From Thiotrichaceae bacterium (GTDB lineage Bacteria > Pseudomonadota > Gammaproteobacteria > Beggiatoales > Beggiatoaceae), in the NCBI GenBank assembly GCA_011391085.1, contig JAABRD010000001.1, positions 124,001-188,000 of the forward strand: 64,000 bases of DNA, in the 5' to 3' direction. The notes below the pieces were generated by a model. It was given only the letters and a program-made list of their open reading frames with translations, was not told the DNA's origin and searched no databases. How positions within the stretch are numbered: position 1 is the first letter of the stretch; every line of letters starts with the position of its first letter. Of this stretch, positions 1 through 64,000 are shown piece after piece. The position numbers and the translations under genes are program-made.

Positions 1-1004
1 GTGGTCAATTTGGTTCCCAACAGCAGGCCGGTCATGCCAATGATGGCATTCATGGGCGTCCGAATCTCGTGACTCATATTAGCCAAAAATTGGGTTTTAG
101 CTTGACTTGCCACTTCTGCTATTTCTTTAGCATCTTGGAGTTCTTTAATGGTTTGTTCCAAGTGTCGATTCGTGTTAGACAATTCGTTTTTAGCATCTTG
201 GAGTTCTTTGATGGTTTGTTCCAAGTGTCGATTCGTGTTAGATAATTCGTTGGTCCGTAACTTGACTTGTTCTTCCAGGTGTTCACGATGGACGACCAGC
301 ATTTGGTCACGGGTTTGAATTTGTTCTAACATTTGGTTAAAACTATTGACTAACATTCCTACTTCGTCACCGCCTAATCGGTGGGCACGCAAACTGTAGT
401 CACATTGTTGCGTAACGGCTTCCGCGGTTTCTACCAGATGTAAGATAGGATGCGAGATGAGACCCTGAAGTTTGGTGGACAAGAGGAAGGCCAGCAGCGA
501 GGAGATCACGAGAATAATGAAGACGACAATCGCATAGTCTTTTTGTAATTTGTAGATTTTCTCTAAATCGGACTGGATAAAAATAGTGCCAATTTTTTGA
601 GAGTTAAAGATGATTTCTTCAAACATTTCTAGGTGGCTAGACGTGAACCAAAAACCAGACGGTTGTACCAGGGACGCCACGAAATGTTGCTGACCGGGAC
701 GTTTGTATTCGGCAAAGACTTCCCCACTTTTGTTATAAATGACGGCGGCCGTGACATGGGGTTCGGCCCGCAACGCGGTTAACGTTTCCGCGGCTTCGTC
801 AGGTGACATAAATTCCAAGGTGGCCCGGCTATTGAAGCCTATCACCTTGGCAAGTACGGAGTGGTCACTGACCATAGCCTTACGCAGAGTGTTCATTTCG
901 TTGACCACAAAAAACACGGAGGCTGCCATGAGTGCTACCAAATTGGTCAGCATGGTAAGAAGGATGAGTTTTCGTTTAATGGATAAATTAGCAAATGCTT
1001 TCAT
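1..1004 (-). CDS. CHASE8-HAMP sensor histidine kinase, C-terminus beyond window
   Basis: Membrane sensor kinase, cut by the window edge after about 334 codons. Visible in order: a first membrane segment (about residues 12-34), a periplasmic region matching CHASE8 (residues about 35-140, with the [20 protein letters not shown]-type core), a second membrane segment (about 152-175), HAMP, a coiled coil, and the HisKA H-box [12 protein letters not shown] with the phospho-accepting His at residue 312. ATPase and any receiver domains lie outside. The ATG is at 1004. It sits 16 bases downstream of the yfiR-like gene on the same strand, so the two are probably one operon. CHASE8 is the sensor of YfiN-type diguanylate cyclases, which YfiR represses in the periplasm. 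Here the output module is a histidine kinase, so control by the adjacent YfiR-like protein is my inference. The coiled coil contains a duplicated 21-residue segment. Confidence 0.85.
127..252 (-). repeat. 63-bp tandem duplication in kinase coiled coil
   Basis: Two nearly identical 63-bp units lie head to tail. Each encodes the same 21 residues ([20 protein letters not shown] type) between HAMP and the H-box. The unit is exactly three heptads, so the coiled-coil register is kept. Confidence 0.85.
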
Positions 1005-1020
1005 AATGACTTGTCAATGG

Positions 1021-1599
1021 TTAATCTGGACATTCCCGGGTAATTTTAGATAACTTCAGTAAGTCAGCTGTCGCTTTCAGCTTCGCTTGTTCAAGAACAC
1101 AGATATTTACGGCTACTTTGAGGTTTTTCTCCAGAGTAAAAATTTCAATCATTCCTCCTTGGTTTTCCGTAAAACCTTCCATATCACTCACCGTCAAAAT
1201 CGAGTAGCGTTTTGCGAGTTGGTGTATTTGAGTGAGAGAGTCTTGTTGCGATTTCACGATAAAAAGAAGATGGCAAGAGGAGATAGTATTGATATTGTCA
1301 ATTCGGTCTATGACTAAAGAACGTTCTCCTGTTGCATATTTTCCTTCTTTTGCGGTTTTCCCTTGCACCGTGGAGTCTAAGAGACCATCAAAGGGGTCTT
1401 CACCTAAGATACATATATGAAAAGGTTCTTTGTCATCGGTAAACCTTGAAGATGGCCAAGTAATGAAACCTTGAGTAAAGTTATACACAAAGGCAGCTTT
1501 AATCTGGTATTCTCTAGCGGCTATTGAAACTGGCGTGTAAGCGGTTTTCAGAGTGCTTAAACCCAAAGTTGCTATAATCAGGAAGTTTAATAAATTCAT
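1021..1599 (-). CDS. YfiR-like periplasmic protein (DUF4154)
   Basis: 192 residues from the ATG at 1599. An upstream in-frame extension exists, but the ATG at 1599 puts a hydrophobic signal-peptide-like segment (NLLNFLIIATLGLSTL) at the N-terminus, as expected for an exported protein. The body carries the YfiR/DUF4154 features YQIKAAFVYNFTQFI-like start, CILGEDPF, and ILTVSDMEGF near the end. Family members are periplasmic and regulate a CHASE8-containing membrane partner (YfiN in Pseudomonas). The next gene, 16 bases downstream, encodes a CHASE8 kinase, which supports a sensor pair. A paralogue lies at 7729-8298. Confidence 0.85.
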   Translation of the reverse strand: MNLLNFLIIATLGLSTLKTAYTPVSIAAREYQIKAAFVYNFTQGFITWPSSRFTDDKEPFHICILGEDPFDGLLDSTVQGKTAKEGKYATGERSLVIDRIDNINTISSCHLLFIVKSQQDSLTQIHQLAKRYSILTVSDMEGFTENQGGMIEIFTLEKNLKVAVNICVLEQAKLKATADLLKLSKITRECPD

Positions 1600-1710
1600 A
1601 CTGACTCTATTATGGTGTTCCTTCACGAGGGGAAGGTTGAACAGCCACGAGAATAGGTTAACGGATATATTTTTTATCATCAATAAGTTGATCAAAGGTA
1701 ATGGTTCAAG

Positions 1711-1757
1711 AGTCCAAAGCATCGCTTTGTTTGGCACACAAAGCGATGCTTTGGACT
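1711..1757. repeat. Palindrome with perfect 19-bp arms (TTTGGACTCC family)
   Basis: Arms at 1711-1729 and 1739-1757 are perfect inverted copies that contain the dispersed CTTTGGACTCC core. The same core recurs near 11.17, 16.17, 21.24, 23.54, 36.63 and 42.6 kb. It lies about 110 bases upstream of the yfiR-like start. Confidence 0.85.
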
Positions 1758-2337
1758 CCTGGAGTTGAGAGAGTTTGATACCATTACCAACTACTACACT
1801 ACTAGAATCGTGGGTGACACATTAAGTTTCTGGCTAAATCTAGTTTCTGGGGGTATGTTCTTGTATGCGGTATAAATACACGTTAACCAATATGTATAAT
1901 GCAGAAATAATGCCATTACATGGCCGAATTAAAACAATATTTTAAAGATGGAATATAGTTATTATTATGCTATAGCTTCACAATCTGAACTTTGACAGGG
2001 ATAACACCCCTCGAAGGCGTGTTATCCCTTGCCGCAACCCATGTTGGGGGAGCTCCAAAACCTGTTTTGGGACCCCGTTTCTAAAATAATACCTATTTGA
2101 AATCCTAAAACTCCAAAATATCTTCCAAAACCTGTTTTGGGACTGTGTATTCTCTCTATTGTTTATTATCCATAGTCTTAGTAAGTTGTCAAGTTTTTTT
2201 TACATTTGTTTAGAATGTTATCATATCAATCAAGTTAGCTACTGTTAATACCTTACTTTTTATCTATTGTATTTCATCTTCAGCTACACGATAATTAGAA
2301 CCTAATTTTTTAATCTTAGTAATCCATAAATAAATAC
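1758..2337. other. Intergenic region upstream of rnfA
   Basis: No gene is supported here. It holds a hairpin with 10-bp arms (GGGATAACAC at 1998-2007, GTGTTATCCC at 2019-2028). Two copies of the CCAAAACCTGTTTTGGG palindromic repeat lie near 2055 and 2126, followed by an AT-rich stretch leading into rnfA. The rnf promoter is presumably in the last 200 bases, but I cannot pick one reliably. Confidence 0.6.
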
Positions 2338-2919
2338 ATGACGGAATATTTACTTATTTTAGTTAGCACTATCCTGGTCAATAATTTTGTTTTGGTAAAA
2401 TTTTTAGGCCTATGTCCATTTATCAGCGTTTCCACCAAACTTGAAACGGCGATGGGTATGGGGTTGGCCACGACTTTTGTACTGACGTTGTCGGCGGTAC
2501 TCAGTTATCTTTCCAATGAATATCTTCTCCTTCCTCTGGGTTTAGAATTTTTACGCTTGATAGTGTTTATTTTAGTCATTGCGGTCGTGGTGCAATTTAC
2601 CGAAATGGTGGTTCACAAAACCAGTCCCGTCTTATATCAAGTCTTGGGCATCTTCTTACCACTAATCACCACCAATTGCATTGTACTAGGGGTTGCCTTG
2701 CTGAATGTTCAGCAAAAATATAACTTCTTAGAATCAGCGATTTATGGGTTCGGTTCCGCCATTGGTTTCTCCCTAGTCTTAGCCCTCTTTGCGGCGGTGC
2801 GAGAACGTGTGGCAGTCGCCGATGTACCAGTCGTTTTCAAAGGTGCCCCGATTACTTTGTTCACAGCGGGAATTATGTCAATCGCTTTTATGGGATTTGC
2901 GGGATTGGTAAAGATGTAA
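2338..2919 (+). CDS. rnfA: Electron transport complex subunit RnfA
   Basis: 193 residues, the usual length. It is a polytopic membrane subunit of the Rnf complex, which moves electrons between ferredoxin and NAD and couples this to ion transport. Recognisable features are the start [21 protein letters not shown], the conserved GLCPF near residue 24, and the [16 protein letters not shown] helix. The conserved Cys of GLCPF and of TTNC are those associated with the membrane-embedded iron-sulfur centre in the family. It is first of five rnf genes (A, B, C, D, G) on the plus strand. The gap to rnfB is 111 bases and holds an AAGAAACTAAG-type palindrome. Confidence 0.97.
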
Positions 2920-2946
2920 GTCACTCATCTTAGGCAAACGCACGAC

Positions 2947-2980
2947 AGAAACTAAGATTCTTAAAGAAACTTTATTTCTT
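2947..2980. repeat. AGAAACT palindromic repeat between rnfA and rnfB
   Basis: Imperfect inverted repeat of the AAGAAACTAAGTTTCTT family, also seen near 16.24, 18.57, 36.22, 45.17 and 47.41 kb. It could form a weak hairpin in the rnf transcript. Confidence 0.65.
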
Positions 2981-3030
2981 GCCTGTCGCTTTTTTATGCA
3001 AAAAATTAACAAGCCTCAAATCTCAAAATT

Positions 3031-3570
3031 ATGTGGATAGTAATAGGTACACTGGGTGGACTGTCCTTATTTTTCGGGCTGTTACTGGGCTATGCAGCAA
3101 CCCGCTTTAAAGTAGAAGGCAATCCGATTGTGGAACAGATTAATACCATTTTACCTCAAATGCAATGTGGTAAGTGTAGTTGGCCCGGGTGTCGACCCTA
3201 TGCAGAAGCGATTATTCGGGGCGAAGCGGAGATAAACCAGTGTGCCCCTGGGGGAGAAACCGCCATGTTAGCGATTGCCCATTTGCTAGATCGAGAACCG
3301 AAACCCTTGAATGCGGAAGACCAAGTTGTTGCCGATACAAAGTTGTTAGCCGTGATTGATGAATCTGTCTGCATTGGCTGTACCAAATGTATTCAAGCCT
3401 GTCCTGTAGATGCTATTTTAGGTGCCCCAAAATTCATGCACACTGTCATTGCCCAAGAGTGTACAGGTTGTGATTTATGCGTGGCCCCTTGCCCAGTCGT
3501 TTGTATCAAAATGGTGCCTGTCCCGCTGTCGTTGACTACTTGGAAATGGCCTTATCCAAACAGTGGATAG
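3031..3570 (+). CDS. rnfB: Electron transport complex subunit RnfB
   Basis: 179 residues. An N-terminal membrane anchor (about 1-22) is followed by the RnfB 4Fe-4S motif with Cys46, Cys49, Cys54 and Cys71 (CGKCSWPGC). Two ferredoxin-like clusters follow (Cys114/117/120/124 and Cys144/147/150/154). It passes electrons into the Rnf complex. The last residues (NSG) and the TAG stop come from the repeat that starts about 3557, so the original C-terminus was probably different. Only about 20 residues follow the last cluster, within the range for short RnfB forms. Confidence 0.95.
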
Positions 3571-3788
3571 TGGATAACGGATAATGGATAGTGGATAGTG
3601 GATAGTGGATAGCGAAAAAATCAAGGTGGACTAGAGGCTTCAGCCGGTGGTTGTGGTACGTCACCGGCTAAAGCCTCTAGTCCGGCATAATTGATTCTCC
3701 ACTATCCACTATCCGTTATCCACTATCCATTCTCCACTATCCGTTATCCACTATCCGTTATCCACTATCCACTATCCACTATCCATTA
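3557..3788. repeat. Nested inverted repeat between rnfB and rnfC
   Basis: The outer layer is tandem GTGGATAGTGGATA-like units (about 3562-3614), matched by the inverse TATCCACTATCCAC units (about 3697-3785). Inside it is an inner hairpin with GGACTAGAGGCTTCAGCCGG at 3628-3647 and its complement CCGGCTAAAGCCTCTAGTCC at 3664-3683. The element contains the rnfB stop codon and ends just before the rnfC start. Confidence 0.9.
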
Positions 3789-3793
3789 CTCTC

Positions 3794-5239
3794 ATGCGTC
3801 TTTGGCAATTTCACGGCGGTGTACATCTTGACGGTCATAAAGAATTGTCCAGTCAAGTTCCCATTGCGCAAGCTAATCTACCCAAATTCTTAATTTTTCC
3901 TCTTCTTCAACATATTGGTGAACCCACGGAACCGATTGTTCATGTCGGCGATAAGGTTTTGAAGGGTCAAATTGTGGCCCACTGCTTTGGCAGTGATTGT
4001 AGTTTGATGATAAGTGCGCCCATTCACGCTTCTAGTTCAGGCACGGTGGTCGCTATTGAACTTCGTCCGGTTCCACATCCATCGCAGTTAACTGCTATTT
4101 GTATCGTCATCGAAACTGATGGTCAAGATGTCTGGACTGAACTGAACGCGATTCCAGATTATACCTCCCTATCTCCTGCCGCGGTGCGTGAACATATCGC
4201 CCATGCAGGCATTGTCGGACTCGGCGGGGCGGGGTTTCCTTCCCATGTCAAATTGCGACCGCAAGACATTGATACGCTTGTCATCAATGGTGCTGAATGT
4301 GAACCTTATATTACCTGTGATGACCGTTTGATGCAAGAATGTCCTCAAGATATTCTGGAAGGTGCGCAGATTCTCAGGCATACGTTGGGTGGTACAAAAC
4401 GGTGTATTATTGCGGTTGAAGACAATAAACCCAGTGCCTTTCAAGCCCTCTCCCAAGTGGCCCAAAGCACTTCGGTAGAAGTGGTCAAAGTACCCACTTT
4501 ATATCCTACTGGTGGTGAACGTCAACTCATCAAGGTGTTGACCGGTAAAGAAGTTGGACGCGCCCAATTTCCCGCTAGTATTGGTGTGGTGGTACATAAT
4601 GTCGAAACCACTCGCGCGGTCTTTCGTGCCGTCACTCAAGGACGACCCTTAGTTTCACGAGTGGTCACCGTGACAGGGAATGGAGTTGACTGTCCTCAAA
4701 ATCTGGAAGTTTTATTGGGCACTCCAATGCGCGAGGTCCTTGCCCAGTGTGGCAGGAAATCTGATATAGAACAACTGATTATGGGTGGCGGGATGATGGG
4801 ATATGCGTTACCCAGAGATGATTTGCCTATGATTAAAACGACTAATTGTTTAATTGCCTCAGGTCCAGGTGAACTTAGGGTACCTCCTCCTCTTCTACCC
4901 TGTATTCGGTGTAACGCCTGCGCCCAAGTGTGTCCTATTCATCTGCTACCTCAACAACTATACTGGCACTGTAAAGCCAAAGATTTTAAGAGAGCCCAAG
5001 CCTATCATCTCTTTGATTGTATTGATTGTGGTTGCTGTGCTTACGTTTGTCCCAGTCACATTCCGTTAGTTAGTTACTATCGTTATGCGAAGGCCGAAAT
5101 TCGGGCGTCGGAACGAGAACATAAAAAAGCTGAACAAGCCCAGCAACGGCATGAGTTTCGTCTGTTTCGTGTCGAACGTGAGAAGAAAGAACGGGCGGAA
5201 CGTCATAAGCAACGGGCGAAAGGAGTGGACAGTGGATAA
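3794..5239 (+). CDS. rnfC: Electron transport complex subunit RnfC
   Basis: 481 residues. Peripheral Rnf subunit that binds NADH and FMN and contains two 4Fe-4S clusters. The N-terminus WQFHGGVHLDGHKELSS is typical. GGAGFPSHVKL (about residue 149) and NGAECEPYITCDD belong to the Complex I 51-kDa-like domain. The clusters begin near Cys370 (CIRCNACAQVCP) and Cys409 (CIDCGCCAYVCP). A charged, coiled C-terminal tail rich in Glu, Arg and Lys follows. The final DSG and the TAA stop fall in the GTGGACAGTGGATAA repeat, as in rnfB. The ATG at 3794 immediately follows the upstream repeat. Confidence 0.96.
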   Translation: MRLWQFHGGVHLDGHKELSSQVPIAQANLPKFLIFPLLQHIGEPTEPIVHVGDKVLKGQIVAHCFGSDCSLMISAPIHASSSGTVVAIELRPVPHPSQLTAICIVIETDGQDVWTELNAIPDYTSLSPAAVREHIAHAGIVGLGGAGFPSHVKLRPQDIDTLVINGAECEPYITCDDRLMQECPQDILEGAQILRHTLGGTKRCIIAVEDNKPSAFQALSQVAQSTSVEVVKVPTLYPTGGERQLIKVLTGKEVGRAQFPASIGVVVHNVETTRAVFRAVTQGRPLVSRVVTVTGNGVDCPQNLEVLLGTPMREVLAQCGRKSDIEQLIMGGGMMGYALPRDDLPMIKTTNCLIASGPGELRVPPPLLPCIRCNACAQVCPIHLLPQQLYWHCKAKDFKRAQAYHLFDCIDCGCCAYVCPSHIPLVSYYRYAKAEIRASEREHKKAEQAQQRHEFRLFRVEREKKERAERHKQRAKGVDSG

Positions 5240-5526
5240 TGGATAACGGATAGTAAATAACTACGGTGGTCTAGAGGCTTCAGCCGGTGGTTGTGGTACG
5301 TCTCCGGCTAAAGCCTCTATGCCATTAAGTTAAGGTAGGGTGGTTTAAGCGTAGCGTATCCACCAGAGTTTCGAAAACGGTGGATACGCTTCGCTTAATC
5401 CACCCTACTTTGGAATTGCGGCTAAAGCCTCTAGTCCCACTCCACTGTCCACTGTCCATTATCCACTGTCCACTATCCGTTATCCACTGTCCATTATCCA
5501 CTAAAGTCCACTTTCCACTAAATAAA
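5225..5526. repeat. Three-layer nested inverted repeat between rnfC and rnfD
   Basis: From outside in: GTGGATAATGG-type units (5225-5252) paired with the inverse TCCACTGTCCATTATCC units (about 5445-5520). Next is the CTAGAGGCTTCAGCC / GGCTAAAGCCTCTAG family (about 5269-5320, and again about 5413-5433). The core is TAGGGTGGTTTAAGCG...CGCTTAATCCACCCTA (about 5333-5406). Three dispersed repeat families are stacked inside each other. The element contains the rnfC stop and ends at the rnfD start. Confidence 0.88.
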
Positions 5527-6546
5527 ATGCCATTCAAAACCTCTCCCTCTCCTTTTCTATACGCACCCACCGACACTTCAGCTATCATGCGACAGGTGTT
5601 ATACGCCCTCGTCCCTGGTCTAGTGATTTACGTCTATTTTTTCGGGTGGGGCGTCGTCATTAACGTCCTCATTGCCAGTCTCACCGCCCTCTCTTCCGAA
5701 GCATTGGTACTCTGGTTACGAAACCGTCCCCTGCGTCCTTCCTTATCAGATGGCAGTGCCCTAGTCACCGCTTGGCTACTGGCCGCCGCCTTGTCTCCCT
5801 TCGTGCCTTGGTGGATGACTATGTTAGGCACCGCGTTTGCCATTATTGTTGTCAAACAACTTTATGGAGGACTTGGCTATAATCCTTTCAATCCCGCCAT
5901 TGCTGGTTACGCCATGCTACTAATTTCGTTTCCCGCCGATATGGGCAAGTGGCCAGCCCTTACTTCTCAACCTGGAATGCTAGATAGCTTGAGTATCATT
6001 TTTAACGGTCATCCCTTGACCGTACCCACGCTAGATGCTTTGAGTGGTGCAACGTTATTAGATACGGTCAAAAATTCTCTCAAACAATCTTATACCATCC
6101 AAGAAATTCAACAGCACCCCTTATTTGGCTATATGGGTGCCAAAAGTGTGGAAGTCATCAACGGTGTCTTCTTGTTAGGAGGACTTTGGTTACTATATAA
6201 ACGAGTGATTTCTTGGCACATTCCGGTGGCCGTCATGGGAAGTCTCTTTCTGATTTCGACTTTCTTCTTTGTATGGGACTCTGGTATTTATCCATCTCCC
6301 CTGTATCACTTGGTCAGTGGCGGTGTCATTCTGGGGGCTTTTTTCATTGCCACGGATCCAGTGACAGCGGCGACTTCCAATCAAGGGCGATTGATTTACG
6401 GTGCTGGAATTGGTATTCTCGTTTATATTATTCGCACCTGGGGAGGTTATCCCGACGGGATAGCTTTTGCGGTGTTGTTGATGAACATTACGGCACCCAT
6501 GATTGATTATTATACTCAACCTCGTGTCTTTGGATACCCGAAATGA
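5527..6546 (+). CDS. rnfD: Electron transport complex subunit RnfD
   Basis: 339 residues from the ATG at 5527. The frame stays open further upstream, but that part is repeat sequence, and MPFKTSPSPFLYAPTDT is the expected family start. Polytopic membrane subunit that carries a covalently bound FMN on a threonine. The motif is LSGATLL, with Thr176 as the attachment residue. GGLGYNPFNPA and the late FFIATDPVTAATS are family landmarks. It overlaps rnfG by four bases (ATGA), which implies translational coupling. Confidence 0.96.
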   Translation: MPFKTSPSPFLYAPTDTSAIMRQVLYALVPGLVIYVYFFGWGVVINVLIASLTALSSEALVLWLRNRPLRPSLSDGSALVTAWLLAAALSPFVPWWMTMLGTAFAIIVVKQLYGGLGYNPFNPAIAGYAMLLISFPADMGKWPALTSQPGMLDSLSIIFNGHPLTVPTLDALSGATLLDTVKNSLKQSYTIQEIQQHPLFGYMGAKSVEVINGVFLLGGLWLLYKRVISWHIPVAVMGSLFLISTFFFVWDSGIYPSPLYHLVSGGVILGAFFIATDPVTAATSNQGRLIYGAGIGILVYIIRTWGGYPDGIAFAVLLMNITAPMIDYYTQPRVFGYPK

Positions 6547-7169
6547 AAATAAATACGTTATCGAAAAACATGCTAAAAACGGCCACCATGTTAACTCTCT
6601 TCGCGGTCTTGGGAGGTGGATTAGTGACGGTCAGTTTTCAAATGACGCGGGAACAAATTCAAGCCAATGAACGGCTAAGTTTGTTGCGCAATTTGAATGA
6701 AGTCATGTCTCACGACCGCTATGATAATGACCTCTTCAGTGACGTTCGTGAAATGACCCATGAAGCCTTGTTAGGAACTGCCGAACCAGTGATAATTTAT
6801 CGTGCCCGTAAACAAGGTCAACCGGTTGGCGCTATCTTTACTTCGGTAGCCTCTGATGGTTACAGTGGCAGTATTCATTTGCTAATTGGTGTGCATTCTG
6901 ATGGCACCCTGGCAGGCGTGCGAGTGGTCAGTCATCAAGAGACACCAGGGTTAGGGGACATAATTGACTTGCGGAAATCTAAATGGATTTTAGGTTTTCA
7001 GGGACGTTCCTTAAATAATCCTAACGAATCCAGTTGGAAAGTGAGAAGAGATGGGGGAGTCTTTGACCATTTAACGGGTGCTACGGTTACACCACGGGCC
7101 GTCGTGAAGGCCGTGAAGAACACTCTTGTTTTCTACCAGAACCATCGGGAGGAGGTATTTTTTCATTAG
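6543..7169 (+). CDS. rnfG: Electron transport complex subunit RnfG
   Basis: 208 residues. It has one N-terminal membrane segment (about 10-33) and a periplasmic FMN-binding domain. The covalent FMN site is LTGATVTPRAVV, with Thr181. GVRVVSHQETPGLGD is the other family signature. It is the last rnf gene here. rnfE (a paralogue of rnfA) normally follows in gammaproteobacterial clusters but is not found in the next 10 kb, so the subunit is either encoded elsewhere or absent. Confidence 0.95.
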   Translation: MKINTLSKNMLKTATMLTLFAVLGGGLVTVSFQMTREQIQANERLSLLRNLNEVMSHDRYDNDLFSDVREMTHEALLGTAEPVIIYRARKQGQPVGAIFTSVASDGYSGSIHLLIGVHSDGTLAGVRVVSHQETPGLGDIIDLRKSKWILGFQGRSLNNPNESSWKVRRDGGVFDHLTGATVTPRAVVKAVKNTLVFYQNHREEVFFH

Positions 7170-7728
7170 CGGAGAGTGATGGTATTTATAGAAATAATGG
7201 TTCAGATGGGCACGACTAAAGAGGTGACCAAAACATTTTTCCCCTGTGCCAAAGAGAGATAAGGTTCGATCACTGCTTCTCGATGGGTGGCTTGAGGGAC
7301 TCAATAATAGTCTCCAAATCTTTTGAGGTCATAGTTCGTTTGAGGTTCTCAGGACTTACGCAACTGTATTTGTAACTCTTTAGATTTGATACCCCCCTAT
7401 CCAACAGTGTACGGGGGGAATCACTCCCTCCCCGCGTGGGGGGGCGGGTCGAGGTGACTGCGTAAGTCCTAGTTCTAAAACGCCTTGCCCGTGTCGGTCG
7501 CGAGTCCAATAGACACGGTGCGGTTTTCCATAAGGTGCGTGGGACGCACCCTACCTTAACTTAATGGCATGGAGGCGTAAGCCTCTAATCCACCATAGTG
7601 TTTTCCTTTCTCCATTTCTCGTTCCCAGACTGGCGTGTGGAAACGAGAAAAAAGCTTCGCGTTGGACTCCTGAGTTTGACAATGATATAATAATTTTTTT
7701 GGTAAATAATCCAAACAGGTTAAATACT
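7170..7728. other. Intergenic region with gene remnant and repeats
   Basis: No intact gene. 7351-7470 is a repeat with AGGACTTACGCA termini, described separately. Short minus-strand stretches on either side give protein-like fragments (for example TMTSKDLETIIESLKPPIEK at about 7270-7345) but no recognisable family. 7510-7600 holds pieces of the GGTGCGT/ACGCACC, TTAACTTAATGGCAT and GCGTAAGCCTC dispersed repeats. Confidence 0.5.
7351..7470. repeat. MITE-like repeat, AGGACTTACGCA terminal inverted repeats (copy 1)
   Basis: 120 bp bounded by AGGACTTACGCA and its complement TGCGTAAGTCCT, with a C/G-rich interior that contains CCTCCCCGCG. Copies with the same ends lie at 11585-11707 and 45957-46093. 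It has no coding capacity, so it would be a non-autonomous element if mobile. Confidence 0.85.
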
Positions 7729-8298
7729 ATGCTATTTCAATTTCATCGTGCTATTCCGTTATTCTGGCAATGTTGCCTAGTTGTATCCTTCTGGTTAGGT
7801 TTAGAACTAAGCGTTGCTGAAGGATCCCCAGACGTCAGTGAACACCAAGTCAAGGCCACTTTTTTGGTGCGTTTTGGTAAATACATCACTTATCCAAAAG
7901 AAGCCTTGGATAACTCGGCTTCAATTTTTAATCTCTGCATCTTAGGTGATGACCCATTCCAAGGGATTTTGGATGTTTTGGTCAAAGATGAAATGGTTAA
8001 AAACCGATCAATTGTGGTTAACTACCTGCGAACTTTTGAGAAAACGAGTAAATGTCAGACGTTATTTATCAGTCAATCGGAAGAAAAACAACTCGTCCAT
8101 ATTTTGGCCTATGTTAAACAGCGACCTATCCTCACGGTCAGCGACATGAACAATTTTGTGACTCGCGGGGGGATGGTTCAATTCTATCTGTTAAATAATA
8201 AGGTGCGCTTTTTCATTGATCCTGTCACGGCAGGCGAGGCCAAATTGGAGGTGAGTTCTCGTTTGTTGCAAGTTGCCGAAGTTGTTAGGAAAGAATAA
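7729..8298 (+). CDS. YfiR-like periplasmic protein (DUF4154), orphan
   Basis: 189 residues from the ATG at 7729. The upstream in-frame extension is repeat-derived, and this start gives a signal peptide (hydrophobic stretch at about 10-28, then VAEGS). Family features: HQVKATFLVRFGKYITYP, CILGDDPFQGIL, and PILTVSDMNNFVTRGGMVQFY. It is a paralogue of the gene at 1021-1599. No CHASE8 partner is adjacent. The downstream gene is on the opposite strand, so any partner lies elsewhere. Confidence 0.85.
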   Translation: MLFQFHRAIPLFWQCCLVVSFWLGLELSVAEGSPDVSEHQVKATFLVRFGKYITYPKEALDNSASIFNLCILGDDPFQGILDVLVKDEMVKNRSIVVNYLRTFEKTSKCQTLFISQSEEKQLVHILAYVKQRPILTVSDMNNFVTRGGMVQFYLLNNKVRFFIDPVTAGEAKLEVSSRLLQVAEVVRKE

Positions 8299-8306
8299 AC
8301 ATACGG

Positions 8307-8357
8307 TAGTGATGCAATGTGAGTGAGGGTAAACATATCACTCACATTGCATCACTA
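8307..8357. repeat. Palindrome, TAGTGATGCAATGTGAGTGA family
   Basis: Arms of 20 bp at 8307-8326 and 8338-8357 are perfect inverted copies. It lies just after the yfiR-like stop and could act as a terminator-like hairpin between the two converging genes. Related elements lie at about 15.81-16.0 and 37.85-38.0 kb. Confidence 0.85.
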
Positions 8358-8432
8358 ACCGATCAACGTTCATTTTGCCCGAAGAAGTTGGAAAAACCGA
8401 GAGACACTTATGATCCATTTTCCATTTTCCAT

Positions 8433-8813
8433 TTATCCCCAATACACTGCCTTCTCCGGCAATATCCACCGCAATCCTCCCCGCGGGTCTTGACAATCCC
8501 CTTGATAACGTGGAATCAAATGAATATGCAAGTGCAAAATCGTTTGACCCGCTTGTACGCCGTCGTTAATCCCAATATTGTAACCCGCCGGCTGATACTC
8601 TTCATCCAATTGTACTTTGGCTTGTGGTAAGAGTTGCCATAACGCCAATTGTTCTTCGGCCGTGGTTTGCCATAATGACGCAAGATGACGTTTTGGCAAA
8701 GTCAAAGTATGTCCTGGAGACACCGGATAACTGTCGCGAATCACGAGGGCTAAGTCATTTTCTAGCACCACCCTGTGTCTGTCAATGTTGCAAAATGGAC
8801 ACTGTAAATTCAT
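8433..8813 (-). CDS. HIT-family nucleotide hydrolase/transferase
   Basis: 126 residues. The HIT signature HLHIHL places the catalytic triad at His94, His96 and His98. An N-terminal CPFC pair is common in Hint/HIT-like proteins. YPVSPGHTLTLPKRH is the family beta-strand region. It is likely cytosolic, acting on nucleotide-phosphoramidates or dinucleoside polyphosphates. The exact substrate cannot be read from sequence. Confidence 0.9.
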   Translation of the reverse strand: MNLQCPFCNIDRHRVVLENDLALVIRDSYPVSPGHTLTLPKRHLASLWQTTAEEQLALWQLLPQAKVQLDEEYQPAGYNIGINDGVQAGQTILHLHIHLIPRYQGDCQDPRGGLRWILPEKAVYWG

Positions 8814-9070
8814 ATAGTTAGCTATAAATTGTCACGTTTTGAAGAAAATAAACTTGTCTTTATTAAAATTCCCGTAGTACACTGATATGTCTTGGTATCA
8901 CAAGCATGAATGCACGTTAGTTTAATTATTTGAATTATTTATATATCTCAATATGCGATAATGTTTATAATCAAATAGTTAAGTAACACCACAAGCCAAA
9001 TCCGGAGCCCCGAAACAAGTTTTGGGACTCCACCTTACCACGACAAACCATAATCAGGGGGGAATCATCT

Positions 9071-11128
9071 ATGCCTTTAGAAACTTTCGGTGAAGAACAA
9101 CTTTACAATTTAGAACGTGTCGGCAGTTTTGGTAGATTCTACACCGGTAACTCTTTTCCCATCGAATACGTGATGACCACGTTTTCCTCTGCCGAATTGT
9201 CAGAACTCACGTTTGCCCGTGACATTCGCCCGGAAAAAATCGATTTTGAACTCCTCCTCCAACGTGACATTGATGAAGAACGAGTCCGTTTGGAAATGGA
9301 ACCCTATTTAAATCCTCAACAATTGACCCCCGCCGAAATTCGTTCCCGGGCCGTCTTCTTTCCACCTTTACTGGCCGCCATTGTACCCACTAAAGGCAAA
9401 GCCATGGAAGCCTACTATAGTGATGAACAAGGCGACATTCAAGCATTATCTGGAAATCGCCGCGAACATATTGTCAGAGAATGGCCAGGGCTATTCAAAC
9501 TCACCTTCTTTGCCAGTTCCAGTCCTCATGCCTATCGTCTGCAAATTTACAAAGGCGCCGATGATGACACCATTGAAGTCGGTGTGCAACGCGAACCCGT
9601 GCAACTGCAAATTCGTCTCGCCAAAGGCAATCAATATGGAGCCCGGTTGGTCATCATTGACGGTCAACATCGTCTGTTCACTCTCCAAAAAGTGTATGAA
9701 AAACATCCAGAATTGCTGGAAAACTTAGGCGTTCCAGTCTGTATTCTCTTTGCCCCCAATGCCACTATGCAGAAGAATCGAGAATATGCGTCTTTGATTC
9801 GAGTCCCCACTGTTCCCGAAGTCTTCCGGCACCTCTTTGTCGACGTCAATAGCACCGCTAAACAGGTCAGCGGCCACTTCAATATCCTCCTCTCCGATAA
9901 TACCGTGGGCAATATCGCCTGTCGAAAATTTTGCGATTACGTTCTTAATCACATCGGTCCAGAAGGATTGGCCGTCATTGAATGGAACACCAAGAACAAA
10001 AAGCATTCTACCATCATCAACCGCGCCTACTCTCTCACCAGCATCGGAATCATTGAAAAAGCCTTGGCGGAAAGCGTTGGTAGCCGCAAATTGCTGGTCA
10101 AATATCTCCTCAATTTGGACGAATTGAAAGACGCTTTGTATCCAAACGGGGAAGATGATTCAGATTATCCAACCATCCAATGGGACAAGTTCTCGATCAG
10201 CCAAAAAAGCATTCTGGAAGAACAGATTAAAAAATCCCTGGTCCCCTGTCTGGAACTTATTTTCTTTCGCACGGCTGAGTTTGCCACCGCTTTTGAGATT
10301 TTTCTGACGGAACTGAATCGCCTTAAAAAATTGGCCAACAGTGATCAACCAGAAGCGTCAGAAGCGCGGCAAGCCATCAGTCAAGTGACTGATTACATCC
10401 CCATTGAAGAAGGGAAGTCGTTTGAAGGCGTCCGTTTAATTTATCGCAATTTTGAGAACGGCGTCAAGAAAGCCAAAGATGCCCAGTTGCCGGCCATTCT
10501 TCAATATGCCCTGTTTCAACGGGCGCTGTTTGAAGCGTGGGCACAACTGTTGGACCTCGCCCGACCGTTTGGATTAGACCCACCTTCGGCCACCAAGGGG
10601 TTAGTTACTTTGTTAGAAATTGCGTTGCAGAATCAAGGTCAAAGTCTGAGTACAGAACGCCTATATTTGCAACACACGGTTTTCACTGGCAATAAAATCA
10701 TCACCAGGGAGGAGACCAAAAAGAACCTTGCGCATTTATTGTTGGCCCATCTGGCTGATCCGATTTATGCAGAACAAGTTTGCAACGACATGGGGGTACC
10801 TGAGGAGGAGTCAGGAATGTTGTTAGACAAGTTGCAAGACAAAGGACGAACGGCCATGACAGAGTTTCAGAAGGCGTATGAAACGGGCTGTAAGAAAGTG
10901 TTCAAGACCAATTACCGGGTCGACTTGTCTCTCAAAAATCGCGAGAGGGAAAAATTAGCTGAAGCCGAGGAGGAACAACGGCGTCAATTGCGCGAAGTGA
11001 AAGATGGGAAACGGACCAAAACGGATATTTCGGAATGGTTTGATTCGTTAGTAGATGAACACGTCAAACATGAGATGGAACTGGCACGGGTGCAATTGGA
11101 AAATTATTTGGGGTATCCGGAGAATTAA
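9071..11128 (+). CDS. Large DGQHR-domain protein (DndB-like fold), no dnd genes nearby
   Basis: 685 residues. The DGQHR motif is at residues 197-201 (LVIIDGQHRLFTLQKV), followed by FVDVNSTAKQVSGH, the second hallmark of DGQHR/DndB-like proteins. DndB regulates phosphorothioate DNA modification. Other family members have no known role. The C-terminal part (about 330-685) is helical and charged, and I do not recognise it. None of dndACDE, a methyltransferase or a nuclease is adjacent, and the gene stands alone between minus-strand neighbours. A GGGGGG purine tract lies about 9 bases before the ATG. Function unknown. Confidence 0.75.
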   Translation: MPLETFGEEQLYNLERVGSFGRFYTGNSFPIEYVMTTFSSAELSELTFARDIRPEKIDFELLLQRDIDEERVRLEMEPYLNPQQLTPAEIRSRAVFFPPLLAAIVPTKGKAMEAYYSDEQGDIQALSGNRREHIVREWPGLFKLTFFASSSPHAYRLQIYKGADDDTIEVGVQREPVQLQIRLAKGNQYGARLVIIDGQHRLFTLQKVYEKHPELLENLGVPVCILFAPNATMQKNREYASLIRVPTVPEVFRHLFVDVNSTAKQVSGHFNILLSDNTVGNIACRKFCDYVLNHIGPEGLAVIEWNTKNKKHSTIINRAYSLTSIGIIEKALAESVGSRKLLVKYLLNLDELKDALYPNGEDDSDYPTIQWDKFSISQKSILEEQIKKSLVPCLELIFFRTAEFATAFEIFLTELNRLKKLANSDQPEASEARQAISQVTDYIPIEEGKSFEGVRLIYRNFENGVKKAKDAQLPAILQYALFQRALFEAWAQLLDLARPFGLDPPSATKGLVTLLEIALQNQGQSLSTERLYLQHTVFTGNKIITREETKKNLAHLLLAHLADPIYAEQVCNDMGVPEEESGMLLDKLQDKGRTAMTEFQKAYETGCKKVFKTNYRVDLSLKNREREKLAEAEEEQRRQLREVKDGKRTKTDISEWFDSLVDEHVKHEMELARVQLENYLGYPEN

Positions 11129-11153
11129 CTCATTTCACCAGGAGTTCATTTTA

Positions 11154-11186
11154 CCAGGAGTTCAAAGCTACGCTTTGGACTCCTGG
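11154..11186. repeat. CCAGGAGTTCAAAGC palindrome after DGQHR gene
   Basis: Arms CCAGGAGTTCAAAGC and GCTTTGGACTCCTGG pair with one wobble and a 3-base loop. Member of the CTTTGGACTCCTGG family. It may serve as a terminator between converging genes. Confidence 0.8.
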
Positions 11187-11206
11187 ACTCTTATCCTCCT
11201 GGACTT

Positions 11207-11551
11207 TTATCCATATAACTTCCTATCCAAATCATGGTCCGCCTGGGCACGTAGCAACCCCATGACACAGTCAGATAAGTTGGCATACTCTGACACACCA
11301 GTCCCGTGGAACTCCAGGTCACTATAAAAAAATTGACCACGATAGCGACTTGAGTCGGTCTTCAAAATCACCAAACTAATCTCATTCACTTTCCAATAGA
11401 CTGTTGGACATAACGTCAACGCCGGTGTGGCAGGGTCGAGTTTCACTTCACTGTCGGCCAATTCAAGGTCAACATCACGTCCATAACGTTTCTGGAGGGC
11501 GGAGTGAATCACTTCTAATTCGGTCTGTTCAAAATCGGGAATGTTATTCAT
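11207..11551 (-). CDS. Hypothetical protein
   Basis: 114 residues from the ATG at 11551, with an AGAGAG ribosome-binding-like stretch upstream. A TTG three codons earlier is an alternative start. No domain recognised. The protein is acidic, soluble and has no signal peptide. The C-terminal half (NLSDCVMGLLRAQADHDLDRKL) looks helical. It converges with the DGQHR gene. Confidence 0.6.
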   Translation of the reverse strand: MNNIPDFEQTELEVIHSALQKRYGRDVDLELADSEVKLDPATPALTLCPTVYWKVNEISLVILKTDSSRYRGQFFYSDLEFHGTGVSEYANLSDCVMGLLRAQADHDLDRKLYG

Positions 11552-11584
11552 GGATGGCAAATCTCTCTAATGTTATACAATAAT

Positions 11585-11707
11585 AGGACTTACGCACTCA
11601 CCCCACCCCAACCCTCCCCGCACACGGGGAGGGAGTCATTCCCCCCGCGTGCGAAGGGCTAGGGGGGTGTCAAATCAACGAGTTACCAAAACAGTTGCGT
11701 AAGTCCT
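11585..11707. repeat. MITE-like repeat, AGGACTTACGCA ends (copy 2)
   Basis: Same terminal inverted repeats as 7351-7470 and 45957-46093. The interior again has CCAACCCTCCCCGC and a CCCCCCGCGTG run. It lies between the hypothetical gene and the aprBA leader. Confidence 0.88.
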
Positions 11708-11859
11708 CAATAAGTCATTTTTATAGCACCCTAAAAAAATTTAGTTTGCTTTTCGACAAAAATCATTTTACATTAAAAGAATTCTGAAAGTTTGTTATTC
11801 TACAAATACAAACACCAAACACCATATATTGTCTTTATAGACACCCAAAAAAGTTTAGT

Positions 11860-11887
11860 TTGGTTTTGTTTAACATTGTATTATAAT
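11860..11887 (+). promoter_or_regulatory. Candidate sigma70 promoter for aprBA
   Basis: TTGGTT (11860-11865) and a perfect TATAAT (11882-11887) are separated by 16 bases. It would give a leader of roughly 330 bases before aprB. Confidence 0.4.
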
Positions 11888-11941
11888 ATAGTTGATTGGA
11901 TAGCTACCCTCTAAAATGGTCAAGTATAGGGGACCATAAAT

Positions 11942-12055
11942 ATGGGGTGGCTACCTATGAAAATAAACCACGATTTACGCAGTGATGAGAAATTAAGTTT
12001 CCGAAAGCAAACTGAGTTTCTAAACGATGCCGTCCTAAAATGGTCTGGCATTTAA
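11942..12055 (+). CDS. Possible 37-residue leader peptide upstream of aprB
   Basis: ATG at 11942 with AGGGG about ten bases upstream, 37 codons, TAA at 12053-12055. The sequence (GWLPMKINHDLRSDEKLSF...) matches nothing I know. It could be a leader peptide or chance. Confidence 0.2.
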   Translation: MGWLPMKINHDLRSDEKLSFRKQTEFLNDAVLKWSGI

Positions 12056-12221
12056 CCAATGTAAAGAATGAATTGTTGCTACTCAAGATGGACTATTATA
12101 GTGAATATGTCCTTCATTGAACCCCGGCCACAATAAACTAAAAATATGCTGGCATCCAAGCCAACAAACTTGGCATCCCAGTTTTATTCTCATACACCAA
12201 CAAAATAGGAGAAAAATCACA

Positions 12222-12692
12222 ATGCCTACTTATGTACGCACCGAAAAATGTGATGGTTGCAAAGGTCAAGACAAAACGGCGTGCATGTATATTTGCCCGC
12301 ACGACTTGATGAAATTGGACAAAGATGGTTCGGAAACGGGCCATGCCATGAAGGCGTTTAATCAAGAACCAGAACAATGCTGGGAATGCTATTCCTGCGT
12401 GAAAATCTGCCCACAAAGTGCCATCGAAGTTCGTGCTTATGCCGACATCGTGCCACTCGGTGCTTCCGTCCAACCCATGCGTGGAACTGACTCCATCGTG
12501 TGGACGATTAAGTTCCGCAATGGCAACATGAAGCGCTTCAAATTCCCCATTCGGACTACCCCCGAAGGCTCCATTGAACCCTATACTGGCAAACCCAAAG
12601 CGGATATGTCCAAACTCGACGGACCGGGCTTATTTACGATGGGGCCGAATTTGAAGGGCGACAGATCTCAACTGATTCGTCTTGGCAAATAA
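12222..12692 (+). CDS. aprB: Adenylylsulfate reductase beta subunit
   Basis: 156 residues from the ATG at 12222, with AGGAG ten bases upstream. The frame is open further upstream, but MPTYVRTEKCDGCKG is the conserved start. It carries two 4Fe-4S clusters (Cys10/13/21/25 and Cys53/56/59/63). It shuttles electrons to and from the FAD of AprA during oxidation of sulfite plus AMP to APS in sulfur oxidisers. The C-terminal tail wraps AprA in known structures. It lies 78 bases upstream of aprA. No aprM membrane anchor is adjacent. Confidence 0.96.
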   Translation: MPTYVRTEKCDGCKGQDKTACMYICPHDLMKLDKDGSETGHAMKAFNQEPEQCWECYSCVKICPQSAIEVRAYADIVPLGASVQPMRGTDSIVWTIKFRNGNMKRFKFPIRTTPEGSIEPYTGKPKADMSKLDGPGLFTMGPNLKGDRSQLIRLGK

Positions 12693-12696
12693 GAAC

Positions 12697-12719
12697 ATCA
12701 CCTGCCTTCAACAGGCGGG
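12697..12719 (+). terminator. Hairpin between aprB and aprA
   Basis: CACCTGCC and GGCGGGTG form an 8-bp stem, with one T-G wobble and a 7-base loop, immediately after the aprB stop. No U-run follows at once, so it more likely stabilises mRNA or attenuates than terminates. Confidence 0.45.
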
Positions 12720-12770
12720 TGTCGGTTACATTTTCACCATTCAACATAACTTAAAATTTAGGTGACAAAC

Positions 12771-14690
12771 ATGGCAGACGTAGGAACTTTTGGGAATCCC
12801 CAAGTTGTTGAAGAAGAAGTTGATATATTGCTTATCGGTGGCGGTATGGCCGCCTGCGGTGCAGCTTACGAAATCATGCGGTGGATTGAAGGCACTAACA
12901 TCACAGTGAGATTGGTTGACAAAGCCGCCCTGTCTCGTTCTGGTGCTGTCGCCCAAGGTCTTTCCGCAATTAATACTTATCTGGGTGACCAAGACCCAGC
13001 CGATTATGCCCGCATGGTCGCTAACGACTTGATGGGTATTACTCGTGACGATTTGGCTTATGACTTAGGTCGTCATGTGGATGACTCCGTTCACCTCTTT
13101 GAAGAATGGGGTCTGCCAATTTGGAAACAACCAGGCGATGAAGGCAAGTCTCTTAAAGACGGTGGCAAGCCCGTCCGTTCTGGCAAATGGCAAATCATGA
13201 TTAACGGCGAATCCTATAAATGGATTGTTGCCGAAGCCGCCAAGAAGGTACTCGGTTCTGACAACATTGAAGAACGCATCTTCATTGTCAAACTGGTCAA
13301 TGACAAGAAGGACCCAGGCCGCGTTGCCGGTGCCGTGGGCTTCTCCGTCCGTGAACACAAAGTGATGGTGTACAAGTTCAAAGCCTGCTTGTTAGTGGCA
13401 GGTGGTTGCGTCAACATCTTCCGTCCCCGTTCCGTCGGTGAAGGCACAGGTCGCGCTTGGTATCCCGTGTGGAATGCCGGTTCGACCTACGCTATGGCCG
13501 CTGAAGCCGGTGCAGAACTGACCATGATGGAAAACCGCTTCGTCCCAGCCCGTTTCAAAGATGGGTATGGCCCTGTCGGTGCATGGTTCCTCCTCTTCAA
13601 AGCCAAAGCGACCAATGCTTTAGGCGAAGACTATTTGACTAAGAACAAAGCGTTGTTAGACAAATATCCACCGTATGGTCAAGCCGCCGTGCCCGCATCT
13701 TGCTTGCGTAACCACGTCATGATGCACGAAATGAAAGAAGGCCGTGGCCCCATTTACATGGATACGCCCACGGCTTTGGCGAAACTGGCCGAGACCATGA
13801 CGCCCAAAGAAATCAAGCATCTGGAAGCCGAAGCCTGGGAAGACTTCTTAGATATGTGTATCGGTCAAGCCGGTGTCTGGGCGGGTGAAAACATCGAACC
13901 CGAAAAGAAACCTTCCGAACTGATGCCAACCGAACCTTACTTACTGGGTTCTCACTCTGGTTGCTGCGGTATCTGGGTCTCTGGTCCCACCGATGTCGGT
14001 GCGCCACCGGAATGGGCTTGGGGTTATCGTTCGATGACCACCGTCAAAGGTCTCTTTACCGCAGGCGATGGCGTGGGTGCCTCTGGCCACAAATTCTCCT
14101 CTGGTTCTCATGCCGAAGGTCGTCTGGCCGCCAAAGCCATGGTCAAATTTGCGTTGGATAACAAAGACTGGAAACCCGAACTGGATACCCCAGTGCAAGA
14201 ATTGGTGGACGAGATTTATCGCCCCGTCCGTAATTACTTGGAACACAAGGATTACACGACGGCGATTGATGTCAACCCCAATTACATCACCCCCAGAATG
14301 TTGCAATTCCGTCTGCAAAAAATCATGGATGAATATTGCGCCGGTGTTGCCACTTGGTATCAAACCAACGCCCACATGTTAAAAGTGTGCGAAGACAAAC
14401 TGGAGATGTTGAAGGAAGACTCTTTCAAGATGCGTGCGAAAGACCTCCATGAACTGTTACGGGCGTGGGAGAATTATCACCGTATCATCACGGCGGAAGC
14501 CCACATGAAGCATATCCAATTCCGTGAAGAATCTCGTTATCCGGGCTTCTACTATCGGATGGACTTCAATCTCGTGGACGAGAAAAACTGGAAGTGCTTT
14601 GTCAACTCCACGTATGATAAGAAGTCTAGGAAGTGGTCGTTGAAGAAAGTCGCCCATGTGGATTTGGTGAGTAAGCCGACGGCGAAGTAG
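12771..14690 (+). CDS. aprA: Adenylylsulfate reductase alpha subunit
   Basis: 639 residues from the ATG at 12771, with AGGTG six bases upstream. A GTG nine bases earlier is less likely because it overlaps the ribosome-binding site. It is the flavoprotein that interconverts sulfite/AMP and APS in the cytoplasm. The FAD-binding fold starts with LLIGGGMAACGAAYE (residues about 20-34). Substrate-pocket segments such as SRSGAVAQGLSAINTY and the FTAGDGVGASGHKFSSGSHAEGR-type FAD loop are clear. Length and full-length identity features match the family. The gene is a key marker of dissimilatory sulfur metabolism. Confidence 0.97.
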   Translation: MADVGTFGNPQVVEEEVDILLIGGGMAACGAAYEIMRWIEGTNITVRLVDKAALSRSGAVAQGLSAINTYLGDQDPADYARMVANDLMGITRDDLAYDLGRHVDDSVHLFEEWGLPIWKQPGDEGKSLKDGGKPVRSGKWQIMINGESYKWIVAEAAKKVLGSDNIEERIFIVKLVNDKKDPGRVAGAVGFSVREHKVMVYKFKACLLVAGGCVNIFRPRSVGEGTGRAWYPVWNAGSTYAMAAEAGAELTMMENRFVPARFKDGYGPVGAWFLLFKAKATNALGEDYLTKNKALLDKYPPYGQAAVPASCLRNHVMMHEMKEGRGPIYMDTPTALAKLAETMTPKEIKHLEAEAWEDFLDMCIGQAGVWAGENIEPEKKPSELMPTEPYLLGSHSGCCGIWVSGPTDVGAPPEWAWGYRSMTTVKGLFTAGDGVGASGHKFSSGSHAEGRLAAKAMVKFALDNKDWKPELDTPVQELVDEIYRPVRNYLEHKDYTTAIDVNPNYITPRMLQFRLQKIMDEYCAGVATWYQTNAHMLKVCEDKLEMLKEDSFKMRAKDLHELLRAWENYHRIITAEAHMKHIQFREESRYPGFYYRMDFNLVDEKNWKCFVNSTYDKKSRKWSLKKVAHVDLVSKPTAK

Positions 14691-14732
14691 TGTCAGTGGT
14701 GACATGAGTAGTTGTTAGCAAATAGAAATACG

Positions 14733-14819
14733 AAACCTGACAGGTCTTCGGGACCTGTCAGGTTTGAACCTGAATCGGAAACCCGAAACCTGACAGGTCG
14801 TAGAGCACCTGTCAGGTTT
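14733..14819. repeat. Two tandem AAACCTGACAGGTC palindromes after aprA
   Basis: Hairpin 1 has 14-bp perfect arms (14733-14746 and 14752-14765). Hairpin 2 has 13-bp arms (14786-14798 and 14807-14819). They follow the aprA stop by about 40 bases and may end the aprBA transcript. The motif is a dispersed-repeat type. Confidence 0.85.
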
Positions 14820-14846
14820 TAACTTGAGTTAAGGAGTTTTATTACT

Positions 14847-15167
14847 ATGAAGATTACTCAAACAGAAATTGCCGAAATCCTGGCCATTCTCAAACAGAAT
14901 GAGGAGTGTCAAAATCCTGATGACATCATTAGAGAACACAAGGGATGGACCTCAGATGAGGATGGCAGTTTGTTTACTTATTCCGAAAACGAGATGGTAT
15001 ATGACATCAATTTTGACAGCAACGGTGAGGGCACCTTATTCATCGGTCCCGCAGATGATACTTTATACTTACTCTCCAATCCTGCCAATGCTGAACATTT
15101 AAGACGTTCGATTGCAGAAGCCAGAAATGGTCGAGTGTTGGAACGGGAGGAACTCATAGAACCATGA
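14847..15167 (+). CDS. YefM-like antitoxin with unusual N-terminal region
   Basis: 106 residues. The last 30 or so residues (LYLLSNPANAEHLRRSIAEA, then GRVLEREELIEP) match the toxin-binding C-terminus of YefM-family antitoxins. The first 70 residues (KITQTEIAEILAILKQN..., then an acidic beta-like stretch) do not resemble the standard YefM/Phd DNA-binding fold. It overlaps the yoeB start by four bases (ATGA), typical of a TA operon. An AAGGAG ribosome-binding site lies about ten bases upstream. Function as the YoeB antitoxin is inferred from the C-terminus and context. Confidence 0.75.
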   Translation: MKITQTEIAEILAILKQNEECQNPDDIIREHKGWTSDEDGSLFTYSENEMVYDINFDSNGEGTLFIGPADDTLYLLSNPANAEHLRRSIAEARNGRVLEREELIEP

Positions 15168-15424
15168 AATTAACCTTTACGGAAGAGGGATGGTCAGATT
15201 ATCTCTGGTTTCAAGAGACGGACCGCAAGTTTCTGAAGAAAATTAATAAGTTTGTTGAAGAAATCAAACGCACTCCTTATGAAGGAACAGGGAAACCTGA
15301 ACCACTTAAACATGATTTGTCCGGCTATTGGAGAAGAAAAATAGACGGTGAACACCGCTTGGTTTACGAAATTTCAGAAACTGAAGTGACCATCATTTCT
15401 TGTCGGCATCACTATCAGAAATAG
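15164..15424 (+). CDS. yoeB: YoeB-family mRNA interferase toxin
   Basis: 86 residues, collinear with E. coli YoeB. The catalytic residues are in place: Glu46, Arg65, His83 and Tyr84 (KPEPLKHDLSGYW..., DGEHRLVYEI, CRHHYQK). YoeB cleaves mRNA on the ribosome when freed from its antitoxin. The gene is complete and seems functional, unlike most toxins in the following island. Confidence 0.93.
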   Translation: MKLTFTEEGWSDYLWFQETDRKFLKKINKFVEEIKRTPYEGTGKPEPLKHDLSGYWRRKIDGEHRLVYEISETEVTIISCRHHYQK

Positions 15425-15482
15425 GCCAGCCTAACAACGTCCTGCCGTTGCCCGCCTAATCCCAAGTTTTAAAGTCATCACT

Positions 15483-15728
15483 ATGTTCCCCCGTCTCACC
15501 CACGCCAAACACACCTCCGCTTATCACCTCTGGCTAACCTTTTCAGATGGCAAAGAAGGTGAAATTGACTTGGCCGAAGAATTATGGGGCGAAGTATTTG
15601 AACCTCTTAAAAATATCGATGTGTTTAAATCGTTTGTCTTGGACCTGGAACTCAATACTCTCCAGTGGCCAACCGGGGCGGACTTGGCGCCGGAGTTACT
15701 CGATGGTGGCAAACGTTTAATTCTGTGA
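15483..15728 (+). CDS. DUF2442 family protein
   Basis: 81 residues. It carries the DUF2442 pattern: LTFSDGKEGEIDL, FEPLKN, and TLQWPTGADLAPELL near the C-terminus. Such genes usually follow a DUF4160 gene in TA-like pairs. Here none precedes it, so it is an orphan. A related DUF2442 protein at 19115-19405 has a broken DUF4160 partner. Confidence 0.85.
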   Translation: MFPRLTHAKHTSAYHLWLTFSDGKEGEIDLAEELWGEVFEPLKNIDVFKSFVLDLELNTLQWPTGADLAPELLDGGKRLIL

Positions 15729-16298
15729 GAATCAATAAAGGGTGTGCAAAGCACCTTATCATCTTGTCGTTGCCCTCCCAATTCCACCTATCACACCCTT
15801 ATCAATTTTGGGTAGTGATGCAATGTGGGTTCTCTGTCTGAACTATGATTAGAATGATTCTCAGATGGACTCTGATTAGTCATAGCCTCCTTTCATAGCC
15901 CTCATTTAATCATCTAAATCAAAGTTCAAGACGAAGAGAAACCGCACGATATTTCACCCAGATTGCATCACTACCCGACGTTGGGTAGTGATGCAATCTG
16001 GGTGATATTCATAAGAGTTGCCCTCACCCCCGGCCCCTCTCCCAAAGGGAGAGGGGGGAACGGCGGCACCAGAGGCCAATGACCCACAAATGCCTCTCAA
16101 GGTGGCAGTGATGAGAACCGCGAAAGGGTAGGGGACGTCATAAAACCAGGAGTTCAAAGCGTGGCTTTGTCAAAGCTACACTTTGAACTCCTATATCTAA
16201 ACAATTCGCCAAATGAAGTTAGTTAAGAAACTAAGTTTCTTGAAGAAACTTAGTTTCTGTATAACCGTATAAAGTGAACAATTATTTTGTGTATCATC
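15729..16298. repeat. Repeat-rich intergenic region
   Basis: No gene. It contains a GATTGCATCACTACCC hairpin with perfect 16-bp arms (15961-15976, 15983-15998) and a further TAGTGATGCAATGTGGG copy near 15812. The CCCTCACCCCCGGCCCCTCT/GAGAGGGG element is near 16022-16058. A CAGGAGTTCAAAGC palindrome lies at about 16146-16192, and an AAGAAACTAAGTTTCTT palindrome at 16225-16258. Confidence 0.8.
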
Positions 16299-18538
16299 AT
16301 GATGACTGAAAAACTAACATTGTTGAATCGCCAATTACCGCAAATAGACAGCTTGATGGTCGTTGTCATCTGCTTACCTTTCCTCTTTTTATTTTGGAGT
16401 GGTCAAAACTGGTTTTTTGACTCTCCAGGCCTTCTTGACCCGTTTATGATTATGGGTCACTTTATCCATTACGCAGAACATCTGCCTTTGTTGGATAATG
16501 ATTACAAGTCTTCGCGGCTCCCCTGGATATTGCCAGGGGCGTTGTCATACCAACTGTTTGGCCCAGTGGCAGGCAGTTATCTCCTTCATACGGTTTTCCT
16601 AGTCATCGCGTTGACCTCTCTGTACCTAACGGTCAAGTTGACGTTTAATTCCCGACTGGCTTTCCTGACCACCGTATTACTTGCGGGTTACTCTCATTTT
16701 TATGCGTCAGGTGGATGGAATTACTACACCCTTGCGGCCATAGCCTATTACTTTGTCACCCTGCTATGTTTAACTCTAGCCACTACTCTTTTGACGTGGG
16801 GGGGGGGGGTAAAAGGAGGAGAGAAATTTGGCTGTTCCTGGCAGGAATGAGTTACGCCTGTGTCACTCATACCACCACCATTGCTGTAACGTTTTTACCA
16901 TTATTGGTTATACACTTCATCATTCTCAACTGGTTGGGAAGGCGCCGACCCCTCCTAACCGCCGCGCTGGAATTTTTCGCAGGAGGAGTCACTATCACGG
17001 TCATTCTAGGTTTAATCAACCAGTTGACTGGTGGAAGTTTCCTCTTCTTCTTACCTCAAATAAACTACGCTTTAAGACTGTCTCAACATGGCAATGCCTG
17101 GTACGTTCCCCTTTCTACTTGGATTAAGCAAGCATATTGGTTAGTCTTACCCGCTATCACCATCGTCGCAATACCTCTGTTTTCCTTGCGTAACCTCTTC
17201 AAGAGTCATCTGGATGAGAAGCAACTCACCATTGTTATTGGTAGCTATCTCCAGTTTCTACTCATCTTAGGCATCTTTGTCTATTTTAGCGAAGTGAAAC
17301 AACAAACGACGCTTTACCCTAAATACATGTTTCATCTGGCCATTGCCCCAATGATGATGGCGCTGGCAAGTTTACTCTTTTCGGCCACTCCAAAACTGAA
17401 TTTGTTAAGTGACCAAACACTCATTTTGGGTAGCCTACTTACCTATTTGCTTCCCTGGTTTATGATACCTGCTGGGATTAAAACCGAAGTCTTTAACTGG
17501 CTAATTTCTCACTCAGGTAGCACGATTTCGCAATGGCCTATCCTAATTCCTTTCCTAATCGGTATGATAGGATTTATCAGTCTGTGGATGTTCTCCAGAT
17601 GGAAATATGCCATATTTGTCACACTGGCATTTCTCAGCACCTCTCTTTCGTTGCAGACTAATCCACCGGATTTCTCTTGGAGAAACTCATGTTCTATCAA
17701 CCGAGATATGTTTAACGCCGTTATTGAGGCGGACCGTTTCCTCACGTCTTTGGATAAGACCCTGGCTAATACCAAATATTGGTTCAAACAACAAGAGGTT
17801 CAGGAAACCACAAACGGTTGTCCTTCCATTCCATTAGGTCGGGTGTTTGACAGTCTCACTTCCACACGAGGCTGGTGTGGCAATATGCTGAGTGGTTGTG
17901 GCATTGCCAATCGAGAGATTATCAACGATAATATTCTCAACCAAACTCCCAAAATCGGAATCTTGTCGGGTCTCAAAAACAAAGACCAAAATATTGCGGA
18001 CATGCAAGAACGACTTAAAAAGTTGGGGAAAGTCATGACTCCTCTGGGCGAAAAACTGATAGAGTCAGGCCCCCTCAAATTTGCGATAAACGTCTTTGAG
18101 GTGGGTGTTACCTTTCCTCAGACCGTCCTGCAACAGGCCCTGCAATACCACCAAGCAGGCAATCTACCCGTAGCGGAAGACCTTTATCGGCAGATATTGC
18201 AAGTAGAACCCAATAACCCTCAAGCTTTGCATTATCTAGGCGTGATAGCAGCCCAGGTCAAGCGATATGACGCGGCAATCAAACTGATGAAGCAAGCCCT
18301 CGTCATCAACCCTACGGCACCGTTGTATTATAGTAACTTGGCTGGTGCGTTGTTGGAACAAGGGCAGTTAGGGGAAGCGATTGCATGTTATCAACGTGCC
18401 CTCACGTTAGACCCGCAAAACGCTGGAACACGGCAACTCTTGGACAAAGCGCAAATCTTGCGGAATCAAAGAGTTTTGGAAGGGAATGAGAAAGAAAGTG
18501 AAGTGATAGAGGAGAGTAGTCCTTGCAGACAGAGATGA
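16299..18538 (+). pseudogene. Polytopic glycosyltransferase-like membrane protein with TPR tail, frameshifted at a G12 tract
   Basis: Two overlapping frames form one protein. The first part (ATG 16299, TGA 16848-16850) has several membrane helices and a DNDYKSSRLPWILPGALSYQ segment, like GT-C enzymes of the ArnT/dolichyl-phosphate type. The second part continues the membrane domain and ends in TPR units (about 18120-18460; AGNLPVAEDLYRQILQVEPN and so on). The break is at a run of 12 G at 16798-16809. One more G, or two fewer, restores a single frame of about 745 codons reading WGGGGKRRREIWLFLAG. A restart ATG overlaps the first stop (ATGA at 16847-16850), so a two-piece protein is also possible. 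This may be phase variation, decay or a sequencing error. Confidence 0.75.
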
Positions 18539-18552
18539 CAAAAGGGGGTAGT

Positions 18553-18585
18553 AAGAAACTCAGTTTCTTTAAGAAACTGAGTTTC
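18553..18585. repeat. AGAAACTCAGTTTCT palindrome
   Basis: AGAAACTCAGTTTCT and AGAAACTGAGTTTCT flank a TTA spacer 14 bases after the TPR gene stop. Same family as at 16225-16258. Confidence 0.8.
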
Positions 18586-18848
18586 TATGAGGGAGAGAAG
18601 CGGTGGTGAAATATTTTGAGGGGGACAGGAAGTGAGAATTGTCTGAATCAGAATTGACAGAATTTTAGAATTTTCAGAATGGATTATTCTGTTCATTCTT
18701 AAATGTCTTTCAATTCTGATTCTGACCATTTAGAATTTTCGGGTGGACAAGTGTTTCTTTGCCCATGGTTTTTGCAGAGTGGTGGGCCACGAGAAACTGG
18801 TTGCCCACCCTACCAAATCGATCCTTCTCAACATAAGGACTCCATCAC
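18586..18848. repeat. Intergenic repeats, TCTGAATCAGAATT inverted family
   Basis: No gene. GTCTGAATCAGAATTGA near 18638 and its inverse TCAATTCTGATTCTGAC near 18709 flank AT-rich TTTTAGAATTTTCAGAATGG sequence. A GGGTGGGC/GCCCACCC pair follows near 18780-18810. Confidence 0.65.
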
Positions 18849-19109
18849 ATGCCAGAAATTAGCCGTTTCTTTGGGATACTCATAGCCATGTATCACAATG
18901 ACCATCAACCACCACACTTTCATGTACGCTAGGGGGGGCAAACAGCCATTGTCAACCTTCACACGTTGGAATTATTAGAAGGAAAATTACCACCCCGCTT
19001 GCATCGTTTAGTGTTAAGATGGGCAACCCTGCATCAACAGGAACTGTTACAAAACTGGGAATTAGCCAGACACCAACAACCTTTAAACAAAATACCATCC
19101 TTGGGGTAA
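18849..19109 (+). pseudogene. DUF4160 gene with in-frame TAG
   Basis: 87 codons from ATG 18849 to TAA 19107. The start PEISRFFGILIAMYHNDHQP and PHFHVR match DUF4160. A TAG at 18930-18932 interrupts exactly after HFHVR, where the family usually has an aromatic residue. The frame then resumes with GGQTAIVNLHTLELLEGKLP and an LPPRLHRLVLRWATLHQQEL helix typical of the family. A G7 run follows the stop. Five bases downstream is an intact DUF2442 partner. The damage is a single base, so it could be a real nonsense mutation or a base-calling error. Confidence 0.85.
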
Positions 19110-19114
19110 TCGCG

Positions 19115-19405
19115 ATGCTTAAAGATATTGTGGCGGTATCTGCGCAGCCAGGATACCAACTCGATCTATGTTTTGAAGATGGCGTAACCGGTCGGCTGAA
19201 TATCAGCCAGTTGATTGAATTTTCCGGCGTGTTTGAACCTCTTCAAGACCTTAACTACTTTGCACAGGTGCGTGTCAATCCCGAACTTGGTACGATTGAA
19301 TGGCCTAATCAAGTCGATCTGGACCCCGATGTGCTGTATGCACTACTCACAGGTCAAACTATTCACTACGAACCTAACTATCTTCCGCTTGCCCAGGCCG
19401 CATAG
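19115..19405 (+). CDS. DUF2442 family protein, partner of broken DUF4160
   Basis: 96 residues from the ATG at 19115. DUF2442 hallmarks: LDLCFEDGVTGRLNISQLI, GVFEPLQD, and GTIEWPNQVDLDPDVLY. It follows the DUF4160 reading frame by five bases, the usual two-gene arrangement. The gene is intact, while the upstream member carries a stop. Function in the TA-like pair is unproven. Confidence 0.85.
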   Translation: MLKDIVAVSAQPGYQLDLCFEDGVTGRLNISQLIEFSGVFEPLQDLNYFAQVRVNPELGTIEWPNQVDLDPDVLYALLTGQTIHYEPNYLPLAQAA

Positions 19406-19451
19406 GACCACTAAGTTAGAAGATGGGTAAATAAACACTTGCATGGTGATA

Positions 19452-20125
19452 GAGAAAGGCATCCTCTCATTAGAGATTAGGTCTCCCCCCCACCCCAAAC
19501 CGTGCAGGAAACTTTCGCTTCACACGGCTTTCAAAAGTTTTGGTCGGGGCTTGCAGACCCAATGACCACCAGTCGGTTTAAAAAAAAAAAACGGCTGGCC
19601 TTAACTCACGGTCTTTGTAGATTAGTAACCCGTTTTAGTAGCGATAAGCTAATCCTCAAGTTGATTATCCTACCATAAAGTAGGCTCTCAATCAACTACC
19701 TTGAGGCTGGTTGAAAATCCAAAGAACTCTCATGAATTAAGAAACCTCCTAGCGTACTTTGGTTCCATTAATCTTTGGGATTCGTGTGTTTCTATCAACC
19801 ACGATAAATTAATCAGTCCATTGACTTACATACTATTACGCCTCTGTGAGATGATTAAGAATTAGCTAACACCTAGTCATGATGACACCTAATCACCTCA
19901 TCCCGAGTTTCAGTCGTTAAGTTTGTTATGTCAGTTTTAGGTAGTGTCTGTACCCCAGATGCCTTTTGGAGTGTTATACTCTAGGATGGACGAGAGTATA
20001 CAGGCAACTTTGACCCTGTCAAGTTTACGAGGCTTCCAGCAACACTTCAGAAATTTCTTTACCATGACTGACTCTCCAAGCGGTGGTGACCTTAAACAGA
20101 GCCTCCTAATTTCACCTTTCCGCAC
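19452..20125 (-). ncRNA. ORF-less group II intron (copy 1)
   Basis: Minus-strand ribozyme of roughly 670 bases. Domain V is the 34-mer at 19497-19530: a 10-bp basal stem, CC bulge, 4-bp distal stem and GAAA tetraloop, with the AGC triad. A GTGCGG start at 20125 followed by GTTTAAGGTCACC resembles the group II 5-prime end. Long blocks are shared with copy 2 (24670-25340), such as CTCACAGAGGCGTAATAGTA, GGTTGATAGAAACAC and AAAGTACGCTAGGA. The two domain V sequences differ by changes that keep pairing (for example AUGC/GUAU versus AAGC/GUUU). There is no reverse transcriptase ORF, so splicing or movement would need a protein from elsewhere. The 3-prime end is approximate. Confidence 0.82.
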
Positions 20126-20291
20126 TTGTCCTCTCGCTATACACCCTGACAGTTTGTTAGAACTTCAGAGGTCTGAGAGTAAGGACTCCATATACACTCA
20201 ATGGAGGGGGAATCTCACCCCATAACTTAACGCCTAACTAGGCACACCCACCCTACTTGTTATATCACTAGCTTCTCTTTCTATTCACCAA

Positions 20292-20504
20292 ATGAACAAA
20301 ACCCTCTTGGCCATTGATTCTACCTATTTGACCCCACTGGTAAAACTCAGTGGCTGGTCTGAACCACAAGTGGTTGAGACGGCATTACGCTTACTCTTTC
20401 AACAGTGGCAATACACACAGGCCGATTTGGAGTCGGTCAAGGTGACTCATCAAGCGATTCTGTCTCAATATGACGAACTCTTTCAACGCCTGGCGGAACA
20501 TTAA
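20292..20504 (+). CDS. Small antitoxin-like protein paired with Doc (copy 1)
   Basis: 70 residues, no family name certain. NKTLLAIDSTYLTPLVKLSGWSEPQVVETALRLL looks like a short ribbon-helix-helix or helical antitoxin. It lies three bases upstream of a Doc-like toxin frame, hence the antitoxin role by context. A near-identical paralogue at 24442-24654 differs at about six residues (for example YTQ versus HPE). The two copies are in direct orientation 4.15 kb apart. Confidence 0.7.
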   Translation: MNKTLLAIDSTYLTPLVKLSGWSEPQVVETALRLLFQQWQYTQADLESVKVTHQAILSQYDELFQRLAEH

Positions 20505-20507
20505 CAA

Positions 20508-20891
20508 ATGCCGATTTTTTTGTCAGTAGAGGCCGCTTTATTCATTCTTGAACAACAAATCTCTCGTTACGGTGGCCTTCATGGAGTACGCGACCCGTCT
20601 CTGTTAGCTTCGGCTATCGGTCAGGCGCAACAGACCTATTTTTACACCGGTGAGATTTATCAAGCCGCCGCCCCGTAGGGTTTTTCAATTATCCAAAATC
20701 AGGCTTTCTTGGACGGCAACAAACGAACCGCCGTGGCTTGTCTCTTAACTTTTCTGGCACTCAATGAATTGCCTTTGCCCTACACCACAGAACAGTTATT
20801 TCAGTGGACCTTGCAAGTGGCAACGGGTCAGTTGTCACGAGAAGAGTTGGCCCAGTTGCTGAAGGTCGTGGCTGATTCTGATGGTGTCTAA
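20508..20891 (+). pseudogene. Doc-family toxin gene with in-frame TAG
   Basis: 128 codons from ATG 20508 to TAA 20889. The start PIFLSVEAALFILEQQI and GGLHGVRDPSLLASAI are typical of Doc/Fic-like death-on-curing proteins. A TAG lies at 20676-20678 (codon 57, after QAAAP), then GFSIIQNQAFLDGNKRTAVA continues the catalytic region. In the Fic/Doc motif H-x-F-x-D-G-N-K the His is replaced by Gln (NQAF), so the protein would probably be inactive even if the stop were read through. Decay of the toxin next to an intact antitoxin is the likely reading. Confidence 0.85.
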
Positions 20892-20892
20892 A

Positions 20893-21257
20893 TATTGGAA
20901 TGCCCTCATTCCTCCGCCAAGAGTCTGCGAGGGCGTTCCGCTTTCCTGACATCCCACTTAAATTTAAAATGTCGGGAAAGGGTTAAAATCGGTTTCTCAG
21001 TTTATAAGTGGTGGATACGCTTCGCTTAATCCACCCTACTGGTTGTATGGTTGGTTGGAAGTTTCCAACGTTCCTTTCATTTATTATATATAGACGGTGA
21101 CGCCACCGATTTTGTTAGGGCGTTTTCCAATTTATTTTAAATCTCCTGCCTTGTCCTCTATAATAAGGGCCGTTTTGTTATTTACCACCCCCCCTAGTAC
21201 ACACATCTACTGTTTGTGTGACTATAGAGGGACAAAGCTGCGCTTTGGACTCCTGGG
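20893..21257 (+). repeat. ~350-bp non-coding repeat element (copy 1)
   Basis: It runs from GGAATGCCCTCA-type sequence to GCGCTTTGGACTCCTGG. Within it are a GGAATGCCCTC/GAGGGCGTTCC stem, a TTTCCTGACAT/ATGTCGGGAAA stem, a TGGATACGCTTCGCTTAATC block, GTTTCCAACGTTC, TTTGTTAGGGCGTTTTC and CTATAATAAGGGCC. Copies 2 and 3 at about 22062-22310 and 23168-23551 have the same block order. It begins two bases after the doc stop. Confidence 0.88.
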
Positions 21258-21331
21258 GCACAGTTCTCTTACCAGGTGGTAGGTAAGACCCCAAGTCAGT
21301 AGGGTGGGCAACGATAACCCGGTGACCTACC

Positions 21332-21763
21332 CTACTTGACTGAGTTCACTTGCACAAATGGATTACAAATAATTAGCTGATTTTCAATCCGTTGCTGTGT
21401 TTGCAGGTCCTCGGAATATAACAGTCCACAGCCTGCGTCTAAGGCACTGGCAAGTATCAAACTGTCCCAATATGAAAATCGATAACGTATTTTGAGTCGA
21501 TGGGCTAATCGAATCACCGATAGCGTAACCAGTTGAACCTCACTATATTCAATCATGGCTTCCAGATTCGCTTGAATCCACTCATCGGTCATTTTGTTTT
21601 TCAACATGGCCGAATAATATTCGTGTAACACTTGCGTACTAATCACCAGTGGTTGCACGGCCGTTTCCACCAAAGTATTTGCGATTTGATGTTTAGCATC
21701 CTCTTCGCCCTCCAAATGTGCATAAACCCAAATATTCGTGTCCACAAATATCCTAACGTTCAT
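21332..21763 (-). CDS. PIN-domain toxin, VapC-like
   Basis: 143 residues from the ATG at 21763. It has the PIN-domain acidic residues Asp8 (IFVDTNIWVY), Glu in LHEYYSAM and Asp in YWDSLILASA. VapC toxins are RNases. The ATG lies inside the 3-prime end of the upstream gene (11-base overlap), typical of TA operons. No disrupting mutation is visible, so this is one of the few island toxins that appears intact. Confidence 0.88.
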   Translation of the reverse strand: MNVRIFVDTNIWVYAHLEGEEDAKHQIANTLVETAVQPLVISTQVLHEYYSAMLKNKMTDEWIQANLEAMIEYSEVQLVTLSVIRLAHRLKIRYRFSYWDSLILASALDAGCGLLYSEDLQTQQRIENQLIICNPFVQVNSVK

Positions 21764-21944
21764 GCAATTCCTCACGCAGACACACTTTCACCTGTGGCAC
21801 CTTCATGGTGTTAAAACGTTTCGCAGACGAAGAGGTCTGTTGCCGGTTTAACCCGTCCAAATAATGCAGGACTTCTATCAAGGTATGGTGAGGCATCTGA
21901 CGACTGTAATACTGTATCCTTCGTTCCATTTCCAAACGATTCAT
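21753..21944 (-). CDS. Antitoxin of the PIN-domain module
   Basis: 63 residues from the ATG at 21944, with AGGA about nine bases upstream. Its 3-prime end overlaps the VapC-like gene by 11 bases. NRLEMERRIQYYSRQMPHHT, then LIEVLHYLDGLNRQQ, suggests a helical antitoxin. No family assigned with certainty. Confidence 0.7.
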   Translation of the reverse strand: MNRLEMERRIQYYSRQMPHHTLIEVLHYLDGLNRQQTSSSAKRFNTMKVPQVKVCLREELHER

Positions 21945-22061
21945 AAACTCTTTCCTCTTGGGTAAATGTAGGGTGGGCAACGTGTTTTGGTTGCCTACCA
22001 TTTTCCTAAAATCAACCGTGGGTGGGTAACTAAAACACGTTGCCCAACGGAAAATCTTTTA

Positions 22062-22310
22062 TCTGTGGTGGATACTTAATCAATCATACTTATTATATGG
22101 TTTGTTGGCAGTTTCCAACGTTCCCTTCTTTATATATAGACTGTGACGCCACAGATTTTGTTAGGGCGTTTTCTCATTTATTTTAAATCTCCTAATCTTG
22201 GCCTTGTCCTCTATAATAAGGGCCGTTTTTTTATTTACCACCCCCCCTAGTACACACTTCTACTGTTTATGTGACTATAGGGGGGCAAAGTTGCGCTTTG
22301 GACTCTGCCA
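22062..22310 (+). repeat. ~350-bp non-coding repeat element (copy 2, 5-prime truncated)
   Basis: Matches copy 1 from the GTGGTGGATAC block through TTTCCAACGTTC, TTTGTTAGGGCGTTTTC, CTATAATAAGGGCC, CCCTAGTACACAC and GCGCTTTGGACT. The front hairpins (GCCCTC and TTTCCTGACAT) are missing. It lies between two minus-strand TA modules. Confidence 0.85.
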
Positions 22311-22315
22311 CGGTG

Positions 22316-22513
22316 TCACGATGTTAAAGTGACGCCCTTTCCTCCTGGTATCTCTTTCTGATGACGTTTGATGGGACGTTGTACCAATCGATGTGCTAGG
22401 GTGGCTTCTTTTATCTTCAAATCGGCCACAATGGCAGTCACGTTATAGTTGAAACTTTTCGCATGTGCTTCGCGACTGTCGTGCAATTCTTTAATAACGG
22501 CATCTTCTAGCAT
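22316..22513 (-). CDS. Small antitoxin-like protein, downstream of PIN toxin
   Basis: 65 residues. EDAVIKELHDSREAHAKSFN, then YNVTAIVADLK, matches the small proteins paired with toxin-first PIN modules. It overlaps the 3-prime end of the PIN gene by seven bases (22507-22513). The antitoxin role comes from context. Confidence 0.7.
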   Translation of the reverse strand: MLEDAVIKELHDSREAHAKSFNYNVTAIVADLKIKEATLAHRLVQRPIKRHQKEIPGGKGVTLTS

Positions 22514-22993
22514 GATGATTCTCCTCTTAATTCAATGGGGGTACAGAGGATAGGCAAGTCATAACCTTCTCTCTGACAAACCAGTCGTATTGGTTTTTGT
22601 AACTGGGCATTGGCAATATGGCGACAATTCCAAGTCAGCAAGTAGTCCATTCCATACACGGTGGCAGTTGCAATGTGCAACGCATCATCTGCCGCTTTCG
22701 TAGGTAACAGGTGTCCCGTCATAAAACGATGTGCCAATTCTTCAATTTCTCGATTAGAAGGCAGTAATGATAAATCTTGTAACATCTCTAGGCGTTGGTT
22801 AGCCGCTGGTTGGTTCCCCGCGTCCCGCCTCTTCTATGACCAGTGGTGAGGTGTATAAGTCAAACTCTTGACGAGAATGAGTCCACCATTCTAAAGTGAG
22901 TTGTTGGTAGGTGGCTATCACCAAGTCTCGATGTGAACGGGCCGTCAAATAGCTAACTACGCTGGTTTCAATGTAAAAGGTCGGTTTTTCCAT
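22507..22993 (-). pseudogene. Frameshifted PIN-domain toxin gene
   Basis: The N-terminal half (ATG 22993, KPTFYIETSVVSYLTARSHR, then LVIEEAGRGEPTSG) runs into a stop at about 22799. A second frame continues AANQRLEMLQDLSLLPSNRE, then TKAADDALHIATATVYGMDY and LLTWNCRHIAN to 22507. The join is near 22803, where one extra base (the A before GCGGCTAACC) explains the shift. The acidic residues of PIN are split between the frames. The downstream antitoxin-like gene is intact. Confidence 0.85.
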
Positions 22994-23167
22994 ATTCAAC
23001 TCTGGTTTTTTTCATAGACAACCGTTTGAGAAATTTGAGTACGATGGCGCAAAGCAATCCTCTGGTCGTTGTCCGCCTCAACACGGTATGTTATTGGTAC
23101 CCACTTGACATTGGCACTGTTTCTGCTAACATATTGACTTGACCTAGAAATGTTTCCTCATTTCGTT
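22994..23167. other. Short intergenic stretch upstream of PIN pseudogene
   Basis: No gene seen. It presumably holds the promoter of the minus-strand PIN module. It ends where repeat copy 3 begins. Confidence 0.4.
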
Positions 23168-23551
23168 AAGATATTTAAGTGTGTCATCAGGAATGCCCTC
23201 AGACCGAAGCCAAGAGTCTGCGAGGGCGTTCCGCTTTCCTGACATCCGACTTAAATTTAAAATGTCGGGAAAGGGTTAATAATCGGTTTCTTGTTTAAGA
23301 AGTGGTGGATACGCTTCGCTTAATCCACCCTACTGGTTGTATGATTGGTTGGCAGTTTCCAACGTTCCTTTCATTTATATAGACTGTGACGCCATCGTTT
23401 TTGTTAGGGCGTTTTCTAATTTATTTTAAATCTCCTAATCTTGGCCTTGTCTTCTATAATAAGGGTCCTCTGTTTATTTACCACCCTCCCTAGTACACAC
23501 TTCTACTTCTTGTGTGACAAAGAGGGGCAAAGTTGCGCTTTGGACTCCTGG
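23168..23551 (+). repeat. ~350-bp non-coding repeat element (copy 3)
   Basis: Full-length copy: AAGATATTTAAGTGTGTCAT, GGAATGCCCTCA, GAGGGCGTTCC, TTTCCTGACAT/ATGTCGGGAAA, TGGATACGCTTCGCTTAATC, GTTTCCAACGTTC, TTTGTTAGGGCGTTTTC and GCGCTTTGGACTCCTGG. An inverted copy at 36724-36878 shares the AAGTGTGT leading edge, so the element starts at or before 23168. Confidence 0.88.
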
Positions 23552-23632
23552 TTATATATTATGGTCAGGTACCTACTGAGTTCTCTGTCTGACAACAGGT
23601 AACTTGTCAGGGAACTGAGTGTCTGTAGGGGC

Positions 23633-23986
23633 TTAGGTATGAACCACTATCGTTGCACGGTTTAATTCCACAAAACGATGTGATTCTAGTAACTGGGCCA
23701 GTGCATCAAAATGATTCAAAAATAACTGTTCTAAATCAGCATTACTGATATTTCCAGTCACCATCAGCAGTAATTTATGGGGCTTGCCTGCGACTAAAAA
23801 GGAATTAACAAAATCTTTGTCCTTGGTTATCACAATTCATTGTTCCGCCACCGACAACGCATTAATATCATAGTCTTGAGTGCGATTTCCCGCAGGCAAT
23901 TCCAACGTATGAACCGCTTCATAACCGGCGCCTCGAAGCCAATCAGCTAAGCGACGTGGCAGTTGGGCATCAATCAAAAATTTCAT
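23633..23986 (-). pseudogene. DUF5615 PIN-like toxin gene with in-frame TGA
   Basis: 118 codons from ATG 23986. KFLIDAQLPRRLADWLRGAG, then DYDINALSVAEQ, is followed by TGA, then IVITKDKDFVNSFLVAG, then PHKLLLMVTGNISNADLEQL to the end. All DUF5615 landmarks (FLIDAQLP, the NALSVAEQ.IVITKDKDF strand) are present. A CGA-to-TGA change would restore Arg at the break. Its ATG overlaps the DUF433 stop by one base, the usual arrangement for the DUF433/DUF5615 pair. Confidence 0.85.
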
Positions 23987-24222
23987 CAGGCCACCAGTCC
24001 ATGAATACTTTTCACTTGGAGTAGCTGTGTCGCGAAAGCCAGCGCGGCCAAAATATCTTCGGCTTCAAGGTCTTCATAATCGGCTAAAATCTCTGCCGGT
24101 TTCATTCCTGCACTCAGCAGTTCCAACAGGAGTTCGACGGGATAACGTAGTCCCCGAATGCACGGTTTGCCGTGACAAATCTGGGGGTCTAGGGTAATTC
24201 GTTCTTGCCAAAGCATTGTCAT
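23986..24222 (-). CDS. DUF433 antitoxin-like protein
   Basis: 78 residues. The DUF433 signature is clear: ITLDPQICHGKPCIRGLRYP, then LELLSAGMKPAEILADYEDL and EAEDILAALAFA. It is a winged-helix-like predicted antitoxin of DUF5615 PIN-like toxins. It is intact, while the downstream toxin is broken. ATGs at 24222 and 24216 are both possible starts. Confidence 0.88.
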   Translation of the reverse strand: MTMLWQERITLDPQICHGKPCIRGLRYPVELLLELLSAGMKPAEILADYEDLEAEDILAALAFATQLLQVKSIHGLVA

Positions 24223-24242
24223 GTTCTCGGTTTAAGTGGTTT

Positions 24243-24301
24243 TAGGAACGGAATAAATTCCGTACTCCAACGGCAGGAACGGAATAAATTCCGTACTCCA
24301 T
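24243..24301. repeat. GGAATAAATTCCGTACTCC repeat, two units
   Basis: Two ACGGAATAAATTCCGTACTC units in tandem. The palindromic core GGAATAAATTCC is shared with arrays at 28951-29072 and 40090-40322. Confidence 0.8.
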
Positions 24302-24305
24302 AGGC

Positions 24306-24360
24306 TAGGGCGTTCCGCTTTCCTGACATCCCACTTAAATTAAAAATGTCGGGAAAGTGA
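24306..24360 (+). repeat. Fragment of the ~350-bp repeat element (copy 4)
   Basis: Only the GGGCGTTCCGCTTTCCTGAC...ATGTCGGGAAAG hairpin part is kept. It sits between the DUF433 and antitoxin-like genes. Confidence 0.75.
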
Positions 24361-24441
24361 GTCGTTTCGGAAGACTACCGTATTTAACTGGGTAGTCGGT
24401 CCTGTCAAATCTTTCTAATTCAATTCTTAACCATTAACCTA

Positions 24442-24654
24442 ATGAACAAAACTCTCTTAGCCATTGATTCCACCTATTTAACCCCATTGGTGAAATTAAG
24501 TGGCTGGTCTGAACCACAAGTGGTTGAGACGGCGTTACGCTTACTCTTACAACAATGGCAACACCCGGAAGCCGATTTAGAGACGGTCAAAGTCACACAT
24601 CAAGCGATTCTGTCTCAATACGACGATCTCTTTCAACGCCTGGCGGAACATTAA
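24442..24654 (+). CDS. Small antitoxin-like protein (copy 2)
   Basis: 70 residues, nearly identical to the protein at 20292-20504. The two genes also share the spacing and the first codons of the toxin that follows. Its toxin partner has been lost: the doc frame survives for only about seven codons before an intron sequence begins. Confidence 0.7.
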   Translation: MNKTLLAIDSTYLTPLVKLSGWSEPQVVETALRLLLQQWQHPEADLETVKVTHQAILSQYDDLFQRLAEH

Positions 24655-24657
24655 CCA

Positions 24658-24678
24658 ATGCCGATTTTTTTATCAGTA
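24658..24678 (+). pseudogene. Doc toxin remnant, first ~7 codons only
   Basis: ATGCCGATTTTTTTATCAGT matches the first codons of the doc frame at 20508 (MPIFLSV). After about 24678 the sequence is group II intron, aligned with copy 1. The toxin was deleted at the junction. Confidence 0.8.
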
Positions 24679-25340
24679 TCAGCAAAGTCTTGGTAGAAGC
24701 CTCAAAAACTATACAGAGTCAAATATATCTATACTGGGATGTGAATGTGTCTCAGTAACACTCTAAAGATATATGGGGTAGAGGGACAACCTAACACGGC
24801 CATTAGATTCTAATTGACTGAAACTAGGGATAAGGCCAGAAATAGGCCAAGGACGACCAAATGGTTAAAAAGTTATTTCTGGTCTCACAGAGGCGTAATA
24901 GTAAGCAAGCTAAGGAAGGTTAATTTATCGAGGTTGATAGAAACACTCGAACCCAAGGAATACGTGGCTAAAGTACGCTAGGAAGTGACTTAAATAGTGA
25001 TTGAATATCTGAACTTCAAGTCGTGGGTAAAGGTAGTAGATTGAGAGCCTCCGGTTTCAAAGGAGGAGAATCAACTTTACCAATCGTCTAATGAAACGGG
25101 CGACTAAACACCTTGACCGTTTGCAGAAACCACTATTTAGGGCAATTGAGATAACTTGGAGGCCAACCGAAAAGGGAAACTAACCTCCTAAGACTGACAT
25201 TATCTATTGTGGTCATGGGTCACTATACCTAGACCGTCACTTTTGAAAGCCGTGTGATGCGAAAGTATCCCGCATGGTTTGGGGGGGGCAACTAATCCCT
25301 AGTGATAATCACTCGAGAAGATTTGTATCTCTATCACCAT
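24679..25340 (+). ncRNA. ORF-less group II intron (copy 2, 5-prime truncated)
   Basis: Plus-strand ribozyme remnant. Domain V is the 34-mer at 25247-25280 (AAGCCGTGTGATGCGAAAGT...): a 10-bp basal stem, CC bulge and GAAA tetraloop. Upstream blocks match copy 1 (GGTAGAAGCCTC, CTCACAGAGGCGTAATAGTA, GGTTGATAGAAACACTCGAA, AAAGTACGCTAGGA). The 5-prime GTGCG end and first helices are missing, since homology starts abruptly after the doc remnant. There is no intron-encoded protein. Both copies are followed by CTCTATCACCAT. The 3-prime boundary is approximate. Confidence 0.82.
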
Positions 25341-25363
25341 CTTTAAACCTGTACGATTTTCAC

Positions 25364-25442
25364 TGGAGCGCAATAAGAATTATTGCGCCCCCTGCGCCCG
25401 CATAGCGTCGGCGCGAAGCGCAATAATTCTTATTGCGCTCCA
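25364..25442. repeat. Palindrome with perfect 25-bp arms (GCAATAAGAATTATTGC family)
   Basis: Arms at 25364-25388 and 25418-25442 are exact inverse copies, each containing CAATAAGAATTATTG. The family recurs at 27801-27826, 33261-33320 and 54323-54386. It lies after the CHAT gene stop and may act as a terminator. Confidence 0.9.
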
Positions 25443-25473
25443 GAAGGAATCGTACAATTTAGTTAGAATACTA

Positions 25474-27759
25474 CTATAACCAATTCCCAATCAACAGAAA
25501 CGGTGCCCAGTAAATCGGATGCCGATACGTCGAACCGTCAATTAACGTCTTCTGCGCTTTCCGCAATGCCTGGGCCTTCGACACCGGCGACGTTTGTAAC
25601 TGACGATAAAACTCGGTCACCAACGCCGCCGTCGATTCATCATTCACAAACCACAAACTGGCCAAGGCACTCCTGGCCCCGGCTTTGACTGCCACGCCCG
25701 CCAAACCCAATGCCGCCCGTTCATCTCCTACCGCCGTTTGACATGCACTCAATGTCAACAACTCCACGGATTCCTTCCGTAATTTGGTAAACCCTAACAA
25801 TTTTTCCAACCGACCCATGGTCAACTTATTATCATAAGTCAATATAAAAGTCTTCTTAGGATCGCGGTCAAATTGCCCATGCGAAGCCAGATGCACAATC
25901 GTATAAGGCGTCTTCTGCATCGCTTGATTGACACCCTCCAACACGAAGGCTTGGTCCAGTAAAATATCGTGTCGATCAAAGAAACTGCCTATATTGCGGA
26001 GTTCTCCTGGAACACTTGGTAATGGTGGAAAATTTTGCACTCTTTCCGATAACCCATTGAGTAAAATACTCACGTTAGTTTTGGCCAATGGGCGGGCCGC
26101 GGTCAGTGTTAAACCTGGCGTCACCGCTATGGCAAACTCTTCTACCAAGAATTGTTGAGTCTCCTCATTGTACAAAGCCGCCATGGGAATCGTGCGTAGC
26201 GGCCCGTCGGGGATGATGACCAACGTATCAATGTGGTAAGCCTTCAGTTGTTCATCAAAGGGGGCTATTAGCCACTGATACAGTTGTTTGGCTTGTTTCA
26301 CAAAACGATTATGAGTGGCCGTTTGCACATTTTTCCGAAATTCCAGTATCACCTTCCCCAATTCTTCACTTCCCAACGGCGTGACGACTTGATGAATGCC
26401 ATCTGGCAAGGTGAGTAGCAATTCGGTGCGATTGGGCAGTAAAATGGGGTACAACACCGCGGTGTTGGGGTCCAATTTGTCCAAAGGGATGGCTTGACTG
26501 GTGACGTTGGAGACACATTCATCTTGAAAGTAGTCTTGCAATTCCGCGACTTTCAATTGTTCTAACACCTCTCGTGCGCGAATCAATAAGGCTTGTTTCT
26601 CCGCAGGGACGGTGGTCAAAGCGGCTTGTTGTAATAACACGTCGGCCAATCCAAAATATACGGGACGGACGCGCCGTTGAAAAGCTTCGGACGGATTTCG
26701 AGTGCCCGTGACTAGCCGCGTTTGAATCCGATAGAGGTGGTCACGCGCTTGTTGATAGGCGGTTAAGGCACCGGTGAAGTCTTTCTGTGCCAAGAAAATG
26801 CGACCCATCGCCCATTCCCATAGATATGCAATATCAAGACTTGCTTGAGAAAGAAACAAGGCTTGGCGAGTCAACTGTAACGCTTCTGGATAACGTTGTG
26901 TTTGTTCATACAGTTCTCCTAAAAAGCCTTTCGCATAGGCCATTAAGCGGTCATTTTGCAGTTCTTCACTGATTTGCAAAGTCTCTTGCAAGACTTGGTA
27001 GGTGGTGGACTGGGCGGCAGGTAGGCGTCGTTGTACTCGTAAGGCGAGTTGGCCTATTCCTAACAGTTGCAGACCCTTTTCATAAGCATTGGGAAGTGCT
27101 TGTACTTGGGTGAACGCCTGTTCCAAAGTGGTCAAACTGGCTTGCGGGTCATCTTGTTTCAATTGAATCTCAGCCAAGTTCAACCAGGCTTGAATTTGCA
27201 ATGGGAGATTGCCACTTTGGTGCGCCAATTCGGCTACCCCTGTGTAAGTGGTCAAGGCGGTTGCATATTCTTGTTGGACGTTTAACACGTTCCCAAGGTT
27301 ATTTAACAGATGGGCTAATAGGAAAGGGTCTTGTAACTGGCGGGCGACGATCAGATTCTCTTCCAACAACGTTTTGGCTGTTTCGGGTTGTTGGGTGGCC
27401 AATTGCACATCGGCCAAAGAACTGTTGACTAACACCCGTTGTGCTGGAGTGCCTTGTGTTTCTGCCACTTGCTTCGCCTTTTGAAGGGTGGCGGTGGCCA
27501 ACGCATAGTTACCAACAGCTTGATAGGCGGTGGCCAATTGTAGCGAGGTGTCCAGGAATTGAGAAGTATCGAGTGAGGGGTCTTTCAACCTGGCTTCCAA
27601 CTGTTCAATGGCCTGGCCAAACTGGCCTTGTTGAAAAAGCGTTTGACCTGGTTGCCCCTGGTCTTTCGTGATGGAGTGAGTCTCGCTGGTTGCGGTCAGG
27701 TTTCGACTGAATAACAAGAGGATGCCACAACAATATACTTTCATTCTGTTTGTGAACAT
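25474..27759 (-). CDS. TPR-CHAT protease-like protein
   Basis: 761 residues, ATG at 27759 with AAAGGT seven bases upstream. A signal-peptide-like N-terminus (YCCGILLLFS) is followed by about ten TPR units (residues about 35-380) and a C-terminal CHAT domain (about 480-760). The caspase-like dyad is visible as His in IVHLASHGQF (near residue 625) and Cys in LTLSACQTA (near 671). CHAT proteins are cysteine peptidases of the caspase/separase clan, often regulated by TPR binding. The export signal suggests an envelope role. No obvious partner is next to it. A separate DUF928 gene, often linked to such proteins, lies at 37 kb. Confidence 0.9.
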   Translation of the reverse strand: MFTNRMKVYCCGILLLFSRNLTATSETHSITKDQGQPGQTLFQQGQFGQAIEQLEARLKDPSLDTSQFLDTSLQLATAYQAVGNYALATATLQKAKQVAETQGTPAQRVLVNSSLADVQLATQQPETAKTLLEENLIVARQLQDPFLLAHLLNNLGNVLNVQQEYATALTTYTGVAELAHQSGNLPLQIQAWLNLAEIQLKQDDPQASLTTLEQAFTQVQALPNAYEKGLQLLGIGQLALRVQRRLPAAQSTTYQVLQETLQISEELQNDRLMAYAKGFLGELYEQTQRYPEALQLTRQALFLSQASLDIAYLWEWAMGRIFLAQKDFTGALTAYQQARDHLYRIQTRLVTGTRNPSEAFQRRVRPVYFGLADVLLQQAALTTVPAEKQALLIRAREVLEQLKVAELQDYFQDECVSNVTSQAIPLDKLDPNTAVLYPILLPNRTELLLTLPDGIHQVVTPLGSEELGKVILEFRKNVQTATHNRFVKQAKQLYQWLIAPFDEQLKAYHIDTLVIIPDGPLRTIPMAALYNEETQQFLVEEFAIAVTPGLTLTAARPLAKTNVSILLNGLSERVQNFPPLPSVPGELRNIGSFFDRHDILLDQAFVLEGVNQAMQKTPYTIVHLASHGQFDRDPKKTFILTYDNKLTMGRLEKLLGFTKLRKESVELLTLSACQTAVGDERAALGLAGVAVKAGARSALASLWFVNDESTAALVTEFYRQLQTSPVSKAQALRKAQKTLIDGSTYRHPIYWAPFLLIGNWL

Positions 27760-27800
27760 ATTATTACCTTTATTGAAGTCATAGAGTGAAATACCTAAAA

Positions 27801-27826
27801 GTGCGCAATAATTCTTATTGCGCTCC
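27801..27826. repeat. Single arm of the GCAATAATTCTTATTGC repeat
   Basis: One copy of GCGCAATAATTCTTATTGCG is followed by GTACAAATTTATAGGAATAT. The latter also occurs inverted at about 36949-36975, so it is a companion repeat. Confidence 0.75.
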
Positions 27827-27887
27827 AGAGGATGTGTACAAATTTATAGGAATATTACTATAGTACAGGTTCAGAAGCCAGTCCAAT

Positions 27888-28235
27888 TTAATTCCATGAC
27901 ATCAAAACAATTCCCACTCCCACTAGCGTCATCCCCGTGATTTGTAAAATAGAGGGGGTTTCTTTTAAAAACAAAGTGGCGAGGAAAATCACGGTGACAT
28001 AGCCCAATCCTACGGCAAAGGGAAACGCATAGGACAGATTGCTTTTTGACAAAATATAAATCCAGGTCAGAAAACTCATCCCAAATAGACCAATGCCAGT
28101 GATGAGTTTGAAGTTCATCAATCCATAGATACCTGCGGTTTCAAGGGCGCCTACTTCTTGCGTACCGAGTTTGATTAACAGTTGACCAAAGGAGTTGAGG
28201 AGGACGTAAAGTCCAATCAATATAAAAAATCTCAT
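27888..28235 (-). CDS. SMR/EamA-like small transporter
   Basis: 115 residues with four membrane helices, like small multidrug resistance or ArnE/F-type transporters. The sequence LNSFGQLLIKLGTQ and FPFAVGLGYVTVIFLATLFLKE is typical. Six bases separate it from the methyltransferase upstream on the same strand. With the methyltransferase and FAD enzyme it may handle lipid-linked sugars, which is inference from context. Confidence 0.8.
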   Translation of the reverse strand: MRFFILIGLYVLLNSFGQLLIKLGTQEVGALETAGIYGLMNFKLITGIGLFGMSFLTWIYILSKSNLSYAFPFAVGLGYVTVIFLATLFLKETPSILQITGMTLVGVGIVLMSWN

Positions 28236-28241
28236 GCGGGA

Positions 28242-28895
28242 TTACCTTTTTTCAGCGACGATAAATGCTTGTTTTCCGAAAATGTGCCAAGCCAATGGCA
28301 GATGCAGGTAGAGTTTAACAAACAGTGGCCCTTTGGGCAACCGGCTTTTGGTGGTGTAGGGTAAAAACTTAGGATAACATTTGACAATGTGCATCTCCAA
28401 CGTTTCTAACACTTCTACCAAACTGCGGTCACTTAACGGCGTGTGATGGTCAAAGAAGTCCCAGTAGTTGTTCGCCAAGAAGCGAATATTGGGTTGCAAT
28501 ATCAACATTTTCCCGCCCGGCTTGAGAATCCGTTTACATTCTTGCAAGGTGTCAAACACCTGTTGTTTGGTTAAGAGATGTTCCAGGAAGTTACTCATAA
28601 AGACAATGTCCACGCTATCATCGGCTAGGGAACGAATGGCTAGACAAGATTCGTGAATCACTTGCACATTAGGATGGGCGAATTTTTTGACATCTGCATT
28701 GAGGTCGATGGCAATTTTGGTGTGGCACTCAATATTGTTGATAAATTCGCAATAACCCGCACCCAGGTCAACCACCTTGTCGGTGGGTTTGACGAAACGG
28801 TTAAAGAAGTCAGTGCATAACACTTTCCAGATTTGATTCTTGAGAGGGAGTTCGAGTTCTTGGAAACGGGTTTGGTAAATTTTTTGGAGGTTCAT
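28242..28895 (-). CDS. SAM-dependent methyltransferase
   Basis: 217 residues from the ATG at 28895. A longer upstream frame exists but reads through repeat sequence. Class I fold with motif I VVDLGAGYCEFI (near residue 50), acidic motif IAIDLNAD, and the SVDIVFMSNFLEHL and RILKPGGKMLILQP segments of methyltransferase type 11. The substrate is unknown. It lies between an SMR-like transporter and an FAD-dependent oxidoreductase on the same strand. Confidence 0.88.
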   Translation of the reverse strand: MNLQKIYQTRFQELELPLKNQIWKVLCTDFFNRFVKPTDKVVDLGAGYCEFINNIECHTKIAIDLNADVKKFAHPNVQVIHESCLAIRSLADDSVDIVFMSNFLEHLLTKQQVFDTLQECKRILKPGGKMLILQPNIRFLANNYWDFFDHHTPLSDRSLVEVLETLEMHIVKCYPKFLPYTTKSRLPKGPLFVKLYLHLPLAWHIFGKQAFIVAEKR

Positions 28896-28950
28896 AATTA
28901 TGTTATTGGATTGTTGTATTGGCCTGAAGTTGCCGTTTGCCGTTTGCCGT

Positions 28951-29072
28951 TGGAGTACGGAATTTATTCCGTCACGGAAACGGAATAAATTCCGTACTCC
29001 AACGGCAATGGAAACGGAATCAATTCTGTACTCCAACGGCAATGGAAACGGAATCAATTCCGTACTCCAATT
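28951..29072. repeat. GGAATCAATTCCGTACTCC repeat cluster
   Basis: One GGAGTACGGAATTTATTCC unit faces three inverse units (ACGGAATAAATTCCGTACTC and two ACGGAATCAATTC variants). It fills the gap between the methyltransferase and FAD-oxidoreductase genes and abuts the 3-prime end of the latter. Confidence 0.85.
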
Positions 29073-29076
29073 TGAT

Positions 29077-30366
29077 TCAAACAAAAAAACTGGCCAACGT
29101 CTTTCCCACCTTCACACTCTCCGAAATAGATCGGTCTTCTGGATAACAATAGGAGGTGTCGGCCATGTAGAAACCTGCTATCGGCGTTTGCATCGGCGGT
29201 AACTTTTGGGAAAAACGGGGCGTACATACAGGTTGGGCAAATTGGTAACGAGAAACATGGGTGGCTATCACCCAGTTGTTGGTAAAATTGGGATTGATAC
29301 GAGGTAGGTAGCTTAACACTTCCTTGATAAAAGAATCGTTGTCGTTAGAATACTTGGGATGCGTTTTGGGCATGTAGAAAGGCACATAGACAATGCTGTA
29401 CGACATGGGACGTAGGTTCGTATATTCGATTAAACCGGGAATCTCCATCGTAGGGTCATTGATGTTTAGCCAAAAATTCTCGGTCAGTTGGAAATGGAGT
29501 TTTAAAATCACGCAAACCACGCCCACATTCTGAATCGCTGTCATTTTATTCAGAATGTCTGCTGGTAAATTAGGGGCCAGACGCGGCACGTAAGGCAATG
29601 GAACGGTAGAGACGACGCCTGCATAAGGACGTGTTTCACCATTGACGAGAACGCCTTGCACACGTTGCTTGTCGACCACGACTTGTTCTATACCGGCCTT
29701 GAGATAAATGTTACCACCCAGGGTCAAAATACGTTCTTCCAAGGCTTTAAGTAACGTTTCTGAACCGCCTTCCAAGTAACCTAAACATTCCGTGAAAAGA
29801 TTCTTTCTGGATAATGCAATTCTCTTAATGCGAGTGGCAATCCAGGCGGCAGAAATGTCTTCCTTATATTCATAAAACTTGAGTTGAAATAAGTAATCCC
29901 ACAAGGTTTGGTAAGCCGGTTCGCCCACCCATTCTTTTAGCCAGGTAGCCGCCTTCAGAGAGTCTAAAGAATCAAACTGTTGAAGACGTTTGGTATGCAA
30001 CACATGCAAAGCATACCGCATCTTGGCAAGCCAGTTCAAGTGGGGAAAAGTCAGTAGGTGTGGAGGACTGCCCCATTTGTACAACTTGCCATGATAGAAG
30101 AAACCCATTTTAGTCGGTTGCCAACACAGTTGGTCGTCTATGTGTAACTCTTTCAGCAGTTCAAATAATGGATAATCTGGGCCGCAAATAAAATGATAAT
30201 AACGTTCGATGGTGAGTCCGTCTAGGTCAAATGAAGCGGACATGCCACCTAAGCGGTCATCGTGTTCATATAAGTCCACGCGATGACCAGCTTTAAGAAG
30301 TTCATAAGTACATGCAAGTCCCATGGGACCGGCGCCGATAACGGCAATGTTTTTTGGGGAAGACAT
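29077..30366 (-). CDS. FAD-dependent oxidoreductase (amine oxidase/UGM-like)
   Basis: 429 residues. The N-terminal FAD-binding motif is IAVIGAGPMGLACTYELLKA with YEHDDRLGGMSAS. The C-terminal FAD contact GFYMADTSYCYPEDRSISES is present. The overall shape is that of protoporphyrinogen oxidase/UDP-galactopyranose mutase-like enzymes. In this setting, next to a methyltransferase and an SMR-like transporter, a role in modifying a lipid-linked sugar or polyprenol is plausible, though the substrate is unknown. The stop lies at the edge of the adjoining repeat cluster. Confidence 0.85.
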   Translation of the reverse strand: MSSPKNIAVIGAGPMGLACTYELLKAGHRVDLYEHDDRLGGMSASFDLDGLTIERYYHFICGPDYPLFELLKELHIDDQLCWQPTKMGFFYHGKLYKWGSPPHLLTFPHLNWLAKMRYALHVLHTKRLQQFDSLDSLKAATWLKEWVGEPAYQTLWDYLFQLKFYEYKEDISAAWIATRIKRIALSRKNLFTECLGYLEGGSETLLKALEERILTLGGNIYLKAGIEQVVVDKQRVQGVLVNGETRPYAGVVSTVPLPYVPRLAPNLPADILNKMTAIQNVGVVCVILKLHFQLTENFWLNINDPTMEIPGLIEYTNLRPMSYSIVYVPFYMPKTHPKYSNDNDSFIKEVLSYLPRINPNFTNNWVIATHVSRYQFAQPVCTPRFSQKLPPMQTPIAGFYMADTSYCYPEDRSISESVKVGKTLASFFV

Positions 30367-30392
30367 AGATATTGAGTATTTGGGGGAGAAAC

Positions 30393-31205
30393 TTAGTTTC
30401 TAAAGAGTTGTTCATCGGATAAAAAGGTTTCAGATACCTTGAAAAATTCGCCTTCTTTCTTAGCATGGTCAATAATCCTAGCCGTCCATTTCTCACGCTG
30501 TCTGGCCAACTCCTTTTGCAAGACTTGCCAATTTAATTCCGATAAACCACCATTGAGGGTATCAGTGGCCCACATTAAATCTTCAAGGCCAGCGTGCCAA
30601 CCATATTCCTGAAGACTGGCGATTTTAGTAAAAATGACGTCCCACAAGGCTTGAAACTGAGTTTCTGCCAAAGTGACATCCTCTTCCTCAATCAAACTAC
30701 GTGGGTCAAAGTGAGGTTCGATGTCAATTTCTTGTAACAAAGCTAAAATGAGTCGATAAGCACTTGTCCAAGTATCGCATTTATTCATATAACGTCGCAC
30801 CAGAGAGGTATGTACCAAGGCGCGACGGCCATTCACACCGCCGGCGAAGGCTTGTACGAAAATCCAAATTTTGTCAACTTTACCGTATTGGGCCAGTGTG
30901 TTAAGCAGTGGATCAAATAAATTATTTTCCCAGGCAAACTTCTCACTGTATGGTATTTTATTGATAATCTCTTTGGTATGTAAATTAACCAAATTGGAGA
31001 ACACCGCAAATTCCGCAGCATGTTCCCGGATGCCTTCGTCCACTACGAAATGTGGCAAGTCTTTGCGGTGTAAATATTTGCAAGTGGTCGTCTTAGCTTC
31101 CCAAATAACTGAGGAATGGAGAAGGCAAAATCCGGAACCAGGGCCAATATTGGGACTTTGTACGCAGTTATGAATGCAGTTTCGACAACTAAATAAAATA
31201 TCCAT
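30393..31205 (-). CDS. Hypothetical protein with N-terminal cysteine cluster
   Basis: 270 residues. Cysteines at positions 7, 10, 14, 27 and 42 (CRNCIHNC at the start) suggest metal or iron-sulfur binding. The remainder is helical with no domain recognised. It ends 26 bases before the FAD-oxidoreductase start. It follows another unknown gene by two bases, so all three are probably co-transcribed. Confidence 0.7.
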   Translation of the reverse strand: MDILFSCRNCIHNCVQSPNIGPGSGFCLLHSSVIWEAKTTTCKYLHRKDLPHFVVDEGIREHAAEFAVFSNLVNLHTKEIINKIPYSEKFAWENNLFDPLLNTLAQYGKVDKIWIFVQAFAGGVNGRRALVHTSLVRRYMNKCDTWTSAYRLILALLQEIDIEPHFDPRSLIEEEDVTLAETQFQALWDVIFTKIASLQEYGWHAGLEDLMWATDTLNGGLSELNWQVLQKELARQREKWTARIIDHAKKEGEFFKVSETFLSDEQLFRN

Positions 31206-31207
31206 GA

Positions 31208-31702
31208 TTAGACTTTGGTGAAGTATATTTGAACTTTGGTAGTAGCCAAAGCAATCATTTTTTTTCGTTCCAGACGAGAAATCTCAAATTGCCACTTTAC
31301 TAATCCTTCTTTTCGTTGAGTGGCATAACGAAGTGCCTGAATTGCCCTGACCCTTTCGGCCTTATCTTGTTCCTTTTCGGCCTTATCTTGTTCCTTTTCG
31401 GCCTTATCTTGTTCCTTAATGGTACGTTGTAATTCGGTCAGTAAAAATTCATGTTCAATGACAATATGTCCATCGGTTTCAGTTTGTTGACGATTTAAGA
31501 GATAGGTGGTATCCCCGAAATCCTTTATTTTATTTGGGTCCAGGGAAACACTGGTGTATTGCGTGCGTTTGCCACGGGCGTGTACAATATGTTCCGCAAA
31601 TGTGCATTCTTTAGACAGGTCTGGTGGACTAATACCGTCTCTTTGGTCGCGACGAAAATAGGGACGTGAGGTTTTTTCATTAGAAGTCATGGGATTGTTC
31701 AT
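31208..31702 (-). CDS. Hypothetical protein with heptad repeat
   Basis: 164 residues. The middle carries three EQDKAEK-type heptads, encoded by three exact 21-bp tandem units (31355-31417), then more coiled-coil sequence. The N-terminus is basic and unstructured-looking. It ends two bases before the next gene. The 21-bp repeat could vary in copy number and would change only coil length. Confidence 0.7.
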   Translation of the reverse strand: MNNPMTSNEKTSRPYFRRDQRDGISPPDLSKECTFAEHIVHARGKRTQYTSVSLDPNKIKDFGDTTYLLNRQQTETDGHIVIEHEFLLTELQRTIKEQDKAEKEQDKAEKEQDKAERVRAIQALRYATQRKEGLVKWQFEISRLERKKMIALATTKVQIYFTKV

Positions 31703-31723
31703 CTGGTCATCTAAAGTTAAATG

Positions 31724-31756
31724 AGACCTTCGAGGTTTTCAAAACCTCAAAGGTCT
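31724..31756. repeat. AGACCTTCGAGGTTTT hairpin downstream of gltD
   Basis: AGACCTTCGAGGTTTT and AAAACCTCAAAGGTCT form a hairpin with one mismatch. It is the AAAACCTCGAAGGTCT type of dispersed repeat, lying 20 bases downstream of gltD. Confidence 0.8.
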
Positions 31757-31775
31757 GAATACAGTTTGATTATAC

Positions 31776-33221
31776 CTATCTCGGCAAATCCGAATCCCCC
31801 ATCAAATATTCATCCACCGCCCTCGCCGCCTGGCGACCTTCTCGAATCGCCCAAACCACTAACGATTGTCCCCGTCGCATATCGCCCGCGGTGAAGACTT
31901 TGTTTAGGGAAGTGCGATAATTGTTGGTATCGGCTTTGACATTGCCTCTGGTATCCAATTCGACCCCTAACTCTTTCAACATCCCATCTTGAATCGGGTG
32001 CACAAAGCCCATGGCTAACAGAACCAAGTCTGCTTTCAGTTCAAATTCGCTACCGGGAATGTTTGACATGACCCAATTCCCTTTCTCATCTTTCTGCCAC
32101 TCTACCCGTACCACGGTCATACTGGTGACTTGACCATTGGCGCCAGTAAAGGACTTGGTGGACACACTCCATTCTCTTCTTTCACACCCTTCTTGATGAG
32201 AAGAGGAAGTCCGCAACTTATTGGGCCAGTTGGGCCACGTCAGCGTTTTATTCTCCTGGTCAGGCGGTTTGGGTAAAATCTCCAATTGCGTGACGGACAA
32301 GGCGCCATGCCGAATGGAGGTGCCAATACAGTCGGAACCGGTGTCACCGCCACCAATGACGACGACATGTTTGCCGGTGGCCATTAGAGATTGGTCGTCT
32401 GGAATTTTGTCACCTGCGACTCGATGATTTTGTTGAGGTAAAAATTCCATCGCAAAATGGACCCCCTTCAATTCACGTCCTGGCACAGGTAGGTCACGGG
32501 ATTTTTCAGAACCGCCCGTTAACACTACGGCGTCATATTCATCTAATAATTTCTTGACGGGAACATTGCCCCCAATGTGACTGTTAGGACGGAAAATCAC
32601 GCCTTCTGCTTGCATTTGGGCCATCCGCCGGTCAATCAGAGGCTTCTCCATCTTAAAATCGGGAATGCCATAGCGTAACAAACCACCAATCCGATTTTGT
32701 TTCTCAAACACCGTCACATCATGGCCGGCGCGGGCTAATTGTTGCGCACAGGCTAACCCGGCGGGGCCAGAACCAACAATAGCGACTCGTTTCAAAGTAC
32801 GATGCGCGGAAATTTGTGGTTCAATCCAACCTGCTTCCCAGGCCTTGTCAATGATGGCGCATTCAATCGTTTTGATGGTGACAGGCTCCTCCGTCAAGTT
32901 CAAAGTACACGCGGCTTCACAGGGTGCAGGACAGATGCGCCCAGTAAATTCTGGAAAGTTATTTGTAGAATGGAGTACCTTAATTGCCTCTTGCCAATTG
33001 CCCTTGTACACCAAATCATTCCAATCTGGAATAATATTGTTGACAGGACAACCTTGGTGACAAAACGGAATGCCACAGTCCATACAACGTGCGCCTTGCC
33101 GACTGAGTTCGGATTCGGGCAGGGGCACCACAAATTCCCGATAATGTTGAATGCGCGTCGCAGGGTGGGCATAGGTACGGTCTTGACGAGAAATCTCCTT
33201 AAATCCGGTTGGCTTACCCAT
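31776..33221 (-). CDS. gltD: Glutamate synthase (NADPH) small subunit
   Basis: 481 residues, full length. The N-terminal Fe-S cysteine region is [20 protein letters not shown], then [12 protein letters not shown]. The FAD site is [20 protein letters not shown]. The NADPH site is [20 protein letters not shown]. It supplies electrons to GltB for glutamate synthesis from glutamine and 2-oxoglutarate. The large subunit gene gltB is not next to it here. Upstream, AGGAGG lies about nine bases before the start. Confidence 0.95.
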
Positions 33222-33239
33222 GAGTGTTGAAATCCTCCT

Positions 33240-33724
33240 AAAAATATAATAAAATCTCTATCTGGAGCGCAATAAGAATTATTGCGCCACCGTTCGCAAT
33301 AATTCTTATTGCGTTCCAGAGGGTATGGACAAAATTCTAAACGCCGTCGTTGACAGCTAAATTTTTTGTCTATTCATTTTGTTATACGCATAACTCCAGT
33401 ATCAAAGAGGGCATAATAAAGCCCTTCTCTAAGTTTCTATTTGGGTAGTATATAGAAATTCAAATGTCTTTGCAACTTTCTTTAGTATCCATGCCATAAA
33501 AAATGGAAACTGCCAGCGTTGGACTAGAGGCTTTAGCCGGTGCTAGGTAACGCTGAACGGTGGACTAGAGGCTTTAGCCGGTGGGCAAGCCCATGAGTTC
33601 AATTCTGTTCCATTCCCCACCGGCTAAAGCCTCTAGTCCACCTGACGGTTAATTTCGGGGGGCCTTTATTCCTTAACTTAATGGCATTGCGGCTAACGTC
33701 TTCATTCTAACACGTTTATCACAC
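33240..33724. repeat. Repeat-rich intergenic region between gltD and OGT gene
   Basis: No gene. GGAGCGCAATAAGAATTATT with its inverse lies at 33261-33320. Two GGACTAGAGGCTTTAGCCGG units (33521-33540, about 33563-33582) face one inverse unit near 33620-33640. A CCTTAACTTAATGGCATTGC unit follows near 33673. The gltD promoter should lie in 33240-33460. Confidence 0.8.
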
Positions 33725-36052
33725 CTACCCCCAATTTTTATACTTCTCCTCCAACTGACGAGTAAATGTGACTCCATCCATTAATGACGATGCTTGCATC
33801 TTGGCACGGATACCATGCCGAAAGGTTTGCAAGTAATCTATATCATTGGCCAATTGCACACACCGTTGACAATATTCCTCTGGCGTGTGAGTAATCAATT
33901 CTGGACATTCAAGTACCGATAAAATACTAAATCCTTGCCGTGACACTTGCCGTTCTCCCACTAAAGTGACGACTGGTACGCCCATCCATAAGGCTTCAAA
34001 AGTGGTGATGCCACCAGTAAAAGGGAACGTGTCTAACGCAATATCTATCTGATGATAGGTGTTCAAATGTTGGGGCGCAGGACTAGAGGAGTGTAGCAAT
34101 ACCCTGTCAGAACCGATACCTAGTTCGGCAAACTGTTTTAATAAATTCTGTCTTACGCCAGTGTCATTTAAGGTTTTCGTCTTCAACAACAACTTGGAAT
34201 TGGGTACGGCTTCCAATATTCTGGCCCATCTGGTTAATAATTCTGGATTCAACTTATAATAACCATTGAGGCAACCAAAGGTGAGATAACCATTGTGTAC
34301 CGCTGGTAACGCATTGATCGAAAAGGGTTCATTCATCAGTGGATGATAGCAAAAATAACTGCCGGGCATTCTTATCAACGTTTCAGAATGAAATGAGTCA
34401 GTCACCCCCACTGGGTCCACCAACGCATCGGTGATACGATAATTTATGCTGGTTAAACCAGTGGTATTGGGATAACCCAAATAAGTAACCTGCACCGGTG
34501 CCGGTTTCCTGGCAAAGGTCAATAACCGATGGCCGGCGGTATGTCCAGAGAGGTCGATCAAAATATCAATCTCATCTTGCCGAATCTGTTTCGCCAAAGC
34601 ATCATCGGAGAAACCGAAACAAGTTAGCCAGTGGTCTGCATACTGTTGCAATTGTGAAGTGATGGCATCACCCTTTAAGTTATTGTAATAACAAAAAATC
34701 TCAAATTGTTGATGGTCATGGTTAGCCAAAATGGGGGCGATTACATGGGCCACCGCATGGTCATAAAAATCGGCTGACACATAACCAATTCTCAACTTGC
34801 GTGGCAATGCCTGCCTAATTTTAGAAGGAAGTGCGGAAGGGGGAGATAGGGAGGTGGCATAACATTCATTGAATCTCTGATGTTCCGCAAAAATCGCGGC
34901 CAAATCATAATCGATGGCGTAATTTAGCGCAAACACCAAGTTCCCTTGCACCAGTGCGGAAGGTCCGATGGACAAGGCATTTCTATAACACTCAATGGCT
35001 TCTGATACCCTGCCTAAATCCTTCAAAGTCAGCCCCAGGTTATTATAAAATCCCAAATGGTTAGGAGAGAGAGACAACGCTTGTTGATAGCAACTCAATG
35101 CTTCCATGACGCGACCTTGTTGACGCAATAAGACACCCAAGTTATTATGAGTCTCTGGTTGCCGTGGATTCAGTTGCAGAGAACGTTGATAAAACGCTAA
35201 GGCGTTTTTGAAGTTATCCAAACCATAGTAAACTAAACCCAGATTATTATATAATTCAGAATCTTCTGGCGTCAATGTCACCGCCTGTTGAAAACATTTT
35301 TCGGCCTCCGTCAAGTTACCTTGCTGATAGCAAAGCATCCCTAAATCCTTGTGCAATTGGGCCTCTTTGGGATTGACAGTCAAGGCCTGTTGTAAGCAAT
35401 GAAAAGCCTCCTCCAATCGTTCTAGTTCATTGAATAATTGACTGAGGCGAATAGACACTTCCACAGCCGCCGGTTGAATGGCCAGTGACTGTTGATAACA
35501 AGCCACGGCCGCTTCCCGCTTCCCTTGGAGTCGGTACACGTTTCCTAAATTCGAGTGACCTTCGCTAGAATGAAGGTCAAGAATCAACAATTGTTGGAAA
35601 CACTCGGCAGCCTGGTCAAATTGACCCAAACGTTGCCAGGCGGCGCCTAAATTATTGTAAGCATTGATATAATTTGGATTTAAAGCAATCGCTTGTTGAA
35701 AACAACTCACGGCCTCTTGATACTTCTGAAGAATCAGCCACGCATTGCCCAAATTATAATACACAGAGGGGTTATCAGACTCATGGGCCAGGGCTTTTTT
35801 AAACCAATCAATGGCAACCACATAATTCTGTCTTTGCCCCTCGATAATTCCTAACAAGTGTAGCACCTCACTGTTATCAGGCGCCACCTGTAAAATTTGC
35901 TGATAAACACTTTCCGCTTGTGACAAGTCACCGGCTTGATGGGCTTTCATACCCATTTGGACTGCCTGGGCCAATGTCACCGTATGTTGAACGGCCCCGG
36001 CAGTTTCCATCCGTTGGGCAGTTTTTTGAGGGATACGAGTTTTTTTCTTCAT
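33725..36052 (-). CDS. TPR and O-GlcNAc transferase-like (GT41, SPINDLY type) protein
   Basis: 775 residues from the ATG at 36052. The frame extends upstream, but that part is repeat sequence. About ten TPR units (residues about 30-370; A-x-A-Y-N-N-L-G-x-A pattern) are followed by the GT41 catalytic region with KLRIGYVSADFYDHAVAH, VDPVGVTDSFHSETLIRMPG, FGCLNGYYKLNPELL and VTLVGERQVSRQGFSIL. Bacterial members transfer sugars to protein Ser/Thr. The acceptor is unknown. The TPR number is typical for substrate binding. Confidence 0.9.
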   Translation of the reverse strand: MKKKTRIPQKTAQRMETAGAVQHTVTLAQAVQMGMKAHQAGDLSQAESVYQQILQVAPDNSEVLHLLGIIEGQRQNYVVAIDWFKKALAHESDNPSVYYNLGNAWLILQKYQEAVSCFQQAIALNPNYINAYNNLGAAWQRLGQFDQAAECFQQLLILDLHSSEGHSNLGNVYRLQGKREAAVACYQQSLAIQPAAVEVSIRLSQLFNELERLEEAFHCLQQALTVNPKEAQLHKDLGMLCYQQGNLTEAEKCFQQAVTLTPEDSELYNNLGLVYYGLDNFKNALAFYQRSLQLNPRQPETHNNLGVLLRQQGRVMEALSCYQQALSLSPNHLGFYNNLGLTLKDLGRVSEAIECYRNALSIGPSALVQGNLVFALNYAIDYDLAAIFAEHQRFNECYATSLSPPSALPSKIRQALPRKLRIGYVSADFYDHAVAHVIAPILANHDHQQFEIFCYYNNLKGDAITSQLQQYADHWLTCFGFSDDALAKQIRQDEIDILIDLSGHTAGHRLLTFARKPAPVQVTYLGYPNTTGLTSINYRITDALVDPVGVTDSFHSETLIRMPGSYFCYHPLMNEPFSINALPAVHNGYLTFGCLNGYYKLNPELLTRWARILEAVPNSKLLLKTKTLNDTGVRQNLLKQFAELGIGSDRVLLHSSSPAPQHLNTYHQIDIALDTFPFTGGITTFEALWMGVPVVTLVGERQVSRQGFSILSVLECPELITHTPEEYCQRCVQLANDIDYLQTFRHGIRAKMQASSLMDGVTFTRQLEEKYKNWG

Positions 36053-36211
36053 GTTATTTATAGACAACGGATAATAGATAATAGATAATGGATGATGGAT
36101 AATGAATAATGAACTAGAGGTAGGTGGAAACATATCAAAGTCGAAGTCTAAAACATGTTTTGGACACCGAAAATTCTACCATTATTCATTATTCATTACT
36201 TAATGACAATA

Positions 36212-36243
36212 AGAAACTAAATTTCTTAAAAAAATAGTTTCTT
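36212..36243. repeat. AAGAAACTAAATTTCTT palindrome
   Basis: Imperfect palindrome of the AAGAAACTTAGTTTCTT family, about 30 bases before the plus-strand small membrane gene. Confidence 0.7.
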
Positions 36244-36270
36244 TAGCACTAAAAAAAGAGTAACTATCTT

Positions 36271-36567
36271 ATGACATTAGTTGAAATTATCGAATGGTTT
36301 ATCACCATTTGGCTAACTCTAGCCCTTATCAAAATCATTTTAATTTGGGGACAACTGAATGAATTTGCGCAATGTTATGCCAAAGTATTTAAAGTGGAAT
36401 ACACAGGGCAATTGATGTGGAACATTTTTTTTGCGGTACCCATCGTGGTTTCGGTGACAGCCCCTATACTATTTCTGGCAGAAGGTTGGAGATTTGTCTT
36501 ATTGTATACCAAGGATGACATCACTAAACATCTCACAGAGATTCGGGACCAGATGTCACAGATGTGA
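36271..36567 (+). CDS. Small hypothetical membrane protein
   Basis: 98 residues with two membrane segments (about 8-27 and 52-72) and a charged C-terminal tail (KDDITKHLTEIRDQMSQM). Family not recognised. It stands alone between the OGT gene on the minus strand and a repeat region. Confidence 0.65.
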   Translation: MTLVEIIEWFITIWLTLALIKIILIWGQLNEFAQCYAKVFKVEYTGQLMWNIFFAVPIVVSVTAPILFLAEGWRFVLLYTKDDITKHLTEIRDQMSQM

Positions 36568-36606
36568 AAGACCAAACACCATCAAATTGAGAGGACCAAA
36601 CAAAAA

Positions 36607-36655
36607 CAGGGGTCCAAAACGTAGCTTTGCCACACGGCGACGTTTTGGACTCCTG
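36607..36655. repeat. CAAAACGTAGCTTTG palindrome
   Basis: CAGGGGTCCAAAACGT and ACGTTTTGGACTCCTG are inverse arms. Member of the TTTGGACTCC family. It lies 40 bases after the small membrane gene and may terminate it. Confidence 0.8.
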
Positions 36656-36723
36656 TTTTTTTCAACCCTGTAAAACATTTTTGGCTGTCAGTCAGATAGA
36701 GTCATGACAGAAAAGTTCACTCT

Positions 36724-36878
36724 TGCGCGTATCCACCACTTTTAAACTGAGAAACCGATTTTAACCCTTTCCCGACATTTTAAATTTAAGTGGGATGTCA
36801 GGAAAGCGGAACACCCTCGCAGACTCTTTGCTTCAGAATGAGGGCATTCCTTCTAACACACTTAAATATCTTATCTAA
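36724..36878 (-). repeat. ~350-bp repeat element, inverted partial copy (copy 5)
   Basis: Inverse of the first 150 bases of copy 3: GCGTATCCACC, CTTTCCCGACATTTTAAATT, GGATGTCAGGAAAGCGGA, TGAGGGCATTCC and ACACACTTAAATATCTT. It is outside the TA island, so the element is dispersed. Confidence 0.85.
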
Positions 36879-37045
36879 ATTAGGAGACATTTTTAATGTC
36901 AAGTAAATATTTTAACAAATAACGTACCGAGGTAAAACAATGTTATAGTAATATTCCTATAAATTTGTACACTTCCGGCGGGAATCGTCAAGTCGGTGGG
37001 GACAGAAAAACTTGCCCACTCTACACGGGCTAACTCCATGAATCC
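36879..37045. other. Intergenic stretch before the DUF928 pseudogene end
   Basis: No gene. It contains GTAATATTCCTATAAATTTG near 36949, inverse of a sequence at about 27833. Nothing else noted. Confidence 0.4.
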
Positions 37046-37810
37046 TCAATGACTGACAACCTTCTCCGACCCTCCTTGCTTCGACAAACTAGCCCATGCT
37101 TCGCGCCACCGTGTGTCAGTGGGATTTTTCTGTGTCAATCCCGACACACTATCCAGCGCGTCGTACCAAATCCCCATCTCGGCATATAAATAAGGCCATT
37201 GTGAATCAGCTATTGCTTTGGTGCCACTCCTCATCTTAGTCGGCGGTGAAACACGCTTAATCTTGCCCAGCGCGGTCTGATTGAGAGAAGGATGTTGGGG
37301 ATCACAAGTGAGAGAGACGGACCATTCGTATTCTTTGTTCTCCTCTAAACTTACACGATATTGCGCCAGTGACAAAGATTGAATACCCGCGGTCACTGAC
37401 AAATCTGTTTTGGCTTCTAGCAATGCTTCTGGAAATTCTATCGTTGCCGAAGTGGCCACCGCCACGGGTTTCAATGTGAACATGAACGGACCCGACACGG
37501 CCTTCGAAGTGAACCAATATAAAGTCGGTTGGGCCGTCACCGTGTAACCAATGCCAGGCACTAGCACTTCTAATGTAAAATCGTCACCCAGGCCCTTGCA
37601 AGGCCCACCTCGTGACGGCCCCCGCGATGGTCATCGCGATAATCCCCGTGAAGTCAGTGCCCGTTGATGCGCTTGTACAAGTTCTGGGGGCGGATTATAA
37701 ATAATGTCTGCCGCTTGCACAGTCAAACTGACACTGACAAAAGTGGTTGTTATGCCTACCATCAAGCCAGCTACTAAACCAAATGGAATAGAATTCTTTA
37801 TGTTTTTCAT
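37046..37810 (-). pseudogene. DUF928 family protein with in-frame TGA
   Basis: 255 codons from the ATG at 37810. The first 59 give a signal peptide (PFGLVAGLMVGITTTFVSVS) and AADIIYNPPPELVQAHQRAL. A TGA follows at 37631-37633, in an Arg/Gly/Ser-rich linker (LSR, stop, PSRGPSRGGP). The rest (LVPGIGYTVTAQPTLYWFTS, then GIQSLSLAQYRVSLEENKEY) is a DUF928 domain. CGA to TGA would explain it. The family is found in cyanobacteria and sulfur bacteria near CHAT/TPR proteins. A restart at the GTG at 37567 is possible, giving a protein without export signal. Confidence 0.8.
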
Positions 37811-37847
37811 AGTCGCTTTCCTCTAACAGAGTTTTGGAGTTCAAAGT

Positions 37848-38001
37848 TTGGTAGTGATGCAATGTGGGTAATATGTTTACCCTCACCCCCGGCCCCTCTC
37901 CCAGAGGGAGAGGGGAGACAGGCGATATCAGTGGTTTTCTCCCCACGCCCTCTGGGAGAGGGGCCGGGGGTGAGGGTAAACATATATTGCATCACTACCA
38001 A
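37848..38001. repeat. 154-bp inverted repeat, TTGGTAGTGATGCAAT ends
   Basis: Outer arms TTGGTAGTGATGCAAT (37848-37863) and ATTGCATCACTACCAA (37986-38001) are exact inverses. Inside, TTTACCCTCACCCCCGGCCC pairs with its complement near 37950-37980. It begins beside the DUF928 start region and contains the stop codon of the hybrid kinase at its right end. Confidence 0.9.
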
Positions 38002-39983
38002 GAATCTTGATAGTCATCGGGCAGATAAGGACGTAACAACTCATGTATCCGAACTTCATCAAATTGTTTTGCCAATAACCGAATTTTCACTAAAAAGGGG
38101 CGCAGTTCAACCTCTTCTTGTTCAAAATGATCTATCAAATCTAAAATCCCAAAAAAATCACCCAGCAACGCTAACTCAAATAACTGGGCGACCTGAACTG
38201 GCGAAGGAACTTTAACAGGTGCGGAGAATTCTGCTTCCTCATCTAAAGTGCTGGTAGGTACCGTCACTTCGGTAGGTAGAGACTGATACCGCCAAGTCAA
38301 GTGAAGATGTTCTTGTAACAGTTCTAACAATTTCTCATGATGAAATGGTTTGGACAGAAACGCATTGCACAATACACCGCCACCGAATGAAGAACATTTC
38401 ATGACACTTGCCGATTCGGCAACAATAGGCAAGTGTTGAAAGGCAGGTTGTCGGCGTAGATGACGCATCAATTCAAAACCGTCCATCACGGGCATGACTA
38501 AATCCGTAATCACTAAATCAGGTAAATGTTGAAGTGCTTTTTCCAACCCTTCAGCACCGTCGTTGGCCGTGATGACTTCAAAATCTAACGGTGCTAGAAA
38601 ACCCTCTATCACATGACAATTCTCTGGATGGTCATCTACTACTAAAATTTTGCGACGGGGTCCTTCATAACCAATAATGGTAGCCGCGGCTGACAGGGGC
38701 GATTTCAACCAGGCGAACGCTTCTGGAAAAGTGAGGTTGCACCAAAATTTGCTACCTTTTCCCAGGGTACTTTCTACAGATAATTTACCTCCCATGAGTT
38801 CTACCAGTTTCTGGGTGATGGACAAGCCTAATCCTAACCCTGCCGTTTTCTGCTTCCAGTCACGTACTTGTTCAAAGGGTAAAAAAATTCGGTTCAGATG
38901 GGTTTCGGCAATGCCGAGGCCCGTGTCAATGACTTCAAAAGACAGTTGAACTAACCCGGCTGAAGAATCTTTTTGGTCGTCGTGGAGTCGTTCACTCTTA
39001 ATTTTAAAAGTGATACCTCCCCGGTCGGTGAATTTCACAGCATTACTCAATAAATTAATCAGAACTTGGCGTAACCTTTTCTCATCGGCACTTATCCCGA
39101 CGGGTAGAGGAGACAATGGTTCATACGCAAAAGCCAATCGTTTTTGGGCCGCCTGTTGCGCAAAATTGGTCACCAAGTCTTGGAGAAACTTATTTAAGTG
39201 AATTTCCACAGGGTGAAGTTCGATCTGATTCGTTTCTATATGAGAGATGTCTAAAATGTCGTTAATGAGGGTTAATAAATAATTTCCACTCTGTTGAATC
39301 GTATTCAGAGTTATTTGTTGTTCCATCGTCAACTGGTAGTTAGTAGCCAATACATAAGTAGAACCCAAAATAATATTGAGAGGAGTTCGCAATTCATGGC
39401 TGACGTTGGCAAAAAAAGCGGTTTTCGTTTGATTGGCCAATTCCGCCGTGTGCCGCGCCTCTTCTAACTCTTGAGTACGTTGTTGCACACGGAGTTCTAA
39501 TTCGTCATGGGCTTTTTGGAGTTCTTCGGCAACACGCTGACGTTCTACCATTTCTTGTTGTAACAGAACGTTTTGTGACTCTAAACGTTTTTGCATTCGA
39601 CTCAGGGTCAAATGCGTTTTCACCCGTGCCAACACCTCCTCGGGTTCAAATGGTTTGGTAAGATAGTCCACACCACCTAGCTGAAAGGCTTTGACTTTAT
39701 CCATGGTGTCGTTGAGGGCACTGATGAAAATCACTGGAATATCACGACTGCGTTCTGATTCTTTTAGATGACGACAAACTTCATAGCCATCCATACCAGG
39801 CATCATAATGTCTAAGAGAATCAAGTCGGGTAACTTAGCTTGTTCAACTGTTTTCAAGGCCAGGTTACCATTGGGGGCAGCCCGCACTTCGTAACTAGAG
39901 TCGCTTAACAGTTTCGTCAAGAGTCGTAAATTGGCAGGAGTGTCGTCAACGACGAGGATGTTTGCTTTGGGTTCTTCAATCAT
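37995..39983 (-). CDS. Hybrid histidine kinase: REC-HisKA-HATPase-REC
   Basis: 662 residues. N-terminal receiver (ILVVDDTPANLRLL; phospho-Asp in LILLDIMMPGMDG, near residue 56), a coiled coil, and H-box [18 protein letters not shown] box LLSNAVKFTDRGG and G2 box GLGLGLSITQKLVELMGG follow, then a C-terminal receiver (ILVVDDHPENCHVI; LVITDLVMPVMDG) and a helical tail. No membrane segment, so it is cytosolic. The last Trp and the TAG stop come from the GGTAGTGATGCAAT repeat. It is followed upstream on the same strand by another hybrid kinase. Confidence 0.93.
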   Translation of the reverse strand: MIEEPKANILVVDDTPANLRLLTKLLSDSSYEVRAAPNGNLALKTVEQAKLPDLILLDIMMPGMDGYEVCRHLKESERSRDIPVIFISALNDTMDKVKAFQLGGVDYLTKPFEPEEVLARVKTHLTLSRMQKRLESQNVLLQQEMVERQRVAEELQKAHDELELRVQQRTQELEEARHTAELANQTKTAFFANVSHELRTPLNIILGSTYVLATNYQLTMEQQITLNTIQQSGNYLLTLINDILDISHIETNQIELHPVEIHLNKFLQDLVTNFAQQAAQKRLAFAYEPLSPLPVGISADEKRLRQVLINLLSNAVKFTDRGGITFKIKSERLHDDQKDSSAGLVQLSFEVIDTGLGIAETHLNRIFLPFEQVRDWKQKTAGLGLGLSITQKLVELMGGKLSVESTLGKGSKFWCNLTFPEAFAWLKSPLSAAATIIGYEGPRRKILVVDDHPENCHVIEGFLAPLDFEVITANDGAEGLEKALQHLPDLVITDLVMPVMDGFELMRHLRRQPAFQHLPIVAESASVMKCSSFGGGVLCNAFLSKPFHHEKLLELLQEHLHLTWRYQSLPTEVTVPTSTLDEEAEFSAPVKVPSPVQVAQLFELALLGDFFGILDLIDHFEQEEVELRPFLVKIRLLAKQFDEVRIHELLRPYLPDDYQDSW

Positions 39984-40015
39984 AATAAGTAATGGAGAAT
40001 GGGTTAATGCGTTAA

Positions 40016-40089
40016 TGGAAAATGGAAAATGAAAACCGGACTGGAGGCTTCAGCCGCAATGCCATTAAGTTAAGGAATTGGAGTAGCGA
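40016..40089. repeat. Short repeat fragments upstream of hybrid kinase
   Basis: GGAAAATGGAAAATG-type units and a GGAGGCTTCAGCC / AATGCCATTAAGTTAAGGAA block precede the 28-bp array. Confidence 0.6.
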
Positions 40090-40322
40090 AGGAATTGATT
40101 CCGTTGGAGTACGGAATTGATTCCGTTTCCGTTGGAGTACGGAATTGATTCCGTTTCCGTTGGAGTACGGAATTGATTCCGTTTCCGTTGGAGTACGGAA
40201 TTGATTCCGTTTCCGTTGGAGTACGGAATTGATTCCGTTTCCGTTGGAGTACGGAATTGATTCCGTTTCCGTTGGAGTACGGAATTGATTCCGTTTCAAG
40301 CGGAATCAATTCCGTACTCCAA
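40090..40322. repeat. Seven 28-bp tandem units plus inverted terminal half
   Basis: TTGGAGTACGGAATTGATTC units begin at 40104, 40132, 40160, 40188, 40216, 40244 and 40272, exactly 28 apart. The array ends with the inverse unit GGAATCAATTCCGTACTCCA (40301-40320). 84 bp (three units) keep an open frame on some strands, which creates spurious ORFs. No spacers, so this is not a CRISPR. Confidence 0.93.
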
Positions 40323-40512
40323 AACCCATAACCATTACCTTTGCAACACTACCCAAGTGGACTAGAGGCTTTAGCCGCAATGCCATTAAGTTAAGGAATT
40401 AAGGCGCCGTTGGTGTTTTCCTTAACTTAATGGCATTGAGGCTTTAGCCGGCGGTCGTGGCACATCACCCGGCTGAAGCCTCTAGTCCGGCCTAGTGTTT
40501 TTCATTTTCCAT
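40323..40512. repeat. GGACTAGAGGCTTTAGCC / AATGCCATTAAGTTAAGG repeats
   Basis: GGACTAGAGGCTTTAGCC near 40359 and its inverse GGCTGAAGCCTCTAGTCC near 40471 flank two oppositely oriented AATGCCATTAAGTTAAGGAA units (about 40378 and 40421). No gene. Confidence 0.8.
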
Positions 40513-42384
40513 TTAACCCTTTATCATTTCTAACAGTTTCTCATATTCAAAATTATCTGCCAACGTTTTCAGCATGTCAGCCAATGTCGGCTGTTGTTCT
40601 CCAATGCGGTCCGTGACTTCCAGAATTTTTTCTATGTTTAACTCCAGCACCGCTTGCTGTAACTCTTCTCGCAAGGCCACAGGCAAAGTAGTTATCTCGG
40701 CAGCCGTTAATTCTGCGGTTTTGGGAGACACTGTCGGATTGGGTGGCGCCAACCCTGATGCTGAGTTTTCATAGAGATAGCGTACTCCCAGATGTTTATT
40801 CAGCGTCTCAAAAATTTCCGATTGTCGATAGGGTTTGCGCAAAAAATCGTCACAGCCTATGAACATCACCTTTTCTTTCTCCTCTACAAAAGCACTGGCA
40901 GTCAACGCAATAATTTTAGTCGTGTGACCATTCGGCAAGGCCCTAATTTGCTGGGTGGCTTCATAACCATCCATCACGGGCATCCGTATATCCATCCAAA
41001 TCAGATGAGGATGCCACTCTTGAAAGATTTGCACGGCTTCTGCCCCGTCGGTAGCCTCTTGTACTTCCGAAAATCCAACGGTGCGTAGTAAGGTCGTCAA
41101 GAGGAGACGATTTTCGTATTTGTCATCTACGACTAGAAGACGATATATTGGTTGTCCCGGTGCCAGTCCTTTGACCATTTGGCGATTCGGTTGTGATTTC
41201 ACCATTTCGCCTTCGCTGGCTAATTCTGCGGGAATTTCACATTTGAACAAGGAACCTTTCCCGACTTGGCTGTGAACACTAATCTCGCCACCTAACAGTT
41301 GGACATAGCGGCGCGTAATGGCCAACCCTAACCCGGTGCCTTCGGCAATGCCTTTACTGCTACTGACTTGTACAAAAGCTTCAAAAATGGTTTTCAATTC
41401 GTCAGGCGACATGCCGCGGCCACTGTCTTCTATTTCAATATGTAAGCGACATTCTGCTTGGCCAGGGAGGAGAACACTCTGGGCGCGAAACGAGATGCCT
41501 CCTTCATCGGTATATTTTACGGCATTGCCTAGCAAGTTAATCAAAATTTGACGCAACTTACCTGCATCAGTATACACATAACGTACCAAATTGTCACTGA
41601 GTTCTAACGTACACCCCAGATTTTTTTTCGCGGCCCGAATTTGTATCATTTTGCCAAGATCTTCCAGCGTTTGATGCAAGTCAAAACTCTCCTTTTCGAC
41701 CGTCATTCGTCCAGCTTCAATTTTCGACATATCCAACACGTCGTTAATCAAGGCCAGCAAATGTTCCCCGCTACGCGCAATAATGTCGAGATTTTGTTGC
41801 TGATTTTTGGTGGTCGTCGAATCTCGTAACATCAATTGGGCAAAGCCCAGAATGGCATTGAGTGGTGTCCGCAATTCATGACTCATATTGGCCAGGAAAG
41901 CACTTTTGGCATGATTAGCGGCTTCTGCAACTTCTTTCGCTTGCATCAGTTCGGTTTGAGTGCGTTGCAGATGTTCCATGGTATATACCAGGTCGGTAAC
42001 ATCGCGCCACACACTAATGATAACTCCTACTTCTTCCCCGGCGATACGTTCGAGGAGAGAAGCATTCACACTAAAATGCTTTATCGCCTTTTTGGTCATC
42101 TGACAAAACTTGAGGTCACGACAAACACCGGTCTGCCGCACCCGTTGTTCCAACGAGGTCCATTGTGACAGTGCTTCCCCATCCAGTTGTTCTAACCAGA
42201 GGAAGAGGCTGGTCTCGACAACGTCTCGCCATTTTTGTCCAAAGAAGGTACAAAAGGCTTCATTGACGACCACAATCGTTTGAGAGGTGTCGGTGATAAC
42301 AATGCCGTCCAGAGAAGCCCGGAGAAGGGTTTCAAAAAATTTGACGGTTCGTTGGATGGTGCCAGTATTACTTGGTGTAGTCAT
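40513..42384 (-). CDS. PAS hybrid histidine kinase: PAS-HisKA-HATPase-REC
   Basis: 623 residues from the ATG at 42384. An upstream TTG in frame is less likely because that stretch is repeat-like. A PAS domain (about 15-130: [32 protein letters not shown]) is followed by H-box [18 protein letters not shown] box [13 protein letters not shown] and G box [19 protein letters not shown] receiver ([27 protein letters not shown]) and a helical C-terminal tail complete it. It has no membrane segments. The PAS domain suggests sensing of redox, light or a ligand, and no cofactor residue is certain. Confidence 0.93.
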
Positions 42385-42445
42385 AATGAAAAATGGCGAA
42401 TGAACAAAGGAATCACTCACTTTATGCAAAAAAATTAAAACATCG

Positions 42446-42533
42446 GTGGTATGGAGGCTTTAGCCGGCCAGCGGCAGGCACACTTCATGTCGAAAGAGTG
42501 GGGGGCGCCGACCGGCTAAAGCCTCCACTCCAA
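42446..42533. repeat. GGAGGCTTTAGCCGG inverted repeat
   Basis: ATGGAGGCTTTAGCCGG near 42451 and CCGGCTAAAGCCTCCACTCC near 42512-42531 are inverse arms around a GC-rich loop. Same family as at 3.6, 33.5, 45.1 and 56.1 kb. Confidence 0.85.
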
Positions 42534-42600
42534 CGGGGTTAGTTTCTCTTTTTCATTTTTTGGATAGGTTCATCATTTTGCGTAAGATAAGTAATCATCA

Positions 42601-42650
42601 GGAGTCCAAAGCTACGCTTTGGACTCCTGGTTTCTTGGACTCCTGGTTTC
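42601..42650. repeat. GGAGTCCAAAGCTACGC palindrome and half copy
   Basis: GGAGTCCAAAGC and GCTTTGGACTCC flank TACG as a near-perfect palindrome at 42601-42628. A second TTGGACTCCTGG half follows at about 42636. It lies just after the nitrate reductase stop. Confidence 0.85.
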
Positions 42651-42663
42651 AAAGTGTCCTCTG

Positions 42664-44763
42664 TCATTCTACCACTTTACTCACTTTCACCGCATTGTAT
42701 TTCAACTCCGGTTGCTTCGAATGGATGTCATAGGTTGCTTGACTGAGAAGGTTAGCCAGTTTGCCTTCCCCAATTCCCAATGCACTGCCAAAGTGCATAC
42801 TCATATAGACATTACCAGGCAATACTTCGAAGGTGAGACGGGCAATTCCTTGCGCACTGCCACGCCGAGAAGTCACTTCAATGTTGTCACCAGCGACAAT
42901 GCCCAGCGAAGCCGCATCTAGCGGGTGAATATCTATCTTGTTTTCTGGTGCCAACGCATTGAGTTTAGGCGACCGGCCGGTGCGTGTGCGCGTGTTGAAA
43001 TGCGAAGCCAGCCGTCCCGTAATCATAACAAACGGATATTCCTTCTCGGTGAGGTCCACCGGTTCCACATAGTCGCGGGCTAACAGTGCCGCACGACCAT
43101 CGGGACGCGGGAATTGCCAATCGGTAAATAACCGTGGAGTGCCTGGGTGGTCAGGACTGGGACAAGGGAGTTGGGGACCCACTTGGCCACGGAGTCTCGA
43201 ATAACTGACGCCCGTCATGTCACATACGCGCCCACGAGTGATTTCTTTCCATTCCTCAAATACCTCTTCTGGAGTTTGGTAAGCAAATTCTTTTTCAAAT
43301 CCCATGGCTTGGGCCACTAACCAGATGATTTCATAATCTGGTTTGGCTTCGCCAGGGGCTTCAATCAATTTTTCGACCAATTCGATACGCCGTTCGGAGG
43401 AGACAAACGTGCCGGTTTTTTCGCACCATTGGGCACCGGCTAAAACGACATTGGCAAGTTGTGTGGTTTCGGTGGGGTGGTAGATGTCTTGGACCACTAA
43501 CAATTCGGCTTTACTTAGGGCTTCCCTAATCCAAGAGGTGTTGGGCAGGGAGGCCGCTGGATTGGTGGTGGTTACCCATAATGCCCGGATTTCGCCGGAA
43601 TGGAGTCCTTTGATTATTTCCAAAATGGAACGACCTGGCGTAGGTTGAATATTTTTGACCGGAATATTCCAAAAGTTTGCCACTTCTTGGCGATGTTGGG
43701 AATTGGCCACCAAGCGGGCGCCGGGGAGGAGATGAGATAAGGCGCCTACCCACCGATTGCCTAACGCATTGGCTTCGCCTGTGATGGACAGAGGTCCTGC
43801 GCCAGGGCGACAAAAATTCCCGGTGAGGAGAGATAAATTGTGGAGGGAGTTATTTTTAAACACGGCCTGAGTGGAGTGGTTGTAACCCATAAACCAAAAA
43901 GTCAGCATCGCTTTCGCTTTGCCAATGAGTCGGGCCACTTCGACAATTTGGGATTCTGGACATCCGGTGATGTCAGCCACTCGTGACGGTGGATACTCTT
44001 GCACCAGTTCTTTGAGGTCACATAGACCAGAAGCGTATTCTTGAACTTTCTCTTCATTGACAAAACCTTCTTTGAAGAGAATATGGGCAATACCGTTGTT
44101 AAGGGCGACGTCGGTGCCAGGACGGATTTGCAGATGGATGTCAGCGATGGCCGCGGTTTTAGTGCGACGTGGATCCACGACAATGACTTTGGCACCATTC
44201 TTGTTTTTGGCCGTGCGAATGCGATAGAAGAGAATGGGCAAGGAGATTGCCATATTGCTGCCGGCAATGAAGAAGAGGTCCGCTAGTTCGACATCAGCAT
44301 AAGTAGCCGGTGGGGCATCCACTCCTAGCGTGGAAATGAAACCGGCGGCGGTACTGGACATACATAGGCGCGTACTGCACTCAACATTATTGGTACCAAT
44401 GGCCGCTTTCATCAATTTGTTCATTAAATAATATTCTTCGGTCAAGTTGGCAGCCCCGCCATAAAAGGCTACGGCGTTAGGCCCATGCTGTTTGATAATA
44501 CGTTGCATTTCGCCTGCAACATGGGTGATAGCATGATCCCAGGTCACGGGTTCAAATTCCCCATGGCGTCGAATCAAAGGTTGGGTCAAACGTCCTGGCG
44601 CTTTGAAGACGGGGGGTAATTGGGAGGCTAACGCACATGTTTTACCGTTGTTAACCGGGTGGTCTTTCATACCGCGAACTTTCAGAATTTCGCCTTGTTC
44701 TACACCTACCATGAGACCGCAGCCCATACCGCAGTAAGGGCAAGTAGATTTATGCCATTGCAT
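42664..44763 (-). CDS. Assimilatory-type nitrate reductase catalytic subunit
   Basis: 699 residues from the ATG at 44763, with AGGAG seven bases upstream. The N-terminal 4Fe-4S cluster is Cys8, Cys11, Cys15 and Cys43 (CPYCGMGC). RLCMSSTAAGF holds the conserved Cys molybdenum ligand. GNFCRPGAGPLSITGEANALGNR, GTFVSSERRIEL and the C-terminal molybdopterin dinucleotide domain (FVMITGRLASHFNTRTRTGR) match the NasA/NarB branch rather than NarG. A Nap-type would have a Tat signal, which is absent. Nitrite reductase and nitrate transport genes are not adjacent. Some other molybdopterin oxidoreductases resemble this branch, so formate dehydrogenase-like enzymes are a weaker alternative. Confidence 0.85.
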   Translation of the reverse strand: MQWHKSTCPYCGMGCGLMVGVEQGEILKVRGMKDHPVNNGKTCALASQLPPVFKAPGRLTQPLIRRHGEFEPVTWDHAITHVAGEMQRIIKQHGPNAVAFYGGAANLTEEYYLMNKLMKAAIGTNNVECSTRLCMSSTAAGFISTLGVDAPPATYADVELADLFFIAGSNMAISLPILFYRIRTAKNKNGAKVIVVDPRRTKTAAIADIHLQIRPGTDVALNNGIAHILFKEGFVNEEKVQEYASGLCDLKELVQEYPPSRVADITGCPESQIVEVARLIGKAKAMLTFWFMGYNHSTQAVFKNNSLHNLSLLTGNFCRPGAGPLSITGEANALGNRWVGALSHLLPGARLVANSQHRQEVANFWNIPVKNIQPTPGRSILEIIKGLHSGEIRALWVTTTNPAASLPNTSWIREALSKAELLVVQDIYHPTETTQLANVVLAGAQWCEKTGTFVSSERRIELVEKLIEAPGEAKPDYEIIWLVAQAMGFEKEFAYQTPEEVFEEWKEITRGRVCDMTGVSYSRLRGQVGPQLPCPSPDHPGTPRLFTDWQFPRPDGRAALLARDYVEPVDLTEKEYPFVMITGRLASHFNTRTRTGRSPKLNALAPENKIDIHPLDAASLGIVAGDNIEVTSRRGSAQGIARLTFEVLPGNVYMSMHFGSALGIGEGKLANLLSQATYDIHSKQPELKYNAVKVSKVVE

Positions 44764-45223
44764 AAGAGTTCTCCTGTGAGGATGATTTAAAGATATAGTG
44801 ATATTCATCTGCTTTTATACCATCTATTTTTCCTTTGTAGGGTGGATTAAGCGAAGCGTATCCACCAACATCTGCTTTTATACCATCTATTTTTCCTTTG
44901 TAGGGTGGATTAAGCGAAGCGTATCCACCATTCTCTATATATGTTGGTGGATACGCTTCGCTTAATCCACCCTACATGTTAAATAATAATCGTACCATGG
45001 AGAAAGAATATCACTATAAATATGTAAAGGAAAAAGTCCCCGAAATTAAAATACAGGTGGACTAGAGGCTTTAGCCGGGGGCGGGGCCCCGCGATTTCAA
45101 TTATGTTCCGCCCCCACCGGCTAAAGCCTCTAGTCCACCTGTCCATTAATTGATTCCTTTTCTTTAAAAAACTTAGTTTCTATCATGCTGTTACGTAAGG
45201 TGAGTTACGCAAGTCCTATTCCA
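44764..45223. repeat. Repeat-rich intergenic region upstream of nitrate reductase
   Basis: A 63-bp block (TCTGCTTTTATACCATC... to TAGGGTGGATTAAGCGAAGC and CGTATCCACC) is duplicated in tandem from about 44809. An inverse GGTGGATACGCTTCGCTTAA unit follows at about 44945. A GGACTAGAGGCTTTAGCCGG pair with inverse (45056-45140) and an AACTTAGTTTCT half repeat at about 45167 complete it. No gene. Confidence 0.85.
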
Positions 45224-45934
45224 TCACCATGCAATCTCTTGTCGATCTCGGAAAAATTTCCCCGACGGTCCTCCCTCTGGCAACGTCGCTAACCACACTG
45301 CGGTATCAGCCCCTTCGGTCACTTCACGAGTGGCAGAAGGTCCTCCCATATCGGTTTTCACCCAGCCGGGACACATTGAATTGATTAACACATGGGTGTC
45401 TTTCAACTCATCTGCAAATAAGCAGGTCAGGGCATTCAATGCCGTTTTGGAAGTTCGATACCCTGGACAACCGCCGTTCATTTCACTCAGTTGCCCCATT
45501 CCACTGGATAAATTGACCACTCGCCCATAATGATTCTGTACCATCATAGGTAAGAATAGTTGACATAGCCGAAACTGTCCATACACATTCGTCTCCATCG
45601 CGGCGCGTAAATTGTCCACGTTGCTATCAAAAGCACTTCCTAATTTATCAGGGAAGATGCCGGCATTGTTGACCAAGATGTCTAGCCGTCCATACTGTTT
45701 ACGGATAAACTGTTCTATCTGCATGACACTCTGCTGGTCGGTTACATCCAATCGATGATACACCACGTTAGTGAACCCTTCTTGTTCCAGAACGTGTTTG
45801 GCATTTTCTCCTTTTGCCTGGTCGCGACTCGTTAAAATCACGGTTATCCCTAATTTGGCCAACTGTCTGCTGATTTCCAGTCCGATGCCACGGTTGGCAC
45901 CGGTGACTAAAGCAATTTTGTTAATATTTGTCAT
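45224..45934 (-). CDS. Short-chain dehydrogenase/reductase (SDR)
   Basis: 236 residues. Classical SDR: cofactor motif TGANRGIG at the N-terminus (LVTGANRGIGLEISRQL), NNAG at about residue 90, catalytic Ser in NLSSGMG and YRTSK (Tyr-x-x-x-Lys). The Asn-Arg after TGA suggests an NADP preference and relationship to carbonyl reductase-like SDRs. Substrate unknown. It diverges from asd, with a MITE-like repeat between. Confidence 0.88.
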   Translation of the reverse strand: MTNINKIALVTGANRGIGLEISRQLAKLGITVILTSRDQAKGENAKHVLEQEGFTNVVYHRLDVTDQQSVMQIEQFIRKQYGRLDILVNNAGIFPDKLGSAFDSNVDNLRAAMETNVYGQFRLCQLFLPMMVQNHYGRVVNLSSGMGQLSEMNGGCPGYRTSKTALNALTCLFADELKDTHVLINSMCPGWVKTDMGGPSATREVTEGADTAVWLATLPEGGPSGKFFRDRQEIAW

Positions 45935-45956
45935 TGTTTGATATTCCTTTAAGATC

Positions 45957-46093
45957 AGGACTTACGCAACCGCCGGTATTTACCCCACCCCAACCCTCCC
46001 CGCACGCGGGGAGGGAGTCCCCCCGTGTACGGGGGGCAGGGGGGGTGATGGTGTGTAAAATCAAATAGCTACAAAAACGGTTGCGTAAGTCCT
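45957..46093. repeat. MITE-like repeat, AGGACTTACGCAAC ends (copy 3)
   Basis: Same termini (AGGACTTACGCAAC / GTTGCGTAAGTCCT) and interior CCAACCCTCCCCGC as at 7351-7470 and 11585-11707. It sits between divergent SDR and asd genes, so it could carry or separate promoters. Confidence 0.88.
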
Positions 46094-46223
46094 AAAGATA
46101 ATTAAATCGAAGCGGAGTCCAAAATCTGTTTTGGACTCCCCGGCCCCCCTCTTTACTCATTTATTAAAATTCTCTAAACTATTTTGAACTTCTTAAACAA
46201 ACACTATTAAAAAGGTAAATGAC

Positions 46224-47246
46224 ATGAGTCGACTATTTGATGTTGCAGTGGTAGGCGCCACTGGTGCCGTCGGTGAAACCATGATTTCCATTCTGGAAGA
46301 ACGCAATTTTCCCGTGCGCAACCTGTACCTCGTTGCCAGTAGCCGTTCTGCTGGTAAATCGCTAAATTTCAAAGGAAAATACTTAACTGTTGAAGACCTA
46401 GAAAAATTCGACTTTTCCAAAGTGCAAATTGGCCTATTTTCACCAGGCGCCTCTGTTTCAGCCATTTACGCCCCTAAAGCGGGCCAAGCAGGCTGTGTCG
46501 TGGTGGACAATACCTCCCAATTTCGCCAAGACCAGGATATTCCCCTCGTGGTCCCCGAAGTCAACCCCCATGCCATAGCGCTGTACAAAAACCGCAATAT
46601 CATTGCGAATCCTAACTGTTCGACCATCCAAATGGTCGTGGCCCTGAAACCCATTTATGATGCCGTAGGGATTGAACGGATTAACGTGGCCACTTATCAA
46701 TCGGTCTCCGGGACCGGCAAAGAAGCCATTGAAGAACTGGCCACCCAAACTGCCGCTTTACTCAATGGAAAACCAATAAATTGTGAGGTTTATCCCAAAC
46801 AAATTGCCTTCAACGTTTTGCCTCACATTGATGTGTTCATGGAAAACGGTTATACCAAGGAAGAAATGAAAATGGTTTGGGAAACCCGCAAGATTTTAGG
46901 CGATGAATCCATCTTGGTCAACCCCACCGCCGTGCGTGTTCCCGTGTTTTATGGACATTCCGAAGCCGTGCATATTGAAACACGTAAAAAAATAACGGTT
47001 GAACAAGCGCGTGAACTTCTCAAAAACGCCCCTGGCATAGTATTAATGGATGAAGCCAAAGACGGTGGTTATCCCACTCCAGCGACGGATTCTGCTGGCA
47101 AAGACCCTGTCTATGTGGGACGCCTCCGTGAGGATATTTCTCACCCACGCGGCCTGAATTTCTGGGTGGTCTCTGATAACATTCGCAAAGGGGCGGCCCT
47201 AAACAGCATCCAAATTGCAGAAGTTTTGATAAAAAACTATCTGTGA
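46224..47246 (+). CDS. asd: Aspartate-semialdehyde dehydrogenase
   Basis: 340 residues. It reduces aspartyl-4-phosphate to the semialdehyde in lysine, threonine and methionine synthesis. NADP-binding GATGAVGETMI (residues 11-21) and the catalytic Cys132 in IANPNCSTIQMV are clear. The gene order asd-fimV-truA is that of many gammaproteobacteria. An imperfect hairpin follows the stop at about 47398-47432. Confidence 0.96.
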   Translation: MSRLFDVAVVGATGAVGETMISILEERNFPVRNLYLVASSRSAGKSLNFKGKYLTVEDLEKFDFSKVQIGLFSPGASVSAIYAPKAGQAGCVVVDNTSQFRQDQDIPLVVPEVNPHAIALYKNRNIIANPNCSTIQMVVALKPIYDAVGIERINVATYQSVSGTGKEAIEELATQTAALLNGKPINCEVYPKQIAFNVLPHIDVFMENGYTKEEMKMVWETRKILGDESILVNPTAVRVPVFYGHSEAVHIETRKKITVEQARELLKNAPGIVLMDEAKDGGYPTPATDSAGKDPVYVGRLREDISHPRGLNFWVVSDNIRKGAALNSIQIAEVLIKNYL

Positions 47247-47397
47247 TTTATACTTAGCAGTGCATTGTTAAAGTGCTTTCGAGGATTTTTCCGAAACTCA
47301 GTATAAACATTGATAATTTTTTTTCAATGGAATATGCTACGGTGTTTAATTGAACGGCTACCTATACTTCAAAAGGTCAGTCGTCGAGGAAATTTCC

Positions 47398-47432
47398 AAG
47401 AAACTCCGTTTTTTGAAAAAACGGAGTTTCTT
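47398..47432 (+). terminator. AAACTCCGTTTTTT hairpin downstream of asd
   Basis: AAGAAACTCCGTTTTTT and AAAAAACGGAGTTTCTT form a perfect long stem with a 1-base centre. It belongs to the AGAAACT repeat family and could terminate in either direction. Confidence 0.6.
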
Positions 47433-47857
47433 CTCTATTTATATCAAAATAAGTAAGTGTGCATAACCAATCTGGTATGTGATTTATCAGTCGTTGGTCG
47501 TTTGTAATTTGTAGGGTGGATTAAGCGAAGCGTATCCACCAGAAAGGTCGGTGGTTCGTCTGGTGGATACGCTTCGCTTAATCCACACCCTACATGCAGC
47601 TCGTCTGGTGGATACGCTTCGCTTAATCCACCCTACATGCTACTACATGCTACATGCAGACTACAAATACCAAATTAGTTTTTTATAGGTACTTATCGTA
47701 ACGCGAGGAGTCAACATCAGTTGCTACCCCTTGCTTTCAAAACGGTGATAAATTGATTCACCTAACCAAATTTTTTAAACCAGTTGCCTCCCACTACCTG
47801 CCTGTTTAACTGTCAATCGGTGACACCTGCATAGGTAACGACAAAGGAGATTTTATT
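47433..47857. repeat. Intergenic region upstream of fimV with GGTGGATACGCTTCGC repeats
   Basis: TAGGGTGGATTAAGCGAAGC (from 47512) and two inverse GGTGGATACGCTTCGCTTAA units (to about 47640). The last 200 bases presumably carry the fimV promoter. AAGGAG lies about eight bases before the fimV ATG. No gene. Confidence 0.8.
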
Positions 47858-50800
47858 ATGATGCGTAACTTAGCCATAACCTTAATGGGAATACTTTTTA
47901 CCTTAGATGCTTATGCACTAGGGCTAAGTCACATTGAGGTCTATTCCAAACTGAACGAACCATTGAATGCCAAAATTGACATCCTCTCGATTCCCAAAGG
48001 AGATGTAGGTAACATCAAAGTTTCACTCGCTACCGCAGAAGCCTTTCGTCGTGCCGGACTAGACCGCCCGCAATTACTTACCTCGGTACGGTTTAGCGTG
48101 CAACCCAAAGACAAGACTTCAGGGGTCGTTAGACTGACTTCTCAACAACCGTTGCGGGAACCTTTTCTCAACTTTTTAATTGAAGTCACCTGGCCCAGCG
48201 GCAAGATTTTGCGTGAATACACCGTCCTCTTGGACCCCCCCCGGTATGAAAGAAAACTACCCGTCGTCACTGCCCCAACACCGAGTACTGCCCCAACCAG
48301 TCGGCCAGTGGCACCTTTAGCGTCGACCAAAACGCCTCGTTCCACTCCCCCCACCGGAGAACGTCCTAAAACGACCAAAAAACCTCTATCTCGGAGTCCG
48401 AGAGGCAGTCGAGTCGCGTCTGGCGGTGGCGGTAGTTATACCGTCAATCGCAATGAAACGCTATGGCAAATTGCGAGTCAGACTCGTCCCAAACATTACT
48501 CATTGTCACAACAGATGGCCAATATTTACCGTGCCAATCCCAGGGCGTTTGTCAATAACAACCGTAATCTGATTAGAGAAGGAAAAGTGCTACGCATTCC
48601 AGGTTGGGCCGGCGGCTCCTCTCCAGCGACACAAGTGGCCAAACCACGTCCTGATACCCTTCGCGAAACACTCACGGCTGAAAATACCGAAGTTGCGCCC
48701 GAAAGCACTCCCCCAGAATCTTCTCCTCCCAAAACCGCCCTCATGGCCCAGCCAGAGGTGCGTATCACAGTGCCTACCTCCACCTCCAAAACCGATGGTA
48801 GCATAAGCCATGCCCCTAGTGAAGAGGTGAACAATTTAAGGAAAGAAGTCAATCAAATCACCGAGAAGAATGCCAGTGTTGGTGCGGAAAATCAACAACT
48901 CAAAGGTGAACTAAAGGAAACTAAAGGCCTTGTTGTCGACATGAAAAAACAGTTGGACAAAGTCAATAGCATCCTCGAACTACAAAGTAAGCAACTGGCA
49001 GAATTACAAGGGCAACTCAAGCAACAACATCAAGAACTCAAAAATGCCCAGCAACAACTGACAGAGGCTAAGAAGGCAGCCGCGGTGGCAGCCGCCACTA
49101 AAGTGGCTACGCCTCCCACTACGGTGGCACAGGCCCCGGTGGCCCCCAAAGAAGCCCCCGTGGTCCCAAAACCCGATACCAAACCCAAATTGGTCGCAGA
49201 ACCTGATACTCAAAAGCCTGACACCAAAACTGAACCGAGTACGACGACGGCAACAACGGCAACAGTTGAACCAGATGCCAAACCACCCATTCCAGTTTCA
49301 GCAGGGAAAGAACCTGTCACGTCCAAACTAGAACAAGAAGCCAAAATTTCAGTTCCAAAACCTGAAGAGAAAACACCGCCTATCAAAACTGAGGTGCAAC
49401 CGCCGGTGGACACTGTGGCCACTACGGAGAAACCTGCTACGGCGACGACTTCTCCGTCAACCAGCGCAAGTGAAAAGACCGCTACGACAGAGGAAAAGAC
49501 CACGGCTTCAACGGAGGAAAAGACCACGACAGAGGAAAAAACGACGCCAGTTCCACAACCCAAGGAGACTGTGCCTATCGTAGCCGAAAAGCCACCTGTC
49601 ACACCTGAAGAAAAGCCGCAAGAAGAAACATCACCACCCGCAGAAGCTGTGGAAGAAGTTGCGGAATCGGAATCGACTCCCCAGCCGGCGACCACCTCAC
49701 CTGTGGTCAAAACCAGTGACACACCCACGGAAACAACTGAACCTGGCTTGCTGGACGACGTTCTCAACCTGGTTCCTGGAGGTTGGATGACTCTCGCTGG
49801 AATCGGTGGCGGTCTCGTTCTACTTCTTCTGTTAGCCGCCCTCTTGAAACGCCCACGGAAAGGCAAAGCGGGACTTCCAGAATGGTCCGAAGGCACCGAA
49901 TTGTCCGAAAGTGAACTTCTTGCCGAATTGGGCCGCTTAGAAGCTGAAGCCCAACAAACCAGGGGCCATCATAATGTTGTTATTGACGCGGATGATCTAG
50001 AACCTCCTATACCCTCAGACATAGAAGATAATCCAGATGAAGAACTCATAGAGAATGTCGATGTCTATATCGCTTATGAAAACTTCGATAAGGCCGAAGA
50101 ATTACTCAAACCTGCGATTGAAGAACATCCGAACGTTCCTATATACCGTTTCAAACTCCTAGAAGTTTATGCGGCTACCAAAGACCTTGACCAATTTGAA
50201 ACACACGCCCAACTTTTGCATGACCGCGTGGACGAACAAGACCTGCTATGGAATCAAACCCTGAGTCTCTGGGAAGGGTTGGATACGGGCCGCGATTTAC
50301 CTATTTTACCCAAGACCACCAAAGCCACTTCAGGTACTGAAGACGAAGAATATAATGCCACCCTGGCCGCTTTGGGCATCGCCGGAGTGGGCATCGGGGC
50401 CGCGGTTGCTTTAAGCGGTGAAGACGAGGAAGACACCCATGAAGTTATCTCCGAAATTCCTATAGACGACGACGATCTGGGGCTGGACACACCGACTGAC
50501 GATGAACCTATATCCTCCGAAGAAGAACATCTGGCAATGGGTGATACGGAAAATTTAGACCTTGACTTTGGTGATTTAGGTGAAGGACTTGACTTGACCA
50601 CACCTTCCGCAGACACGTCCGCAGACAGTTCTTCTTTAGAACTAGGCGGGGACCTGGACCTCGATATGGATTTGGGTAGCAGTCTCGATATGGATTTGGG
50701 TAGCAGTGCAGAATCTGCCGAAGAAGCGACCGCTGAGGAAATCGAAGCGGAAGCTGACAATTTGACTTCAGAAGAACACGATGAACACCTGGACATGGAC

Positions 50801-52690
50801 CTAGAAGGTTCTACGGATATGGATTTAGACAGTCCTACCGAAGGATTTGAAGAAATGGCCCCCATGGAAGAAGATTTATCCATGCACGAAGACTTGGCCC
50901 TTGAGGATCCCAGCACCACTGAAGATGAACTCCCAGTTCTGGAGGAGGAACATTTAGTATTAGATGACGACCTCTCCTCTTTGGACCTGGATCCCCTAGA
51001 AGAGACTGCAAACACCGATGAACTCTCCCTAGATGATGACCTTTCCATGGATATGGATATGGAGGAAACCCTGACTGGTACAGAAGATGCCGAAACTTCT
51101 GGTGATGAAGAACTCTCCATGGATATGGATTTAGATGAAGAGTTATCTATGGACCTAGAAGACAGCAATTCTAAAGATGCTGAACTGTCCGCGGCGGAAG
51201 ATGATTTGTCTATGGATATGGATGAAGATTTGTCTATGGATGAAGATTTGTCTATGGACATGGAAGACAGCGGTGTTGGAACTGAGGCCGTGGCGGACGA
51301 CGACTTATCCTTAGATGAGGACTTGTCTTTAGATGAAGACAGTGACACGGCGGCCACTGCTACCTCAATGGAAGAGGACTTATCCTTGGATGAAGACTTG
51401 TCTTTAGATGAAGATTTGTCCTTGGATATGGAAGACAGCAGTGCCAAAACCGAAAGTGCTTCGGCAACCGACGACCTATCCCTAGACGAAGATTTGTCTT
51501 TGGACATGGAAGACAATGACGCCGAAACGGAATCCACCTCGGCAACCGATGACTTATCCCTAGACGAAGATTTGTCTTTGGACATGGAAGACAATGACGC
51601 CGAAACGGAATCCACCTCGGCAACCGATGACTTATCCCTAGATGATGACCTGTCTTTAGACATGGAAGACAGTAGCGACGAAACCGCGGCTACCACAGCA
51701 GCAGACGATCTATCCCTAGATGAAGATTTATCTTTGGACCTGGAAGACGACGGGAGTGCCAAAGAAACCGATAAATCCGCGGCGACAGACGACGACAAAG
51801 ACGACGACTTGTCTTTGGACGACGACTTGTCTTTGGATGACGATTCGTCTTTGGATGACGATTTGTCTCTGGACATGGAAGACGATACTCTCAAAGGAGT
51901 TGAAGACATTTCATCCGCAGATGACTTATCCATGGATGATGATTTGTCTTCGGATGACGATTTGTCTTTGGACGATGATTTGTCTTCGGACCTGGCAGAC
52001 AGTGGTACCAAAGAAGCCACTACCTCCCTAGAAGAAGACGATTTATCCGCGGGAATGGATATGGATGAAGACTTATCATTGGATGACGATTTGTCTTTGG
52101 ACATGGAGGACGAACACACCACGAAAACTCAGGCCGCCACCTCTGAAAAAGAAGAGGATTTGTCTTTAGACCTAGATAGTGACATGGAATTAGATAGTGG
52201 CCTGGAAAAAGAACCCGATATGACGGTTGCAGACGACGACCTCTCCTTAGACAGTGACTTGTCTTTAGACAATGAATCTGCTACTGGACTAGAAGAAGAT
52301 ATGACGGTCGGTGGCGGAGACCTCGATTTGGATGCCCTGGGACTGGATGATGAACTTGCCGGCGAATTAGGCATATCATTGGATGATGATGAAAACACTG
52401 GTAGCGATTCAGATGATTTAGATAAGCTACTCGGAGACCTCGATGGTGGGGACCTTGAGAGTTTGCCAGGCAGTGACGACTTGGATTTGAACGACGACTT
52501 GGATTTGAACATGGATGCGGATGATGACTTCGGAATGGGTGATGAAATTAGCGGTAAATTTGACCTCGCCCAAATGTACATTGACATGGAAGACCATGAC
52601 AATGCGCGGACTGTCTTGGAAGAAATTATTGCAGAAGGAGATGCAGAACAGAAACAGAAGGCCCAAAAATTGATGAAGGAACTGGCTTAA
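47858..52690 (+). CDS. fimV: FimV-family protein with expanded acidic repeats
   Basis: 1610 residues, longer than most FimV proteins (about 900). Signal peptide (1-21), FimV N-terminal domain (about 22-130; LSHIEVYSKLNEPLNAKIDI), a Pro/Thr/Ser linker, and a LysM peptidoglycan-binding domain (about 193-250; SYTVNRNETLWQIASQ). A coiled coil (about 325-410), a Pro/Thr/Glu-rich linker and one membrane helix (about 640-663; WMTLAGIGGGLVLLLLLAAL) follow. Then comes a cytoplasmic TPR-like segment (about 710-810), a very acidic region (about 870-1530) of repeated DLSLDEDLSLD and DLSLDMED units, and the FimV C-terminal domain (FDLAQMYIDMEDHDNARTVL). FimV promotes polar localisation and type IV pilus assembly. 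The acidic tract is unusually long and repetitive at DNA level. Confidence 0.93.
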   Translation: MMRNLAITLMGILFTLDAYALGLSHIEVYSKLNEPLNAKIDILSIPKGDVGNIKVSLATAEAFRRAGLDRPQLLTSVRFSVQPKDKTSGVVRLTSQQPLREPFLNFLIEVTWPSGKILREYTVLLDPPRYERKLPVVTAPTPSTAPTSRPVAPLASTKTPRSTPPTGERPKTTKKPLSRSPRGSRVASGGGGSYTVNRNETLWQIASQTRPKHYSLSQQMANIYRANPRAFVNNNRNLIREGKVLRIPGWAGGSSPATQVAKPRPDTLRETLTAENTEVAPESTPPESSPPKTALMAQPEVRITVPTSTSKTDGSISHAPSEEVNNLRKEVNQITEKNASVGAENQQLKGELKETKGLVVDMKKQLDKVNSILELQSKQLAELQGQLKQQHQELKNAQQQLTEAKKAAAVAAATKVATPPTTVAQAPVAPKEAPVVPKPDTKPKLVAEPDTQKPDTKTEPSTTTATTATVEPDAKPPIPVSAGKEPVTSKLEQEAKISVPKPEEKTPPIKTEVQPPVDTVATTEKPATATTSPSTSASEKTATTEEKTTASTEEKTTTEEKTTPVPQPKETVPIVAEKPPVTPEEKPQEETSPPAEAVEEVAESESTPQPATTSPVVKTSDTPTETTEPGLLDDVLNLVPGGWMTLAGIGGGLVLLLLLAALLKRPRKGKAGLPEWSEGTELSESELLAELGRLEAEAQQTRGHHNVVIDADDLEPPIPSDIEDNPDEELIENVDVYIAYENFDKAEELLKPAIEEHPNVPIYRFKLLEVYAATKDLDQFETHAQLLHDRVDEQDLLWNQTLSLWEGLDTGRDLPILPKTTKATSGTEDEEYNATLAALGIAGVGIGAAVALSGEDEEDTHEVISEIPIDDDDLGLDTPTDDEPISSEEEHLAMGDTENLDLDFGDLGEGLDLTTPSADTSADSSSLELGGDLDLDMDLGSSLDMDLGSSAESAEEATAEEIEAEADNLTSEEHDEHLDMDLEGSTDMDLDSPTEGFEEMAPMEEDLSMHEDLALEDPSTTEDELPVLEEEHLVLDDDLSSLDLDPLEETANTDELSLDDDLSMDMDMEETLTGTEDAETSGDEELSMDMDLDEELSMDLEDSNSKDAELSAAEDDLSMDMDEDLSMDEDLSMDMEDSGVGTEAVADDDLSLDEDLSLDEDSDTAATATSMEEDLSLDEDLSLDEDLSLDMEDSSAKTESASATDDLSLDEDLSLDMEDNDAETESTSATDDLSLDEDLSLDMEDNDAETESTSATDDLSLDDDLSLDMEDSSDETAATTAADDLSLDEDLSLDLEDDGSAKETDKSAATDDDKDDDLSLDDDLSLDDDSSLDDDLSLDMEDDTLKGVEDISSADDLSMDDDLSSDDDLSLDDDLSSDLADSGTKEATTSLEEDDLSAGMDMDEDLSLDDDLSLDMEDEHTTKTQAATSEKEEDLSLDLDSDMELDSGLEKEPDMTVADDDLSLDSDLSLDNESATGLEEDMTVGGGDLDLDALGLDDELAGELGISLDDDENTGSDSDDLDKLLGDLDGGDLESLPGSDDLDLNDDLDLNMDADDDFGMGDEISGKFDLAQMYIDMEDHDNARTVLEEIIAEGDAEQKQKAQKLMKELA

Positions 52691-52714
52691 ACATTACCTT
52701 ACTGGCTAAAGATT

Positions 52715-52790
52715 CACCGGCTAAAGCCTCCACTCCGTACTTAAAAGCCCCCACTCCAGCCGATAAGTACGGAGTGGAGGCTTTAGCCGG
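52715..52790. repeat. CCGGCTAAAGCCTCCACTCC inverted repeat
   Basis: CACCGGCTAAAGCCTCCACT near 52714 and AGTGGAGGCTTTAGCCGG near 52773 are inverse arms. It separates fimV from the EcfT-like gene. Confidence 0.85.
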
Positions 52791-52813
52791 GAGACCCAGG
52801 GACCATATTCACC

Positions 52814-53482
52814 TTGCACCCCATCATACGTCTGGCCTGTTTTTTTCTTCTTCTGTTAGGACTCGCTAGGTTAACTCAAACCCTCTTACTGTTTGCGATA
52901 CCTGTACTCCTCTGGCTGTTTCACAAAATCCCAGGCACGTTTTCCTCGATGCGACGCTTACTCAAACGACTGCGTTGGCTATTCCTCACCTTGTTGGTTT
53001 TGAACTTATGGTTTCACTCACCTGACTGGACGTGGCTACCCACTGAATCAGCTATTTGGTTAGCGATAGAACGCCTCATCGCACTTCTTAGCATCGTCAT
53101 GGCGGCCCATTTACTGATGATGGTTACGTCCACTCCAGACATTATCGCGGCCTTACAATGGTGGTTGACCCCGTTCAAAAAATCCGGATTTCAGACAGAC
53201 AAATTAACTTTGCGATTGGCTTTAGTTCTCGACACAGTTGACCAGGTACAACATCTTTATGTATCAAACCCAGGAGGAAAAAGCACAGCTTTGTCAGGTG
53301 ACAAAGCGACGCTTTGGATTGCTGAGGCACTGAGTAACAAAGTGGCCCATTTATTTTCTCAAGTGATTGACTATGCCGAAACGACGCCGTTACGTACTTT
53401 AGACATTCCAGAACTTCCGTCTCCCCCTTGGTGGCAATGGAGTTATCCTTTATTGATGTTAACACTTATTTGGTTTGGATAA
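52814..53482 (+). CDS. EcfT/CbiQ-like membrane protein
   Basis: 222 residues from a TTG at 52814. No ATG is available. Five or so membrane helices and the MVTSTPDIIAALQWWLTPFK then LTLRLALVLDTV segments resemble the transmembrane T component of energy-coupling factor transporters. No ATPase or S component is adjacent, so the partner is elsewhere or the role has changed. Residues about 156-168 (GGKSTALSGDKATLWIA region) come from DNA resembling the AAAGCGACGCTTTGGA dispersed repeat, an in-frame insertion. It lies between fimV and truA. Confidence 0.65.
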   Translation: MHPIIRLACFFLLLLGLARLTQTLLLFAIPVLLWLFHKIPGTFSSMRRLLKRLRWLFLTLLVLNLWFHSPDWTWLPTESAIWLAIERLIALLSIVMAAHLLMMVTSTPDIIAALQWWLTPFKKSGFQTDKLTLRLALVLDTVDQVQHLYVSNPGGKSTALSGDKATLWIAEALSNKVAHLFSQVIDYAETTPLRTLDIPELPSPPWWQWSYPLLMLTLIWFG

Positions 53483-53533
53483 CAGATAATAGAAAATTTG
53501 TGTTGGACTTTAGCTGGTTCTTCCTTTCACAAC

Positions 53534-54313
53534 ATGAGAATCGCATTTGGTATAGAATATATTGGTACCCAGTTTTACGGCTGGCAATTTCAACCCCACA
53601 CCCGGACCGTTCAAGGTTGCGTTGAAACCGCTTTATCTAAAGTGGCTGATCACCCCGTCACCGTCATTTGTGCAGGACGGACTGACACTGGTGTACATGC
53701 GTTAGAACAGGTAATACATGCTGACGTGACGGCATCCCGTTCTCTCCGTTCCTGGATACTGGGTACAAATGTTAACCTACCTGAAGATGTCAGTGTCCTA
53801 TGGACACATCCAGTCACTGACGATTTTCACGCCCGTTATTCTGCACAGGCCCGTCACTATCGTTACGTCATTTTAAACCGCTTCACCCGTCCAGCGTTGT
53901 TGGTACACCGAGTCACTTGGGAACATCGACCTTTGGATAGTGAACGAATGCAACAGGCGGCGAACTGTCTTGTGGGTACTCATGATTTCACTTCCTATCG
54001 TTCTGTCGCTTGTCAAGCCAAAAGTCCTCTGCGTACCATCACTCTCTTGACCGTTTCAAGACAAGCGGATAAGATTACCATAGATGTATCTGCCAATGGT
54101 TTTTTACATCACATGGTACGAAATATTGCCGGTGTTCTCATAACCATTGGTTGCAGAGAACAACCATTGGAATGGGCGAAAACGGTCTTAGAAGCGCGAG
54201 ACCGAACCATGGGTGGAGTGACCGCCTCCGCCAGTGGATTATATTTACGTGGAGTCGAATATCCTAGCAAATATCAGTTACCTAGAACGTCAGGGGCAAT
54301 GCCATTGAATTAA
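53534..54313 (+). CDS. truA: tRNA pseudouridine(38-40) synthase TruA
   Basis: 259 residues from the ATG at 53534. The frame extends upstream but RIAFGIEYIGTQFYGWQ is the expected start. Catalytic Asp51 is in CAGRTDTGVHA. NGFLHHMVRNIAGVLI and the LYLRGVEYP end match the family. It makes pseudouridine in tRNA anticodon arms. The last residues SGAMPLN and the stop come from an AATGCCATTGAATTAA repeat, so the native C-terminus was probably displaced. Confidence 0.95.
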   Translation: MRIAFGIEYIGTQFYGWQFQPHTRTVQGCVETALSKVADHPVTVICAGRTDTGVHALEQVIHADVTASRSLRSWILGTNVNLPEDVSVLWTHPVTDDFHARYSAQARHYRYVILNRFTRPALLVHRVTWEHRPLDSERMQQAANCLVGTHDFTSYRSVACQAKSPLRTITLLTVSRQADKITIDVSANGFLHHMVRNIAGVLITIGCREQPLEWAKTVLEARDRTMGGVTASASGLYLRGVEYPSKYQLPRTSGAMPLN

Positions 54314-54322
54314 ACACCATGT

Positions 54323-54386
54323 TCTGGAACGCAATAAGAATTATTGCGCTACCATGCCAGGCACAATAATTCTTATTGTGCTCCAG
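54323..54386. repeat. CTGGAACGCAATAAGAATTA palindrome
   Basis: CTGGAACGCAATAAGAATTA and TAATTCTTATTGTGCTCCAG are near-perfect inverse arms. GCAATAAGAATTATTGC family, just downstream of truA. Confidence 0.88.
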
Positions 54387-54497
54387 ATGAGATGTGTTCC
54401 AGATGAGATAGGGGGATAGGATAATTTGTACTTCACTATCATCTGACATTTTTCGTATATAATAATTGACATATTGCACAACAGACCATTTTACCTT

Positions 54498-55910
54498 ATG
54501 ACAACCTCTTCCACACCACAAATTTTAATCATTATTGTCACTTGGAACAAAAAACAATATGTTTTAGACCTCTTATCTTCCCTGGTTATGCAGGACTATC
54601 CCACCGCTGCTATCGATGTGTTAGTTATAGACAATGCCAGCACGGATGGTACGGCCCAAGCCGTCAATGCTTTGTTTCCTCAAGTTAAATTATTGTGCAA
54701 CCAGGAAAATTTAGGCGGCACTGGCGGATTCAACACGGGATTACAATGGGCCTTTGCCCAACCGATGGACCGTTACCAATACTTATGGTTACTGGATAAC
54801 GATGTCCTGGTTCACCGTCAAGCCCTGTCCGAACTGGTCACCCTTTTAGAAGCCAAACCTGAAGCTGCGGTGGCCGGTTCCACCATGATGCAATTGGATT
54901 ATCCGTGGCGAATCAATGAAATGGGCGCGTTTCTGGACCGTGAACGGGGCTACCTTGTCTTGTATCGTCATTTGGAACCAATACTGTCATGGCAAGGTGT
55001 GCCGATGTCAGACCTCCTCACGACGGATCCTGATTTAAGTAAACGACTGATGCACTGTCGTCTATTCATGGATGTCGATTATGTGGCAGCGGCCTCCTTG
55101 TTAGTACGTGCCAAGGTGGCTAGCGAAGCAGGATTATGGCGTGACTACTTTATTCATTACGATGATGTTGAATGGTGTTTACGAATCGGCAAAATGGGAT
55201 ACCAGGTGTTGGTATCGGCCAAATCCCTCATTTGGCATTTATCCGCTGCCGCTAAAGTGCCGACTTGGGTGTTATACTATGACAATCGAAACATCTTAGA
55301 TTTGCTAAAAACGCACGGCGCCGATGTTGCCACCCTCAAACGGGTTACGCAACTGATTTTGAAAAAGGCCATCTATTATCATCTCATTGGCAAACCAGAC
55401 ATAGCGCAATTGCACCACTGGGCTATCGAGGATTTTCAAACGGGACGGTTTGGGAAACGGGACCTCAAATTGATTTGTCAATCCCAGAACAATGTTCAAA
55501 TCCGCCAGGTGCTATTAGACCCGACGATTAAACGCATCTTGATCGCTTTCCCCGTGAATGTTCATGCCACGGGTATTCAAGAAGCATTAGTGCAAGCCCA
55601 ATTACAACGTCGGGAATTGCAAATAGATTGGATGCCCCTTCCAGATGGGATAAAAGTCTATCAAGTCCCTTGTCCTCACTTCTTGCCTCCCTTTCCGGTG
55701 TCACGATTGAGGCGTTGGCTGGCCTACTTCCGCTTGAGAAATCGTTATGATTTGGTGATTCAATCGGACTACCAACCCATTATCGGTTTGTCTTGGTTAA
55801 ACGCCAAACTCTTATTTATCAATGATGAAGGCTTTTGTGTTCGAAACCCGCCGCAATGGCGTAACGTGTGGCACGCGGGATGGAAGTGGTTACGTGGTTT
55901 TGGGGTTTAA
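54498..55910 (+). CDS. Family 2 glycosyltransferase
   Basis: 470 residues from the ATG at 54498. GT2 (GT-A) fold: IIIVTWNKKQYVLDLLSSL at the start, VLVIDNASTDGT, ENLGGTGGFNTG, and the metal-binding DND in WLLDNDVLV. HYDDVEWCLRI is the acceptor-site acidic motif. This resembles rhamnosyl- and galactofuranosyltransferases. A C-terminal extension of about 200 residues is not recognised. It probably acts in cell-surface polysaccharide synthesis, acceptor unknown. Confidence 0.9.
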   Translation: MTTSSTPQILIIIVTWNKKQYVLDLLSSLVMQDYPTAAIDVLVIDNASTDGTAQAVNALFPQVKLLCNQENLGGTGGFNTGLQWAFAQPMDRYQYLWLLDNDVLVHRQALSELVTLLEAKPEAAVAGSTMMQLDYPWRINEMGAFLDRERGYLVLYRHLEPILSWQGVPMSDLLTTDPDLSKRLMHCRLFMDVDYVAAASLLVRAKVASEAGLWRDYFIHYDDVEWCLRIGKMGYQVLVSAKSLIWHLSAAAKVPTWVLYYDNRNILDLLKTHGADVATLKRVTQLILKKAIYYHLIGKPDIAQLHHWAIEDFQTGRFGKRDLKLICQSQNNVQIRQVLLDPTIKRILIAFPVNVHATGIQEALVQAQLQRRELQIDWMPLPDGIKVYQVPCPHFLPPFPVSRLRRWLAYFRLRNRYDLVIQSDYQPIIGLSWLNAKLLFINDEGFCVRNPPQWRNVWHAGWKWLRGFGV

Positions 55911-56197
55911 ACTCGCTTTGGGAGTTCTAAAGCGAAGCTTTCTCATACATTTTAGTGGAAACCGTCCCGGTGGACTAGAGGCTTACGCCTCCATGCTATT
56001 CAGTTAAGGAATTGAGGAGGCGAAAGAATTAAAATAGCGGTGGACTAGAGGCTTTAGCCGGTGGGTGCAGAACAGATATTGAAATCACGGTGCGCCCACC
56101 GGCTAAAGCCTCTAGTCCACCTTATCGATTAATTTCGGGGGGACTTTTTTCCTTGTGCCTGGCAAATTTGCGCTTTGGACTCCTGAGTCCTGGGTTT
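55911..56197. repeat. Repeat-rich intergenic region after GT2 gene
   Basis: GTGGACTAGAGGCTTTAGCC and its inverse (56039-56121), a half copy at about 55972, TTCAGTTAAGGAATT and CTTTGGACTCCTGAG pieces. No gene. Confidence 0.85.
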
Positions 56198-56566
56198 CTA
56201 GCCAGGTGCCCGTTTTTTACCGGCTTTCTCTAGTTTATCCAGATATTCTTGCCAAAGTTTATCTTGATTTTTGCCCAGATAGTACAGCCATTCCCATGAA
56301 TAGAGACCTGTATCATGGCCATCGTCAAAAGTGAGGCGAATGGCATAGTTGCCAATGGGTTCAATGTTGTCAATGTTCACGTCGGCTTTGCCATACTGTA
56401 ACACTTCTTGACTAGGTGAGTGGCCACGTACTTCGGCGGAAGGCGAATAGACGCGGAGAAATTCGCAGGTGAACTGGAATTGTTCACCGGTGTCAAAGGC
56501 AATGTCGAGGAGGCGAGAGTGTTGGTGGAGATTAATGTCAGTGGGAATCGGAATGTGAGTTGCCAT
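56198..56566 (-). CDS. DUF971/GBBH-like N-terminal domain protein
   Basis: 122 residues from the ATG at 56566. Upstream open sequence is repeat-derived. LLDIAFDTGEQFQFTCEFLR, then VYSPSAEVRGH and GNYAIRLTFDDGHDTGLYSW, matches the gamma-butyrobetaine hydroxylase-like N-terminal domain found as a small stand-alone protein. It is commonly beside hslUV in gammaproteobacteria. Function not established. Confidence 0.88.
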   Translation of the reverse strand: MATHIPIPTDINLHQHSRLLDIAFDTGEQFQFTCEFLRVYSPSAEVRGHSPSQEVLQYGKADVNIDNIEPIGNYAIRLTFDDGHDTGLYSWEWLYYLGKNQDKLWQEYLDKLEKAGKKRAPG

Positions 56567-56616
56567 AATAGAAAATAGAGAATGAAGAATGGAAAATGAA
56601 GAGTGAAAAATAGAGA

Positions 56617-56675
56617 CCGGAGTGGAGGCTTTAGCCGGTGGAAGTGACACATCACCGGCTAAAGCCTCCACTCCG
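56617..56675. repeat. CCGGAGTGGAGGCTTTAGCC inverted repeat
   Basis: CCGGAGTGGAGGCTTTAGCC and its inverse GGCTAAAGCCTCCACTCCGG, with a short loop. It lies between the GBBH-like gene and hslU. Confidence 0.9.
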
Positions 56676-56715
56676 GCTTTGATTTTACTCATTTTCCATT
56701 CTCAGTTACATGTTG

Positions 56716-58047
56716 TTACAAGATATATTGGCTTAAATCTTCATTGTTCACCAAATCTTTCAGATTTTTGTCCACATAGTCAACATCAATCTCAATCTCT
56801 TGGCCGTGGAGTTCAGGGGCGTCAAAGGAGATGTGTTCGAGGAGACATTCAAGGACGGTGTGAAGACGCCGGGCACCGATGTTTTCTTGGCGTTCATTGA
56901 CTTGCCAGGCCATTTCGGCAATGCGTTGCACCGCGGGAGGCATGAAGCGAATTTTGAGACCTTCGGTTTCCATCAAGGCCATGTATTGTTCGGTCAAGGA
57001 GGCATTGGGTTCGGTGAGAATGCGCACAAAGTCGTTGACAGTCAGCGGGTTTAATTCCACGCGAATGGGGAGACGGCCTTGAAGTTCTGGAATAAGGTCG
57101 GAAGGTTTGGCGAGATGAAAGGCGCCGGAGGCAATGAAGAGAACATGGTCAGTTCTGACCATCCCATATTTGGTGGAGACAGTGCAACCTTCGACGATGG
57201 GGAGGAGGTCGCGTTGGACGCCTTCACGGGAGACGTCGGCGCCGCTGGTTTCGCTGCGTTTCGCGATTTTGTCAATTTCGTCTAGGAAGACGATACCGTT
57301 TTGTTCAACTCGTTCGACCGCTTTGGCTTTGAGGTCGTCTTCATTGACCAATTTGGTCGCTTCTTCTTCCTGAAGAATTTTCATAGCTTCCTTAATCCGC
57401 AATTTGCGCATCCGGGTGCGGCTACCGGCGATATTTTGAAAGATGCTTTGGAGTTGACTGGTCATTTCTTCCATGCCCGGCGGGGCCATGATTTCTACTC
57501 CAATGCGAGTGTCGTTGACTTCGATTTCGATTTCACGGTCATCCAGTTTGTTTTCACGCAACATCTTGCGGAATTTTTGGCGGGTGGAGGAGGTGCCTTC
57601 TTCCACCGATTGTTCAAAGCGATTAGTACGCGGTGGTGGCAACAGGGCGTCGAGGACTCGTTCTTCGGCGGCATCGCGGGCTTGTTGTTCAACGGCGCGT
57701 GTGGCTTCTTCACGAATCATTTTGGCAGCGATGTCAACCAGGTCGCGAATGATCGATTCGACATCGCGTCCCACATAGCCCACTTCGGTAAATTTCGTGG
57801 CTTCAATTTTGATAAAGGGGGCTTTTGCCAATTTTGCCAACCGCCGTGCAATTTCGGTTTTTCCCACGCCCGTTGGACCTATCATGAGGATGTTTTTAGG
57901 GGTGATTTCATTGCGTAAGGCAACGTCGACTTGCATACGTCTCCAACGGTTACGCAGGGCGATGGCAACGGCGCGTTTGGCAGCGTCTTGGCCGATAATG
58001 TGTTTGTTCAGTTCACTGACAATTTCTCTGGGGGTCAATTCACTCAT
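56716..58047 (-). CDS. hslU: ATP-dependent protease ATPase subunit HslU
   Basis: 443 residues. AAA+ unfoldase that feeds substrates to HslV. Walker [14 protein letters not shown] (about residue 58), Walker [11 protein letters not shown] and the sensor/arginine-finger region [11 protein letters not shown] are present. The C-terminal tail ending DLSQYIL-type inserts into HslV. It overlaps hslV by four bases. Confidence 0.97.
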
Positions 58048-58601
58048 GCTTTTTGGGAAAGTTCTGTGGCTAGGGTTTCAATGGTTAAATTGTGGTTAGT
58101 ATAAATGCAGATGTCTGCGGCAATGTGGAGGGCTTTTTCGACAATTTCAACGGCACTCAAATCGGTGTTGTCTAGGAGGGCGCGGGCCGCGGCCTTGGCA
58201 AAGGGGCCTCCAGAACCAATGGCCATGAGGCTGTCTTCAGGTTCGATCACATCGCCATTGCCTGAAATGATGAGGGAGACGGTGTTGTCGGCAACCACGA
58301 GGAGGGCTTCGAGGCGTCGTAAGAGGCGGTCGGTGCGCCAGTCTTTGGCCAGTTCTACGGCAGAACGAGTGAGATGGCCTTGGTGTTTTTCGAGTTTGCC
58401 TTCAAACAATTCGAAGAGTGTAAAAGCGTCTGCGGTGCTGCCGGCGAAGCCTGCAATGATTTTGTTGTGGTAGAGACGACGTACTTTGCGGGTATTGTGT
58501 TTCATCACGGTGCTACCAAGCGTGACTTGGCCATCGCCACCGACGACGACTTGGTTATTACGTCGTACTGAGAGGATAGTGGTGCCTCGAAGTTGTTCCA
58601 T
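58044..58601 (-). CDS. hslV: ATP-dependent protease peptidase subunit HslV
   Basis: 185 residues from the ATG at 58601. The catalytic N-terminal Thr is exposed after removal of a short propeptide (MEQLRG, then TTILSVRR). [18 protein letters not shown] and [19 protein letters not shown] are the conserved proteasome-like parts. First gene of the hslVU operon, followed by a four-base overlap. Confidence 0.97.
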
Positions 58602-58930
58602 AATTTTGTCAATGAATGAATAATAAATAATGAATGATGAACAGTAATGACTTACTATGTTGTTTACATGATTGAGGATTATACTATAATGGGTTAGATT
58701 ATTGAAAAAGAAACTCTGTTTCTGGTTGGGATGCAAAGAAACTAAGTATCTGTGCATTACTGACCTGGTATTTCATGTAGGGTGGATTAAGCGTAGCGTA
58801 TCCACCAACATTGAGAAATGCCATATTTGCTATGCAAATTTTTCTGAATGGTATTTTTAAATTGCATTGTAAAATGCGTCGCCAATTTGGAAAATTATTG
58901 ACATTCATCAATAAATAGGGTTATTAATCG
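58602..58930. other. Divergent intergenic region of hslV and permease
   Basis: No gene. It holds a short AATGAATGAATAATAAATAA tract, an AAAGAAACTCTGTTTCT repeat (about 58707) and TAGGGTGGATTAAGCGTAGC (about 58778). No heat-shock promoter could be called with confidence. Confidence 0.5.
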
Positions 58931-59707
58931 ATGGCGATTCAACAAATTTTTACTTTAGCGGCTTATGTCGTGGTAGAAGCATTTCGTACCCGTTTCTTTG
59001 CGATCATTGTGACCTTACTGGCGTTGGGTCTGGGGCTAACACGGTTTGTTGGGCAAGTGGCGATTATTGAAACGCAGGCCGTGCAAAGTAGCTGGTTAGC
59101 CGCATTTTTACGGTTATCTGCTATGTACATGGTGAGTTTATTTGTCATCACCAGCCTAGTGCGGGAATTTCACGATCATTCCATATATTTATGGCTATCT
59201 TTGCCAATGCGGCGAAGTTCTTATTTTCTCGGCAAATCAGTAGGATTTGCCTTGGTTGCAGGGATGACGGCACTGTTATTTGGAGTCGTGTTATTAAGTT
59301 ACGCACCGATTGTACCCGTGGGATTATGGACGTTCTCGTTATGGTGTGAATTGCTGATCGTGACAACCATGAGTGTATTATGCGCCTTGACATTTCACCA
59401 AACGATTGGCGCATTTAGTGTCGTGTTAGGATTTTACATTTTGGCACGTAGTATCAATGCAATGCAATTGATGACTCAAGGGCCCTTGTTACAAAACGCC
59501 CATTCTTGGTCTGATCATCTGATTAGTGAATCAGTGACGTGGTTAGCCAAGTTATTGCCTCATTTGGAACATTTTACTCAATCGGAATGGTTAGTTTATC
59601 AAACGGGTTCTTTAGAAAATTTAGTTTTTGTTTTAATGCAAACGGCCATTTATGTGATGCTGCTGTCAGCCATGAGTTTGTTTGATTTGTATAGAAAAAA
59701 TTTATGA
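58931..59707 (+). CDS. ABC-2-like membrane permease
   Basis: 258 residues with about six membrane helices. AAYVVVEAFRTRFFAIIVTL and SLVREFHDHSIYLWLSLPMR resemble ABC-2-type permeases of unknown substrate. It overlaps the next gene by four bases (ATGA). The ATPase is not next to it. Confidence 0.7.
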   Translation: MAIQQIFTLAAYVVVEAFRTRFFAIIVTLLALGLGLTRFVGQVAIIETQAVQSSWLAAFLRLSAMYMVSLFVITSLVREFHDHSIYLWLSLPMRRSSYFLGKSVGFALVAGMTALLFGVVLLSYAPIVPVGLWTFSLWCELLIVTTMSVLCALTFHQTIGAFSVVLGFYILARSINAMQLMTQGPLLQNAHSWSDHLISESVTWLAKLLPHLEHFTQSEWLVYQTGSLENLVFVLMQTAIYVMLLSAMSLFDLYRKNL

Positions 59708-60423
59708 ACAACCCCCAACGTTCTTTGCGTTTTGTCCCCACCAAAGTTATATGGTTGTTTGCGGTCAGCGTGATTTTGCAAATCATTTGGCATTTCAGAG
59801 GCACTTCCCCAGAGATTCATATTCAGCCGTTGAATCCACCGCCTAGCGTGGAATTATTGCGAGTATTGAGTTTGGGTGACACCGTGGTAAGTGCTAAAAT
59901 ATTGATGCTATGGCTACAATCGTTTGACAGTCAACGGGGACACTTTTTGTCCTATAAACAATTGAATTATATCGCTTTACAGGCATGGCTAGAACATCTT
60001 TTACAGTTGGACCCTCATAGTCAATATCCGTTGTTTGCCGCCAGTCATTTATATTCCAATGTCTCTGATAGTGTTAAGCAACGGCAAATACTCGAATTTG
60101 TTTATCAACAATTTTTCGCAGACCCGCATCACCGTTGGCCTTGGTTGGCACAAGCCGCCGTGTTAGCGAAACACCGTTTGAAGGATTTACCATTGGCATT
60201 AAAATACGCCCAAGCCATTGCTAATCATGCTACTTCTAGTATGCCCTTGTGGGCACAAGAAATGCAGGTTTTCATCCTGGAGGAATTGGGAGAGTTGGAA
60301 CAAGCACGGCTGATAATTGGGGGAATGTTAGTCAGTGGTCAGGTGACAGACCCCAGTGAGATTAAGTTTTTGAACGACAAATTGCAACAATTGGAGAAGA
60401 AAGCAGGGGAAGTCAACAAGTAG
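59704..60423 (+). CDS. Conserved hypothetical membrane-anchored helical protein
   Basis: 239 residues. One N-terminal membrane helix (about 13-30), then a helical domain with TPR-like spacing (LEHLLQLDPHSQYPLFAASH, LPLALKYAQAIANHA). It overlaps the permease gene, so they form an operon and perhaps a complex. Specific function unknown. Confidence 0.65.
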   Translation: MNNPQRSLRFVPTKVIWLFAVSVILQIIWHFRGTSPEIHIQPLNPPPSVELLRVLSLGDTVVSAKILMLWLQSFDSQRGHFLSYKQLNYIALQAWLEHLLQLDPHSQYPLFAASHLYSNVSDSVKQRQILEFVYQQFFADPHHRWPWLAQAAVLAKHRLKDLPLALKYAQAIANHATSSMPLWAQEMQVFILEELGELEQARLIIGGMLVSGQVTDPSEIKFLNDKLQQLEKKAGEVNK

Positions 60424-60704
60424 GGTATGCGTGCTTCAGCACCACCCAGACACGGTGCGATTTCCAAAATGGTGCTGAGGTACGCACCCTACCTTAATCG
60501 CATAACTGAGTTATTTCCTCAAAAAATCAATTTAACCTTGAAAAGGAAGACCATGAATGCTATGATATGGAGATGGAAGGGTATCATTTCAAAAATCGTT
60601 CAGAGTGTAGTTTTACCATCCTAATCAATCATATAAATTAGACATTTATTTAGCCAATCAACACAACATATTTATTTAGCCATCTTTACTAGGAGGTTAA
60701 GACA
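60424..60704. other. Intergenic stretch before prepilin genes
   Basis: GTGCTTCAGCACCAC and GGTGCTGAGGTACGCACC inverse pieces lie near 60430-60490. AT-rich sequence then leads to AGGAGG about seven bases before the first prepilin ATG. Nothing else noted. Confidence 0.5.
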
Positions 60705-61304
60705 ATGAAAAAGCAAGCTGGATTTACGCTGGTAGAAATTGCTATTGTGATGGTAATTATTGGCTTGCTCTTAGGTGGCGTACTGAAAGGGCAAGAAATC
60801 ATTACCAACGCTAAGATTAAAAAACTGGAAAACGACTATCAAGGAGTGACTGCCGCTATTTACAGTTATCAAGACCGTTACCGGGCCCTGCCAGGGGACG
60901 ACAGTCGGGCCGACGACCGGTTTGGCAGCGTCGCCGCCGGCGATGGAAATGGAAAGGTCAAGGGTAATTTTAATAGCACGACGGATACGGAAGAATCCCG
61001 TCTGTTTTGGTTACATCTGCGCAACGCAGGACTGGTCGCAGGCGCCACCGATGAACCACAACAACCACCGAATGCCTTCAATGGTGTAACAGGTGTCTCT
61101 TCTGAAAATGGTGCTGGTCTTCCACCGGGCGCCTTATTTGTGGGATTCAGCGGGATTCCTTACGACATTGCAAGAATAGTGGAATCACAACAGGATGACG
61201 GTGAATCCAACAATGGCAATGTCCAAGCCAGTTTGGATGGCACCACGACGGCCGCTACCAGTTATGAAGACAACAAGGTTTATAACCTGTTTCTATCTTT
61301 GTAA
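60705..61304 (+). CDS. Prepilin-like (type IV pilin/pseudopilin) protein 1
   Basis: 199 residues. MKKQAG/FTLVEIAIVMVIIGLL is a class III prepilin signal (cleavage after Gly6, Phe+1, Glu+5) followed by the hydrophobic helix. A soluble domain with RALPGDD, FWLHLRNAGL and C-terminal EDNKVYNLFLSL follows. No Cys pair. First of three paralogues in tandem with the same layout, so they probably work together, but no pilus assembly gene is near. Confidence 0.88.
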   Translation: MKKQAGFTLVEIAIVMVIIGLLLGGVLKGQEIITNAKIKKLENDYQGVTAAIYSYQDRYRALPGDDSRADDRFGSVAAGDGNGKVKGNFNSTTDTEESRLFWLHLRNAGLVAGATDEPQQPPNAFNGVTGVSSENGAGLPPGALFVGFSGIPYDIARIVESQQDDGESNNGNVQASLDGTTTAATSYEDNKVYNLFLSL

Positions 61305-61413
61305 CAAGAACTGGATACAAGACATTATGGAAGATGTCTTAAATCCAGTCGTAGAGAAGGTGAGAACAGTAACCTGGTTAAGTGGTAGCCCAACATCATT
61401 GAGGAGAAATTCC

Positions 61414-62007
61414 ATGAAACAACCAGCCGGATGGACGTTGGTAGAAATAGCGATTGTCATGGTAGTCATCAGTTTGCTACTCGGTGGGGTCCTGAAAGGG
61501 CAAGAGATTCTTACCAATGCCAAAATTAAGAAGATTGAAAACGACTATAATGGCGTGAAAGTGGCCATTTATCTCTATCAAAACCGTTATGCGGCCCTGC
61601 CAGGCGATGATGGAGGCGCCAAAATGAGGTTTGGAGAAGAAATAACCGGCGGTGATGGAAATCGATTCATCAATGGCGTATTTGACTCAACCGAAGATAC
61701 CGACGAAAGTCGTCTCTTCTGGTCACATTTGCGTTCCGCAGAATTAATAGCAGGAGAGAAAAGCTCCACCGAACAACCTCTCCACGCCTTTCAAGGGATC
61801 ATAGGAGTGTCTTCCGAAACCTGGGGAAGAAGTCCGTTCGCCATAGTGGGCACGTTTGTAGCATTTACGAATATTTCCAATAAAGTGGCCCTGATTTTAG
61901 AAACTCGAAGTGACGATAACGACCCTTATCGGGGAATCATTGAAACCGATGCCATGGACGGATATGACAACCCTGCAACCGTGCATAATTTGTATTTTGG
62001 CTTGTAG
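61414..62007 (+). CDS. Prepilin-like protein 2
   Basis: 197 residues from the ATG at 61414 (GAGGAG nine bases upstream). The leader is MKQPAG/WTLVEIAIVMVV, with Trp instead of Phe at +1, which is unusual. AALPGDD and FWSHLRSAEL parallel protein 1. Second tandem paralogue. Gap of 109 bases to the first and 23 to the third. Confidence 0.88.
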   Translation: MKQPAGWTLVEIAIVMVVISLLLGGVLKGQEILTNAKIKKIENDYNGVKVAIYLYQNRYAALPGDDGGAKMRFGEEITGGDGNRFINGVFDSTEDTDESRLFWSHLRSAELIAGEKSSTEQPLHAFQGIIGVSSETWGRSPFAIVGTFVAFTNISNKVALILETRSDDNDPYRGIIETDAMDGYDNPATVHNLYFGL

Positions 62008-62030
62008 TCCGACACGATGAGGTCGTCTTT

Positions 62031-62642
62031 ATGATGTGCAAACAACAAGGTTTTACGTTAGTAGAAATAGTAATCGTCGCAGTCATTATGGGTCTGTTAC
62101 TCGGCGGTGTAATGAAAGGACAAGAATTGGTCACTAACGCTAAAGTGAAAAGTATAGAAGCCAACTTTAACAGCGTGGCGCAAGCGATTCATACCTATCA
62201 GGAACGCTATAACGCCTTACCAGGGGATGATGGTAATGCGGCAGGCAGATTTGTAATCAATAGCACTGTCACGGTAACGCCGAATGGTAAAATTGAGGGG
62301 GCTTATAAGGAAACAACTGAGCCAACTACCGCAAAAGAGAGTGGTTTAGCGTGGCAACATTTACGGGCCGCAGGATTGATTGAAGGTTCCCCAGCCGATT
62401 TTGTAGGGCCCACAAATGCCTTTGGTGGAAACATTGGGATAGGAATGGATTCAGTTTTGATGCCCTGGGTATTTATCGGCTTCACCAACATTCCCAATCA
62501 AATCGCGGTTCTCTTTGAGGAACATAGCGATGGGTGGCCTCTTAATTCACAACAAGGACGAGTTCGTGTAGAAATGGGTGGGACGTTGGATAACAAAAAT
62601 TATAGTGAAAACAAAGTGTTGAATTTACTATTTTCCCTATAA
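62031..62642 (+). CDS. Prepilin-like protein 3
   Basis: 203 residues. MMCKQQG/FTLVEIVIVAVIMGLLLGG leader. NALPGDD, WQHLRAAGLI and C-terminal SENKVLNLLFSL repeat the pattern of proteins 1 and 2. The most divergent in the middle. 23 bases after protein 2, so likely co-transcribed. Confidence 0.88.
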   Translation: MMCKQQGFTLVEIVIVAVIMGLLLGGVMKGQELVTNAKVKSIEANFNSVAQAIHTYQERYNALPGDDGNAAGRFVINSTVTVTPNGKIEGAYKETTEPTTAKESGLAWQHLRAAGLIEGSPADFVGPTNAFGGNIGIGMDSVLMPWVFIGFTNIPNQIAVLFEEHSDGWPLNSQQGRVRVEMGGTLDNKNYSENKVLNLLFSL

Positions 62643-62683
62643 AGGTAGCATTAGTTACTTCCAATCAATGCCAAATGATAGTT

Positions 62684-63676
62684 ATGAAAATAGGTCCTTA
62701 CACCCTGAAAAACCATCTCATCCTGGCGCCGATGGCTGGCGTCACAGACCGTCCTTTTCGACAACTGTGTAAACAACTAGGTGCGGGACTTGCAGTGTCG
62801 GAAATGATTTCTTCTAACTCCCTGTTATGGGGTAGTGAAAAAACCAAACGGCGGGCGAACCATGACGGCGAAGTAGAACCACGTAGCGTTCAAATTGTGG
62901 GTGCAGACCCGCAACTATTGGCAAAAGCGGCCCGATATAATGTTGATAATGGGGCCCAAATCATTGACATTAACATGGGTTGCCCTGCCAAGAAAGTTTG
63001 CAACGTCATGGCCGGTTCGGCACTGTTAAAAAATGAAACCTTGGTCGCCCACCTTCTGGAAATGGTTGTCGCCGCAGTTCCTGTACCTATCACCTTAAAA
63101 ATTCGCACGGGCTGGGATAAGGAACATCGCAATGGAGTAAAAATTGCCCAAATTGCAGAACAGGCTGGGGTACAAGCAATTGCCGTTCATGGACGCACTC
63201 GTGCTTGCGGTTTCAGTGGTCAAGCAGAATATGATACCATTGCACAAATTAAAGCAACGGTCAAGATTCCTGTGATTGCCAATGGCGATATTAACAGTCC
63301 TCACCAAGCCAAATATGTTCTGGATTATACCAAAGCAGATGGCATTATGATAGGTCGCGCTGCCCAAGGTCGTCCTTGGATATTTCGTAACATTGCCCAT
63401 TATTTGGACACCGGGGAACTGTTACCAGACCCTTCTCGGCTGGAAATTCGTGACTTGTTGTTAGCACATTTGGACAATTTATATCAATTCTATGGAGAAT
63501 ACATTGGTGTGCGTACCGCCCGAAAACATTTATCTTGGTATAGCAAAGGACAACGTTATGCGGCAGTATTTCGGGATACGATTAACCGGGTGGAAACGGT
63601 AGCAGAACAAATTCGGTTAACAAAGGAATTTTTTGAACAGCCTGCGAAAGGAGAGGGGCAGGAATCCGAAGCGTAG
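62684..63676 (+). CDS. dusB: tRNA-dihydrouridine synthase B
   Basis: 330 residues from the ATG at 62684. An ATG nine bases upstream is possible, but the lower start aligns the catalytic Cys as Cys100 (NMGCPAKKVCN), as in E. coli DusB. FMN-binding APMAGVTDRPFR, VHGRTRACGFSG and NGDINSP are present. It reduces uridines in the D-loop. fis, the usual downstream gene, is absent from the rest of the window. The C-terminus ends next to a GCCGGCTAAAGCCT repeat. Confidence 0.95.
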   Translation: MKIGPYTLKNHLILAPMAGVTDRPFRQLCKQLGAGLAVSEMISSNSLLWGSEKTKRRANHDGEVEPRSVQIVGADPQLLAKAARYNVDNGAQIIDINMGCPAKKVCNVMAGSALLKNETLVAHLLEMVVAAVPVPITLKIRTGWDKEHRNGVKIAQIAEQAGVQAIAVHGRTRACGFSGQAEYDTIAQIKATVKIPVIANGDINSPHQAKYVLDYTKADGIMIGRAAQGRPWIFRNIAHYLDTGELLPDPSRLEIRDLLLAHLDNLYQFYGEYIGVRTARKHLSWYSKGQRYAAVFRDTINRVETVAEQIRLTKEFFEQPAKGEGQESEA

Positions 63677-63679
63677 CTG

Positions 63680-63800
63680 TCTGCCAGCCGGCTAAAGCCT
63701 CAATGCTGTTAAGTTAAAGAAAACAGCCCCTGAAATGAATCGACAGGTTACTTTATTTCTTAACTTAATGGCATTGCGGCTAAAACCTCCATTCCTTCGA
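63680..63800. repeat. CCGGCTAAAGCCTCAATGCT inverted repeat
   Basis: CCGGCTAAAGCCTCAATGCT (from 63688), then GTTAAGTTAAAGAAA, faces TTTCTTAACTTAATGGCATT and GCGGCTAAAACCTCC (to 63791). Arms enclose CCCCTGAAATGAATCG. It lies between dusB and the partial minus-strand gene. Confidence 0.85.
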
Positions 63801-63821
63801 CGTGTTCCTTAACTATGCCCT

Positions 63822-64000
63822 TTACCTCTTCCCTCCAGTTGACAATAACATAACCCCTCCCAATCCGCCTAACACGATTCCCAGTACATGCCCATTCCAC
63901 TGGGTCCACGTCTGTATAGATAAGAGGATAGTGGCACAGAAGACAAAAGTGCTACCCATGAGAACCACTGCCAACCGTTCTTGTTGATGTTGCAAATCGC
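63822..64000 (-). CDS. Partial membrane protein, N-terminus beyond window
   Basis: Only the last 58 codons are in the window (TAA at 63822-63824). DLQHQQERLAVVLMGSTFVF, then ATILLSIQTWTQWNG and GIVLGGLGGVMLLSTGGKR, give two membrane helices with a short charged end. Family not identified. It converges on dusB. Confidence 0.6.
   Translation of the reverse strand, partial: DLQHQQERLAVVLMGSTFVFCATILLSIQTWTQWNGHVLGIVLGGLGGVMLLSTGGKR

Follow-up and report, generated by a model that had tools for sequence, protein, structure and literature searches.

The two spacers that separate rnfB, rnfC and rnfD in the analysed stretch of 64,000 nucleotides (the window) are built of three families of repeats, and we read them, with slightly better than even confidence, as mosaics of lineage-specific elements that would have arisen from a RAYT-moved REPIN, a composite of a hairpin with heptads, slippage and copying of the heptad arms, and tolerated growth. 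The families are arrays of seven-base heptads (A), a hairpin (B) and a REPIN (C); a motif named D adjoins C or B. The genome of the window (G000) comprises 5.77 Mb in 140 contigs. An earlier, sequence-only reading had explained the spacers by serial insertion of one family into another. The polarity rule that we describe for heptads at gene borders is a stronger result than serial insertion. The features of both spacers are listed in Table 1.

Table 1. Repeats and genes of the rnfB–rnfC and rnfC–rnfD spacers; positions are those of the window.
Feature	Position	Strand	Remarks
rnfB	3031..3570	+	stop TAG 3568-3570 in the first heptad
A left arm, rnfB–rnfC	3562..3612	+	purine-sense TGGATAR/CGGATAA, direction from rnfB to spacer
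B1 hairpin GGACTAGAGGCTTCAGCCGGTG..CACCGGCTAAAGCCTCTAGTCC, rnfB–rnfC	3628..3683	.	56 nt
A' right arm, rnfB–rnfC	3698..3787	-	inverted TGGATAR/CGGATAA heptads; end 6 nt 5' of the rnfC ATG
rnfC	3794..5239	+	stop TAA 5237-5239 in heptads; lacks the C-terminal tail motif of relatives
A left arm, rnfC–rnfD	5224..5253	+	heptads
B1 hairpin, rnfC–rnfD	5268..5320	.	D motif replaces the last bases of the right arm
D motif TGCCATTAAGTTAAG	5320..5334	+	common neighbour of the 74-nt REPIN class
C REPIN	5335..5408	.	74 nt; palindrome GTAGGGTGG..CCACC twice, in inverted order; one end GTAG, the other CTAC
Extra B half-arm GGCTAAAGCCTCTAGTCC	5420..5437	-	rnfC–rnfD spacer
A' right arm, rnfC–rnfD	5440..5503	-	inverted TGGATAR/TGGACAR; end about 23 nt 5' of the rnfD ATG
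rnfD	5527..6546	+	ORF

Taken together, the two gaps hold all three families where inverted repeats had been reported, and both fold far better than shuffled sequence (rnfB–rnfC: -130.5 kcal/mol, z -18.0; rnfC–rnfD: -145.4 kcal/mol, z -12.35). The ordered layers of the sequence-only reading are found in part: A lies outside B in both spacers, but the rnfB–rnfC spacer has two layers only (A and B) and C is absent from it. Concerning the rnfC–rnfD spacer, C had been placed inside a B hairpin; it sits instead between a complete B hairpin and the extra half-arm. The outer A arms are inverted (TGGATAG ... CTATCCA) and do not form one array split by an insert. An Rfam search of the window at gathering thresholds gave no match in the spacers, the only matches being two group II introns in other parts of the window; a conserved regulatory RNA was rejected on this result and on the 16 of 21 orthologous spacers which lack the structure.

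The layout counts are based on 2.29 of the 5.77 Mb of the window's own genome, read in two sets (1.23 Mb and 1.06 Mb). Arrays were found as period-7 runs of at least 28 nt with 18/21 matches, ignoring the letters of the unit, and gene borders are those of a simple ORF caller (at least 100 codons) rather than of a gene finder, with start codons as their weakest part. A pattern of three heptad units occurs at 401 places in the genome (0 for the reversed-pattern control), and other heptad units are TGAATAA and TGGAAAA. In the first set, 74 of 81 arrays at gene borders have their purine-rich strand reading out of the nearest gene into the spacer (binomial p 3e-15). Of the 94 arrays of this set, 8 lay within ORFs, 4 were not bordered by a gene on both sides and the sense of 1 was undecided, which leaves the 81. 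The rule was noticed in this set and then counted anew in separate, later-fetched DNA, where the polarity is inward in 49 of 56 arrays (67, with those at stretch edges already left out, minus 11 inside ORFs). It is seen at gene starts (45/49 in the first set, 29/32 in the second) as well as at gene stops (29/32 and 20/24); since the inverse sense has no stops, the ORF caller can run genes on through it, an effect that may make the start side look better than it is but hardly touches the stop side. Of 91 arrays (94 minus 3 at stretch edges), 49 have an ORF's ATG no more than 36 nt behind the pyrimidine sense and 3 behind the purine sense, compared with 87 of 2000 random intergenic points; the second set gave 24/56 and 2/56, respectively. 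The sense TGGATAG, as read from the sequence, has stops in all three frames. Being simple and strong, and having recurred in separate DNA, the polarity rule lends itself to testing by strain comparison.

The inner side of TGGATAR arrays carries B or C in 44 of 69 and 22 of 44 cases in the two sets, the outer side in 1 and 0. It counts against our reading that heptads are also independent of B1, since 25/69 and 22/44 of these arrays have no B or C nearby, and since 4 of 21 inverted heptad pairs frame something else or almost nothing: 17 enclose B or C, two enclose other long sequence and two are nearly empty (12 and 22 nt). Arms within one locus resemble each other (mean cosine 0.65 vs 0.44 when permuted, p 0.001, 18 loci); the commonest heptad type is common to both arms in only 6 of the 18.

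A 15-nt B pattern occurs at 753 places in the own genome, and its reversed control at none. The hairpins are about 50, 72 or 84 nt long, and these classes are called B1, B2 and B3. Heptads flank B1 in 28/42 and 24/41 cases of the two sets, B2 in 3/55 and 1/42, and B3 in 1/27 and 3/18, and beside none of the three classes were heptads of outward polarity seen in either set. For comparison, 600 random intergenic layouts had left-inward heptads in 16, right-inward in 14, left-outward in 6 and right-outward in 1. Since A accompanies B1 and hardly B2, A and B1 fit a composite better than serial events; a point against is that the spacer word GAAAAA between them is found in a minority of arms (9/38 and 10/35). 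As for a MITE composed of A and B1, inverted arms are present, and the transposase search covered the Y1_Tnp family only. B itself was rejected as a REP or REPIN moved by a RAYT: inspection by eye of 54 isolated B copies found no GTAG or CGTC head at the hairpin ends, and the only Y1_Tnp gene in the genome is flanked by C.

Family C has a GTAG head beside an imperfect palindrome of 20–40 nt (GTAGGGTGGATTAAGCGAAGCGTATCCACC), and a 17-nt pattern has 404 exact matches in the own genome (reversed-pattern control: 0). The copies pair in plus-then-minus order, mostly measuring 74 or 76 nt end to end, and 42 distinct inverted pairs (REPINs) were found in the 1.23 Mb and 19 in the 1.06 Mb. A genome search for the Y1_Tnp family gave one match (contig C75, positions 34353–34640); C palindromes flank this gene left and right, the closest of them in opposite orientation, and one flank also carries a tandem array. 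Because C flanks the genome's only Y1 transposase, it is very probably a RAYT-mobilised REPIN, its family identity being given by the architecture, from which we infer the movement. RAYT genes are described as always flanked by two inverted REPs in PMC2817692, which also lists a REP of Enterobacter sakazakii with the head GTAGGGtGGGTAAGCG. The RAYT of a relative (G005), 63% identical, has related GTAGGGTGGAATAG palindromes on both sides with the head GTAGGGTGG as in C. A pattern search for GTAG palindromes near the Y1 transposases of the family gave a match at 3 of 31 loci, in one case with a GGAG head; the pattern missed the known copies of locus L051, so its negatives carry little weight. 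There are hundreds of C copies and one transposase gene. The ORF of this RAYT starts with TTG, and the gene may be damaged.

Serial insertion would have the heptads first, then B entering the heptads and C entering B, with existing hairpins sought out as targets; we consider this origin unlikely. The genome-wide nesting order mostly agrees with it: 20 of 21 enclosures in the 2.29 of 5.77 Mb read have A outside B outside C, and one is reversed. A surrounds B in 8 + 3 cases (first and second set), A surrounds C in 3 + 0 and B surrounds C in 4 + 2, the reverse being one C around A (1 + 0; contig C52, positions 372–468), and other orders were found in neither set. Serial insertion also fits locus L034, where a TAACTGA array has a palindrome within it and goes on at either side, and the REP elements or dimers inside palindromes of three species reported in PMC3733652. 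However, insertion of B into a tandem array is contradicted by the A arms, which are inverted and not direct. REPINs are found no farther than 40 nt from B or D in 14 of 42 and 7 of 19 cases, against a background of 15% and 11% of intergenic bases (p 0.003 for 14/42 vs 15%). This proximity is a matter of length: REPINs of up to 75 nt are near B or D in 13/20 and 7/8 cases and the longer class in 1/22 and 0/11, while the 74-nt class stands next to B or D in 13/16. The short class has common flanks which contain D and may therefore travel inside a larger element.

Most REPINs (28/42 and 12/19) lie away from B and D, and their position at palindrome centres was rejected, as the complementarity of their flanks is no better than that of controls. 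On gapless comparison, 0 of 45 REPINs reached 13 of 20 complementary bases (the 45 include overlapping starts; 42 are distinct), and the mean was 8.76 of 20 vs 8.58 and 8.23 for the controls. A mechanism that targets existing hairpins in general, as the sequence-only reading had suggested, is not supported by these two results. Serial insertion as such stays plausible for C, the sole family with a recognisable mobiliser; for A and B, the inverted A arms and the company of A with B1 fit a composite better.

The rnf operons of relatives were compared. RnfC proteins from 12 MAGs or genomes (Candidatus Parabeggiatoa, Thiomargarita, Halobeggiatoa, Albibeggiatoa or Thiotrichaceae) share 66–73% identity with the RnfC of the window, which points to a member of the Beggiatoaceae. 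A second species of the genus of G000 is absent among the 42 family genomes searched. Matches to rnfB (49–75% identity) lie upstream of rnfC in 15 of 20 named relatives' loci. Of 30 rnfC loci fetched, 22, including the window's own, have rnfB beside rnfC and 8 have no rnfB in the piece examined. The distance from the last aligned RnfB residue to the rnfC start is 11–68 nt in 19 of 21 relatives, and 696 and 1007 nt in G027 and G028. In 16 of the 21 the rnfB–rnfC spacer is short and free of heptads; heptads like TAACTGA or TTAATGA stand just before rnfC in G027, G028, G029 and G038, and interrupted ones in G037. Two loci of Parabeggiatoa illustrate such arrays: L034 (sp. nov. 3) has its palindrome within TAACTGA heptads running in the same direction on both sides, and L032 (sp. 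nov. 2) has a GTAGGGGCAATCC palindrome among TTAATGA heptads.

Based on pattern searches across the 42 family genomes, three TGGATAR units are found in 3 (326 places in the own genome, 4 in G027 and 1 in G030; the reversed control gave 2 in G027 and 19 in G029). An 18-nt B pattern is found in 2 (737 own, 3 in G016). For the head of C the number is 5 genomes, with 404 places in the own genome, 204 in G037 and 10 across three others. Three units of TAACTGA are found in 17 of the 42 and once in the own genome. With A in 3/42 and B in 2/42 genomes, together with the 16/21 heptad-free spacers, the repeats are judged to be lineage-specific and not a conserved regulatory element. The unrelated repeats which the rnfB–rnfC spacer holds in different genera speak for repeated invasion or growth rather than for one conserved element.

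The origin that we favour combines several steps. A single RAYT (Y1 transposase) would move C via single-stranded DNA. B1 and its heptad arms, whose association is observed, would settle between genes as one composite hairpin. The heptads would lengthen by replication slippage, and template switching, that is copying across the hairpin, would keep the arms alike and both facing inward. Growth at gene ends would be tolerated because the sense TGGATAG carries its own stops, and the inverse sense (YTATCCA, TTATTCA, TTTTCCA) would be harmless or even favoured directly before a start codon. In rnf, RnfB and RnfC would have had their C-terminal tails and natural stops replaced in this way, and genes which are close in most relatives would have been moved apart.

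Selection for expression is a doubtful alternative, by which heptad leaders and hairpins would regulate translation or mRNA stability in a network like that of TAACTGA, and the polarity would reflect function at start and stop codons and not copying. Arrays do adjoin starts with a fixed sense, and the TAACTGA arrays of related genera immediately precede start codons and also overlap upstream stops, according to PMC4679880; the heptads before rnfC in the four relatives named above, and the interrupted ones in G037, point the same way. However, 16 of 21 relatives have no heptads before rnfC, and heptad sites are not clearly common to genera: for TAACTGA-preceded genes, 1 orthologue of 6 had such a site, and for control genes 1 of 16, which are numbers too small for a decision. 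This comparison covered 26 TAACTGA-preceded genes in 44 loci of G027, 6 of them with an orthologue in the G000 DNA compared, and 65 control genes, 16 of them with one. Less likely still is a filter of harm only, in which chance heptads at gene borders lose the orientations that extend frames or offer false starts; although TGGATAG stops all frames, the sense TGGATAA offers an ATG near GGA and the inverse does neither (read from the sequence), this filter leaves unexplained why arms are alike within a locus and why heptads accompany B1 and not B2.

TAACTGA direct heptad repeats are known from marine Beggiatoaceae (MacGregor 2015, PMC4679880). They resemble the arrays described here in being seven-base repeats of the same family, placed mostly before start codons and mostly without a ribosome-binding site; the largest class lies 1 nt upstream of the start, some overlap upstream stop codons, and the forward sense has stops in all frames. 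The arrays of the window's genome differ in their units (TGGATAR, TGAATAA and TGGAAAA; gene sense YTATCCA etc.), in the two inverted arms that frame hairpins and in a polarity that is fixed at gene ends too. Family C shares with REP/REPIN and RAYT systems (PMC2817692, PMC3116915) the GTAG head, the palindrome, the inverted pairs and a transposase gene with oppositely oriented flanking copies, and no difference of kind is seen from the systems described in PMC2817692. REPs inside longer palindromes (PMC3733652) are alike in that REP dimers lie beside or inside another palindrome family; here the REPINs so placed belong mainly to a single size class, their neighbour is B or the B-joining D, and heptads frame them at some loci. 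Also, PMC4853749 describes MITEs of Candidatus Thiomargarita nelsonii as abundant palindromic elements in a related genus, some of them in genes, the one in hupL having terminal direct and inverted repeats.

A literature search of titles and abstract openings, mostly outside subscription journals and made without the repeat letters as query, found, among the entries listed, no name for heptads of the TGGATAR type or for B hairpins. Known kinds of element (REPINs, pre-gene heptads and palindromic repeats) appear to be newly joined here, in that gene-facing heptad arms, inverted with respect to each other, enclose hairpins and provide stop codons. A speculative extension, to which we give little credence, is a fast-changing gene-border system of Beggiatoaceae: each genus would have its own seven-base word, of fixed polarity before starts and inverted at stops, with hairpins between, so that the word (TAACTGA, TTAATGA, TGGATAR) changes and the grammar stays. 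If this is true, operons like rnf would have the border word acting in place of a ribosome-binding site, a stop codon and a spacer. Repeats which give stop codons and precede starts tie repeat growth to protein ends and to translation.

Both stops, of rnfB and of rnfC, lie inside A heptads, that is in the outer layer where they had been placed, and the claim that the C-termini are repeat-derived applies to SG of RnfB and to about VDSG of RnfC, but not to the N of NSG, which precedes the array. A tail motif like IKAAVERAKAKK is present in the RnfC of 28 of 29 relatives on a loose count by eye (the exception is L121); the RnfC of the window ends in ...RAKGVDSG without it. No remnant of the tail was found in the window behind the insert, which argues that the event was not a clean insertion. 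After WKWPYP, the RnfB tails of relatives vary in length and sequence, and in the window only NSG follows. For annotators it is a warning that, in this lineage, a C-terminus like DSG or VDNG can come from repeats. In the 1.23 Mb set, 16 of 94 arrays contain, to within 3 nt, the stop of an ORF that is 100 codons or longer, RnfB and RnfC being two of these 16, and the ends of such repeat-stopped ORFs include VDNG, MDNE and NNE.

Sequence belonging to neither the B hairpins nor the C REPINs is also found between heptad arms in the bacterium's own genome (G000), at C50:52761-53051 and C47:26810-27136. It carries palindromes of its own (CTCGTTCCCACGCG... and GGTAGTGATGCAATGTGGGTGAA...), which indicate that additional repeat families exist in this genome. 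The enclosure counts in the G000 stretches include a sole case of reversed nesting: at C52:372-468, heptads lie within the loop of one REPIN. Tandem B half-arms are present at C11:112492-112679 and C22:72196-72542, with periods of approximately 21 and 29-31 nt, as if the hairpin arms had been expanded by whole half-units.

Concerning related genomes, the spacer between rnfB and rnfC in Parabeggiatoa sp. nov. 3 (L034 1215-2260) holds a TAACTGA array that is broken by a palindrome, and the units on either side of this palindrome run in one direction throughout; it is a possible clean hairpin insertion into the heptads. The family relative G029 contains 19 matches to the reversed heptad pattern, which served as a control; these are perhaps one more heptad word.

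The RAYT gene has a stop-free open frame of 170 codons. Its start may be damaged, because the listed ORF begins with TTG and an ATG farther upstream, as read by eye, is in a different frame.

Coordinates of the RAYT gene and the group II intron matches
Feature	Location	Strand	Evidence
RAYT, single copy in G000	L051 (RAYT locus) 1306-1746 = G000:C75:34353-34640	-	Y1_Tnp match
Group II intron match (RF00029)	window 19443-19532	-	Rfam, 57.4 bits
Group II intron match (RF00029)	window 25245-25340	+	Rfam, 50 bits
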